IMG/VR virus record: IMGVR_UViG_3300047276_000260
Coordinates: 1 to 36,293 of that record
DNA length: 36,293 nt
From: a virus
Reading direction: 5' to 3' (one strand)
In this document: one piece after another, positions 1-36,293 of the stretch
How the letters are laid out: each line of letters starts with the position of its first letter
Numbering within the stretch: the first letter of the stretch is position 1
Translations under genes and position numbers: made by a program
The notes under the pieces: generated by a model
What the model was told of the DNA's origin: nothing
The model's database searches: none
What the model saw: only the letters and a program-made list of their open reading frames with translations

Positions 1-42
1 CGCCATCCTGAATCCTTCAGCCGCGGCAACAACAACCTCTGA
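1..42 (+). CDS. Major capsid protein, 3' end (continuation of the gene at 34151)
   Basis: The first 14 codons read R-H-P-E-S-F-S-R-G-N-N-N-L-stop, the same C-terminus as the protease-capsid protein that ends at 36208. It is a second copy of that gene's tail created by the contig overlap, not a separate gene. Confidence 0.95.
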   Translation, partial: RHPESFSRGNNNL

Positions 43-127
43 TCATGTTGATCCGCGTCCTTAGGCAGACCATGCTGAGCGGACGTGTGGCAAACGTCGG
101 GGAAGTCCTAGAGGCTTCCCCCTCTGA
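1..127. repeat. Terminal direct repeat (contig closure), left copy
   Basis: These 127 bases are identical to the last 127 bases of the window. They contain the last 14 codons of the capsid gene, its stop codon and the start of the next gene, so they are ordinary coding sequence rather than a specialised end. The simplest explanation is assembler overlap on a circular or circularly permuted template; 127 is a common maximum k-mer size. A true 127-bp physical terminal repeat is less likely because it falls inside genes. Confidence 0.95.
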
Positions 128-251
128 CGCCAGGCTTCTGATCGGTATTGGCAAAGCTGTTGAAGCTGCTGCCGCACCTGTCAAGATTGAAGAGCCAGTA
201 GAGGCTCCCATCCCCAAATCAGCGCCCAAGCGCAGGAGATCTACCCAATGA
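45..251 (+). CDS. Small head-module protein of unknown function
   Basis: A 68-residue protein that begins two bases after the capsid stop codon and overlaps the next gene by ATGA. The first part has a compact pattern of the kind M-L-x-x-L-R-x-T-M-x-x-G-R followed by G-E-V-x-E and S-D-A-R-L-L-I-G-x-G-K-A, which I recall from small proteins placed directly behind capsid genes in many siphoviruses. The last third is low complexity, first Ala/Glu/Pro and then a basic K-R-R-R-S tail. Position suggests a role in the head or connector. No enzymatic motif is visible. Function is not known to me. Confidence 0.8.
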   Translation: MLIRVLRQTMLSGRVANVGEVLEASPSDARLLIGIGKAVEAAAAPVKIEEPVEAPIPKSAPKRRRSTQ

Positions 252-637
252 CCATCCACAATCTCGGATCGAAAACCGATCTGCTTAAGCTGCACAACAA
301 CGCAGTGGTCGCTTCCACTGGTGCTGGCACCCCCGCCTACGTAGACCTTGTGGACTACGAAGGTGATGTGGCCTTCATCATTGATGCCGCAGCTGCTGGT
401 TCTGGCGTCACTCTGACTGCCAAGATCCAAGACAGCGCCACTACCACCTCTGGTGATTTCGCTGATGTGACCGGTGGCGGCTTCACTGCTGCAGCTGCTA
501 ACACTGCCTTCCAGCAGAAGATCTACCTGAACAGCAACGACCTGAAGCGCTACGTTCGCGTGCTCTTCACCGTTACCGGTGGCACTGGCACCGGCGCTGT
601 GTCAGTGGTTGCCCTTGGCTCCAAGAAGTACAGCTGA
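248..637 (+). CDS. Probable head decoration or minor head protein
   Basis: A 129-residue protein, rich in Gly, Ala, Thr and Val in alternating hydrophobic patterns, which suggests an all-beta fold. There are no cysteines, membrane segments or catalytic motifs. It overlaps its neighbours by 4 bases and 1 base, so it is translated as part of the head operon. Small beta proteins directly downstream of an HK97-type capsid gene are often capsid decoration proteins, and that is my inference here. A connector component would be the alternative. Confidence 0.7.
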   Translation: MTIHNLGSKTDLLKLHNNAVVASTGAGTPAYVDLVDYEGDVAFIIDAAAAGSGVTLTAKIQDSATTTSGDFADVTGGGFTAAAANTAFQQKIYLNSNDLKRYVRVLFTVTGGTGTGAVSVVALGSKKYS

Positions 638-915
638 TGGCTCTTACGGAAGATCTCGATATCTTCCTGGCAGACTTCGGCGTCAGCTGCACGGCTGGCG
701 CCGTTACTGCACTAGGGATCCTTGACATGCCCAGCCAAGTGGTTGCTGACGGCATGGTGCTCAGCACTGATTACACGCTGACAGCCAAAGCATCTGATTT
801 CGGAAATCTAAGCCGCGGCAGTTCTATCACGGTTGCGACAGTCGCCTATACCGTGCGTGAGGTCATGCTGTTGGATGACGGCAAGTTTGTTCAGATCGGG
901 CTTCAGAAGACATGA
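637..915 (+). CDS. Head-tail joining protein, lambda gpFII-like
   Basis: A 92-residue protein. The start E-D-L-D-I-F-L-A-D-F-G, the middle L-G-I-L-D-M-P and the end V-A-Y-T-V-R-E-V-x-x-L-x-D-G-K fit the gpFII/Phage_attach family, which caps the completed head and forms the surface to which the tail attaches. Lambda gpFII is 117 residues long, so this is a slightly short member. Its place between the capsid genes and the tail terminator matches lambda order, except that a fibre-like gene is inserted between the two. The family call rests on pattern and position, not on a search. Confidence 0.7.
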   Translation: MALTEDLDIFLADFGVSCTAGAVTALGILDMPSQVVADGMVLSTDYTLTAKASDFGNLSRGSSITVATVAYTVREVMLLDDGKFVQIGLQKT

Positions 916-1550
916 GCAGCCCATTTAAGGTCAACAGCAAAAGCCAGTGGTCGACGCTGAATCCAGTGTTGATGGCAGGAGAACCTGGCTTTGAGAGCAT
1001 TGATAGCAACCTCAAGATTGGCGATGGCAAAACGCCATGGAATCAGTTGCCTTACTTTGCTGGGCCTGGGTATTGGGGGAGCTTCTGGGATCTAACATCC
1101 CAAACCGCGACGGCTAATACACCGACTGCAATGCTGCTGCGTTCTGCAGATGCCAGCAACCGCGGCATCAATATCGCCAGCCAGTCACGAATTACGGTTG
1201 ATCACGCTGGCGTGTATAGCATCACGTTTTCAATCCAGTTCACCAATAACGAAACGCAGATCCACGACATAAACGTATGGTTGCGCAAAAACGACAGTGG
1301 CGCATCCGGTGATGTGCCTGCCAGTGACAGCAGGTTTAGTATCATCGCCAAGCATGGCAGCACGCCGGGCAACATCATCGGCACAGTCAACTACGTGCTG
1401 AGCTTGGCCGCGGCAGATTACATAGAGCTGATGTGGGCAACCAGTGATGCTGATGCCTATATCCACGCCGAACCGGCAGCTACTAGCCCTTACACGCACC
1501 CGAGCATTCCAGGCATTATCTGCACAGTGGTTCAGGTGGCATCAGCATGA
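912..1550 (+). CDS. Virion fibre-like protein with Mtd-type N-terminus and jelly-roll C-terminus
   Basis: A 212-residue protein. Residues 10-50 carry the module W-S-T-x-N-P-V-L-x-A-G-E-P-G-F-E followed by K-I-G-D-G-K-T-P-W-N, typical of the N-terminal domain of phage tropism-determinant and hyaluronidase-like fibre proteins. The rest (about 60-212) alternates beta strands with G-V-Y-S-I-T-F-S-I-Q-F and a late Y-I-E-L-M-W pattern, which resembles C1q/TNF-like trimeric heads. It is therefore probably a surface-exposed binding protein of the virion. Its place between head-tail joining and tail terminator genes is unusual for a fibre. Neighbouring genes overlap by 4 bases on both sides. Confidence 0.75.
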   Translation: MSSPFKVNSKSQWSTLNPVLMAGEPGFESIDSNLKIGDGKTPWNQLPYFAGPGYWGSFWDLTSQTATANTPTAMLLRSADASNRGINIASQSRITVDHAGVYSITFSIQFTNNETQIHDINVWLRKNDSGASGDVPASDSRFSIIAKHGSTPGNIIGTVNYVLSLAAADYIELMWATSDADAYIHAEPAATSPYTHPSIPGIICTVVQVASA

Positions 1551-1975
1551 CAACCAAGCGCGAATCAATCCTGGCTCAGATCGCTACCACGCTGGCTGGC
1601 ACCACTGGCGTTAGCACGCGGATCTACCGCAGCAGGGTTGAACCGTTGGCACGAGGCGAAAGCCCAGCCATCGTGATCGAACCGATCAACGACACAGCCG
1701 AGCAGAACACCAGTTTGCCCACGTTGGACTGGAGCCTGACGGTGCGGATCGCTGTGATCGTGCGCGGCAACGTGCCGGATCAGCAGGCTGATGCCACGGT
1801 GGAATCGCTGCATAGCAAGATCATGGCCGACTTGACGCTCGGCGGTTACGCCATTGATGTGCAGCCGCGATCTGTCAGCTTTGAGATGGTTGAGGCTGAT
1901 CAGCCGGCTGGCGTGATTGGCTGCGAATATCTTGTGCGTTATCGCACTTCAGTCACGAATCTGAGTACAAGCTGA
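1547..1975 (+). CDS. Tail terminator protein, lambda gpU-like
   Basis: A 142-residue protein. The layout, an N-terminal helix with R-E-S-I-L-A-Q-I-A-T-T-L, then Y-R-S-R, P-A-I-V-I-E-P and a long strand carrying L-T-V-R-I-A-V-I-V-R-G, fits the tail terminator family (gpU and relatives), which ends tail tube polymerisation and docks the tail to the head. Position right before the tail tube gene agrees. It starts inside the stop codon of the fibre-like gene (ATGA). Confidence 0.75.
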   Translation: MTTKRESILAQIATTLAGTTGVSTRIYRSRVEPLARGESPAIVIEPINDTAEQNTSLPTLDWSLTVRIAVIVRGNVPDQQADATVESLHSKIMADLTLGGYAIDVQPRSVSFEMVEADQPAGVIGCEYLVRYRTSVTNLSTS

Positions 1976-2017
1976 GCCGGCTACGATGGATTGAAAGATC
2001 TCATCCGGCCTTAAGCC

Positions 2018-2956
2018 ATGCCGCTGCTTTCTCGCCGCCAGCTGCTGCTGGCTGAACTGGAAGTTACCTACGGGACTGATCCGACCCCTCTTGTAGGCAG
2101 CAACGCGATTCTCGTTCGCAATATCGAGGTGACGCCGCTTGAGGCTGAGACCGTTAGCCGTGAACTGATCCGGCCTTATCTTGGTCAGTCTGAGCAGCTG
2201 CTGGCGCAGACTCGGGTGCTGATCAACTTTGAGGTGGAGCTGGCAGGTTCTGGCACCGCTGGCACCGCTCCTGCTTACGGCCCGCTGCTGCGTGCCTGCA
2301 GCTTCACTGAGACGGTGAGCGCTGGCACAAGCGTGACCTATGAGCCAAACAGCGACGCATCGCCTAAGTCGGTGACCATCTATTTCAACAACGATGGAGT
2401 GCTGCACAAGGCCACCGGTTGCCGCGGCACGTTCTCGCTGAACTGTGCAGTAGGCGAGATCCCAACCATCGCGTTCGAGTTCACCGGCATCTACAACACG
2501 CCTACGGACGTCGCACTGGGCAGCCCTACCTACGCGAATCAGGCAGACCCTGTGGTGTTCAAGCAGGGCAACACCACCGGCTTCCAGGTGTTCAGCTACG
2601 CCGGGTGTCTCCAAAGCTTTAGCCTTGAGCTGGCCAATGAGATCGTCTATCGCGAGCTGGTGGGCTGCACAAAGGAAGTGCTGATCACGAACCGTGCCCC
2701 GGCGGGCGAGGTAATGATCGAGGCCGTGCCCGTTGGTACTCACAACTTCTTTACGGATGCCACCGGCAACAGCACCGGCAATCTGACCTTCCAGCATGGC
2801 CAGACCGCCGGCAACATCGTGACCTTCACAGCCGGACAGATCGATCTGGGCAATCCGTCCTACAGCGATGAGGATGGGATCCAGATGCTGACCCTGCCGT
2901 ACATTGCCACCCCGACCGATTCGGGCAATGATGAGATGGAGATTGTGTTCACCTGA
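2018..2956 (+). CDS. Major tail tube protein
   Basis: A 312-residue protein that starts with L-L-A-E-L-E-V-T-Y-G-T-D-P-T-P, a hallmark opening of siphovirus tail tube proteins. The remaining sequence is beta-rich, with a second half of similar character that may be an added Ig-like or repeated tube domain; 312 residues is longer than the roughly 250 of lambda gpV. It would polymerise around the tape measure to form the tail. A 42-base gap precedes it, the first real gap in this operon, so a separate promoter or processing site could lie there, although I see no convincing promoter. Confidence 0.85.
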   Translation: MPLLSRRQLLLAELEVTYGTDPTPLVGSNAILVRNIEVTPLEAETVSRELIRPYLGQSEQLLAQTRVLINFEVELAGSGTAGTAPAYGPLLRACSFTETVSAGTSVTYEPNSDASPKSVTIYFNNDGVLHKATGCRGTFSLNCAVGEIPTIAFEFTGIYNTPTDVALGSPTYANQADPVVFKQGNTTGFQVFSYAGCLQSFSLELANEIVYRELVGCTKEVLITNRAPAGEVMIEAVPVGTHNFFTDATGNSTGNLTFQHGQTAGNIVTFTAGQIDLGNPSYSDEDGIQMLTLPYIATPTDSGNDEMEIVFT

Positions 2957-2961
2957 TCCGC

Positions 2962-3342
2962 GTGGCTTTTGTCCTAAAGCAGTCCGATTCCTACACTTGG
3001 CCGGTGAGCATTAAGCTTCCGGCCAACGGTGGCAAGCGGGAACGGCAAAGCTTTGATGCTGAGTTCAAGCGCCTGCCTCAGAGCCGGATCAATGAGATCC
3101 AAGAGCTGGTGCAGAAGCGCCTAAAGGCTACGGAGCGGGGCGAGGAACCGGCTGTTGATATCAGTGACCAGAGCATTGCTGAGGAGATCTTGGTCGGTTG
3201 GGAAGGCATCGTGGATGGCGATGGCGAGCCTGTGCCATTCAGCCAAGCCAGTAAGGCCATGCTGCTGGATGTGCCGATGATGGCGCCCGCGCTGATCAAC
3301 GCCTTCTTTGAATCGTTGGTGGAGCTGAAGAGAAAAAACTGA
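2962..3342 (+). CDS. Tail assembly chaperone, short form (gpG-like)
   Basis: A 126-residue protein with a GTG start five bases after the tail tube stop codon. It is charged, mostly helical after residue 30, and lies between tail tube and tape measure, the invariant place of the gpG chaperone. It coats the tape measure during tail assembly and is absent from the virion. Its last three codons are AGA AAA AAC followed by TGA. The run A_AAA_AAC at 3333-3339 is a canonical -1 slippery heptamer in the correct phase, which leads into the longer form described below. Confidence 0.85.
   Translation: MAFVLKQSDSYTWPVSIKLPANGGKRERQSFDAEFKRLPQSRINEIQELVQKRLKATERGEEPAVDISDQSIAEEILVGWEGIVDGDGEPVPFSQASKAMLLDVPMMAPALINAFFESLVELKRKN
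3333..3339 (+). promoter_or_regulatory. -1 ribosomal frameshift site A_AAA_AAC
   Basis: The zero frame reads AAA AAC TGA at 3334-3342. The preceding base is A, giving the heptamer A AAA AAC in the phase required for tandem tRNA slippage. After a -1 shift translation resumes at 3339 with CTG ATC GGG GCC and is open to 3662. The stop codon directly after the heptamer is usual for such sites. I did not identify a clear downstream stimulatory pseudoknot by eye. Confidence 0.85.
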
Positions 3343-3662
3343 TCGGGGCCGCTGAGCACTGGGTGGCCGGCACTGAGGTTGATGAGACGGCCAAGGATGC
3401 AGCCGTGCTCGGTATCGCACCACCACCTAGTAAGGCGGCCAAAGATTACGAGGTGCTTGAGGAAGCGTGGCCAGCTGTGCGTATGTTTCTGAAGGTGCAG
3501 ACGCAATGGCGTGCTGATAGCGGCGCGATCATCGGCCTGGACTATTCAGCAGTGCGATGGGCGTTTGAGCTGTATGGCGCCGACAATCCAGCCGAGCTGT
3601 TGAGTGATCTGCAGATCATCGAGGCTACAGTGGTAGCAGCCGTCAACAAGCGCAAGAGCTGA
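3339..3662 (+). CDS. Tail assembly chaperone frameshift extension (gpGT-like, DUF1799-type)
   Basis: About 107 residues reached by -1 frameshift from the upstream gene, so the complete long product spans 2962-3662 and has about 233 residues. The join reads K-R-K-N then L-I-G-A-A-E-H-W. The end segment with W-P-A-V-R-M-F-L-K-V-Q-T-Q-W and G-L-D-Y-S-A-V matches the DUF1799 pattern of tail chaperone T-domains. The T-domain recruits tail tube subunits to the chaperone-coated tape measure. The first in-frame start codon is at 3363, and independent initiation there has no evident ribosome site. The frameshift reading is preferred. Confidence 0.85.
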   Translation: MIGAAEHWVAGTEVDETAKDAAVLGIAPPPSKAAKDYEVLEEAWPAVRMFLKVQTQWRADSGAIIGLDYSAVRWAFELYGADNPAELLSDLQIIEATVVAAVNKRKS

Positions 3663-3665
3663 CCT

Positions 3666-5588
3666 ATGGCGCTGGACATGACAACGGCCTTGACCATTAA
3701 GGCCAAGGTTGACGGCATCAACCAGATCCAAGGACTAGAGAAGGCGCTCGGTGCTGCTGACAAACAGGCCAATGGATTGGGCAGTGCATTTGGCAAGCTG
3801 ACTGGCATGGCCGGCAAAGCTGCTGCGGCCATGACTGCGCTCGGCGCAGCCGCTGTTGGTGGCCTTGCGGTGCTCGGCAAGAAAGCGATTGACAGCGCCG
3901 ACAACCTGAACGATCTCAGCCAGAAAACTGGTGTAGGCGTTGAAGCGCTTAGCAAGTTTGGGGCAGCAGCTGAAGACAGCGGCAGCAGCTTGGATGAGGT
4001 TGCTAAGGCGATGGGCAAGCTCGCCAAGGGCATTGTCGATCCTGCATCCAAGGCGAATGAGGCGCTGAGATCGATTGGCGTTAGCTCGGTAGATGCCAGC
4101 GGCAAGGTGCGCAGCGTTGATGCTGTGATGCTGGACATTGCCGATAAGTTCAGCAAGCTGCCAGATGGTGCGCAAAAAACTGCGCTTGCTATGGATATCT
4201 TCGGAAAATCAGGCGCGAACCTGATTCCGATGTTGAACGGTGGCCGTGAGGCGATGAGTCAATACAGCGCCACCATCACAACCGAGATGGCACAAGCTGC
4301 CGACAAGTTCAACGACGCGATCAACATGATCATGCGTGAACTGGCGGGGCCGTTTAATCAAGCGATCACGGCATCTCTCCCATACATCACGCAACTGGCT
4401 GTGCAACTCGGCCAGTCCTTACCTGGTGCGATTCAAGCCCTAACGCCAATCATCACCGGACTGCTCCAAGGTCTGACGCAGCTCGGCCAATGGTTCAGCA
4501 CGCTTAGCCCACAGGCGCAGACCTTTGTGATTGGCGCCGCTGCATTGACTGCTGGCTTTATTGCATTGGCCCCCGCAGTGACAGCGATTGTGGCTGTGTT
4601 CACAACGCTTGGCCCGCTGATCACCGGTATTGCTGCGGCTATTGTCGGCATCCCTGCGGTGATCGCTGGCTGGGCTGGCGCGATTGGCCCGCTGATCTCC
4701 GCCCTTGGCACCCTTGGTCCAGCGCTTGTCGCTGTGTTTAGCGGCCCTGTCGGCTGGGTGGCATTGGCCGCTGCCGCTGGCGTGGCGATCTACACATTCC
4801 GCGATCAGATCAGCGGTGCGTTTCAAGCCATTGGCTCAGCCATCGCTACAGCCGCAACGGCGTTCAAGACGGTCTTTATTGATCCGGTCATTCAGCTTGG
4901 GCAGCAGGTAGTTGATTGGTACATCAACACTTGGATGGGCATCTTTGACTTCATCAAAAAGCCATTCGAGATGGCATGGAAATGGATACAAGAGAACTTT
5001 ATTGCACCAATGCAAAACGCTTTCCAGCAGGCTGTGCAGTTCATTCAGAACGCATGGGCCGGGATGCAGCAGATCATCTCCGCACCATTCACCGCTGCCC
5101 TAAACATCGTCAAGAGCGCTCTCAATGGCATTATGGCCGCGATTGAAGGTGGCATTAATGGAGCTGTGGGTGCGATCAACGCACTGATCGCCGCGGCCAA
5201 CCGAGTTCCTGGCGTCAGCATTCCAACCGTTAGCCCAGTGAAGTTGCCACGCTTTGCTGAAGGTGGTGTGGTCACCGGTCCGACCATCGCAATGGTGGGT
5301 GAGGGCGGCGAGCCTGAGTACATCGTGCCACAGTCCAAGGCAAGTAAGTTTGCCGCTAACTGGATGGCCGGGGTCCGTGGCGCGGCTGCTATCCCGCGAT
5401 TCGCTGAGGGTGGTGTGGTGGTGCCCAGTGCAAACGTGAGCATCCAGACGGGCCCTGTCACGCAGATGAATGGTGCAAACTATGTGACCACGCAGGATCT
5501 AAGCCGTGCGGTGCAGGCTGGCATTAATCAAACGCTCAGCCTTATTGCTGGTGATGGCAGCGTGCGTCGTCAGCTGGGGATGGCCTGA
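3666..5588 (+). CDS. Tail tape measure protein
   Basis: A 640-residue protein, the longest in the tail operon. Residues 1-140 are helical and Ala/Lys-rich. About 85-110 carry the common tape measure pattern with N-D-L-S-Q-K-T-G-V and A-L-S-K-F-G-A-A-A. Residues about 260-370 form strongly hydrophobic stretches rich in Ala, Gly, Ile and Val, as expected for segments released into the host membrane. Near the C-terminus the phrase R-F-A-E-G-G-V-V occurs twice, together with E-Y-I-V-P, as often seen in tape measures. At about 0.15 nm per residue the tail would be near 95 nm. Follows the chaperone pair by three bases. Confidence 0.92.
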   Translation: MALDMTTALTIKAKVDGINQIQGLEKALGAADKQANGLGSAFGKLTGMAGKAAAAMTALGAAAVGGLAVLGKKAIDSADNLNDLSQKTGVGVEALSKFGAAAEDSGSSLDEVAKAMGKLAKGIVDPASKANEALRSIGVSSVDASGKVRSVDAVMLDIADKFSKLPDGAQKTALAMDIFGKSGANLIPMLNGGREAMSQYSATITTEMAQAADKFNDAINMIMRELAGPFNQAITASLPYITQLAVQLGQSLPGAIQALTPIITGLLQGLTQLGQWFSTLSPQAQTFVIGAAALTAGFIALAPAVTAIVAVFTTLGPLITGIAAAIVGIPAVIAGWAGAIGPLISALGTLGPALVAVFSGPVGWVALAAAAGVAIYTFRDQISGAFQAIGSAIATAATAFKTVFIDPVIQLGQQVVDWYINTWMGIFDFIKKPFEMAWKWIQENFIAPMQNAFQQAVQFIQNAWAGMQQIISAPFTAALNIVKSALNGIMAAIEGGINGAVGAINALIAAANRVPGVSIPTVSPVKLPRFAEGGVVTGPTIAMVGEGGEPEYIVPQSKASKFAANWMAGVRGAAAIPRFAEGGVVVPSANVSIQTGPVTQMNGANYVTTQDLSRAVQAGINQTLSLIAGDGSVRRQLGMA

Positions 5589-6097
5589 TGGCGTATTACG
5601 ACCTACTCTGCTTCCTTGAGTATTACGCTGATCGAACCAGCGTCTACGACATCAGCACTGGCAAACGTGCGCCAACGCGACGGTGGCAGAACTTCTACCA
5701 AGTGCCGCAGGATCTTTCGACGGTGGATAGCGATGTACAGGGCAACTTTGTCTACATCCCCTTCACCGCTGAGGGATTCACGCTTAGGCCCGCCAACAGC
5801 ATTGGCGAGCTATCAATCGAGATCGCTGCTACTGCAGATATCATCGATCTAACTGATACAGCCGTTGGCGCTGGTCGACTTGTGATCGCATCGCTTTACC
5901 TGCAGGATGCTGGTGAGGATGCCTTGGATCCTGCTAGCGCGACACTGATCAGCCGCTACATTGGTGGGATTGATGGCGCAGCAGTTGATGACACCTCAGT
6001 CAGCTGGTCTGTTAGCCCTGTGATCGACAAAAGCAAACCACAGATTCCTACCCGCAAGGTGTCATCTGATCTGGTCGGGAGGTTTACGGGACGATGA
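5588..6097 (+). CDS. Minor tail protein, probably distal tail
   Basis: A 169-residue protein that overlaps the tape measure stop codon (TGATG). It has few charged patches and many beta-type stretches such as F-V-Y-I-P-F and F-T-L-R-P-A-N-S-I-G-E-L-S-I-E-I. In lambda order the genes behind the tape measure (M, L, K, I) build the tail tip, and this protein is the counterpart by position, perhaps of gpL or gpM. No zinc or iron-sulfur cysteines typical of gpL are visible. The exact role is an inference. Confidence 0.65.
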   Translation: MAYYDLLCFLEYYADRTSVYDISTGKRAPTRRWQNFYQVPQDLSTVDSDVQGNFVYIPFTAEGFTLRPANSIGELSIEIAATADIIDLTDTAVGAGRLVIASLYLQDAGEDALDPASATLISRYIGGIDGAAVDDTSVSWSVSPVIDKSKPQIPTRKVSSDLVGRFTGR

Positions 6098-6306
6098 GAC
6101 AACTTCTGGGGATCAATTTGCAAGTGCGTTGCGTCGATGGGAGCACGCATGATGGCATCAAACTATTTGTGCAAGACAATCATCGCGTGTATGTTTCCGC
6201 TGATGGTAGCAAGCTGACTGACGTGGACTGCATCGAGCACTGCACCTTGGTTGTCCCACCTATGGTGCTAGCAAACGTGCTGCACGCCTGCAAGGAGTGT
6301 GAGTGA
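6094..6306 (+). CDS. Small tail-tip region protein of unknown function
   Basis: A 70-residue protein linked to its neighbours by ATGA and TGATG overlaps. It has four cysteines spread along the chain (one near residue 13, then in D-C-I-E-H-C and in A-C-K-E-C-E at the very end), so a small metal-binding or disulfide-stabilised fold is possible. It lies between distal tail and hub genes, where phages often keep a small tail tip or assembly factor. I do not recognise a family. Confidence 0.7.
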   Translation: MRQLLGINLQVRCVDGSTHDGIKLFVQDNHRVYVSADGSKLTDVDCIEHCTLVVPPMVLANVLHACKECE

Positions 6307-8408
6307 TGGCTAAGAGAAACACCGGAACAGGCTTAGAGCGCAACACTGTTACACGCGCAGATCTTGGATACCGAGGCTTGTCCTACGAAGTCGGGTCAGC
6401 CCAACGTCAACAGTCATTTCAAAACGCCAGGCCACCAGTGCAAAGCAAAGCTGTTGAAGCTTTGCAACCAACACCGCAAGCACGCTCAGCCCCAAATCAA
6501 GCGGCAGCACAACAGGACAAATCACCGGCAAACCGTAAGGCTCCACAGGCGGATCTAGGTGCGCAGCAGAAGATTGCAACCGCCGGCGAGACCGTTCCAA
6601 TCGCCTTTGGCAAACGAGTGAGCGGTAATGGCGGAATATGGGTACAGCCGTCACTGGTTAAGGCAGGATCCTATTTCTTCAAGGGCAGTTTCCTATTCCC
6701 CGTCAGTCAAGGCGAGATTGTCAGCAGCCCAGTGAAGCATCGCGTATGGGTTGGCCTGCGCAATATGGCGTTCTTGGCTGATCAGACCATCACGATCAGC
6801 AATATCTACAACAGCGCTGCAACGCTTGCAGGATCCCCTGGAACGTGCCCGGTATTGGGTGCTGGGATGTATTGCGGGAATGATACTTATTCCTATTTAA
6901 CAGAACCCCTGCCCGCGTCTGGTGAACAAACAGACCGACAGGATTGGACCGCCTCTAGTTACTATGGTGTCAGGGCAATCGCCAGAGGGACAGGCGATAC
7001 AACAAACTCGGTCATAAAAGCAACAATACAAGTATTCGACAATATCACAGGAGCGGATCTAACATCAGCCTTCTGGGGCTACTTTGGCTTGCCAACTACA
7101 ACAGAAGGTATTTTTAACGCTGTAATCACATCAGGCGGTTCGATTGTTGGCGGTTATGGTGTTGGTGTGGTTCAGGATTTTATTGATGGCACGAATATAC
7201 CTGCCGGTACGGCAGAAGGCTACAACGCTCCACCCAATCCCGTACTAACGGCAATTGGTTCGTCTGGTAGTGTAACCTGGATTTATACTGGAACAGGCGT
7301 AGACAATCAAATCAATCCATCATTGCCGGCGTCAACTGGCACTTTGGAGGCAGTGCAATATGAGTATGTAATTAGCAAATACGCCAATCCTTCCAGCACG
7401 CCAACGGCTGACAACTCATCCTTTGCGGATATCACGTTTCTGAAAGTGGTTGGCGATATTTATGACCCGCCAGAATCAGGCAGCTATCCGACCACCACGC
7501 GCCAGATCTCGGTTTACTACGAGCAGGGCGTTAAGGTCGATCTCTACAGCGTGGGACTGGTCAGTGGCGTTTACACCCGTGGAGCTAGTAACCAGCTGGT
7601 TGATCTGGCGATGTACCTGTTCACGATCTACAAGCGCGTGAGCGCTACTGATCCAGACGTTGCAGCGCCGATCTATATTGATAACATGCAGGACATCGCA
7701 GCCTTCTGTGATGAATACAGTTTGCACTTCAATGGTGTGATCTCTGAGTCGCTGAACATCGTTGAGTTCCTTAGCGAGACCGCGCCTTACTTCCTGCTTT
7801 CATTCCAGTCGGATGGCGGTCAGTATCGCTTCTCACCGCTGCTGCCACTGAATGCTAGCGAAGAGATTGATGCCACTGCCCTAACGCCTGCAGCCACGTT
7901 CACTGAGGATGAGATCCTGCCAGGATCATTCAGTAAGACATACGTTTCAGCCGCTGACAAAACCGACGTAAACGCGGTGATGCTATATCGCAAAAATGAC
8001 CCTGACGCTATTGGTACACAGCAGACCGTGCAAGTGCGTTACAGCGGCGTGAGCCTAGATGCACCGGTAGAGCAGTTCGATCTGACTGATTTCTGCGCCA
8101 ACCGCGATCACGCCATCATCTATGGGAAGCACTACCTAGCGCGGCGCAAGTATTCCGTGCATTCGATCAGCTTTGCAACGCCGCTTTCAACTGCTGGCCT
8201 TAAGCCGACCGACATTATCAAGGTCGACCGTCAGCGCATCACGAGCACGGGCGACAACCGCAGCGAGATTGAGTGGTATCAGATCACAGCCATTAATCAC
8301 CAGACCGATGGCACCACCAGCATCGAGGCGGCGCAGTTCCCGGTCAACGGCAGCGATGAGGCTGTGATCAGTGATGAGGTGCTGAGTGGCACCTTTACAG
8401 TGGTGTGA
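6306..8408 (+). CDS. Tail tip central hub protein (gpJ/host-specificity like)
   Basis: A 700-residue protein. ATG at 6306 is used because it overlaps the preceding stop codon; a GTG three bases upstream is possible. Residues 1-95 are a low-complexity, Gln/Pro/Ala-rich linker. About 98-130 carry the phrase G-E-T-V-P-I-A-F-G-K-R-V, typical of tail tip proteins. Residues 380-640 hold hub domains with D-N-M-Q-D-I-A-A-F-C-D-E-Y and Y-R-F-S-P-L-L-P-L, similar to gpJ-type proteins that anchor the central fibre. Residues about 175-380 are encoded by distinctly more A/T-rich DNA than the flanks, suggesting an acquired domain. Confidence 0.8.
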   Translation: MAKRNTGTGLERNTVTRADLGYRGLSYEVGSAQRQQSFQNARPPVQSKAVEALQPTPQARSAPNQAAAQQDKSPANRKAPQADLGAQQKIATAGETVPIAFGKRVSGNGGIWVQPSLVKAGSYFFKGSFLFPVSQGEIVSSPVKHRVWVGLRNMAFLADQTITISNIYNSAATLAGSPGTCPVLGAGMYCGNDTYSYLTEPLPASGEQTDRQDWTASSYYGVRAIARGTGDTTNSVIKATIQVFDNITGADLTSAFWGYFGLPTTTEGIFNAVITSGGSIVGGYGVGVVQDFIDGTNIPAGTAEGYNAPPNPVLTAIGSSGSVTWIYTGTGVDNQINPSLPASTGTLEAVQYEYVISKYANPSSTPTADNSSFADITFLKVVGDIYDPPESGSYPTTTRQISVYYEQGVKVDLYSVGLVSGVYTRGASNQLVDLAMYLFTIYKRVSATDPDVAAPIYIDNMQDIAAFCDEYSLHFNGVISESLNIVEFLSETAPYFLLSFQSDGGQYRFSPLLPLNASEEIDATALTPAATFTEDEILPGSFSKTYVSAADKTDVNAVMLYRKNDPDAIGTQQTVQVRYSGVSLDAPVEQFDLTDFCANRDHAIIYGKHYLARRKYSVHSISFATPLSTAGLKPTDIIKVDRQRITSTGDNRSEIEWYQITAINHQTDGTTSIEAAQFPVNGSDEAVISDEVLSGTFTVV

Positions 8409-8779
8409 TGGCCACCTTCCCCTCGCTGGCACCGCGCACTCGGTCGCTCACGTTGGGCGATATCCCGCAGCAGGTTTACGTGGGCACCAGTGGCGGTGAG
8501 GTGCGCTTCAAGCAAGGCAGCAGCTACATCGCGCAGCAGCTGACCTTGGGCTATGAGTATCTGACTGAATCAGAGACACAGCAAATCCTGGATCACTACG
8601 CTGGCCAGCAGGGCAGCCTGATCCCCTTTGATTTATCTGCGGCAGTATGGGGTGGCTACACTACGCCACCGGTTAGCAGCTTGGCGTACCAGTGGCGCTA
8701 CACCGGGCCGTTTGATGTGAGCATCGCATCGCCACGCCGCTACAGCCTGACGGTTGAGCTTGAAACGGTGCCGATCTGA
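8408..8779 (+). CDS. Tail tip protein, copy 1 of a paralogous pair
   Basis: A 123-residue protein that starts in the stop codon of the hub gene. Characteristic segments are L-G-D-I-P-Q-Q-V-Y, I-L-D-H-Y-A-G-Q-Q-G and A-V-W-G-G-Y-T-T-P-P-V. The next gene has the same segments in the same order (G-D-V-P-H-Q-Q, I-K-A-H-Y-Q-S-V-D-G, E-V-W-N-G-Y-T-T-P-P-V), so the two arose by tandem duplication. It is probably a structural collar of the tail tip that joins hub to fibres. Enzymatic motifs are absent. Precise role unknown. Confidence 0.75.
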   Translation: MATFPSLAPRTRSLTLGDIPQQVYVGTSGGEVRFKQGSSYIAQQLTLGYEYLTESETQQILDHYAGQQGSLIPFDLSAAVWGGYTTPPVSSLAYQWRYTGPFDVSIASPRRYSLTVELETVPI

Positions 8780-8781
8780 TC

Positions 8782-9282
8782 ATGGCCTTTCCTGCCCTCA
8801 TCCCATCGGCCCGCGTCTACATCCCTGGCGATGTGCCGCACCAGCAGCAGGTGGCGCTATCCGGTGCTAACAGCGGTTATCGGCAAGGCAATCGCCGCAT
8901 TGGGCAGACCCTAGGGCTGAGCTTTAACAACATCAGCGAGGCCGATCTCGATCTGATCAAGGCGCATTACCAAAGCGTTGATGGCACCTTCGGGATCTTC
9001 TTCCTGTCGGCTGAGGTCTGGAACGGCTACACCACGCCGCCAGTGCCATTGCTTAGCGATTACGCATGGCGCTATGCCGGCGCACCATCCATCACAGATG
9101 GATCCTGCGACCTGTGGAGCATTGAGCTGGAGCTCACTACCTACGCGATCAACACCGGTGATCTGATATTTAATGGCGGTCTGGCTGCTGCAGCGCCGGC
9201 CAGAGACTATATCCTGAATGGAGGTGGGGCAGCTGCAACGCCTGCCCGTGACTATGTGATCGCCCCTGGTGCAGCAGCATGA
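8782..9282 (+). CDS. Tail tip protein, copy 2 with extra C-terminal repeats
   Basis: A 166-residue paralogue of the preceding protein (residues about 3-122 align by eye). It adds about 45 residues with an imperfect internal repeat: two copies of the A-R-D-Y-(I/V) unit, preceded by N-G-G-(L/G)-A-A-A-x-P and N-G-G-G-A-A-A-T-P. The extra tail may contact the fibre encoded next, to which it is coupled by a 4-base overlap. Copy divergence suggests that the two have distinct ring positions. No catalytic residues are seen. Confidence 0.75.
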   Translation: MAFPALIPSARVYIPGDVPHQQQVALSGANSGYRQGNRRIGQTLGLSFNNISEADLDLIKAHYQSVDGTFGIFFLSAEVWNGYTTPPVPLLSDYAWRYAGAPSITDGSCDLWSIELELTTYAINTGDLIFNGGLAAAAPARDYILNGGGAAATPARDYVIAPGAAA

Positions 9283-10610
9283 GCATCACCCTTTCAGCAC
9301 TTCAACGCCAGCGGCGCGACACTGCTGCCAACTGGACCGCAGAGAATCCAACGCTGCTGGCTGGTGAGATTGGCGTAGAAAGCGATACCGGCTACTGGAA
9401 GATTGGCACCGGCGCCGCAGCATGGAACAGCCTGGGGTACGTGCGTGGCACTCAGCTGAGCGCATATCCCATCGTTAATGCCGACATTGCAGCGGCTGCT
9501 GAAATTGCCGTGAGCAAGCTGGCTGATGGCGCAGCCCGCCAACTGCTGCAGACCGATGCGGCTGGCACTGGCGTTGAGTGGACCAGCAACGTAGATGTGC
9601 CAGGCACGTTGGACGTGACTGGGGCAGCGACGTTTGATGGCAACGTGACGGTTCAGGGTGATCTGACCGTCAACGGCAGCACAACGACCATTGATACCAC
9701 CACGCTGGTGGTAGAAGACAAGAACATCGAGATCGGCAAGGTTGCTACGCCAACCGATGTGACAGCCGATGGTGGTGGCATCACGCTTAAGGGCACTACT
9801 GACAAAACAATCAACTGGGTGGACGCCACCGATGCGTGGACGTTCAGCGAACACGTCAACATTGCAAGCGCCAAGGAGTATCGGATTGCGGGCACCAAGG
9901 TGCTTGACGCCACAAGCTTGGGCAGTGCTGTGGTTAGCAGCAGCCTTACCAGTGTTGGCACCATCGGCACCGGCGTGTGGAATGGCACCCCTGTTGCGAC
10001 GGGCTATGGCGGCACTGGGCAGACCACCTACACCAATGGCCAGCTGCTGATTGGTAAGACCGATGGCACGCTGGCGAAGGCAACGATCACGCAGGGCAGT
10101 GGCGTCACCATCACAAACGGCGATGGCGCGATCACCATCAGCGCCACTGGCAGCGGTGGCACCGTAACTGCAGTCACTGGCACCAGCCCAATTGCAAGCA
10201 GTGGAGGCAACACGCCCGATATCAGTATTCAAGACGCGACGACAGCACAAAAGGGTGCTGTGCAGCTTGAGGATTCCACCACCAGCACTAGCACAACCAA
10301 GGCAGCCACACCTAACTCGGTGAAATCTGCCTACGACCTAGCCAATGCCGCACTACCTAAGTCAGGCGGCACGCTGACTGGCGACCTGACCCTAAACGCT
10401 CAATCTGATCTGCGCTTTGCCGATTCAGATAGTAGCAACTGGGTGGCATTTCAAGGTCCTGCCACAGTGGCTAGCAATGTGACGTGGACGCTTCCGAGTG
10501 CAGATGGCACTAACGGTCAATTGCTGGGCACTAACGGTTCGGGTACGCTGAGCTGGCAGACGCCACCGACTTCTGCTGTAAGCCTTGGCCTTGTAATCGC
10601 CCTATCCTGA
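9279..10610 (+). CDS. Tail fibre protein, cyanophage type
   Basis: A 443-residue fibre. Residues 12-50 are an Mtd/hyaluronidase-like N-terminal module ([17 protein letters not shown] then W-K-I-G-T-G). Residues 110-240 carry a repetitive shaft with phrases such as [21 protein letters not shown] and [13 protein letters not shown] that I know as typical of marine cyanophage fibres. The remaining part is Gly/Ser/Thr-rich with trimerising character. It mediates host adsorption. No intramolecular chaperone or peptidase domain is visible at the C-terminus. Overlaps the previous gene by ATGA. Confidence 0.88.
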
Positions 10611-10614
10611 CACC

Positions 10615-10956
10615 ATGGCTGAAACCTTTAATAACGCCAGCGTCAAGCTGACGACCACAAGTGCAACCGACATTTACCGGGCGCCGACTGGTAACGCAGC
10701 AGATCGCGCGATTGTACTGAGCTGTTTGGTGGCGAATGTAGATGGCACCAACAATGCGGACATCACCATCACGGTTACTGATGGCAGCAATAACGTACTG
10801 AGCACGCTGGCAAGCACGATTACTGTGCCCGCTGATGCTTCGCTTGAAGTGATCGCCAATAAGCTGATTCTCAAGCAGTCACAGAAAGTCAGGGCAACCG
10901 CATCGGCAGCCAACGATCTTGAGGTGACACTTAGCGCATTGGAGATCACGGTATGA
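10615..10956 (+). CDS. Small beta-rich structural protein conserved in cyanophages
   Basis: A 113-residue protein. It begins M-A-E-T-F-N-N-A and includes D-I-Y-R-A-P, N-V-D-G-T-N-N-A-D and A-S-L-E-V-I-A-N-K-L, patterns that I recall from small fibre-adjacent proteins of Synechococcus phages. Regular beta alternation suggests a jelly-roll or Ig-like fold. Its location between fibre and adhesin genes suggests a fibre tip or fibre connector component. No enzymatic function is indicated. Confidence 0.75.
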   Translation: MAETFNNASVKLTTTSATDIYRAPTGNAADRAIVLSCLVANVDGTNNADITITVTDGSNNVLSTLASTITVPADASLEVIANKLILKQSQKVRATASAANDLEVTLSALEITV

Positions 10957-11909
10957 GCAACGGCGGTATTATTGGCAAGACAAATGTTCCGACGGCAGGC
11001 ACAGCCTCTGGTGTCTGGACGATTGATGAAGTTTTTCTTGCAAAAGCTCAAAATATCTGGCCAATCCCACCTATAAATGTCACGTATTTAGTGATCGCCG
11101 GTGGTGGCGGCGGATCGTTTGGTGGCGGCGGCGCAGGTGGTTATCGAACAAACAAGACAGGCGAAAGCAGCGGCGGCGGTTCATCTGCAGAGGGAAGCTT
11201 TGCGATTGCATTATCTACAAATTACACTGTCACGATTGGCGCAGGTGGCACAGGTAAAACAGCAAGCAGTAAGGGTAACAATGGAAGCAATAGTGTCTTC
11301 GCCACAATTACATCTACTGGCGGCGGTGGTGGTGGTGGTTTTGGTGACACTGTTCTAGATGGCGCTACCGGTGGATCTGGCGGCGGCGGCGGCGTTGGTG
11401 CGTTCCCATACCCAGCAGGCGCAGGCGGCTCTGGTACTACAAATCAGGGCTATGCAGGTGGCGCCGGTGTAGGCGGAGGGGCTGCTAATGCGTTTGGTGG
11501 TGGTGGCGGGACAGGTCAAGCCGGAACGGCTGCCACCAGTGGGGTGGGAGGTGACGGCGGTGATGGTGTGTCGTCTTCAATTACAGGATCAGCGGTTACC
11601 AGAGGCGGTGGTGGTGGCGGTTCGGCAAGTTCAACAATCGGCACTGGTGGCACAGGTGGTGGTGGAGATGGCGGACGACAAGGCGGCACCCCGGCAGCCG
11701 TAAACGGCACTGCTAATACTGGCGGCGGCGGTGGCGGCGCTTACAATTTGACTGGCGCCAATGGTGGTTCTGGTGTCGTGATTTTGCGCTACCCAAGCAG
11801 CTATAGCCTCACCAACCCAGGCGGCGGCTTAACCCTTTCAACTGCTACAGATGGCAGCGATAAGGTAACAACCATCAGCGCCGGCACCGGCAACATTCAG
11901 ATCGCATAG
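10953..11909 (+). CDS. Glycine-rich adhesin / receptor-binding protein
   Basis: A 318-residue protein. After a 45-residue N-terminal attachment region the phrase V-T-Y-L-V-I-A-G-G-G-G-G opens about 230 residues with many Gly runs (up to seven in a row). It closes with G-S-G-V-V-I-L-R-Y-P, the characteristic end of this fold family. Such glycine-rich chains form stacked polyglycine-II helices in T-even gp38-type adhesins, and variable loops between Gly runs bind the receptor. The family link is inferred from composition. DNA of the first 300 bases is more A/T-rich than the fibre genes upstream. Overlaps its neighbour by 4 bases. Confidence 0.82.
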   Translation: MSNGGIIGKTNVPTAGTASGVWTIDEVFLAKAQNIWPIPPINVTYLVIAGGGGGSFGGGGAGGYRTNKTGESSGGGSSAEGSFAIALSTNYTVTIGAGGTGKTASSKGNNGSNSVFATITSTGGGGGGGFGDTVLDGATGGSGGGGGVGAFPYPAGAGGSGTTNQGYAGGAGVGGGAANAFGGGGGTGQAGTAATSGVGGDGGDGVSSSITGSAVTRGGGGGGSASSTIGTGGTGGGGDGGRQGGTPAAVNGTANTGGGGGGAYNLTGANGGSGVVILRYPSSYSLTNPGGGLTLSTATDGSDKVTTISAGTGNIQIA

Positions 11910-11911
11910 TC

Positions 11912-12277
11912 ATGGCACATTACGCGTTTCTTGACGACAACAACATCGTTACAGAGGTGATCGTCGGTAAAGACGAAGCCGAGGATGGCGTGGACTGGGA
12001 GCAGCATTACGGCAGCTTCCGTGGGCAAGTGTGCAAACGCACCAGCTACAACACCAGCGGCGGCGTTCACTCTGGTGGCGGCACACCATTCCGCAAGAAT
12101 TACGCCGGCCTTGGTTACACCTACGACGAGCAGCGCGATGCTTTTATCCCACCGCAGCCCTTTCCGTCTTGGCTGCTGAACGATGAGAGCTGCCTGTGGG
12201 AACCGCCGGTTGCAATGCCCGAAGACGGGCAGCTGTATCAATGGGATGAAGATGCCCAGCAGTGGGTACCCGTCTGA
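11912..12277 (+). CDS. Cyanophage conserved protein of fibre module
   Basis: A 121-residue protein. It begins M-A-H-Y-A-F-L-D-D-N-N-I-V-T-E-V-I-V and contains T-S-Y-N-T-S-G-G-V-H, R-K-N-Y-A-G-L-G-Y-T-Y-D and P-F-P-S-W-L-L-N, a very conserved set in cyanophages in my memory. It is usually called hypothetical, and it is often near fibre genes. I expect a small virion or fibre-associated protein. The aromatic, proline-rich C-terminus ending in W-V-P-V is typical of the family. Confidence 0.85.
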   Translation: MAHYAFLDDNNIVTEVIVGKDEAEDGVDWEQHYGSFRGQVCKRTSYNTSGGVHSGGGTPFRKNYAGLGYTYDEQRDAFIPPQPFPSWLLNDESCLWEPPVAMPEDGQLYQWDEDAQQWVPV

Positions 12278-12414
12278 TGGCAGTTAAAAGCAAAACCGGC
12301 ACCGGTGCCCTCCAGCATCAATCCGGCCCACCCAAGACCACACGGCAGGGGTATGGCCAGCGATCACGGCCACGCCGTCGCGGAAAGAAGCCCTTACGTG
12401 GGCAGGGCCGGTAA
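12277..12414 (+). CDS. Tiny basic cyanophage protein (45 aa)
   Basis: A short gene that begins in the stop codon of the preceding gene (TGATG) and ends TAA at 12414. The product starts M-A-V-K-S-K-T-G-T-G and ends L-R-G-Q-G-R, with many Lys, Arg and Gly in between. Very similar tiny basic proteins occur behind fibre genes of many Synechococcus phages as far as I recall. With no hydrophobic core it is probably disordered or nucleic-acid or membrane-surface binding. Function unknown. Confidence 0.75.
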   Translation: MAVKSKTGTGALQHQSGPPKTTRQGYGQRSRPRRRGKKPLRGQGR

Positions 12415-12438
12415 GCTAGATCTGTAGCCGTTGCCGCC

Positions 12439-12690
12439 ATGATCGAGATCATTGCCGCAGTGGCTGGCGCATCAATTACCGTGGCAGCTATGGGCGCCAC
12501 TGGCGCCATCCGGCGCAATGATCAGGCGCGTGATGCAGTAATTAGGCTCACCTCAGCGGTAGAGCACATCGCCTCGCAGCTTGAGGTGCTCCACACCGAT
12601 ATCAAGGAAGATCGAAAAGAAACGTTCGGGCGGCTGTCGACGGTAGAGCAGCGCGTCTCTAAGTTGGAAGCACGTCCACCATTGTGCTGA
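12439..12690 (+). CDS. Membrane-anchored coiled-coil protein, candidate lysis factor
   Basis: An 83-residue protein. Residues 2-23 form one hydrophobic Ala/Ile/Val segment, then R-R and about 55 helical, charged residues with heptad spacing (from about 30 to 78). One membrane anchor with a coiled coil, directly upstream of another small membrane protein and the endolysin, suggests a holin, antiholin or spanin-like role. This is inferred from context only. ATG at 12439 is preceded by a purine-poor leader and no clear Shine-Dalgarno sequence. Confidence 0.7.
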   Translation: MIEIIAAVAGASITVAAMGATGAIRRNDQARDAVIRLTSAVEHIASQLEVLHTDIKEDRKETFGRLSTVEQRVSKLEARPPLC

Positions 12691-12692
12691 TC

Positions 12693-12839
12693 ATGGATCA
12701 GGCCACCACCATTGCGGTGATTGCCATCATCGTTGCAGCAGGCAGCGAGATCATTGCAGTCTCACCGCTCAAGTCCAATAGCTGGGTTCAGCTGATCTTC
12801 AAGGCTTTGCAGCTGGCCTTCCCAAAGCAGCGCCGCTGA
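12693..12839 (+). CDS. Small membrane protein, probable holin (48 aa)
   Basis: A 48-residue product starting at ATG 12693, three bases after the previous stop codon, and ending TGA at 12839. Residues 4-22 are a hydrophobic helix (T-T-I-A-V-I-A-I-I-V-A-A); after P-L-K-S-N-S a second amphipathic stretch ends in K-Q-R-R. One or two membrane segments with a basic tail immediately upstream of the endolysin fit a small holin. Similar short proteins exist in cyanophages next to lysozyme genes. Confidence 0.7.
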   Translation: MDQATTIAVIAIIVAAGSEIIAVSPLKSNSWVQLIFKALQLAFPKQRR

Positions 12840-12842
12840 ATC

Positions 12843-13925
12843 ATGGCCAACGACGCGCCAATCTCGTTGCAGCAGCTGTTCAGGTATTACAAGGCACTGC
12901 CGCACCAGAGCGCCGCGATTCAGCAGCTAGAGGCCGACTTATCCGCCAACGGCTACGACGCCGTGATGCGCCGCGACCGCGAGTGGTTCCAGACGTGGAG
13001 CCAAGGCGGAAAGCAAAGCGACCTAAGCGCAGCGATCAGCTTGATTAAGGAGTTTGAGGGCTGCCACCTTTCGGCATATCCCGACCCGCTCAGCGGCGGC
13101 GACCCTTGGACTATCGGCTATGGCACCACCCGCTACAGCGGCGGCGTGCCCGTGAAGCGTGGCGACAAGATCAACGTGATCGAGGCCGACATGCTGCTGC
13201 GGCTGGAGGTGGATCGCATCGCCGAGAAGCTGCGCACCACCATCCCGCACTGGAAGGTGATGGATGACAACCAGCGATCAGTGCTGGTGAGCTTTGCCTA
13301 CAACCTTGGCGCTGGCTTCTACGGATCAGAAGGGTTCGAGACCATCAGCCGTTGCCTGCGTGATCGTGACTGGGCGGCAGTGCCAGCAGCGCTTGAGTTG
13401 TACAGAAACCCTGGCACCAATGTTGAGGCAGGCCTGCTGCGGAGGCGCCGGGCAGAGGGCAAGCTATGGGGCCAGCATCAGGCCGCGGCCGAACCTGAAA
13501 CCGCCAAGCTGCGCCCCATCAGCCCGTTCAACGCACGGATCACGCCGCACATCAGGTTGGGTGAGTTTGCGCTCGATCAGGAAGCGCGGCGGTTCCAGCA
13601 CCAGTACCAGCTGGACACTGCAGCTGAGCTGGCTGCATTCCTTGAGCGGGCCAGGACGGCATTCGGTGGGAAGCCGATCATCATCACAAGTGGCTTCAGG
13701 CCGCCAGCCGTGAACGCCTCGGTGGGTGGCGCCAGCGGGAGCGAGCACCTTTACAACGCACCAAGCGTCGGCGCCGTGGACTGGTATATCGAGGGGGTCG
13801 ACGTCTACAAGCTGCAGGATTGGTGCATCAAGAACTGGCCTTACAGCACCGGCAAGGGAGCGCCTAAAGGATTTATTCACACCGGGATCAGGCAAGGACG
13901 ACCTAAGGTCGTCTGGGATTATTGA
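12843..13925 (+). CDS. Two-domain endolysin: GH24 lysozyme plus M15-type peptidase
   Basis: A 360-residue lysis enzyme. Residues 1-60 form an N-terminal region with the phrase Y-K-A-L-P-H-Q that I recall from cyanophage lysozymes. Residues about 61-212 are a T4-type lysozyme: F-E-G with Glu72, Y-P-D-P with Asp81 and W-T-I-G-Y-G-T with Thr90 form the expected catalytic Glu-Asp-Thr set. Residues 230-360 look like an M15-family zinc peptidase with G-S-E-H (His302), A-V-D-W (Asp313) and F-I-H-T-G (His346) as metal ligands. It would cut both the sugar backbone and the peptide crosslinks of the cell wall. No signal peptide, so it needs the holin. Confidence 0.9.
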   Translation: MANDAPISLQQLFRYYKALPHQSAAIQQLEADLSANGYDAVMRRDREWFQTWSQGGKQSDLSAAISLIKEFEGCHLSAYPDPLSGGDPWTIGYGTTRYSGGVPVKRGDKINVIEADMLLRLEVDRIAEKLRTTIPHWKVMDDNQRSVLVSFAYNLGAGFYGSEGFETISRCLRDRDWAAVPAALELYRNPGTNVEAGLLRRRRAEGKLWGQHQAAAEPETAKLRPISPFNARITPHIRLGEFALDQEARRFQHQYQLDTAAELAAFLERARTAFGGKPIIITSGFRPPAVNASVGGASGSEHLYNAPSVGAVDWYIEGVDVYKLQDWCIKNWPYSTGKGAPKGFIHTGIRQGRPKVVWDY

Positions 13926-13927
13926 GG

Positions 13928-14386
13928 ATGATGCGACCAAAAGAGAAGCACGGCCACGCAACGAACGGCTATTCGCCTACGTATCAATCGTGGCTGGCCA
14001 TGAAAAGCCGTTGTTTTCAGCCGTCTTCAGTGAGATGGCAGCACTATGGCGGCGCTGGCGTTACTGTCTGCGAGAGATGGCTTTCATTCTCAAACTTTCT
14101 TGAAGACATGAACGAACGCCCAAGCGGCACGACACTCGGCCGCATTGGAGATAAGGGCAACTATGAGCCTGGCAACTGCCAGTGGCAGACCAATAAAGAA
14201 CAAAGCAAGCATGGCTCAAGCAATGGACGGGCAAAGCTGACTGAAGAGCAAGTGCACTGCATCCGTGCTCTTTACAAGCCCAAAGCAAGACGAGGATGCT
14301 CGGCCAAAAACATGGCAGCCGATCTAGAGGTAAGCTTCACCACTGTTGACGAGATCTTGCGCCGCAAGACCTGGAGGCATATTTAA
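13928..14386 (+). CDS. AP2/HNH-type homing endonuclease-like protein
   Basis: About 152 residues from ATG 13928. Residues 14-90 carry Y-S-P-T-Y-Q-S-W, K-S-R-C, H-Y-G-G-A-G-V-T-V-C-E-R-W and G-N-Y-E-P-G-N-C-Q-W, a pattern common in phage HNH/AP2-domain proteins of the mobile nuclease type. Where many family members have R-I-D-N-x-G-N-Y, this one has R-I-G-D-K-G-N-Y, so a key Asp may be displaced. The last 50 residues, K-L-T-E-E-Q-V onward, look like a DNA-binding helix-turn-helix that targets the nuclease. It is inserted between endolysin and dCTP deaminase genes, as expected of a freestanding homing element. Confidence 0.75.
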   Translation: MMRPKEKHGHATNGYSPTYQSWLAMKSRCFQPSSVRWQHYGGAGVTVCERWLSFSNFLEDMNERPSGTTLGRIGDKGNYEPGNCQWQTNKEQSKHGSSNGRAKLTEEQVHCIRALYKPKARRGCSAKNMAADLEVSFTTVDEILRRKTWRHI

Positions 14387-14904
14387 TGGCTCTCTTGCCT
14401 GACCATGAGATCCGCCGGCTGTGTCAACAGCATTCGATGCTGTCGCCATACAACGAAGAACAGCTCAACCCCGCGAGCTATGACGTGACCCTCGGCGGCC
14501 AGATCATGATGGAGGTAGCCAAGACGCCGGAGCTGCAGAAGGTTCAGCTGCATGGCCACACGCAACAGGATCCGTTCTGGATTCAGCCTGGTGAGTTCTT
14601 TCTGGCTGAAACGCAGGAGATCTTCAATCTGCCCAATCATGTTGGCGCTCAGTTTGTGCTCAAGTCCAGCCGCGCACGCGAGGGCTGGGATCATGCTGAA
14701 GCCGGCTGGGCTGACCCCGGATGGTTTGGCAGCAGACTCACCATGGAGCTACGCAACCAACGGCGGCTGCATCCATTGCCGATCTGGCCTGGCCTGCGGA
14801 TCGGCCAGATGAAGTTCCTGCTAGTCAGTGGCACTGTGGAGCGCAGCTACGCAGAAACCGGAAGATATAACGCAGACCTGGGCGTCACTGGATCCAAGGG
14901 CTAG
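14386..14904 (+). CDS. dcd: dCTP deaminase (dUTPase superfamily)
   Basis: A 172-residue protein. The motifs are N-P-A-S-Y-D-V-T-L-G, K-S-S-R-A-R-E-G at 93-100, A-G-W-A-D-P-G-W-F-G at 106-115 followed by M-E-L at 120-122, and G-L-R-I-G-Q-M at 136-142. These match Dcd, with Ser94/95, Arg98 and Glu121 in the place of the catalytic Ser, Arg and Glu of the E. coli enzyme. It converts dCTP to dUTP as a step to dTTP, supporting phage DNA synthesis. A bifunctional deaminase-dUTPase is possible because no separate dUTPase is seen. Starts in the previous stop (TAATG); a terminator follows at 14931. Confidence 0.9.
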   Translation: MALLPDHEIRRLCQQHSMLSPYNEEQLNPASYDVTLGGQIMMEVAKTPELQKVQLHGHTQQDPFWIQPGEFFLAETQEIFNLPNHVGAQFVLKSSRAREGWDHAEAGWADPGWFGSRLTMELRNQRRLHPLPIWPGLRIGQMKFLLVSGTVERSYAETGRYNADLGVTGSKG

Positions 14905-14928
14905 CGTTCGTTCGGAGAGTCAAGGCAC

Positions 14929-15141
14929 TTAGGCGCTGGCCTCAGCCACCGGCGCCTTTTTCATTGGGTGATCGAGCGGCGCCATGCGCAACCGAATGAT
15001 CTTGCTCGGAGCCTCGGCTGGATCATCCATCGGGATCATGGTGTAATCGTCGCAACCATGGCTCTCGGCGAAGTGGCTGGCAGCCTGGTGGGTGGCGAAC
15101 GGCCCGATATGCCACGGGCCGATGCGGAGGATGTATTGCAT
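14929..15141 (-). CDS. Small protein of unknown function
   Basis: A 70-residue protein. It starts M-Q-Y-I-L-R-I-G-P-W-H-I-G-P-F-A-T-H with A-S-H-F-A-E-S, then a Pro/Asp segment and a Lys/Ala tail. The first half has the look of short phage proteins that process a repeated x-G-P-F-x-T-x-x-x-A pattern, similar to sequences seen in small bacterial surface or DUF-type proteins. I cannot name the family. It runs convergent to dcd and its end contains the terminator. Transcription would start in the divergent region 15142-15244. Confidence 0.65.
   Translation of the reverse strand: MQYILRIGPWHIGPFATHQAASHFAESHGCDDYTMIPMDDPAEAPSKIIRLRMAPLDHPMKKAPVAEASA
14931..14961 (+). terminator. Rho-independent terminator after the late/lysis operon
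   Basis: AGGCGC at 14931-14936 pairs with GCGCCT at 14952-14957, with an inner TGG/CCA extension, and the stem is followed by TTTTT (14957-14961). It lies 26 bases past the dCTP deaminase stop codon and would end + strand transcription from the long structural operon. It overlaps the 3' end of the convergent minus strand gene. Confidence 0.65.
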
Positions 15142-15147
15142 TGCGGG

Positions 15148-15223
15148 ACGGTAGCGCGAATCCTGCTGCTGAATCCCATAGCAATTCTGCAGTCTCGTGA
15201 GACTTAGTTGCGACCGCTACCGT
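15148..15223. promoter_or_regulatory. Divergent control region with nested inverted repeats
   Basis: This gap separates a minus strand gene (start 15141) from a plus strand gene (start 15245). ACGGTAGCG at 15148-15156 is inverted perfectly as CGCTACCGT at 15215-15223. Nested inside is the dyad AGTCTC-GT-GAGACT at 15191-15204. Such nested symmetry between divergent genes suggests an operator for a dimeric repressor. The inner dyad shares its GTCTC/GAGAC half sites with the cluster at 27933-27966. No clear -10/-35 pair was recognised. Confidence 0.5.
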
Positions 15224-15244
15224 GTGCCAAGCGGCGGCTAGCCC

Positions 15245-15430
15245 ATGCGGGCGTTCTACCTAGAGATCTCCGCCAAGCTGATCTATCGATCTGACACGGA
15301 CCCAGATGATCTGCCAGCGGATATCTATTCGCACTTGGCGGAGTTCATCCCATCAGACGACGACATCATCGATATCGAGGTGAACGCCGTCCCGTTGCCA
15401 GTTGATCTCGGTGGATCGTCACAGGATTGA
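15245..15430 (+). CDS. Small acidic protein of unknown function
   Basis: A 61-residue, strongly acidic protein (D-T-D-P-D-D-L-P and S-D-D-D-I-I-D-I-E-V). It starts M-R-A-F-Y-L-E-I-S-A-K-L-I-Y. It is the first gene of a two-gene + strand unit with the HNH gene, which begins inside its 3' end. Small acidic phage proteins near operators are often inhibitors or DNA mimics, but nothing here proves that. No known family recognised. Confidence 0.6.
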   Translation: MRAFYLEISAKLIYRSDTDPDDLPADIYSHLAEFIPSDDDIIDIEVNAVPLPVDLGGSSQD

Positions 15431-15716
15431 CGAGACGAGACTGGTCACACGGCGATCAGCGCGTGATCAGATCCTCCTGGCATGGAACTATCAGTGTGCT
15501 TACTGCGGCTCAGATCTGGGCCGCAGCCCGACCATTGATCACGTCATCCCCAAGGCGCACGGTGGCACAACCACGCCATCGAATCTGGTGGCCTGTTGCA
15601 TGGGTTGCAACTGCAGCAAAGGCCATAAGCCATGGGTGGACTGGTATCGCTCTCAACCTTTCTGGACTGCACTGGGTGAGTGGGCTATCGCGCAGTGGCT
15701 ACATGATGGTGGCTAA
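15411..15716 (+). CDS. HNH endonuclease
   Basis: About 101 residues from GTG 15411; a TTG at 15402 is the alternative start. The motifs are C-A-Y-C-G, T-I-D-H-V-I-P-K-A-H-G-G, S-N-L-V-A-C-C and C-N-C-S-K, the complete HNH set with two Cys pairs for structural zinc, ending with W-Y-R-S-Q-P-F-W. The second HNH protein in this genome (28764) has a closely similar core and the corresponding W-Y-K-A-Q-P-F-Y end, so they are related. It could be a freestanding mobile nuclease. It overlaps the acidic gene by 20 bases. Confidence 0.85.
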   Translation: MDRHRIDETRLVTRRSARDQILLAWNYQCAYCGSDLGRSPTIDHVIPKAHGGTTTPSNLVACCMGCNCSKGHKPWVDWYRSQPFWTALGEWAIAQWLHDGG

Positions 15717-15898
15717 GATTCTGGCCTCAACCTTTCTTAGGTCTGAGGCGTCCGCTGTGCCCGGCAGCGGCGAGGCTGGCACCGCGTGAGGACCAGCTAC
15801 CGGGCAACCCAATCAAGGCAGGATCCTGCTGCACACCCATAGCGCTATCCAGCAGGTCACCCAATACTCAACGATCAGGATCAGCACGTCGTCCAGCA

Positions 15899-16069
15899 TC
15901 AGCGGGCCAGCAGATGATCGAGATACAGCTCGGCCTGCCATAGGTCAGAGCTATAGCGGCAAATGCCACCAACGCAGCTGCGGTAGTAAATCTCGCCCTG
16001 CACTGGCATCAGCGTTTCGATGTAGCCGCCATCTCGATCTGTGCGGCTGATCACTTCAGGTCCGAACAT
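15899..16069 (-). CDS. Small protein of unknown function, last gene of minus operon
   Basis: A 56-residue product. ATG at 16069 is chosen because GAGG lies about eight bases upstream; an ATG at 16096 is the alternative. It contains E-V-I-S-R-T-D-R-D-G-G-Y-I-E-T-L, two cysteines in C-V-G-G-I-C, and a C-terminal helix. It overlaps its upstream neighbour by 19 bases. The 182 bases between its stop and the HNH gene at 15716 hold nothing that I recognise. No family known to me. Confidence 0.55.
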   Translation of the reverse strand: MFGPEVISRTDRDGGYIETLMPVQGEIYYRSCVGGICRYSSDLWQAELYLDHLLAR

Positions 16070-16287
16070 TGCCGCGCCTCTTGCTGGTGGATCCATGTTT
16101 TCAGTCTGCCGACATACTCCCGTAGCACCTGCGCCTGCTGCAGGTGAAATGGATCTCTGCTGACAAACCACAGCTGATTGTGGCGATCAATCGCCTGAAG
16201 TGATTGGTGGATCAGCGGACACCAATCAGCACGAACAGGTGTGGCCCACTCACGCGGCACGTTCGTACATTTCACAGCGGGACGCAT
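16051..16287 (-). CDS. Protein of unknown function in overlapping minus operon
   Basis: A 78-residue product from ATG 16287. It has R-P-A-V-K-C-T-N-V-P-R-E-W, a central H-N-Q-L-W-F-V-S-R-D-P-F region and a helical C-terminal part L-R-E-Y-V-G-R-L-K-T-W-I. It overlaps both neighbours by 19-38 bases, more than usual for the operon, so the start could be further downstream. No known motif. Confidence 0.55.
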   Translation of the reverse strand: MRPAVKCTNVPREWATPVRADWCPLIHQSLQAIDRHNQLWFVSRDPFHLQQAQVLREYVGRLKTWIHQQEARQCSDLK

Positions 16288-16576
16288 AACGCCCGCCACT
16301 ACGCTTCGATTCTGGCAACGCCAACCCACATGCCTGGTGGCGCATCTCCCAGTAGTGACAATCCCAGCACATCATTGGCCCATCAGCTGGCCGGATGCGA
16401 TTGCGTGCTGCTTGGTAGATCTGCTGCGCCTTGATGAGCGCCGTCTGCAGGTGCACCGTTCCGGTATCCATCTCTAGCTGATGCTCAGGCTTTGGGCCGA
16501 GCACCACGCGAGCGTGCCAGTTGCGATCAGATCGGCTGCACACCAGCAGCAAACGGCCGGCGTGCAGGCTGATCAT
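16250..16576 (-). CDS. Protein of unknown function with C-terminal cysteine motif
   Basis: A 108-residue product, coupled by ATGA to the gene upstream. Residues 1-65 are an alpha/beta stretch with the helix A-L-I-K-A-Q-Q-I-Y-Q-A-A-R. The last 40 residues hold M-C-W-D-C-H-Y-W, a distant C-G-L-A and R-C-E-M-Y-E-R, giving four cysteines in C-x2-C ... C ... C order, a plausible zinc-binding site. Small zinc proteins of phage early operons often bind host proteins or DNA. The function is not known. Confidence 0.65.
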   Translation of the reverse strand: MISLHAGRLLLVCSRSDRNWHARVVLGPKPEHQLEMDTGTVHLQTALIKAQQIYQAARNRIRPADGPMMCWDCHYWEMRHQACGLALPESKRSGGRYASRCEMYERAA

Positions 16577-16806
16577 TCATCCTCCCCGTAAGCCGGCTGA
16601 TGGAAGATCCGCTCTAGCGTCATGCTGGCCGGCTCCTCAGGCCCATCCGTGACATACGCAGCGACCGGATCCGTGCCATCAGCTGCCACGTATACGCATG
16701 AGTAGCCGTAAGGCTTCACCACCACCAGACCCGTGCGCTTGCTGCGCGTGAGAATCCGCAACGCAAGGCGTTCAATCAGATTGAGGCCAGGCAGCTGGTG
16801 CATCAT
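16573..16806 (-). CDS. Protein of unknown function (77 aa)
   Basis: The product starts M-M-H-Q-L-P-G-L-N-L-I-E-R-L, and the DNA before the double ATG reads GGAGGG, a strong ribosome site; it may use the second ATG (16803). The following R-T-G-L-V-V-V-K-P-Y-G-Y-S-C-V-Y-V-A forms a beta hairpin-like core, and the end is acidic (Y-G-E-D-E). It overlaps neighbours by 4 bases on both sides. I do not recognise the family. Confidence 0.65.
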   Translation of the reverse strand: MMHQLPGLNLIERLALRILTRSKRTGLVVVKPYGYSCVYVAADGTDPVAAYVTDGPEEPASMTLERIFHQPAYGEDE

Positions 16807-17024
16807 CCCTCCAGTTTGGCAATCAGACGGTCGATATACCAGCGGCACTTGCGGGCGTCTTCCAAGGCATGGCCTTTGCACCAGATGCGCAGCAGATACT
16901 TCAACGCCTGGCCCTGCAGATAGGCAGGCACCATGTGCGGCGCGTCAGTGATCGCCGCTTCAATCACATCGATGGCCTCCACTGGGCCGCGGCGGTAATG
17001 GTCTGGATTGATTGGATCAGTCAT
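16803..17024 (-). CDS. DUF3310-family protein
   Basis: A 73-residue product with the family hallmarks D-P-I-N-P-D-H-Y, A-I-D-V-I-E-A, Y-L-Q-G-Q-A-L-K-Y-L-L-R, and K-C-R-W-Y-I-D-R-L-I. Members of DUF3310 are very common in phages and sometimes occur fused to nucleotide-metabolism enzymes; a role in nucleotide metabolism is only suspected. ATG at 17024 gives the typical start M-T-D-P-I-N-P-D-H-Y. Confidence 0.88.
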   Translation of the reverse strand: MTDPINPDHYRRGPVEAIDVIEAAITDAPHMVPAYLQGQALKYLLRIWCKGHALEDARKCRWYIDRLIAKLEG

Positions 17025-17211
17025 CGAGCCATCCCCATGCAATGCGTTTGCAGATGCGCCATGCGTGTTTTTCGTCAACGTCAAACTCAGCCGCCAACTG
17101 GCGGTAGCTCCACCCCTCGGTGCGGAGTTGGCGCAGCTTGCGCACCAGCTCCGGCGTGAGGATGGCGGCGTGATTAAGCTCTCCGGCCTTAAATGGCCGG
17201 CCGGTTGGCAT
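17017..17211 (-). CDS. Small helix-turn-helix DNA-binding protein
   Basis: A 64-residue product. ATG 17211 overlaps the upstream stop codon (TGATG). The sequence K-L-R-Q-L-R-T-E-G-W-S-Y-R-Q-L-A-A-E-F-D-V followed by H-A-W-R-I-C-K-R is a helix-turn-helix of the transposase/resolvase/homeodomain-like type, without any catalytic domain. It could act as a regulator of its own operon or of late genes. It is one of two tiny HTH proteins in the genome. Confidence 0.75.
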   Translation of the reverse strand: MPTGRPFKAGELNHAAILTPELVRKLRQLRTEGWSYRQLAAEFDVDEKHAWRICKRIAWGWLDD

Positions 17212-17501
17212 CACAGCCACTTATCTCCCAGCAGCTGCTGACGGCACACCTCAATCGCCTGCTGCGCTTGCTTCTGCGTCATCACCGATTCAGTGGCATC
17301 CATGGCACGGGCCACGCGGGCTAGCAGCTCGGGGTAATCCGTGTCGCGGAAATTGGCCGCCAGATCACGGGCAAACTCATTCCACAGTCCGGTGTAGGTG
17401 CTGCGCAACGGGTGGCCATACGGCAGCTGATCGCGGCCGCTGCGTTCATAGAGGGCCTCCATCATGTCGGCGCGTTGTTGATCCAGCTGTTGGGCGTTCA
17501 T
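17211..17501 (-). CDS. Protein of unknown function (96 aa, helical)
   Basis: A mainly helical product: N-terminal Q-Q-L-D-Q-Q-R-A-D-M-M-E-A-L-Y, a central Trp-Asn-Glu helix (L-W-N-E-F-A-R-D-L-A-A-N-F) and a C-terminal Q-K-Q-A-Q-Q-A-I-E-V-C-R-Q-Q. ATGA overlap with the gene upstream. The helical content suggests a protein-protein interaction role. No family recognised. Confidence 0.65.
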   Translation of the reverse strand: MNAQQLDQQRADMMEALYERSGRDQLPYGHPLRSTYTGLWNEFARDLAANFRDTDYPELLARVARAMDATESVMTQKQAQQAIEVCRQQLLGDKWL

Positions 17502-17701
17502 GGAGTAATCAGTGATTGAAGGATGTTGAGCAGCTCTTCGCGGCGTGCGGAGATGTGCGGGTGGCTAGGTAGATTGGCCAGTTCATCCAAGCGGGCACGT
17601 AGCAGGTTTGAGAGCCGCATCCGCTCCTCTTGGCGACCAGCATTAAACATGCCGGAATCGCTGATAAGGGCTTCTAGCTTGGCGCGAGTGTGATCTGTCA
17701 T
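17498..17701 (-). CDS. Protein of unknown function (67 aa, helical)
   Basis: ATG 17701 overlaps the previous stop codon by one base, supporting this start. The product has two helices, R-A-K-L-E-A-L-I-S and R-L-S-N-L-L-R-A-R-L-D-E-L, and ends in L-N-I-L-Q-S-L-I-T-P. Charged heptads suggest a small coiled-coil protein. Function unknown. Confidence 0.6.
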   Translation of the reverse strand: MTDHTRAKLEALISDSGMFNAGRQEERMRLSNLLRARLDELANLPSHPHISARREELLNILQSLITP

Positions 17702-17934
17702 CACACCACCTCCACCGTGGCACCTGGCCAGCGGTTCTGCGCGTACTTGGCCGCGGCCGTCTTGGATTCGGCGCGTGTGTACCACTTCAGCGGTTGCGCA
17801 CCACGCGGGTAGACCAGCACCGTGAAATCCTTGACGCGGGCATTGTGACGCGGCCGGCTGACGCCCTCGCCATAGCAACCAGTTTCGTGTTCTTCAGTGC
17901 GCCAGTGCAGCAACGCGCCTCTGATCTCAGTCAT
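17701..17934 (-). CDS. Protein of unknown function (77 aa)
   Basis: From ATG 17934, M-T-E-I-R-G-A-L-L-H-W onward. The middle carries D-F-T-V-L-V-Y-P-R-G and W-Y-T-R-A-E-S-K-T-A-A-A-K-Y-A, and the end W-P-G-A-T-V-E-V-V. Alternating beta strands with one helix suggest a small alpha/beta fold. It overlaps the upstream gene by 8 bases. No family recognised. Confidence 0.6.
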   Translation of the reverse strand: MTEIRGALLHWRTEEHETGCYGEGVSRPRHNARVKDFTVLVYPRGAQPLKWYTRAESKTAAAKYAQNRWPGATVEVV

Positions 17935-18091
17935 GGGTTGATTCGTGTTCAGGGTTGAGCCATTCAATCTGCGACCACCATTCCAGCCAAGTGTCAGCAG
18001 CGATCAGCTTGGCCTCGGTGAGGCTATGGGCCGTGATCGATTCAAAGACGTTGGCGGCTTTGATCGTGAAGTAAAAGCGGCGTTCAGTCAT
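17927..18091 (-). CDS. Protein of unknown function (54 aa)
   Basis: The product starts M-T-E-R-R-F-Y-F-T-I-K-A-A-N-V-F-E-S and continues with a helix containing L-T-E-A-K-L-I-A-A-D-T-W. The combination of one beta strand pair and a helix (T-I-K-A ... A-x-S-L-x-E-A-K) resembles small phage proteins of unknown function. It overlaps its neighbours by 8 bases on both sides. Confidence 0.6.
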   Translation of the reverse strand: MTERRFYFTIKAANVFESITAHSLTEAKLIAADTWLEWWSQIEWLNPEHESTHD

Positions 18092-18212
18092 GCCGCACCA
18101 CCTGCTGCGTGCCTGAGTGAGTGGGGCTGTGATGTGCGCCTGATTCAATGCCGATCATGGCGAACACACTGGCGGCGATCAGGCAACAGATCGCGTTGTT
18201 AATGCGGTTCAT
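18084..18212 (-). CDS. Small membrane or exported peptide (42 aa)
   Basis: From ATG 18212: M-N-R-I-N-N-A-I-C-C-L-I-A-A-S-V-F-A-M-I-G is a short polar head followed by a hydrophobic stretch (residues 6-22), similar to a signal anchor. The rest is polar with several histidines (A-H-H-S-P-T-H). It may be a host-membrane peptide. It lies next to a second small membrane protein gene, overlapping it by 4 bases. Confidence 0.55.
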   Translation of the reverse strand: MNRINNAICCLIAASVFAMIGIESGAHHSPTHSGTQQVVRHD

Positions 18213-18364
18213 GATGCGACCATCCGTGCGATGCGGTCGTTGAGCCGATGCAGCCATGCGCCGAGCATTAGACCGCTGACGTACACGGCAACGACGATTT
18301 CTGCGAGCTGAGCAGTCCATAGGTAAAGAGTCGGCCCCCAGTCGCTTGTGAGTGCCTGTTTCAT
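18209..18364 (-). CDS. Small membrane protein (51 aa), first gene of minus operon
   Basis: From ATG 18364: M-K-Q-A-L-T-S-D-W-G-P-T-L-Y-L-W, then the hydrophobic stretch A-E-I-V-V-A-V-Y-V-S-G-L-M-L-G-A-W-L and a basic helix. One membrane segment is likely. It heads the overlapped minus operon down to 15899. The 184 bases upstream (18365-18548) contain no gene that I can support and are the likely leader; I could not place a promoter confidently. Confidence 0.6.
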   Translation of the reverse strand: MKQALTSDWGPTLYLWTAQLAEIVVAVYVSGLMLGAWLHRLNDRIARMVAS

Positions 18365-18548
18365 GGTGTGTGTGGATTGGTGTGCTGGGCCAACCGGCAG
18401 TGCGGGCTTAGTCAGGCCGTGTTGATCTCGTGGTGACGCGTCGTGTGATCCGTTCCGCGGCGGTTGAGTTTTGCGAGTGGGCCGCTCCCCTCGTGTGGCC
18501 ATTATGCCCCTTCTGCGGTGCACGTCAAGGGTGGCCAGTCATATCCCG

Positions 18549-18782
18549 TTACACCGCATCACTGCCCACCGCCAAGTCAACCGGCACCCGCAGCACCGGC
18601 ACGCTTTTGCCGTTTGGCTCCTTGCGCTCCCAGCCCACGACGGCCAGGCTCACCGCCAGCTCAGCCGTATACCAGCGGTGCTGGCAGGCTAAGCATCGGC
18701 GTTGCCGCACCACACGGTCAGCATCGTGGCCGTTGGTATAGGTTGCGCGTATCTCATCGCTGCCGCATTGGGGGCACTTCAC
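18549..18782 (-). CDS. Zinc-ribbon protein, NrdR-like N-terminal type
   Basis: A 77-residue product with probable GTG start at 18782. K-C-P-Q-C-G-S-D-E-I at the N-terminus and R-R-C-L-A-C-Q-H-R-W about 25 residues later give two C-x2-C knuckles with the spacing and R-x-R-R-C ... H-R-W-x-T context of NrdR zinc ribbons. The ATP-cone domain of true NrdR is absent, so it is not a full ribonucleotide reductase regulator. It may be a small DNA-binding regulator. It stands divergent to the + gene at 18824 with an operator-like dyad between them. Confidence 0.7.
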   Translation of the reverse strand: MKCPQCGSDEIRATYTNGHDADRVVRQRRCLACQHRWYTAELAVSLAVVGWERKEPNGKSVPVLRVPVDLAVGSDAV

Positions 18783-18794
18783 AGCTTCGCTAGC

Positions 18795-18808
18795 GTGTAT
18801 CTGTACAC
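18795..18808. promoter_or_regulatory. Operator-like dyad in divergent gap
   Basis: GTGTA-TCTG-TACAC, 5-base perfect arms, placed in the 41-base gap between the zinc-ribbon gene (-) and the gene at 18824 (+). The gap is so short that both promoters would overlap this dyad. Autoregulation by the zinc-ribbon protein is possible but only inferred. Confidence 0.35.
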
Positions 18809-18823
18809 CACCACTATGGCACC

Positions 18824-19027
18824 ATGAACTTCGGTGAGTGGATGGCTGTCCAGCTATCAGCAGAACAGCAGTTTGAGATCGAAAAGCAGGCCCGCACCCT
18901 GCTAACCAGCGAGGATGCAGGCCCAATGGCCGCGGCGCTCCTAAAGCAAGCCTGCTACCAGCAGCAGCTGCTGCAGCAGGCCGTCAACGAGATCGCCAGA
19001 CTTGAATGCGAGCTGATGGGGCGTTAG
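18824..19027 (+). CDS. Small helical protein of unknown function, lone + gene
   Basis: A 67-residue product. It starts M-N-F-G-E-W-M-A-V-Q-L-S and then forms long Gln/Ala/Leu helices (A-A-A-L-L-K-Q-A-C-Y and L-L-Q-Q-A-V-N-E-I-A-R-L). It is surrounded by minus strand genes. Its TAG stop (19025-19027) overlaps the TAA stop of the convergent gene (19024-19026 on the other strand). Coding nature is supported by codon pattern and the neat fit in the gap. Confidence 0.6.
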   Translation: MNFGEWMAVQLSAEQQFEIEKQARTLLTSEDAGPMAAALLKQACYQQQLLQQAVNEIARLECELMGR

Positions 19028-19383
19028 AAGAGATCAGCGTCCACCACAACGCCATCAGTCGCCTTAGCCAAGCTTTCAGCCGCGCCTTTGGCCTCAATGG
19101 CTTGCTGCGTCTTCCAGTCCGGCTTAGCCACAACACTGAGATACTTCATCCCGCTGTTGGCGGTCTTGGCCCAACCGCTCAGCCGCACAGGAATCTCATT
19201 GCGGTCACCCTGTGGGTCGGCGTTCATCAGGTACTGCGCCAAGGCATACGCTTGATCGGCGGGCACATTCAGCACGCCATCAAACTCGGGATAATTCTTG
19301 CCAGCTTGGAACTTCTCGCCCATCCGTTTTTGCCAGTCGGCCTCGGATTGCTTAAACAGTGCGCCGTTAACGGAAAAAGTCAT
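19024..19383 (-). CDS. SSB-like accessory protein of recombination operon
   Basis: A 119-residue product behind RecT. It carries E-I-P-V-R-L-S-G-W and K-Y-L-S-V-V-A-K-P, beta strands that fit an OB-like fold, and ends in an acidic tail D-G-V-V-V-D-A-D-L-F. Bacterial single-stranded DNA-binding proteins end with a similar acidic tip with a final Phe that recruits partner proteins. Its place downstream of recE/recT is where many phages keep an ssDNA-binding protein. I therefore propose an ssDNA-binding role, not proven by a clear family motif. Confidence 0.6.
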   Translation of the reverse strand: MTFSVNGALFKQSEADWQKRMGEKFQAGKNYPEFDGVLNVPADQAYALAQYLMNADPQGDRNEIPVRLSGWAKTANSGMKYLSVVAKPDWKTQQAIEAKGAAESLAKATDGVVVDADLF

Positions 19384-19571
19384 GGTTGCTCGTGGGTGAT
19401 GGTGTTGGCCTGTTCGTATTGCTCCACCTCGGCCAGGGGGTAGAGCACGAAGCCTGGGGTGCGGAAGTACGGCGGGCCCTTGCCTGCCTTACGCCAGCGT
19501 TGCAGCGTGTCAGGGTGCAGACCCCATCGCTTAGCTAACTGCGTGGCCGTTAAGTAATCAGAAGAGTTCAT
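19380..19571 (-). CDS. AlpA/excisionase-like helix-turn-helix protein
   Basis: A 63-residue product. From ATG 19571: Y-L-T-A-T-Q-L-A-K-R-W-G-L-H-P-D-T-L-Q-R-W-R-K is a winged helix-turn-helix of the MerR/AlpA/Xis type, followed by G-P-P-Y-F-R-T-P-G-F-V-L-Y-P-L-A-E-V-E, the typical wing of this family. It is likely a small DNA-binding regulator or recombination directionality-type factor. No integrase accompanies it, so regulator is the better guess. ATGA overlap with the SSB-like gene; 14-base overlap with recT. Confidence 0.8.
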   Translation of the reverse strand: MNSSDYLTATQLAKRWGLHPDTLQRWRKAGKGPPYFRTPGFVLYPLAEVEQYEQANTITHEQP

Positions 19572-20214
19572 CCTGATCCGTTGCGGCGACTGTGGTTTCG
19601 GGCTGCAGCTTTGCATTCAAATCAGCCACGCTGGTCTCAGTCACCGTGACGGGCTGCACATCGAGCACCTCCTCTTGGCTTTGCATACCGAGCAACAGGT
19701 CGCTGGCGTACAACCTGCCCCAGAAAGCGGCGGCCCGGTAACGGATCATCAGCTCGGGCATCGTGGCCCACTTGCTGCCGCTCTTTGTGGCCCAGCCTTC
19801 ACGCTTGGCCATCGCCATCGTGATTGTTGGCCCCTTCAATTCCTGTTGGCTGGCAAGGTCAGTGGCAACCGCATAGCAGGCGAGCGAATCGCCAGTGCCG
19901 CTAAGTTCAAACCGGAGTGGGCTGAAACGCCCGCAGCCATTCACCATCGCAATGATGAAGCTACTGCTCCAGCTGGGGCGCCCGTGAATTACGTGCAGAT
20001 GCTGCATTGCCAAGAACGGGCTGATGCCCATCCGGTTGGCGATTTCAAGCGCTACAAGGCAGTTAGCAAAGCCCTGTTGCCCTTGGAACTGCGGCGGGAT
20101 CAGCGTGCTGCTAGCAAGCGCCTTGGCGATCCGTTGGGCATCCTCAAACTGTTGAATGCCCGAGAAGACAGAGCCGGCGGCCTGCGTGGTGGTTAGTGCT
20201 GTGGTCTGGTCCAT
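19558..20214 (-). CDS. recT: RecT-family single-strand annealing protein
   Basis: A 218-residue product. The central part has I-A-N-R-M-G-I-S-P-F-L-A-M-Q-H-L-H-V-I-H-G, and the later part M-A-K-R-E-G-W, W-A-T-M-P-E-L-M-I-R-Y-R-A-A-A-F-W-G-R and L-G-M-Q-S-Q-E-E-V, which together are typical of RecT/RedB-like annealases. It anneals the overhangs generated by the exonuclease encoded just upstream, to which it is coupled by TGATG. The C-terminus ends D-Q-D-E-L-F, an acidic, Phe-terminated tip like that of SSB and of the nearby SSB-like protein. Confidence 0.85.
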   Translation of the reverse strand: MDQTTALTTTQAAGSVFSGIQQFEDAQRIAKALASSTLIPPQFQGQQGFANCLVALEIANRMGISPFLAMQHLHVIHGRPSWSSSFIIAMVNGCGRFSPLRFELSGTGDSLACYAVATDLASQQELKGPTITMAMAKREGWATKSGSKWATMPELMIRYRAAAFWGRLYASDLLLGMQSQEEVLDVQPVTVTETSVADLNAKLQPETTVAATDQDELF

Positions 20215-21053
20215 CAGTAGGTCTCGATTTCAGTGGTTGCCTGTTGCTGGCCAGCCTGTCCCGTCATCCATGCCGGCAGGCTGATGGTTTCGATCTGATC
20301 GCTGTAGCTCGGCCAGCTATCAGCGGCGCGGCAGGTGGCCAGCTTGCCTAGGTCGAACATTGCCTGTTCATAGCCGCGGTCGATCATCTCGGCATCGGCC
20401 GCATACACAGCAACCGCGTAAGGCGCTGTCGTCTCGACACAGATAAAGATGAACTGATCGGGCCGCTTGCCGGTGGCAGCCTGAACCCCGTGCATGTACC
20501 AGCCTGCTTGCACGTGATAGCGGTAGTCGCCAATGCTGCGCCGGAAACCACGCGGGCTGGCGTCCCTAGTGGTCTTGAGATCCACCATGATGCTGCCGTC
20601 ATCCGTAAGCCAATCGGGCCGGCACTTGCACTCCACCCCATATGTGGCATCCGTCCACATGTGCGTGGTCTCTGCCTTGCCAGCCAGCCCCAACAGCATT
20701 GCTGCACCGGGATGGCGCATGATGCTGCGGCCCATGGCCATCACCGTCTCGGCATCGTCGGCAGTAATAACGGTTTTGCGCTTGGCATCGGCTTCAAACG
20801 CGGCCCATTGCTCCTTGCCTTCCTTGGTGCGGCGGTTGATATCAGAAGGCGCCACAGCGATCTGGTTATCCCATTGATCCAGCTCCAACACATGCGTGTG
20901 CAGTGCGGTGCCAAGGCGCATGGCAGGCGTGGGCTCAGGCCAGACGCGATTCGGATCTAGGTAGCGGGCCCAGTAGTGCAGAGGGCTTTTGGCGATCTGA
21001 TCCAAGCCGGACTTGCTGACCGCATAGTGCCGGTGATAGTCGGCGTTTTGCAT
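20214..21053 (-). CDS. recE: RecE-like PD-(D/E)XK exonuclease
   Basis: A 279-residue product. ATG 21053 is chosen over the longer frame because AGGAG lies just upstream. The motifs are S-K-S-G-L-D-Q-I-A-K-S-P, M-R-L-G-T-A-L-H-T-H-V-L-E with the family His, then V-E-C-K-C-R-P-D-W and I-M-V-D-L-K-T-T, giving the Glu ... Asp ... Asp-x-Lys metal site, and finally Y-H-V-Q-A-G-W-Y. This is the RecE C-terminal nuclease family (DUF3799-like), a 5'-3' dsDNA exonuclease that works with RecT in homologous repair and recombination of replicating phage DNA. Confidence 0.85.
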   Translation of the reverse strand: MQNADYHRHYAVSKSGLDQIAKSPLHYWARYLDPNRVWPEPTPAMRLGTALHTHVLELDQWDNQIAVAPSDINRRTKEGKEQWAAFEADAKRKTVITADDAETVMAMGRSIMRHPGAAMLLGLAGKAETTHMWTDATYGVECKCRPDWLTDDGSIMVDLKTTRDASPRGFRRSIGDYRYHVQAGWYMHGVQAATGKRPDQFIFICVETTAPYAVAVYAADAEMIDRGYEQAMFDLGKLATCRAADSWPSYSDQIETISLPAWMTGQAGQQQATTEIETY

Positions 21054-21079
21054 GATCTCCTGCGAGTTGCCACCAGATA

Positions 21080-21106
21080 CTAGCACTTGCGGCCAGATGC
21101 TGCTAG
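21080..21106. promoter_or_regulatory. Dyad in the divergent recE / sulfur-cassette gap
   Basis: CTAGCA at 21080-21085 is inverted as TGCTAG at 21101-21106, with a 15-base spacer so the half sites lie two helical turns apart. It lies in the 77-base gap between recE (minus, start 21053) and the PP-loop gene (plus, start 21131), the position of a shared operator. On the minus strand a TAGTAT could serve as -10, but no good -35 is visible. Confidence 0.3.
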
Positions 21107-21130
21107 GTTCGGCTGGCCACGGCAAAGCCC

Positions 21131-22447
21131 ATGCGCCACTACCTCGAACAATCCGTCTACGACGCCGCTATCGAGCGGCTGGATTTCATCTTTCAGCACT
21201 TCACCCGTGTCTACGTCTCCTTCTCTGGTGGCAAGGACAGCGGTGTTCTCCTCAATCTCGTTTGCGACTACGTGCGAGAGCGCAAGCTGCCGATCAAGAT
21301 TGGCGTCCAGATCATGGACAACGAGGCCAACTACACCCACAGCGAGGAGTTCATGCATCGCATCCTCCAAGCCAACCGGGACATCCTTGACATCTATTGG
21401 TGCTGCCTGCCCATCACGCTTCCCTGCACCGTCAGCTCCTACGAGATTGACTGGCAGTGCTGGGGTGAGCAGGATCGGCACCGCTGGATTCGCCCCATGC
21501 CGCAGCAGGATTACATCGTCAACCTGCAGAACCATCCTTTTGGCGACCTGTTCATGGAGAACATGGACTACGCCACCTTCTGGGACATGTTCGCGGAGTG
21601 GTACAGCCAAGGAGAGCCCTGCGCCAATCTGATCGGCATCCGCACCGTTGAATCGCTCAACCGGTTTCGGGCCATCCTGAATCAGGACAAGGAGACCATG
21701 CTCGGCCGCATGTGGACCAAGAAGAACACCGATCACACCTACAACTGTTATCCCATCTACGACTGGCGAACGGAGGATATCTGGACCGCTAACGCGAAGT
21801 TCGGCTGGGATTACAACAAGCTCTATGACGTGTTCTATATGGCTGGCATTCCCATTAAAAAGATGCGGGTTGCCTCGCCCTTTATGTCAGAGTCCAAATC
21901 AAGCCTGGCGATGTACCGGGTAATTGACCCGCAGGTATGGGCCAGGCTTTGCGCCAGGGTCGGCGGTGCAAACTTCATGGCCACCTATGGCAAACAGCTT
22001 GACTACAAATCCTTCAAGCTGCCAGCAGGCCACACATGGAAATCATTTGTGAAGTTCTTGCTGGCCACGCTGCCAGATCAATCCAGCGCAAATTTTAAGC
22101 AGCGCTTCATTCAGTCAATCCGTTACTGGGGCCGAGTGGGGCGCGGTCTTCCTGAGTCAATCATTGATGCGCTTAGCCGTATCGGCATTCGTTTCTACAT
22201 CAATGGCACCACGCGGCATGGCGGGAACAATCTGCGCCGTGTTGTGATCAAGGTGCCACCTGATCATCTCGATGATCTGCCGTGTCACAACAGCATGGTC
22301 ACATCGTGGAAGCGCTTTGCCATCACGGTTCTAAAGAACGACCACACCTGCAAGTATCTGGGCCTGGCGCCAACGCAAGAGCAGCAGCGCCGCCAGAAAT
22401 CAATCCAACGTAAGTACAGCCAAGTCCTCAACCGGTCCGCTAAATGA
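21131..22447 (+). CDS. IbrA-like PP-loop protein (DUF3440, PAPS reductase family)
   Basis: A 438-residue protein. Residues 28-40 carry V-S-F-S-G-G-K-D-S-G-V-L, the ATP-pyrophosphatase (PP) loop of PAPS reductases and related AMP-forming enzymes. Further characteristic elements are I-M-D-N-E-A-N-Y, W-C-C-L-P-I-T-L, L-I-G-I-R-T-V-E-S, the W-R-T-E-D-I-W motif and a C-terminal part with H-N-S-M-V-T-S-W-K-R-F typical of DUF3440. E. coli IbrA belongs here and works with IbrB; its biochemical activity is not settled in my knowledge. It would activate a substrate by adenylation, perhaps for sulfur transfer. It is coupled by ATGA to the next gene. Confidence 0.85.
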   Translation: MRHYLEQSVYDAAIERLDFIFQHFTRVYVSFSGGKDSGVLLNLVCDYVRERKLPIKIGVQIMDNEANYTHSEEFMHRILQANRDILDIYWCCLPITLPCTVSSYEIDWQCWGEQDRHRWIRPMPQQDYIVNLQNHPFGDLFMENMDYATFWDMFAEWYSQGEPCANLIGIRTVESLNRFRAILNQDKETMLGRMWTKKNTDHTYNCYPIYDWRTEDIWTANAKFGWDYNKLYDVFYMAGIPIKKMRVASPFMSESKSSLAMYRVIDPQVWARLCARVGGANFMATYGKQLDYKSFKLPAGHTWKSFVKFLLATLPDQSSANFKQRFIQSIRYWGRVGRGLPESIIDALSRIGIRFYINGTTRHGGNNLRRVVIKVPPDHLDDLPCHNSMVTSWKRFAITVLKNDHTCKYLGLAPTQEQQRRQKSIQRKYSQVLNRSAK

Positions 22448-23385
22448 AGATCCTCAACACCTCACAGCTTCCAGCTGATCGCATTGTCAACTGCCCAAAG
22501 GGCGGTTTCACCAGCCATCGCTTGCTCACGGAAGACGACGGCATGGGATACAGCATGACTAAAACCATCGTGCATCCTGGCAAGCCGCACCGCTGGCACT
22601 ATCAGCATCACCTTGAAACGTGCTACTGCGTCAGCGGCAAAGGTCTGCTGATTAACGAGGCAACCCAAGAGATCCACGCCATCGCGCCTGATGTGACCTA
22701 TGTGCTGGACAAACATGATCCCCACAGTTTTGAAGCCCTAGAGCCCACCACCTTGATTTGCGTATTCAACCCACCCCTCAAAGGAGATGAACTGCATGAC
22801 GAGAACGATTCATACCCTTGGCGATCCCCGGTCTACTCCGTACGAAGTATTCCTATCGAGAAGGTTACCGCCAATGATTACAACCCCAACTCTGTGGCGC
22901 CGCCTGAAATGGCGCTACTCGAAACATCCATCTGGGAAGACGGTTACACGCAACCTGTCGTTGTCGTGCATGATGCCGAGCGTGACCTTTATGTGGTCGT
23001 TGACGGTTTTCACCGTTATCTGACTCTGAAGAATAGCCAGCGCATCCGCGAACGCGAAGGTGGCCGCCTCCCAGTTGTGGTGCTGCGCAAGGAGCTGCAC
23101 GACCGGATGGCTTCCACCATCCGTCACAACCGCGCCCGTGGTTCGCACAACATCGAACTGATGAGCGTGATCGTTGCTGAGCTAATTGAGATGGGCAAGG
23201 GTGACGCATGGATTTGCAAGCACATCGGCATGAGCCCTGATGAGCTGTTGCGGCTTAAGCAAGTCACCGGGTTGGCGTCGCTGTTCCTTGGTAAAGATTT
23301 CAGCAAGGCATGGGACGTGGATCAGATCGACAACATCACGGAGGATCTCGAACGTGAAGCTCAAGAGGATCTGGTTGCCCATTGA
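22444..23385 (+). CDS. Ectoine synthase-like cupin fused to IbrB/ParB-like domain
   Basis: A 313-residue fusion. Residues 1-125 follow L-ectoine synthase (EctC) almost end to end: L-L-T-E-D-D-G-M-G-Y-S, W-H-Y-Q-H-H-L-E-T-C-Y-C, V-L-D-K-H-D-P-H, C-V-F-N-P-P-L-K-G and E-L-H-D-E. By recall of the EctC structure its iron ligands are Glu, Tyr and His, here E58, Y86 and H94, and the substrate pocket residues Y53, H56, C106, F108, E116 and H118 are also kept. Residues 130-313 are IbrB/ParB-like: P-I-E-K-V-T-A-N-D-Y-N-P-N and V-V-V-D-G-F-H-R-Y with the ParB/sulfiredoxin D-G-x-H-R motif, then an R-H-N-R-A-R-G helix and an HTH-like C-terminus. Full ectoine genes (ectA, ectB) are absent. No such fusion is known to me. 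Confidence 0.85.
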   Translation: MKILNTSQLPADRIVNCPKGGFTSHRLLTEDDGMGYSMTKTIVHPGKPHRWHYQHHLETCYCVSGKGLLINEATQEIHAIAPDVTYVLDKHDPHSFEALEPTTLICVFNPPLKGDELHDENDSYPWRSPVYSVRSIPIEKVTANDYNPNSVAPPEMALLETSIWEDGYTQPVVVVHDAERDLYVVVDGFHRYLTLKNSQRIREREGGRLPVVVLRKELHDRMASTIRHNRARGSHNIELMSVIVAELIEMGKGDAWICKHIGMSPDELLRLKQVTGLASLFLGKDFSKAWDVDQIDNITEDLEREAQEDLVAH

Positions 23386-23779
23386 CGCCTGGGAGGAGAT
23401 CCACTTCAACATGTGGGGCGATGTGCCAAATCGACGCATTGCCCTGTATCGCGCACAGATCTTCACCGGCAATCACCGCCTCTATGGGCGCTACATGCAG
23501 CGGGTCACCATCGAGTGGCCCAACAGCTGCATCAATGCATTAACCGACTACAACCTCAACCGCAAAGCATGGATCGGCCACGCTGCCTGCGCCCTTGCCT
23601 TGCGATGTCCTGAGGACATTACCCGCCAAGCATGGGGACTTCTGACAGATGAGCAACGGACATTGGCGAACCGACAAGCGGATCGAGCCATTCGCGCCTG
23701 GGAGATGCGCTACCGCGAGAGTCTCGGAATACGTGCGGACGTGGAAAGCCCGCTGTTATTCGCACGAGATTCCCGATGA
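23354..23779 (+). CDS. Conserved partner of IbrA/IbrB cassette, unknown function
   Basis: A 141-residue product with GTG start at 23354, preceded by GGAGG about nine bases upstream and overlapping the previous gene by 32 bases. The sequence has K-R-I-W-L-P-I-D-A-W-E-E-I, N-M-W-G-D-V, E-W-P-N-S-C-I-N-A-L-T-D, N-R-K-A-W-I-G-H-A-A-C-A-L-A and R-A-I-R-A-W-E. I recall similar proteins behind IbrA-type genes of phages, so it likely belongs to the same functional unit. It is helical and tryptophan-rich, without recognised catalytic residues. Confidence 0.75.
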   Translation: MKLKRIWLPIDAWEEIHFNMWGDVPNRRIALYRAQIFTGNHRLYGRYMQRVTIEWPNSCINALTDYNLNRKAWIGHAACALALRCPEDITRQAWGLLTDEQRTLANRQADRAIRAWEMRYRESLGIRADVESPLLFARDSR

Positions 23780-23981
23780 CGTGCCAGCCAAAGTTGCAGC
23801 GTCAGGCCGTGCGCCGTCGTGGCGTGCAGTAGCAGTGGCATTGCTGCAGAACGATTTGCATCTCTATCAGCTTGGCTATGCACGCCCTGCATACGACCAG
23901 CAACGCCGCGCTGTGACCATGGCGCAAATCGCAATGCATGGTGCGCCCGCAGATGGCACGCAGTTGGAGTTGCCGCTGTGA
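23733..23981 (+). CDS. Small fourth gene of the IbrA/IbrB cassette
   Basis: An 82-residue product. A GTG at 23733 gives a start directly before R-T-W-K-A-R-C-Y-S-H-E-I-P-D-D-V-P; an ATG at 23649 would overlap the previous gene by 131 bases and adds low-quality sequence. It continues R-A-P-S-W-R-A-V-A-V-A-L-L-Q-N-D-L-H-L and ends T-Q-L-E-L-P-L. It overlaps the previous gene by 47 bases and the helicase gene by GTGA, so it is translated in the same unit. Function unknown. Confidence 0.65.
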   Translation: MRTWKARCYSHEIPDDVPAKVAASGRAPSWRAVAVALLQNDLHLYQLGYARPAYDQQRRAVTMAQIAMHGAPADGTQLELPL

Positions 23982-25351
23982 ACCTTCGCGCCTACCAACA
24001 ACAAGCCATAGCCGATACACGCGATGCAATCAGTGTCGGCTCACGTGCGCCGCTGCTGGTACTGCCCACCGGCGGCGGCAAGACTTGTATCTTCTCCGCC
24101 ATCGCCCAATCGGCCGCGGCCAAGGGCAACCGCGTGCTGATCCTTGTGCATCGCCGTGAGCTGATCCACCAAGCCAGCAGCAAGCTCCAATGGATTGGAT
24201 TGGATCACGGCATCATCGCCGCAGGCATCCCGCCATCAGATGCACCAGTGCAGATCGCATCCGTGCAAACGCTCGCCCGCAGGCTGCCCCGCATGGATTG
24301 GCAGCCGGGACTGATCATCATCGATGAAGCTCACCACGCCACAGCAGGCCAATGGGCGCGGATCCTTGAACACTGGCCCAATGCTTACCGGCTGGGTGTC
24401 ACAGCAACGCCATGCCGCTTGGATGGTTGCGGCCTGCGCAGTGCCTTCGATGCCATGGTGCTCGGCCCGTCAGTGGCCGATCTGATCTTCACCGGCTACC
24501 TATCGCCCGCACGCATCTATGCACCCCCAGTCGTTGCTGATCTGCAAGGCATCCGCTCCCGTGGTGGCGACTACGCCAACGATCAGGCCGCGGCCGCCAT
24601 GGATCGCCCAACCGTTACCGGCGATGCCATCGCGCATTACCAGCGTTTAGCGGCAGGCCAGCAGGCAATCGCCTTCTGCTGCAACGTAAAGCACGCTGTC
24701 TCAGTGTGCGACGCATTTAAGACAGCTGGGATCACCGCTGAACTGCTGCTAGGTGGCACGCAGTACCGTGATCAGGTAGTGGCAGACTTTGCCGCTCATC
24801 GCACCCGCGTTCTGGTCACCGTGGACGTGGTGAGCGAAGGCTTTGATGTGCCAGCCGCCAGCTGCGCCATCCTGCTCAGGCCAACGCAATCGCTCGGCCT
24901 CTACCTGCAGCAGGTGGGCCGTGTGCTGCGGCCAGCGCCCGGCAAAGACGCGGCGATCATCTTGGATCACGTCGGCAACGTGCTGCGCCATGGCTTCCCA
25001 GATGACCCACGGGACTGGTCACTTGATGACCGTATGCGGCGCACACGTGGCACACCAGCACCATCTGTCCGCACATGCCCTGAATGCTTCGCAGCGTTCA
25101 AGCCCGCGCCGATCTGTCCGGTCTGTGGCGCACAATGCCAACCAATCAAATCACGCAAAATCCAGCAGATCGCGGGTGAGCTGCAGGAGTTGAAGCGCAC
25201 CGCCAAGGTCATTCAATTTGAGGAGCGCCACGAACGCCGCACTGAAGTCGGCCGCGCACGCACCCTGGCTGATCTGCTGATGGTCGCCAAGAATCGCGGT
25301 TACAGTCCGGGCTGGGCGTACCGGATCCATCAGGCGCGTGGCCAACGCTGA
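23978..25351 (+). CDS. Superfamily 2 DEAH helicase
   Basis: A 457-residue protein. The GTG at 23978 (M-N-L-R-A-Y-Q-Q-Q-A) overlaps the previous stop codon and begins at the usual Q-like motif. Motif I L-P-T-G-G-G-K-T is at 29-36, motif II I-I-I-D-E-A-H-H at 113-120, motif III V-T-A-T-P near 145, and motif VI L-Q-Q-V-G-R-V-L-R-P near 325. A zinc ribbon with C-P-E-C and C-P-V-C-G follows near 365-385. The architecture is that of phage UvsW/RadD-like translocases, which unwind branched DNA in replication, recombination or repair. Next to primase, nuclease and RecET this is a replication-recombination enzyme. Confidence 0.9.
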   Translation: MNLRAYQQQAIADTRDAISVGSRAPLLVLPTGGGKTCIFSAIAQSAAAKGNRVLILVHRRELIHQASSKLQWIGLDHGIIAAGIPPSDAPVQIASVQTLARRLPRMDWQPGLIIIDEAHHATAGQWARILEHWPNAYRLGVTATPCRLDGCGLRSAFDAMVLGPSVADLIFTGYLSPARIYAPPVVADLQGIRSRGGDYANDQAAAAMDRPTVTGDAIAHYQRLAAGQQAIAFCCNVKHAVSVCDAFKTAGITAELLLGGTQYRDQVVADFAAHRTRVLVTVDVVSEGFDVPAASCAILLRPTQSLGLYLQQVGRVLRPAPGKDAAIILDHVGNVLRHGFPDDPRDWSLDDRMRRTRGTPAPSVRTCPECFAAFKPAPICPVCGAQCQPIKSRKIQQIAGELQELKRTAKVIQFEERHERRTEVGRARTLADLLMVAKNRGYSPGWAYRIHQARGQR

Positions 25352-25688
25352 GACCACCCTCCAGCAGCAAATACGCCTCGCACTCGGTAGCCGTACTGAT
25401 CTGCGCCTCTTTCGTAATCAGGTAGGCCAGCTGCCAGATCCACGCACCGGCCGGCCCGTGCAGTTTGGCCTGGCCCGTGGCTCAGCTGATCTCATCGGCT
25501 GGCGCACTATCACCGTGACCCCAGAGATGGTCGGCCAGCAGTTGGCTGTGTTCACCTCTATAGAAGTCAAAACCGAGCGGGGCCATGTGCGACCAGAGCA
25601 GCACGCATGGCAGCGCACCGTATCGGCCGCAGGTGGCATCGCAGGTATTGCCCGCTCAATCCAAGACGCAAACGATCTCGTGAGATAG
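25338..25688 (+). CDS. VRR-NUC domain nuclease
   Basis: A 116-residue, single-domain nuclease with GTG start at 25338, overlapping the helicase gene by 14 bases. The residues R-L-F-R-N-Q-V-G, G-L-A-R-G-S-A-D-L-I-G-W and S-I-E-V-K-T-E-R-G form the PD-(D/E)XK type metal site (Asp, then Glu-x-Lys) followed by the family's Gln in P-E-Q-H-A-W. Stand-alone VRR-NUC proteins of phages act as structure-specific, probably Holliday junction or branched DNA nucleases, and often pair with an SF2 helicase as here. Confidence 0.88.
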   Translation: MANAETTLQQQIRLALGSRTDLRLFRNQVGQLPDPRTGRPVQFGLARGSADLIGWRTITVTPEMVGQQLAVFTSIEVKTERGHVRPEQHAWQRTVSAAGGIAGIARSIQDANDLVR

Positions 25689-25699
25689 GTTGCCAACCT
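25687..25699. repeat. Palindrome AGGTTG-C-CAACCT upstream of primase
   Basis: A 13-base dyad with 6-base perfect arms around one central base, lying in the 55-base gap before the primase gene. On the minus strand 25691-25700 reads AAGGTTGGCA and so contains the iteron-like unit AGGTTGGCA that recurs at 27914-27931. A further inverted repeat (ACGGCT/AGCCGT, 25722-25742) follows just upstream of the GTG start. Confidence 0.5.
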
Positions 25700-25743
25700 T
25701 GCTCACCTAGCGCACACTCTGACGGCTCCTTTCGATAGCCGTT

Positions 25744-27774
25744 GTGGCAACCATCGTCGATCAGCTGCAAGACATACCCGACTCGTGGGCCTTGGTGGCA
25801 GTAGGCAACGACAAGCGCCCCTACCAGCCTGAATGGCAAAAGCACCCTCTAAACAAGCGCGGCATTGAATCCGAACTGTCAGCAGGTCGCGCCGTCGCAG
25901 TTGGCGTCCTAGCCGGCCCACCATCCGGTGGCCTCCTGTTCGTTGATCACGATGGCCTCGGCGCCTCAGAGGTGCTTGAATCGCTCGGCACATCACTGCG
26001 CGAGCTGCCCAAGTCCTGGGCAGTCACATCCGGCCGTGATGGGCGCCTACAGATCATCTACCGCGTTCCTGAACCGTTCTGGGATCAGATCAAAACCACC
26101 AAGCTGCGCAGCAGCATCAAAGGCGAGCAACTCGAACTGCGCTGGACCGGCTGCCAGTCCGTTGTCATCGGCAAGCACCCCATCACTGGCTCCTACCGCT
26201 GGCTCAATGGCCGCGCACCTGGTGACCTACCTATCGCAGACGCTCCATCCGTGCTGCTGCAGCAGATGCAACGGCACATCGAAACGCCGCCCCTGCTGCC
26301 TACCAATACCACCGACGACACCGAACGCGCTCGCCAGTACCTCGCCAACATTCCAAGCTCCATCGCTGATGACTACGACGAATGGGTCAAGGTCGGCATG
26401 GCACTGCACAGTGTCGGCAATGACTCGCTTCTGTCCGACTGGTGCCAGTGGTCTGCAGCATCCGGCAAGTTCAAGCCCGGCGAATGCGAAGCCAAATGGG
26501 CATCCTTCAATTCCGACACCGGCGGCGTTGGCCTCGGCACCCTCTACCACCTAGCCGGTGGCATCTCGCCACGTCAGCAGGCCATCAAGGCGCTTCAGTC
26601 CGTCCTCGGCCCTGATGTTGCCCAGTCAGCAGGCGCTGCCAAACCCATCAAGCTTGAAACCGGCGAGCTGCTCACCCTGCTGCGCCAGCAGCTGACAGAC
26701 CGCCTGCGCTTCAACATCTACACCCAAGCCGTTGAGCTAGACGGCAAGGCCATCACAGACCTAGAGCACTACTACCTCCAGTTGGCCCAGCTCAATATCA
26801 AGGTCGGCAAGGAGCTGGCCGCTGATGCCTTGGTGTTCGTCGCCAAGGAAAACCAGTTCGATCCCGTCCGCGACTACCTAGACCGCGTAGCCGACGAGGT
26901 GCCACCGGCATCCATCGATCACCTTGCCACCAGCTACCTGCGCCCGCAAGACCAGCCCGGCACCCTCTACGACGCAATGCTGCGCTGCACCCTGATTGCA
27001 GCCGTCCGTCGCATCTATGAACCCGGCAGCAAGCACGATGCCGCCTGCGTCCTCATGGGCACCCAAGGCTGCGGTAAGTCAACCTTTTGGCGCAACCTCG
27101 GCGGTCCGTTCTTCTCTGATGCCCTAGGCGATATCAACAACAAAGACGACCTACTTCTGGTCGGCAAAGCCTGGATCCATGAGTGGGGCGAGATCGACCG
27201 CATCACCGGCAAGAACCACGCCGGCAAGATCAAAGCCTTCCTATCCCGTCAAACCGATTCCTATCGCGTGCCCTACGGCAAGGCGATGGAGGACTTCCCG
27301 CGCCGTTCAATCATCGTCGGTTCCACCAACCGGGACACCGGCTTCCTGATCGACGACACCGGCAACCGCCGCTTCTGGGTGATCCCTGTCGACGTGCAGG
27401 GAATGATCGAGGTCGATGGCCTGCTCCTTGAACGCGACTCACTGTGGTCCGCAGCAGTCGCCGCATACAAAGCCGGCGAACCCAATCACCTGCCCCGCGA
27501 CCTGGAGCGCCAAGTGGCAGATGCAAACCTTGCCTACCTCGTTGAATCTCCTTGGCTCGCTCCGGTTAGAGAATGGTTGGCATCACCCCGAAACGCTGGG
27601 ATCCCAGTCACCACGGAGGTTCTGCTCACTGATGCCATCGGAAAGCCCATCGAGCGCCAGTCTCGTGCGGACCAGATGCAGCTCGCATCCATCCTCAGGG
27701 AGCTTGGACTGGTCAAACGACGCCGCCTCATCGATGGTACCCAGAAATGGGTCTATTGCCTACCTCCCGGCTGA
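25744..27774 (+). CDS. Primase-polymerase / VirE-type helicase replication protein
   Basis: A 676-residue replication protein with GTG start. Residues about 1-180 form a prim-pol (AEP) type domain with K-R-P-Y, V-A-V-G-V-L-A-G and L-L-F-V-D-H-D-G, whose D-H-D provides the metal site. Residues about 195-275 match PriCT-2 (R-A-R-Q-Y-L-A-N-I-P, D-E-W-V-K-V-G-M-A-L). Residues about 390-590 form the VirE/VapE ATPase: M-G-T-Q-G-C-G-K-S-T (Walker A near 440), H-E-W-G-E-I-D and R-R-S-I-I-V-G-S-T-N. It would prime and unwind the phage origin. Repeats at both gene ends could be its binding sites. Confidence 0.88.
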   Translation: MATIVDQLQDIPDSWALVAVGNDKRPYQPEWQKHPLNKRGIESELSAGRAVAVGVLAGPPSGGLLFVDHDGLGASEVLESLGTSLRELPKSWAVTSGRDGRLQIIYRVPEPFWDQIKTTKLRSSIKGEQLELRWTGCQSVVIGKHPITGSYRWLNGRAPGDLPIADAPSVLLQQMQRHIETPPLLPTNTTDDTERARQYLANIPSSIADDYDEWVKVGMALHSVGNDSLLSDWCQWSAASGKFKPGECEAKWASFNSDTGGVGLGTLYHLAGGISPRQQAIKALQSVLGPDVAQSAGAAKPIKLETGELLTLLRQQLTDRLRFNIYTQAVELDGKAITDLEHYYLQLAQLNIKVGKELAADALVFVAKENQFDPVRDYLDRVADEVPPASIDHLATSYLRPQDQPGTLYDAMLRCTLIAAVRRIYEPGSKHDAACVLMGTQGCGKSTFWRNLGGPFFSDALGDINNKDDLLLVGKAWIHEWGEIDRITGKNHAGKIKAFLSRQTDSYRVPYGKAMEDFPRRSIIVGSTNRDTGFLIDDTGNRRFWVIPVDVQGMIEVDGLLLERDSLWSAAVAAYKAGEPNHLPRDLERQVADANLAYLVESPWLAPVREWLASPRNAGIPVTTEVLLTDAIGKPIERQSRADQMQLASILRELGLVKRRRLIDGTQKWVYCLPPG

Positions 27775-27783
27775 GGTAGGCAA
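27756..27783. repeat. Perfect 11-bp hairpin at the end of the primase gene
   Basis: TTGCCTACCTC (27756-27766), loop CCGGCT, GAGGTAGGCAA (27773-27783): a perfect 11-base inverted repeat that includes the stop codon. The following bases are not T-rich, so it is a poor classical terminator. Each arm contains the GAGGTAGGCA unit that appears again at 27904 and, inverted, at 27975. Confidence 0.85.
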
Positions 27784-27803
27784 CCTCAGATCCATTGGTA
27801 TGG

Positions 27804-27910
27804 CTGCCTTCTTCTACCCTCTCCTACCTTCCTACTTCTTCTAAAGAGTAAATAGAAATAGAGAGGAGAGGGGGAGAGGGGAGGAAAAAGGAAAAGATAT
27901 AGGGAGGTAG
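27804..27910. other. Polypyrimidine tract followed by polypurine tract
   Basis: The + strand is almost only C and T from 27807 to 27841 (for example CTTCTTCTACCCTCTCCT) and then almost only A and G from 27842 to 27910 (GAGGAGAGGGGGAGAGGGGAGG and similar). CCCTCTCCT in the first part is complementary to AGGAGAGGG in the second, so a large hairpin or triplex-like structure is possible. No gene fits in 27775-28010. Together with the repeats it suggests a replication origin or structured control region. Confidence 0.6.
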
Positions 27911-27985
27911 GCAGAGGTTGGCAGGTTGGCAAGTCTCAAACCCGTCTCAAATGAGACACGTGAGACATCCGATTTGCCTACCTCC
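27904..27985. repeat. Iteron-like GAGGTWGGCA cluster
   Basis: Head-to-tail units GAGGTAGGCA (27904-27913), GAGGTTGGCA (27914-27923) and the shortened GGTTGGCA (27924-27931), then an inverted unit TGCCTACCTC (27975-27984). GGAGGTAGGCA (27903-27913) and TGCCTACCTCC (27975-27985) form an 11-base perfect inverted repeat. Short tandem repeats downstream of a replication protein gene are typical of iteron origins. The function is an inference. Confidence 0.6.
27933..27966. promoter_or_regulatory. GTCTCA/TGAGAC operator-like cluster
   Basis: Four half sites in 34 bases: GTCTCA (27933-27938), GTCTCA (27944-27949), TGAGAC (27952-27957) and TGAGAC (27961-27966). The inner pair forms the dyad GTCTCA-AA-TGAGAC and the outer pair an additional larger one. 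The same half sites occur as AGTCTC-GT-GAGACT in the divergent region at 15191-15204. This suggests a regulator binding to both loci, in front of the late operon and the early region. Confidence 0.5.
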
Positions 27986-28010
27986 GGCGTCCGCCTCCTA
28001 CCCTTGGGAC

Positions 28011-28703
28011 ATGGCCCTATCCATCACCGTCGACACCACCGGCCTGCAGGCACTGGCCAAGCAATCCAGCGCCTTGGCCAAACAGTTGCCATTTGCCGTC
28101 AGCCTCGCTCTGAATGGCTCGGCAAAGGGCAGCCGCTCTATACCCGGCTCAGATGCCTACAACGTCGTCAAGGCGCTTGCAGGGGCCTCTCGTGGCTATT
28201 TTGATCAACCGACCCCGTTCATTGAAAAGGCATGGCGTGCAACCAACGCCAACAAAGCCAACCCTGAGGTGACCATCTACCCAGAAGACAAGCGCGTCAA
28301 ATACCTCAAGGCGCACATCACCGGCGGCGCTCGTACCTACAAGGGCTATGAAGCCAAGCTGCTTGGACTCAGTAACGAAAGCGTGCAAGCCCTCATCCCA
28401 TCGTTCGTCAAGCGCAACCAGGCAGGGAACGCCACCCGTGGCACGCTCGGGAAGATCATCCAAGCAAGCGCCGCCAAAGGCCCCGGCTCGGTCTTGGTTG
28501 GTAAGCCACGTGGTGGAAACCGCCCAGTAGGCGTTTATGAACGCACCAAGCAGGGCAGCCTAAAACCGTTGTTCGTGGCGCAGCCGACAGCTATCTACCG
28601 CGGTGGCTTCCCCTTAAGCCAGACCACGGCAACCGTAATTAACCGGCGCTTCAGTTCCTACCTAGAGGCAGCCCTTGAACAGGCTCTAAAGTCCGCCCGT
28701 TAA
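28011..28703 (+). CDS. Tail completion-type minor tail protein (gpZ-like)
   Basis: A 230-residue protein from ATG 28011; the open frame extends upstream but runs into the repeat region, so this first good ATG is chosen. Features are L-A-K-Q-S-S-A-L-A-K-Q-L-P-F-A-V-S-L-A-L-N, a basic middle part, and the end G-V-Y-E-R-T-K-Q-G-S-L-K-P-L-F-V followed by a helical tail, resembling gpZ/gp10-like tail completion proteins. Lambda gpZ is 192 residues. A location upstream of the terminase genes rather than in the tail operon is uncommon. The family call is by pattern and only moderately certain. Confidence 0.55.
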   Translation: MALSITVDTTGLQALAKQSSALAKQLPFAVSLALNGSAKGSRSIPGSDAYNVVKALAGASRGYFDQPTPFIEKAWRATNANKANPEVTIYPEDKRVKYLKAHITGGARTYKGYEAKLLGLSNESVQALIPSFVKRNQAGNATRGTLGKIIQASAAKGPGSVLVGKPRGGNRPVGVYERTKQGSLKPLFVAQPTAIYRGGFPLSQTTATVINRRFSSYLEAALEQALKSAR

Positions 28704-28709
28704 TATGGT

Positions 28710-28738
28710 GGCTCAGCGGGGTTGCAGCCCCCTGAGCC
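28710..28738 (+). terminator. Strong hairpin between gpZ-like and HNH genes
   Basis: GGCTCAG (28710-28716) pairs with CTGAGCC (28732-28738), and inside GGGG pairs with CCCC around the loop TTGCAG with one bulged C, an 11-base-pair stem starting seven bases after the stop codon. No T tract follows. The palindrome GTGATCAC (28739-28746) touches its 3' side. It could be an atypical terminator, an RNA processing site or a protein-binding site. Confidence 0.45.
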
Positions 28739-28763
28739 GTGATCACCTATCTCCAGCTAGGCG

Positions 28764-29390
28764 ATGCCAAAAGCTTACAAACTGCCAGCACCCGGCGAGC
28801 CATTTGATCCTGAGCTGTTCAAGCTTGGCCAGCCATGCAAGCGCAATCACATCCACGCTGATGGGTTGACGCTGCGTTTAGTCAAATCCAAAAAATGCCC
28901 ATTATGCGAGCGCACGGACTCACGTGAGCGCTCTGCCCACAGACGAGCCACTGACCCTGCCTTTGTAGAACGGCAGCGTATTTACGCTCTAGAGAATCAG
29001 CGCCGGCTGAGGCAACAGATGAGCTATAGGCTCTATCAGCGTGCAATGAGTAAAGCCCGTAAGGTTGCTCAGCGTGGGGGCGCCCCTGTCCACCTATCCC
29101 CTACTCAGCTTTGGCGTAGATGGTGCGACTTTGATCATTGCTGTGCCTACTGCGGGGCAAGTGGTGATCTAGAGGTTGAGCACGTTGTACCGATCAGCAA
29201 AGGCGGCGAACACCATCTCGGCAACATCGTGCCTGCATGTCATCGCTGCAACAGCAGCAAGCGCAGTAGAGACGCATGGCTTTGGTACAAGGCGCAACCT
29301 TTTTATGAACCATGGCGATGGCACAACATTGAATCCATTCTCAATAAAAGCAAGCCAATGACCGAACAAATCAACCTGTTCGCATCTTGA
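28764..29390 (+). CDS. HNH endonuclease adjacent to terminase
   Basis: A 208-residue protein. An N-terminal zinc-like part has G-Q-P-C-K-R-N-H and K-C-P-L-C-E-R. The HNH core lies at about 131-170: C-C-A-Y-C-G, V-E-H-V-V-P-I-S-K-G-G-E-H-H-L-G-N-I, C-H-R-C-N-S-S-K. It ends in W-Y-K-A-Q-P-F-Y and M-T-E-Q-I-N-L-F. HNH nucleases directly in front of terminase genes are required for cos cleavage in HK97-type phages, and this position fits. The resemblance to the HNH protein at 15411 also allows a mobile nuclease origin. Confidence 0.85.
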   Translation: MPKAYKLPAPGEPFDPELFKLGQPCKRNHIHADGLTLRLVKSKKCPLCERTDSRERSAHRRATDPAFVERQRIYALENQRRLRQQMSYRLYQRAMSKARKVAQRGGAPVHLSPTQLWRRWCDFDHCCAYCGASGDLEVEHVVPISKGGEHHLGNIVPACHRCNSSKRSRDAWLWYKAQPFYEPWRWHNIESILNKSKPMTEQINLFAS

Positions 29391-29615
29391 GCCAAGCGCA
29401 AGAATCGTGAGATCGACTGCGCCGCAATGAGTTTGGGTCCTTCTGCCCAAAAGCCGGAGGGTGATCGCAAGGCCCTTTTTTCATTTAGCGTCAGACGCCA
29501 AAGCCCCTAAACCCTTGCGGCGCAAGGGGTCTGGGCAATTCTCAATAAGCCGCCCCCTAGTCCCATTTAAGGCGGTTTAGCGGCAGTTAAGTTAAGTGAG
29601 GTTCTACTTAACTCT
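29391..29615. other. Non-coding region before terminase, candidate cos site
   Basis: No gene fits in these 225 bases. They hold GGGTCCTT (29435-29442) pairing with AAGGCCC (29469-29475) ahead of T6 (29476-29481), a possible terminator for the HNH gene. Two perfect odd palindromes follow: GCGTC-A-GACGC (29488-29498) and CCCTTGCG-G-CGCAAGGG (29512-29528). GC-rich dyads between an HNH gene and the small terminase gene are where a lambda/HK97 type cos site is expected. This assignment is inference. Confidence 0.45.
29590..29613. promoter_or_regulatory. Inverted repeat over the terminase start
   Basis: AGTTAAGT (29590-29597), loop GAGGTTCT, ACTTAACT (29606-29613): 8-base perfect arms ending two bases before the GTG start of the small terminase gene. 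The loop holds GAGG, the only Shine-Dalgarno-like element. As RNA the hairpin would expose the ribosome site in its loop; as DNA it could be a terminase or regulator binding site. Confidence 0.55.
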
Positions 29616-30149
29616 GTGCTGGTTACGTTCGCTGAGTTTGCAGCGATCAGAGGGTGCACCAAGGCGGCGGTGACGCACGCGAGCAAGAGCCGCATCGCTG
29701 ATGCGGTGGTGATTAAGGATGACAAGAAGTGGCTGGATAGGGATCTGGCGCTTGAGTTGTGGAACAAGAACACGCTGGCTAACAGCGTGAGCAAGGTGAG
29801 CCGGCCGGACCCGGTTGAGGAGCCACCGAAGGATGCGGAGGAGTTGAAGCGGCGTGTGAATGGGCTGCCAGATGATGCGATTCCTGATCTGAATGAGAGC
29901 AGGGCAAGGCGTGAGCACTATCAAGCGGAGCTGGCGAAGCTGCAGGTGACGCAGCAGCGTGGCGAGCTGGTGCCTGCGGAGGATGTGAAGAAGGAGGCGT
30001 TTAAGGTTGGCCGCGGCGTGCGGGAAGCATTGGCGAATTTGGCGGATCGTCTAAGCCATCAGCTGGCGGGCGAGACGGATCCGACGGTGATTCACCAGGT
30101 GCTGACGCAGGAGCACCGCAGTGCGCTGGTGGAGCTGTGTGATGGCTAA
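29616..30149 (+). CDS. Terminase small subunit (Nu1-like)
   Basis: A 177-residue protein with GTG start. The N-terminal L-V-T-F-A-E-F-A-A-I-R-G-C-T-K-A-A-V-T-H is a helix-turn-helix that would bind the packaging site. The second half has S-R-A-R-R-E-H-Y-Q-A-E-L-A-K-L-Q and G-E-L-V-P-A-E-D-V-K, patterns of Nu1/DUF1441-type small terminases, with the C-terminal helical part for contact to the large subunit. It overlaps the large subunit gene by 8 bases. It recognises phage DNA and regulates the motor. Confidence 0.88.
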   Translation: MLVTFAEFAAIRGCTKAAVTHASKSRIADAVVIKDDKKWLDRDLALELWNKNTLANSVSKVSRPDPVEEPPKDAEELKRRVNGLPDDAIPDLNESRARREHYQAELAKLQVTQQRGELVPAEDVKKEAFKVGRGVREALANLADRLSHQLAGETDPTVIHQVLTQEHRSALVELCDG

Positions 30150-32001
30150 CGCATGGCGCGATGGCTTCATGGATGGGCTGCGGCCAGAGCAGCCGCTGAC
30201 GGTGAGTGAGTGGGCGGATCGGTATCGGAGGCTGAGCAGCAAGGCAAGTGCGGAGCCGGGGCCATGGCGCACGGATCGGACGCCTTATCTGCGTGAGCCG
30301 ATGGACTGCCTGAGCAGCGAGAGCGCTGTGCAGCGTGTGGTGATGATGTTCGCGGCGCAGACGGGCAAAACGGAGGCCGGCAGTAACTGGCTGGGCTATG
30401 TGATCGACCATGCGCCGGGGCCGATGTTGTGCGTGCAGCCGACGGTGGAGATGGCGAAGCGGCTTAGCAAGCAGCGGCTTGAGAGCATGATCACGGAGAC
30501 ACCGTGCCTGGCAGAGAAGATTGCACCGGCCAGAGCGCGGGACTCTGGCAACACGATGTTCAGCAAGGAGTTCAGCGGCGGGATCATGCTGCTGACTGGG
30601 GCGAATAGTGCTACCGGGTTGCGATCAGCGCCGTGCCGGTATCTGTTCTGCGATGAAGTCGATGGATTCCCGAGTGATGTGGACGGGGAGGGCGATCCGG
30701 TTGCGTTGGCGGAGCGACGGACGACAACGTTTGCGCGGCGCAAGATCCTGCTCACCAGCACGCCGACTGTGAAGGATTTCAGCCGGATCGAGGCGGAGTA
30801 TTTGCGGAGCGATCAGCGGCGGTTCTATGTGCCGTGTCCAAGTTGCGGCGCGATGGAGTGGTTGAAGTGGGGGCAGTTGAAGTGGGACGACGGCAGGCCG
30901 GAGACTGCCAGGTATCAGTGCGAGCACTGCAGCGAGCGATTCGAGGAGTTGCATAAGCCGGCGATGCTGCGCCGTGGTGAGTGGCGTGCGACAGCACCGG
31001 CTGGCAATGGTCGGACAGCTGGGTTTCAGCTGAGTGGTCTGTATAGCCCGCTGGGATGGTGCAGCTGGGAGCAGCTGGTTGAGGATTTCCTGAGGGCCAA
31101 GGGTGATGCACCGGCGTTGAAGGCGTTTGTAAATACCCGGCTGGCGGAGACATGGGAAGAGGACTATGCGGCGAAGATCAGCGCCGATGGATTGATGGAA
31201 CGGCGGCTTGATTACAGGAGCGGGCTGTGCCCTGCTGGCGTGGTGCTGCTGACTGCTGGTGTTGACGTGCAGGACAACCGGCTAGCGGTGAGTGTGTGGG
31301 GATGGGGCGAGGGTGAGACGGGGTGGTTGGTGTGGCACCAGGAGCTGATGGGTGACCCGACGATGACGGAGGTGTGGAGCCAGCTGGATACAGTGCTGGC
31401 GACTGAGTGGGAACACGAGAGCGGCAAGACCTTGAAAGTTGCACAGATGGCTGTGGACTCTGGCGGCCATTGCACGCATGAGGTCTATAGGTATGTGCGC
31501 GACCGTGTGGGGCAAGGCGTGATTGCGATCAAGGGCAGCAGCCGGCGCAACAGCGCTGCGGTTGGCAAGGGCAGCAAGGTTGATGTGAACTGGCGCGGCC
31601 GGGTGATTAAGCGCGGCGTGACGTTGTACCAGCTGGGCACCGACACGATCAAGACCACGTTGTTTGGCCGGCTCCGGCATAACCAAGCAACAGGTGGGCT
31701 GCACTTCGGGATGGCTGCGGATGAGGATTATTTCAAGCAGGTGACCAGTGAACGGCAGGCGTTGCGATATCACCGCGGCTTTCCGATCCGTGAGTGGGTG
31801 AAGAAAGCGGGGGATCGCAATGAGGCGTTGGACTGCTTGGTGTATGGGTATGCGGCAATGTTGCTTTATGGGCGGCGGATGAATCAGGCAACGATGTGGG
31901 AACAGCTGAGAGTGCAGTTGGAGGAGGGCAAGAAAGCACCGCTAAGATCAAGGAAGAAAGCGGCGCCTGCCGCCCCGTCTGCGTTTGTGAGCAACTGGTA
32001 G
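30142..32001 (+). CDS. Terminase large subunit (GpA family)
   Basis: A 619-residue protein. ATG 30142 overlaps the small subunit stop; the frame upstream is only read-through. Motifs are A-A-Q-T-G-K-T-E-A with Walker A Lys76, Y-L-F-C-D-E-V-D-G-F-P with Walker B Asp171/Glu172, and a zinc-like C-P-S-C-G ... C-E-H-C. The C-terminal nuclease begins near G-V-D-V-Q-D-N-R-L (about 374) and ends with A-L-D-C-L-V-Y-G-Y-A-A. This is the GpA family of lambda-type phages, usually cohesive-end packagers. It drives ATP-dependent filling of the prohead and cuts the concatemer. Confidence 0.95.
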   Translation: MANAWRDGFMDGLRPEQPLTVSEWADRYRRLSSKASAEPGPWRTDRTPYLREPMDCLSSESAVQRVVMMFAAQTGKTEAGSNWLGYVIDHAPGPMLCVQPTVEMAKRLSKQRLESMITETPCLAEKIAPARARDSGNTMFSKEFSGGIMLLTGANSATGLRSAPCRYLFCDEVDGFPSDVDGEGDPVALAERRTTTFARRKILLTSTPTVKDFSRIEAEYLRSDQRRFYVPCPSCGAMEWLKWGQLKWDDGRPETARYQCEHCSERFEELHKPAMLRRGEWRATAPAGNGRTAGFQLSGLYSPLGWCSWEQLVEDFLRAKGDAPALKAFVNTRLAETWEEDYAAKISADGLMERRLDYRSGLCPAGVVLLTAGVDVQDNRLAVSVWGWGEGETGWLVWHQELMGDPTMTEVWSQLDTVLATEWEHESGKTLKVAQMAVDSGGHCTHEVYRYVRDRVGQGVIAIKGSSRRNSAAVGKGSKVDVNWRGRVIKRGVTLYQLGTDTIKTTLFGRLRHNQATGGLHFGMAADEDYFKQVTSERQALRYHRGFPIREWVKKAGDRNEALDCLVYGYAAMLLYGRRMNQATMWEQLRVQLEEGKKAPLRSRKKAAPAAPSAFVSNW

Positions 32002-32004
32002 GCC

Positions 32005-32571
32005 GTGAACATCCCCAGCACAATCCAGGCCGGCGACACGATTCAGTGGCGGGACGTTGAGGGTGTGGACAATCTGGGCAATGTGGTTAGCAGCGCGGAC
32101 TATTCGCTGACCTATTGGCTGCGTACTAATACAGCAAGCGAGGGCAGCAGCGCTGTTGGCACCGCCTATGGGACTGGGTGGGAGTTCACGATCAGCGCAG
32201 CGACCAGCGGCGCGTTTGATGCAGGTACGTGGTACTGGCAGGCAATTGCCAGCAAGGCTGGATCGGTGATCACGCTGGGCGCTGGCCAGCTGACGGTTGA
32301 GCGGGCACTGAGCTATGCCGGCACACCGGGTGCGTTTGATGGGCGCAGTCAAGCGCAGATTGATCTTGATGCTGTGCAGGCTGCGATCCGCACGATCATC
32401 AGCGGCGGCGCTAAGCAGTACACAATCGGCAGCCGCAGTTTCACCAAGCTGGATCTGGGTGAGCTGATGGAGCGTGAATCTAAGCTGAAGGCTGAGATCA
32501 AACGAGAGCAGATGGCGGAGCTGATCGCCAATGGTCTTGGCAATCCGCACAATCTGTTCGTGAGGTTCTGA
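32005..32571 (+). CDS. Head-tail connector with gpW-like C-terminus
   Basis: A 188-residue protein, GTG start. Residues 1-105 are a beta-sandwich type domain opening with I-P-S-T-I-Q-A-G-D-T-I-Q-W, which I recall from phage proteins lying at the same place in other siphoviruses. Residues 113-188 contain Q-A-A-I-R-T-I-I-S-G-G-A-K-Q-Y-T-I-G-S-R-S and L-D-L-G-E-L-M-E-R-E-S-K-L, a pattern like lambda gpW, the small head-completion connector. Gene order (large terminase, gpW, portal) is as in lambda. The N-terminal domain could be a head decoration added to gpW. Confidence 0.7.
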   Translation: MNIPSTIQAGDTIQWRDVEGVDNLGNVVSSADYSLTYWLRTNTASEGSSAVGTAYGTGWEFTISAATSGAFDAGTWYWQAIASKAGSVITLGAGQLTVERALSYAGTPGAFDGRSQAQIDLDAVQAAIRTIISGGAKQYTIGSRSFTKLDLGELMERESKLKAEIKREQMAELIANGLGNPHNLFVRF

Positions 32572-34151
32572 TGGGATTGCGCACGCGGCTGTTCAAGGCG
32601 ATGGGATTCGAGCCGGTGCGGCCGCGTGCTCGGGCATATCAGGGTGCCCGCGTTAGCAGGCTGACGGCTGACTGGGTGACTAGCGGCACCAGTGCCGACA
32701 GCGAAATCAAGAGCAGCTTTAAGGCGCTGCGCAACCGGGCAAGGCAGCTATGCCGTGATAACGACTATGCGCGGCAGGCGTTACGTGCGATCCAGAACAA
32801 TGTGATCGGGCACGGTATCCGCCATCAGGGACAGGTGCGGATGCTGCGTGGCGGCAAGTTGGATGAGGCGATCAACGGCCAGATCCATGAGCAATGGGAG
32901 AAGTGGATGCACAAGAGCCGCTGTGATGTGAGCGGCATCCTTGGCTTTCACGATATTGAGCGCCTGCTGGTGCGCAGCCTGGCCGAAAGCGGCGAGGTGT
33001 TTGTGCGGATGATCCGGCGTCCGTTTGGGGATAGCAAGGTGCCGTTCGCGCTGCAGGTGCTGGAAGCGGACTATCTGATCGACGACGACGTTCCGCAAGC
33101 CAAGGAAGGCAACACGGTGCGGATGGGCATCGAGGTGGATGGCTACCTAAGGCCGCAGGCTTACCACTTCTACGCCAACCATCCGGGCGACACCTACGCG
33201 GGCCCGAACCGCAGCAATGGGAAGCGCGTGCGGGTGCCTGCTGATGAAGTCCTTCATCTTTTCCTCCCTGAACGCCCCGGCCAGACACGAGGGGTCACCT
33301 GGTTCGCATCGGCTTTGATGCGTCTGCACATGCTGCAGGGCTACGAAGAGGCCGAGGTTGTGCGTGCTCGGGCTAGCTCGGCGCTGATGGGCTTTATCCA
33401 ATCGCCAGAGGGCGAACTGGTGGGCGATGAGATTTATGAGGGTGAGCGCGTTAGCGAGTTTCAGCCTGGTGTCTTCAAGTATCTGGCGCCTGGTGAGAGC
33501 GTCACGGTGCCGGACCTGAATGCACCTGACGGCCAGCTGGAACCATTCACCCGCAGCATGTTGCGTGCTGTGGCTGCTGGCGTTGGTGTGTCGTTTGAGA
33601 GCATCAGCAAGAACTTCTCAGAGAGCAACTACAGCAGCAGCCGGCTGAGCCTGCTGGAAGAGCGCGACACCTACCGCGTGCTGCAGCGGTACATGGTGGA
33701 AAACTTTCACCAGCAGGTATTCGAGGCGTGGCTTGATATGGCTGTGTTGAGCGGTGCGCTGAGCCTGCCTGGTTACGAGACGAACCCGGATCGCTATCGC
33801 GCCAGCCGGTGGGTGCCGCGCAGCTGGGAGTGGGTGGACCCGCAGCGTGAGGTGGACGCCTACAAGACGGCGGTGCGCTGTGGCTTCAAGACGTTGGGCC
33901 AGGTGATCGCTGAACAGGGCGGCGACCTTGAGGATGTGCTGGTGGCACGTCAGGCCGAACTGGCGATGTTGGATGAGATGGACATTGTTGTGGACACCGA
34001 TCCAAGCGAGGTCAACAGCGGCGGTGGCGTGCAGCCCCCGTTGAGCATGGGCGCGACGCCTGTGTTTGATGAGACCCAACCACCATTGGAAGACGAAGGC
34101 TATGAAGAGCAATCGGTTTTAGAAGATCCAACGGAGGCGCCTGAGGATTGA
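32571..34151 (+). CDS. Portal protein (lambda gpB family)
   Basis: A 526-residue protein. Features are R-A-R-Q-L-C-R-D-N-D-Y-A-R-Q-A-L-R, then N-V-I-G-H-G-I-R, the segment V-R-M-I-R-R-P-F-G-D, V-L-E-A-D-Y-L, V-L-H-L-F-L-P-E-R-P-G-Q and F-E-S-I-S-K-N-F, all typical of the lambda-type portal family. Twelve copies form the ring through which DNA enters and leaves the head. The C-terminus is acidic and Pro/Glu-rich. One-base TGATG overlap with the protease-capsid gene. Confidence 0.95.
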   Translation: MGLRTRLFKAMGFEPVRPRARAYQGARVSRLTADWVTSGTSADSEIKSSFKALRNRARQLCRDNDYARQALRAIQNNVIGHGIRHQGQVRMLRGGKLDEAINGQIHEQWEKWMHKSRCDVSGILGFHDIERLLVRSLAESGEVFVRMIRRPFGDSKVPFALQVLEADYLIDDDVPQAKEGNTVRMGIEVDGYLRPQAYHFYANHPGDTYAGPNRSNGKRVRVPADEVLHLFLPERPGQTRGVTWFASALMRLHMLQGYEEAEVVRARASSALMGFIQSPEGELVGDEIYEGERVSEFQPGVFKYLAPGESVTVPDLNAPDGQLEPFTRSMLRAVAAGVGVSFESISKNFSESNYSSSRLSLLEERDTYRVLQRYMVENFHQQVFEAWLDMAVLSGALSLPGYETNPDRYRASRWVPRSWEWVDPQREVDAYKTAVRCGFKTLGQVIAEQGGDLEDVLVARQAELAMLDEMDIVVDTDPSEVNSGGGVQPPLSMGATPVFDETQPPLEDEGYEEQSVLEDPTEAPED

Positions 34152-36208
34152 TGGAGACCACGGATAGAATCAAGGCATTGCAGGATAGAAAGATGGAAGA
34201 GGCACGGCCTTATCCCAACGAACATGCTGCACGGATGACAGATCCGGCGCAGTATGACGAACTGCGGCGAGAGAACAACGCTGGCGGTGAAGGCGTTGAT
34301 TTCATCTATGGCATCAAGGAAGGTGTCAGCGAGATACAGGCTGTGCGCTTTGATGCCCAGCAGTTCAGCGTTGAAGAGGCGCGGCAGTGGTTAGCCGATA
34401 ACGAGATGGATCCCATCATGTTTGAAGAGGCAACCGGCGAGCAGCGCGATATGCCTGGCATTGGCCGGCACCAGCGGGCTGAGATCACAACCTTTGATCA
34501 GGTAGAGGATCGAACCTATGAGTTCCCATTTAGCTCTGAGTTTCCTGTTGCCCGTTACTTTGGCAACGAGATTCTCAGCCATGAGGTAACGGCTGCCGAT
34601 CTCAGCCGCTTGAACGATGGGGCACCGCTGCTGTTCAACCACAACCCGGATCGTGTGATCGGTGTTGTTGAACGCGCCTATATCGATGGCAAGAAACGTC
34701 GCGGCTATGCACGTGTGCGGTTCAGCCGCAACCCTTTCGCTCAGGAAGTCCTGAGTGATGTGAAGGACGGCGTTCTACGCAACGTCTCCTTTGGCTACTC
34801 CATCGACAAAATGGAGGAGCGCGGCAGTGGCGACTTTGTTGCTACTGCCTGGTCTCCTTATGAGGTTTCGGTTGTATCGGTGCCGGCTGATCCCGGCGTC
34901 GGTATCGGCCGATCCCTTGAGGCCGAGCAAGCTGCCTCGGCAGCACCTACACCCGATCCCATTCCTGTAATGGAAAACACCACCCCTGATCTGGCAGTGG
35001 TGCGGGCCGAAGCCGCTGAGGCTGAGCGCTCCCGCATCGCTGGCATTTCTGCACTGTGCGACAAGCACAACATGGCCGACCTTGGCCGCCAGCTGATCGA
35101 ATCTGGTCGTTCTATCGACGAGGCTCGCGCTGCTGTGCTCGACAAACTCGACATTAAACAGGAGCCTGTGAACATGAGCGCCGCTGAAATCGGCCTGACT
35201 GAGAAGGAGAGCCGTAGCTTCTCCTTCCTGCGTGCCATCAACTATCTGGCCAACCCAACCGACCGCGCTGCCCGTGAGGCTGCTGCGTTCGAGATCGAGG
35301 CATCTGAGGCTGCAGCTTCCAAGCTTGGCCGCCAGTCCCGCGGTATCACGATTCCTCAGGATGTGCTGCGCCGTGACCTGAACGTCGGCGCTGCTACTGC
35401 TGGCGGCAACCTGGTTGCTACCGATCTGGACGCTGGCAGCTTCATTGATCTGCTGCGTAACGCCTCTGCCCTTGATCAGGCTGGCGCCACCGTACTGACC
35501 GGTCTTACCGGCAACGTGGCAATCCCCCGCCAGTCCGGCGCTGCTACCGCCTACTGGGTGGCTGAGTCTGGCGCTCCCACCGAGTCCCAGCAGACTGTGG
35601 ATCAGGTGAGCCTGACTCCTAAGACTGTGGCCGCCTACACCGACTACAGCCGCCGCCTGATGATCCAGTCGTCTATCGACGTGGAGAACATGGTGCGCTC
35701 CGATCTGGCCAGCGTGCTTGCTCTTAAGATCGACCTGGCTGGCCTCTATGGCACCGGCTCCAGCGGTGAGCCCCTCGGCCTGAAGCTGACCACCGGCATC
35801 GGCACCGAGAACTTCGCTGCTGACGCTCCCACCTTCGCTGAGGTGGTGGCACTGGAGAGCGACGTGGCAACCGCCAACGCTCTGCTGGGTAGCCCCGTCT
35901 ACCTGATGAACGCTGCAATGCGTGGTTACCTGAAGACCACCAGCAAGGACACCGGTTCCGGCATGTTCATCATGGAAGGCGGCGAAGTGAACGGCTACAC
36001 CGGCGTTCTCTCCAACCAGGTGGCAGCTGGCGATCTGTGGTTTGGCAACTTTGCCGACCTGATCATCGGTTACTTCTCCGGCCTGGACATCATGGTGGAC
36101 CCCTACACCAACAGCACCAGCGGCACCGTTCGCGTGGTTGCGATGCAGGATGTGGACATCGCTGTTCGCCATCCTGAATCCTTCAGCCGCGGCAACAACA
36201 ACCTCTGA
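34151..36208 (+). CDS. Fused prohead protease and HK97-type major capsid protein
   Basis: A 685-residue polyprotein. ATG 34151 overlaps the portal stop; a TTG at 34148 is less likely. Residues 1-95 form an N-terminal domain with Y-P-N-E-H-A-A-R, I-Q-A-V-R-F-D-A and E-E-A-R-Q-W-L-A-D, as seen in XkdF/protease-linked phage proteins. Residues 115-260 are an HK97-type protease: L-L-F-N-H-N-P with His164, and V-L-R-N-V-S-F-G-Y with Ser213 as catalytic residues. Residues 260-340 are a charged helical scaffold-like region. Residues about 340-685 form the capsid protein (T-A-Y-W-V-A-E, Y-G-T-G-S-S-G-E-P-L-G). The protease must release mature capsid protein. Confidence 0.92.
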   Translation: METTDRIKALQDRKMEEARPYPNEHAARMTDPAQYDELRRENNAGGEGVDFIYGIKEGVSEIQAVRFDAQQFSVEEARQWLADNEMDPIMFEEATGEQRDMPGIGRHQRAEITTFDQVEDRTYEFPFSSEFPVARYFGNEILSHEVTAADLSRLNDGAPLLFNHNPDRVIGVVERAYIDGKKRRGYARVRFSRNPFAQEVLSDVKDGVLRNVSFGYSIDKMEERGSGDFVATAWSPYEVSVVSVPADPGVGIGRSLEAEQAASAAPTPDPIPVMENTTPDLAVVRAEAAEAERSRIAGISALCDKHNMADLGRQLIESGRSIDEARAAVLDKLDIKQEPVNMSAAEIGLTEKESRSFSFLRAINYLANPTDRAAREAAAFEIEASEAAASKLGRQSRGITIPQDVLRRDLNVGAATAGGNLVATDLDAGSFIDLLRNASALDQAGATVLTGLTGNVAIPRQSGAATAYWVAESGAPTESQQTVDQVSLTPKTVAAYTDYSRRLMIQSSIDVENMVRSDLASVLALKIDLAGLYGTGSSGEPLGLKLTTGIGTENFAADAPTFAEVVALESDVATANALLGSPVYLMNAAMRGYLKTTSKDTGSGMFIMEGGEVNGYTGVLSNQVAAGDLWFGNFADLIIGYFSGLDIMVDPYTNSTSGTVRVVAMQDVDIAVRHPESFSRGNNNL

Positions 36209-36293
36209 TCATGTTGATCCGCGTCCTTAGGCAGACCATGCTGAGCGGACGTGTGGCAAACGTCGGGGAAGTCCTAGAGGCTTCCCCCTCTGA
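36167..36293. repeat. Terminal direct repeat (contig closure), right copy
   Basis: Exact copy of bases 1-127, comprising the end of the capsid gene and the first 83 bases of the next gene. Removing one copy gives a circular sequence of 36,166 bases with uninterrupted genes across the junction. Confidence 0.95.
36211..36293 (+). CDS. Small head-module protein, 5' part (duplicate of gene at 45)
   Basis: ATG 36211 begins the same protein as the gene at 45-251 and is cut by the window end after 27 complete codons. It is the second copy of the overlap, not a paralogue. Confidence 0.95.
   Translation, partial: MLIRVLRQTMLSGRVANVGEVLEASPS

Follow-up and report, generated by a model that had tools for sequence, protein, structure and literature searches.

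A fused EctC-IbrB gene in a tailed-phage genome was found to be one member of a tightly linked five-gene cassette, ibrA-ectC-ibrB-X-Y, that occurs in many unrelated phages, and the full explanation that we regard as best, with slightly better than even confidence, is that the fusion is a subunit of this cassette in which EctC acts as a catalytic cyclodehydratase. The cassette is conserved and co-inherited, its EctC retains an intact metal site and the hydroxylase EctD recurs within it. The five genes probably build an ectoine-like ring for a purpose other than salt protection, perhaps the decoration of DNA. The window, meaning the whole 36.3-kb stretch of DNA that was analysed, is a tailed-phage record with terminase, portal, major head, tail, lysis and replication genes. 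An earlier sequence-only reading of it had described the fused gene by itself; the unit analysed here is the five-gene cassette, whose features in the window were as follows.

21131-22447, + strand: ibrA, 438 aa, PP-loop ATP pyrophosphatase/PAPS-reductase-like protein with DUF3440
22444-22821, + strand: EctC-type cupin domain, residues 1-126 of the fusion (Ectoine_synth E 4.9e-37; PRK13290 above cut-off; TM 0.93 to 5bxx)
22507-22509, + strand: Phe22 codon at the EctC Trp21 position, with Trp in 0 of 137 cassette EctC
22594-22596, + strand: Trp51 codon, with Trp in 133 of 137 cassette EctC and 0 of 29 bacterial EctC
22615-22617, + strand: Glu58 codon, Fe ligand (EctC Glu57), 137 of 137 cassette EctC
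22699-22701, + strand: Tyr86 codon, Fe ligand (EctC Tyr84/85), 137 of 137 cassette EctC
22723-22725, + strand: His94 codon, Fe ligand (EctC His92/93), 136 of 137 cassette EctC
22822-23385, + strand: IbrB part, residues 127-313, ParB/sulfiredoxin fold with a predicted helical, HTH-like C-terminal part (phrog_2159 E 2e-77)
23002-23016, + strand: DGFHR motif, IbrB residues 187-191, with D187, G188, H190 and R191 at least 97% conserved in IbrB with and without EctC
23354-23779, + strand: gene X, 141 aa, all-helical, GTG start picked from homologues
23649-23981, + strand: gene Y, 110 aa, resembling the IbrA C-terminal end (DUF3440)

The fusion gene (22444-23385, + strand) was a single ATG-initiated open reading frame of 313 aa with no internal stops, and its start overlapped the ibrA stop by 4 nt. 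The earlier description of an EctC cupin joined to an IbrB/ParB-like domain was upheld as both halves were matched by profiles, and a search for the same fusion elsewhere, which that reading had proposed, recovered it in 80 distinct EctC loci including the isolated Mycobacterium phages Gaia and Nebkiss. The independent copies in many metagenomes and in cultured phages rule out the assembly error that had been raised. An assembly artefact or a decaying gene fusion is therefore extremely improbable; nothing favored it apart from the existence of EctC and IbrB as separate genes in other loci, and both halves were under strong purifying selection with median dN/dS values of 0.054 for EctC and 0.012 for IbrB. 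The statement that no EctC-ParB fusion had been described stood in so far as no paper was found, but GenBank already labels Gaia gp104 (KJ567043) an 'ectoine synthase/ParB multidomain protein'.

Residues 13-126 of the fusion matched Pfam Ectoine_synth (PF06339) with E 4.9e-37 and 127.5 bits (cut-off 27). The window protein scored 135.8 bits with the NCBIfam ectoine synthase model (PRK13290, cut-off 128) and the Gaia EctC copy fell just under that cut-off at 118 bits. The EctC sequence of PDB entry 5bxx matched the window cupin (E 1e-25), and the AlphaFold2 cupin model, with block pLDDT values of 78-96 over residues 1-110, superposed on 5bxx with a TM of 0.93 at 1.3 A, in agreement with the EctC identity first proposed for this domain. 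The model of the whole fusion was confident in the cupin and moderate in the IbrB part. A generic cupin identity was rejected on the basis of the Ectoine_synth score and the 5bxx superposition, the Cupin_2 score of 22 bits being far lower.

Active-site residues named from the sequence alone were also found at their EctC positions. The iron ligands Glu58, Tyr86 and His94 correspond to Glu57, Tyr85 and His93 of Sa-EctC (PMC6344544, PMC4795551), the pocket residues at 53, 56, 106, 108, 116 and 118 to Sa-EctC Tyr52, His55, Cys105, Phe107, Glu115 and His117, and the pocket Trp thought to be replaced is Sa-EctC Trp21, which is Phe22 in the window. Equivalents of Ser23, Arg25, Thr40, Tyr52, His55, Glu115 and His117 were invariant or nearly so across the 137 cassette EctC. 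The Trp21 column of the same proteins was mostly Phe, with Gly in members two residues shorter, many of which had a Phe nearby. Full conservation of Trp21 has been reported for the EctC of ect clusters as well as for orphans, with a shift of two positions in some (PMC6344544), and Ala variants at this position retain 9.7-26% activity (PMC6344544, PMC4795551). Trp51 and Phe96 were specific to cassette EctC, and Cys60/Cys62 were common to cassette EctC and most sampled orphan-type bacterial EctC (e.g. ACYC).

Cassette EctC formed one clade (support 99) apart from all sampled bacterial EctC, orphans included, in a tree that was made by a quick search of only 133 columns with 71 cassette EctC left at 82% identity. 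The cassette form is like EctC (PF06339; 5bxx, 5onm) in its fold, Fe ligands, most substrate-pocket residues and the C-terminal lid residues Glu115/His117, but differs in the absence of Trp21, in its own Trp51, Phe96 and clade, and in a phage cassette context with frequent IbrB fusion and no ectA/ectB. Orphan bacterial EctC are similar to it in having no ectAB, in the Cys60/Cys62 signature of most and in the altered Trp21 region of several, although they lie on the opposite side of one tree branch from the phage clade and have other neighbor genes. Judged by its conservation cassette EctC is predicted to be a working enzyme, and from the conserved catalytic set together with the altered Trp21 and the separate clade a related reaction with a different substrate is predicted. 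Orphan EctC genes on Streptomyces plasmids (L402:2477-2851 and L406:2447-2821) were clustered with trpA-like, AMP-binding, carrier-protein and indole-glycerol-phosphate-synthase-like genes, which is another hint of EctC-type enzymes in other pathways.

The C-terminal part of the fusion was matched by the ParB-like family phrog_2159 (E 2e-77), while the ParB_N match (E 1e-4) was under the cut-off. The D-G-F-H-R motif reported earlier was present at 187-191 and stands where ParB box II has a GERR-type motif. Helices were placed by AlphaFold2 at 237-249, 254-261 and 265-275, which weakly suggests a helical, HTH-like C-terminus. Unlike the ParB CTPase clamp involved in segregation, the IbrB part had no canonical GERR box II and scored 18.6 bits with TIGR00180 (cut-off 58.45). 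SerK, SbnI and sulfiredoxin are more similar in being ParB-fold enzymes with a DG-x-HR-type motif, over which SbnI aligned, but IbrB was far under the SerK (13.6 bits, cut-off 380) and SbnI (13.3 bits, cut-off 350) model cut-offs and its catalytic residues are only putative. The window IbrB was 48-68% identical to phage IbrB from Streptococcus, Lactobacillus, Flavobacterium and others and reached 84% identity with IbrB of other cassettes. A single group-specific residue separated IbrB with EctC from IbrB without it, and IbrB, being nearly unchanged, reads as a shared platform.

The window IbrA matched Pfam DUF3440 (E 4.6e-54), PAPS_reduct (E 8.5e-9) and phrog_2302 (E 6e-109), carried the motif SGGKDS and had no meaningful match in a PDB sequence search. 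It belonged to a single clade (support 100) made up of the IbrA of EctC-positive cassettes, which were 69% identical among themselves and approximately 42% identical to IbrA from EctC-less loci. Twenty-seven residues were specific to this group, several of them beside the conserved D63/E65/Y68 near the PP-loop site; such residues result from shared ancestry and do not by themselves imply that the chemistry is different. As EctC and IbrA each formed one clade, EctC travels with a dedicated IbrA. From these sequence comparisons IbrA, EctC, X and Y seem to have specialised together around the common IbrB platform, partly just through shared ancestry.

IbrA and IbrB of E. coli are activators of the eib genes and alter gene expression (PMC6008420, PMC7649339), and E. 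coli ybdN/ybdM have been annotated with the same domains (PMC9068703). No paper was found on the biochemical function of IbrA/IbrB. The cassette proteins are like this pair in IbrA domain make-up, with IbrB 60-73% identical where EctC is lacking, whereas EctC-less ibrAB loci usually have no X or Y, an IbrA of another clade and often a SNF2-type ATPase upstream. The SNF2/DEAD-type ATPase gene in EctC-less loci was directly upstream of ibrA, often with a 3-4 nt overlap, forming a helicase-ibrA-ibrB unit (L086-L104, L105, L106, L111, L112 and L118). The isolated phages Amjad_SA and Mwe-JY13 carried ibrA, ibrB and X without EctC. A Campylobacterales contig had a possible GNAT acetyltransferase-like gene with a weak Pfam match between ibrA and ibrB (L108:7579-7998).

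Protein scans identified 142 distinct EctC loci, a count that still contains close relatives and includes two bacterial ectB-ectC loci kept as controls. Nearly all were the five-gene cassette, with 130 complete cassettes (ibrA, ectC, ibrB, X and Y) that were all co-directional and occurred in eight gene orders. Of the distinct loci, 80 had the EctC-IbrB fusion and approximately 57 had EctC as a separate gene, for example in Pseudoalteromonas phage XCL1123, L085 and L089, and some of the separate genes were not adjacent to ibrB. The reported absence of ectA/ectB from the window record was confirmed and extended to every cassette locus, and an ectoine operon was ruled out on this basis. No constant further partner was found, the flanking families recurring in at most 8 of 72 EctC-positive loci and helicases adjoining the cassette in five of the 72. 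Within the window a ResIII/DEAD-type helicase gene (23819-25351) overlapped the end of gene Y. GIY-YIG-like endonuclease genes were located within the cassette at L082:8890-9264 and L077:2532-2854 (Gaia/Nebkiss gp105 and an IMG/VR contig) and are apparently selfish inserts, and an extra ParB-like protein with DGFHR was encoded between ibrA and ectC at L316:3887-4959.

Gene X was located downstream of ibrB in 86 of 87 EctC-positive loci and in none of 26 EctC-negative loci of the first locus set, in which Y was present in 83 of the 87 EctC-positive loci. The AlphaFold2 model of X, folded from an alignment without three phage-collection rows and without L276, was all-helical with a pLDDT of 93. 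X was not matched with confidence by any entry of Pfam, PHROGs or PDB, and its sole match in a viral-structure search was a 59%-identical protein, probably the XCL1123 homologue. Y was matched weakly by DUF3440 (E 0.046) and by phrog_15645 (E 5.5e-4), and was found in a search with the IbrA C-terminus.

An ectoine-hydroxylase-like gene of 282 aa, with an EctD structure match of E 8e-44, was located between ibrA and ectC in L189, where one fused protein also had a methyltransferase-like domain (L189:5367-5867) inserted between its EctC and IbrB parts. The full cassette of L410 likewise had ectD between ibrA and ectC, and the short contig L084, which belonged to a metagenomic bacterial bin, had EctD directly after EctC-IbrB. 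No EctD was present in the window. Scans of 2.9 million viral contigs with two patterns identified EctD in two only (L189 and L410), both with the cassette; one pattern, ETWH[SA][QE]D, fitted all bacterial EctD examined and the scan was thus not limited to cassette-type EctD. Given approximately 220 cassette contigs among the 2.9 million, we infer that both would carry the cassette by chance at about 1 in 10^8. Scores with the TIGR02408 ectoine-hydroxylase model (cut-off 336.5 bits) were 371 bits for L084, 285 for L410 and 173 for L189, and the WHSDFETWH signature was kept in the L410 and L189 proteins. The L084 EctD shared 64-65% identity with the nearest bacterial EctD but only 33-40% with those of L189 and L410, a contrast that suggests separate acquisitions. 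The presence of EctD favors a catalytic EctC that makes an ectoine-type ring over a sensor, and such a ring is most likely the product of cassette EctC.

We infer catalysis, the ring type and the roles of IbrA and IbrB as follows. EctC would be a metal-dependent cyclodehydratase that closes a cyclic amidine of the ectoine type, with something other than free N-gamma-acetyl-diaminobutyrate as its substrate. The PP-loop protein IbrA would activate or couple this substrate with ATP, IbrB would bind nucleotide and, via its HTH-like end, the target, and X and Y would be accessory subunits, with EctD- and methyltransferase-type tailoring added in a few cassettes. Against this explanation are the replacement of Trp21, which is important in EctC, and the occurrence of EctD in just three cassettes, the window having none.

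The earlier reading had offered three options, of which a host-derived substrate fits in so far as the substrate is not made by ectA/ectB, while a small-molecule sensor gating the ParB-like domain is disfavored. A protein working as a nucleotide switch, or as a transcription factor under ligand control, would suit the physical fusion in 80 distinct loci and the activation of eib genes by E. coli IbrA/IbrB (PMC6008420, PMC7649339), and fusions of ParB folds with other domains, some of them regulatory, are frequent (PMC12704722). This is unlikely given the separate EctC of approximately 57 loci, at times away from ibrB, the invariance of the whole catalytic residue set, the EctD and methyltransferase tailoring enzymes and an IbrB that hardly changes with EctC. 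Synthesis of ordinary ectoine from host N-gamma-acetyl-diaminobutyrate, or of hydroxyectoine with EctD, as an osmotic-stress auxiliary metabolic gene is rather improbable. The EctC fold and metal site and the three EctD genes, one above the equivalog cut-off, would suit it, a solitary P. syringae EctC can make ectoine (review PMC5924519) and viral ectoine synthase has been listed as a stress gene in one study (PMC13079714), but Trp21 is missing in 137 of 137 cassette EctC, and osmolyte synthesis is made unlikely by the lack of ectA/ectB and by near-obligate linkage to ibrA, ibrB, X and Y, none with a known role in ectoine synthesis.

It is quite improbable that the cupin is hydrolytic and opens a cyclic amidine or strips a host mark as counter-defence. 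We know of no cyclic-amidine defence mark, and the EctD and methyltransferase companions suggest building rather than removal. The phage setting would be consistent with such a role, and with glutamine-derived ADPC and with ectoine analogues EctC catalyses reversible or hydrolytic reactions, but hydrolysis of ectoine by EctC is negligible (Witt 2011, as cited in PMC5924519).

The least certain part of the catalytic cyclodehydratase explanation is the target of the ring, for which DNA or a nucleotide is a possible, tentative assignment by analogy. The combination of ParB and PP-loop chemistry and the SNF2 ATPases beside EctC-less ibrAB point in this direction, as do the HTH-like end of IbrB and the effect of IbrA/IbrB on E. 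coli gene expression. ParB-superfamily ATPases and PP-loop/PAPS-reductase-like enzymes recur together in Dnd/Dpd DNA modification as DndC/DndB and DpdB (PMC12839542; PMC12704722), and the cassette resembles these systems in that a ParB-superfamily protein is paired with an enzyme of the PP-loop or a related type. It differs from Dnd in that the window IbrA scored 20.6 bits against a DndC model cut-off of 290.4, and no cysteine desulfurase or TGT gene was identified among the cassette genes. The rarity of adjoining helicases among EctC-positive cassettes counts against a DNA link. It is possible, but less likely than not, that the cassette attaches a cyclic amidine (tetrahydropyrimidine) of the ectoine type to phage DNA or to a nucleotide; IbrA would then activate and couple an N-acyl diamino acid, EctC would close the ring, EctD or a methyltransferase would decorate it in some phages and IbrB, X and Y would present the DNA. 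If true, nucleic-acid hypermodification would gain a new class.

The literature searched, which did not extend to most subscription journals, was found to describe neither the fusion nor the five-gene cassette nor its association with EctD, and the main text of the 2025 ParB-fold fusion survey makes no mention of cupin, ectoine or IbrB (PMC12704722). A basal EctC group exclusive to Mycobacterium abscessus has been reported (PMC5924519), and M. abscessus prophages carry a PAPS-reductase-like gene and a cysteine-dioxygenase-like (cupin-type) gene (PMC8092301); these may be related to the cassette. The fusion as such is already on record in GenBank and the cassette is a variant of IbrA/IbrB loci, with a real chance of categorically new chemistry.

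Phages, prophages and plasmids widely carry IbrA/IbrB pairs, and a cassette that ties EctC, and three times EctD, to them provides a concrete chemical hint on the function of IbrA/IbrB and on the role of solitary EctC. The cassette is present in the cultured phages Gaia, Nebkiss and XCL1123. An 'ectoine synthase' in an estuary virome was read as an osmotic-stress gene (PMC13079714) and could be this cassette. Calls of viral ectoine synthase in viromes may reflect the cassette rather than salt protection.

Follow-up and report, generated by a model that had tools for sequence, protein, structure and literature searches.

A repeat array directly 3' of the primase-helicase gene is very probably where a freshwater cyanophage starts copying its DNA, and its units co-vary with the primase C-terminus

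The stretch of DNA analysed here, referred to as the window, is an entire IMG/VR virus record of 36,293 bp from a freshwater cyanophage, classed as 'linear', and counts of repeat units in the whole genome are counts within this record. The window encodes a primase-helicase (Table 1) that matches the primase/helicase PHROG and contains the Pfam domains PF09250 (residues 14–168), PF08707 (residues 196–271), and PF05272 (residues 391–596). The full model of the protein has its best structural match in PDB 7pds, PriRep1 with dsDNA, which the primase profile also reaches by sequence (6e-37). The AAA+ part of this model is of low confidence (residues 464–542 below 50), so no claim is built on its details. 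Genes for a VRR-NUC protein and a DEAD/ResIII helicase lie upstream of the primase gene, and those for a minor-tail-like protein, an HNH nuclease, the small and large terminase, and the portal lie downstream, with the next gene starting at 28011. The window also encodes, at 22444–23385, an odd phage fusion of 313 residues, in which an ectoine-synthase/cupin-like N-terminus (PF06339) is joined to a ParB-like domain.

Table 1. Features at and around the primase gene, in window coordinates.
Feature	Position	Strand	Basis
Upstream element: unit TGCCAACCTT (25691–25700) and degenerate unit (25700–25708)	25690..25718	+	sequence, conservation
Prim-Pol/PriCT-2/VapE primase-helicase, 676 aa, proposed origin-binding initiator	25744..27774	+	Pfam, PHROG, PDB
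GAGGTAGGCA copy inside primase gene	27531..27540	-	exact match
Codons of primase residues ~598–672, predicted winged-helix DNA-binding domain, proposed iteron reader	27535..27759	+	AF2, co-variation
Iteron, left arm of inverted pair over stop codon	27757..27766	-	exact match
Iteron, right arm of inverted pair, overlapping TGA stop	27773..27782	+	exact match
Two weaker leftward units, CCTACCTT and CCTACTTC	27823..27838	-	positions +48, +56
AT-rich segment, candidate DNA-unwinding element	27825..27864	.	70% AT in 40 bp
Uninterrupted purine tract, 38 nt	27860..27897	+	base composition
Iteron GAGGTAGGCA, rightward array	27904..27913	+	exact match
Iteron GAGGTTGGCA, rightward array	27914..27923	+	sequence match
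Iteron GGTTGGCA, rightward array	27924..27931	+	GGTWGGCA count
Second repeat family GTCTCA, GTCTCA, TGAGAC, TGAGAC	27933..27966	.	repeat listing
Iteron GAGGTAGGCA, inverted, array end	27975..27984	-	exact match

The GAGGTWGGCA repeats, to which an earlier note on this DNA had drawn attention, are real. The record contains six exact copies of the unit where 0.15 would be expected, a count that no shuffle attained, and all six fall within 454 bp (27531–27984) rather than being spread at random, five of them packed into 228 bp directly 3' of the primase gene. For the shorter GGTWGGCA, 13 copies are present where 3.1 are expected, ten of them at 25691–27982 and six at 27757–27982. When one mismatch to GAGGTWGGCA is allowed over the whole window, the excess is modest (11 against 5.0), so the signal resides in the local cluster. 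The positions given in the earlier note are all correct, namely those of the full units at 27773 and 27904 on the plus strand and at 27757 and 27975 on the minus strand, of the variant GAGGTTGGCA at 27914 (+), of the shortened copy GGTTGGCA at 27924 (+), and of the minus-strand copy AAGGTTGGCA at 25691–25700. It had overlooked the copy at 27531 inside the gene, which is probably not part of the origin proposed below, and two weaker units in the array centre, at 27823 and 27831 (-), whose counterpart in relatives consists of CTAACCT repeats.

From the primase stop codon to 28011, the elements follow in the order of the stop-codon inverted pair, the two weaker leftward units, the AT-richest 40-mers, the purine run, three rightward units, the TGAGAC cluster, and the last inverted unit. 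The AT-richest 40-mers of the entire record fall inside the array, the AT content of the candidate unwinding element being reached by just 0.008% of the record's windows, and, apart from the purine tract, the record has no run of purines or pyrimidines that reaches 15. The second repeat family is retained in close relatives and missing from most of the clusters listed. In several relatives (e.g., loci L042, L050, and L114), an imperfect palindrome like AGATCCCTTGCGCTGCAAGGGGTTT recurs in the spacer that separates the inverted pair from the central units; it is found near the ends of relatives' contigs too, and perhaps represents a mobile or terminator-like repeat of the host group.

Two scans of viral contigs yielded 152 loci with a complete 3' end, mostly from IMG/VR and with Synechococcus phage S-LBS1 as the sole isolate, which form 51 protein clusters at 85% identity. 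The comparison with related phages that the earlier note had recommended places the array at the equivalent position throughout these loci, with a common layout in which an inverted pair close to the stop codon is followed by leftward units, then by an AT-rich segment with a purine tract, and finally by rightward units. The unit itself varies by lineage, and at least ten distinct units are seen, among them GGTAGGCA, GGTTGGCA, GGTTGGG, GGTTGGAA, GGTAGGGCA, GGTTGGGAC, GATAGGACG, GGTGGGGTAC, GGTCGGATC, and GGTTGGTA. Most of the 51 clusters repeat their own unit well above dinucleotide shuffles; nine (L020, L041, L042, L047, L049, L058, L082, L085, and L146) do no better than the best shuffle. The copies inside one genome change together, as the 9-mers of the inverted pair recur 6.9 times in the array of their own genome against 1.1 times in the arrays of other lineages, and none of 20000 permutations attains the observed mean. 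Across the 51 clusters, the units left of the AT-rich centre point leftward in 114 of 143 cases (114 against 29), and those to its right point rightward in 130 of 162 (130 against 32). In many loci, the left arm of this pair is part of the coding sequence, and its core, CCNACCT, occurs in all three codon phases among the relatives (58, 5, and 27 loci), which argues for selection on the DNA and not on the peptide.

The perfect 11-base hairpins described in the earlier note are also present, both arm pairs being exact over 11 bp: TTGCCTACCTC (27756–27766) pairs with GAGGTAGGCAA (27773–27783), the right arm of which overlaps the TGA stop codon of the primase gene (27772–27774), and GGAGGTAGGCA (27903–27913) pairs with TGCCTACCTCC (27975–27985). 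Arms of this exactness could represent RNA hairpins, such as a terminator or an mRNA 3'-end structure, or a stem-loop origin of the pRN1 kind; the pRN1 origin consists of a large stem-loop located 3' of the prim-pol gene, and a stem-loop origin has been proposed for phage BIP-1 (PMC4234260). Either form of this explanation is highly improbable, since 8 of the 13 members of the window's cluster have mismatches between the arms, with each arm staying within the iteron consensus, since perfect pairing over 9 bp is seen in just 49 of 105 inverted pairs, and since the majority of units form direct repeats that belong to no stem. A terminator scan gave no match at the hairpin, and the terminator reading was rejected; at the stop-codon pair, the arms are not kept complementary as in a conserved stem-loop of the pRN1 type. 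The hairpins reflect pairs of sites in inverted orientation and are not conserved as stems.

Repeats do lie on both sides of the primase gene, as had been claimed, but the proposed origin corresponds to the 3' array at 27756–27985 and does not straddle the gene. The upstream element comprises two leftward units that overlap a possible promoter, TTGCCA-17-CACACT; a sigma-70 scan for a primase promoter gave no match, so this promoter is proposed from conservation alone. The element is retained in most relatives of the window's clade and is missing in S-LBS1-type loci, where the 3' array persists. It was rejected as a part of the origin because of this absence, and the 25691 copy probably represents an operator in its own right, confined to the window's clade, a candidate site by which the primase could keep its own expression in check. 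The overlap with a possible promoter, and a conserved TACCCT box directly after the array and before the next gene, would also be compatible with the repeats being transcriptional operators only, serving the primase gene and the operon from 28011, with the primase or another phage protein acting on them as repressor or activator and replication beginning elsewhere. This is unlikely, as an operator has no need of two opposed sets, one on either side of the AT-richest DNA and a 38-nt purine tract, and as the S-LBS1-type relatives keep the 3' array without the upstream element. The TACCCT box of the window is followed by exactly 6 nt and then ATG (27999–28013). Such a box lies within +60 to +500 of the primase stop codon in 95 of 152 relatives, and its distance to the ATG is exactly 6 in 57 of the 69 relatives that have an ATG within 40 nt; where the distance is longer, an AGGAGG-type ribosome site often lies in between. 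The box looks like a -10 element for a leaderless start of the next operon.

Pairwise iteron similarity was compared with the identity of eleven primase segments, controlling for the rest of the protein. The partial rank correlation is 0.47 for residues 591–630 and 0.62 for residues 631–672, against at most 0.23 for all other segments, and a partial Mantel test controlling for the core gave 0/2000. Within the primase, it is only the final ~80 residues (segments 591–672) that iteron type follows. AlphaFold2 predicts three helices and then a beta-hairpin for this C-terminus, with a pLDDT of 92–96 over most of it, and the Foldseek matches, each of them weak, include winged helices of the PadR, MarR, and Fur types; the domain is accordingly predicted to be a winged helix. 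The suggestion in the earlier note that the repeats are primase binding sites, forming either an iteron origin or an operator, gains support from this co-variation of sites and protein through the C-terminal ~80 residues only, a pattern that favours binding by the primase. In about 50 lineages, the protein and the start site seem to be evolving together like lock and key.

A natural exchange is seen between two of the loci. The primases of L098 and L106 are about 90–100% identical up to residue 593 (92–100% in most segments) and 51–55% identical thereafter, and the respective units are GGTAGGGCA and GGTTGGCA; the C-terminus of L106 resembles those of L103 and L091, both of which use GGTTGGCA. 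At the nucleotide level, identity falls 268 bases before the stop codon and returns 281 bases past it, so the C-terminal domain and the array were swapped as one cassette of ~550 bp. Thirty-two pairs combine a core identity of at least 90% with a C-terminal identity of at most 62%. The C-terminal codons adjoin the array, and linkage contributes to the association. Since the two segments touch and moved as one stretch in the L098/L106 swap, they might simply hitch-hike, as neighbours that recombine together without functional contact. Hitch-hiking as the sole cause is nonetheless very unlikely: the dispersed copies shift to one unit per lineage, which requires a shared reader, and the controls leave most of the association in place. 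With cluster representatives only, and with the core, the non-iteron origin (spacer) DNA, and the downstream gene as controls, the C-terminus still gives 0.43, whereas the downstream gene alone gives 0.04 and the adjacent residues 521–590 give 0.09. Tentatively, the C-terminus and the origin may constitute an exchangeable, rapidly diversifying recognition cassette that changes both by point change and by recombination of the ~550-bp module. Each lineage would then acquire a private replication origin, perhaps avoiding satellite parasitism or interference by co-infecting relatives. The dozens of natural domain/iteron pairs provide a rare data set for reading the DNA-recognition code of an initiator.

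The region 27756–27985 is very likely the replication origin of the phage, an iteron origin of the SaPI/PICI type that would be bound through the primase C-terminus. Tandem short repeats beside an AT-rich region, general features of iteron origins, are present in the window, and binding by the initiator is presumed. In the proposed mechanism, the single primase-polymerase/VapE chain would bind the ~8–10 bp repeats by its C-terminal winged helix, and complexes would assemble on the leftward and rightward sets, facing apart across the AT-rich/purine segment. This segment would then melt, two helicase rings would load on the opened DNA, and the fused Prim-Pol domain would prime both strands. From the work on SaPI, PICI, and SCCmec elements (PMC6092414, PMC7581432), we infer physical binding, melting, and initiation at this site, along with ring loading and a bidirectional start. 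GC skew, which had been put forward as a check, is weakly supportive, with its minimum at 29.56 kb, 1.8 kb past the array and near the packaging genes. The minimum lies 1.1–1.9 kb beyond the array in four of five relatives, and the fifth (G009) has none near the array. GC skew was dropped as proof of the origin because of this offset and the absence in G009, and its minimum may instead follow the packaging genes or cos.

In SaPIs and PICIs, the iteron origin lies directly 3' of rep, with two sets flanking an AT-rich region, and the C-terminal domain of Rep binds the iterons (PMC6092414, PMC7581432). The phage array similarly begins at the stop codon of the initiator gene, at an equivalent place in the 152 loci, its iteron sets lie on both sides of the AT-richest segment, and the co-variation and the natural swap suggest that the iterons are read by the C-terminal domain. 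The VapE core also aligns with PDB 7pds, described as 'Similar to D. nodosus vapE'. Unlike these elements, the phage combines Prim-Pol and VapE helicase in one chain, and its array includes a long purine tract and a pair of inverted units spanning the stop codon. It is also equipped with terminase and portal genes of its own, and small-terminase and minor-tail matches are found in the window as well. Its proposed origin is of the PICI type, but the phage is not itself a PICI, which would be a satellite dependent on the packaging and capsid genes of a helper phage. The two sets also have opposed polarity in the phage, a possible difference from PICI origins.

Similar arrangements are found in more distant systems. 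The putative origin of SCCmec Cch2/CCPol-MP has short direct repeats 3' of the initiator helicase gene, which are bound by a C-terminal domain (PMC7581432), and the phage resembles it in the place of the repeats and, apparently, in the C-terminal reader; SCCmec differs in its Primase_Cterm/D5_N helicase, its three 5-nt iterons, and its separate polymerase. ORF904 of pRN1 likewise unites Prim-Pol, helicase, and C-terminal winged helix in one protein, with the origin directly 3' of its gene (PMC4234260), but pRN1 is an archaeal plasmid with an SF3 helicase and a stem-loop origin of ~100 nt without iterons. Among 17 distant VapE phages or satellites, the strongest repeat cluster lies directly 3' of the VapE gene in seven (PS3, CL31, GaryLarson, phi2, Javan297, NatCom_18656, and, weakly, BK745P3), U5 has a cluster in the next gap, Stiles is tied, and the remaining eight have no such cluster near the gene. 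A universal rule of a 3' array for all VapE phages was therefore rejected, and the arrangement is widespread and not universal. As a guide to finding origins, a private short repeat may be searched for just 3' of the VapE gene. No described iteron origin of a VapE phage was found in the open-access literature. In the 1990s, an origin-like noncoding element was reportedly described close to the primase gene of Streptococcus thermophilus phage Sfi21.

S-LBS1 is the nearest isolate primase relative (56% over the aligned part), and its 3' array is built on AGGTTGGGCA / AGGTTAGGCA, a unit that differs from that of the window. The array is unannotated in the S-LBS1 record, and the S-LBS1 paper uses none of the expressions 'origin of replication', 'repeat', and 'GC skew'. 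The S-LBS1 record (locus L087, MG271909.1, 34.24–34.64 kb) stops inside the repeat array, of which a stretch of more than 100 nt is present twice at the record end, and this doubling suggests an assembly problem or a truncated end. The contigs of many other relatives (L008, L009, L012, L013, L027, L048, L072, and others) stop ~0.9–1.1 kb past the primase at a common GGGTCCTTC...GYGGGTCGTTCG. The window continues through the counterpart of this sequence at 29435–29443, and the shared contig end is probably a cos end.
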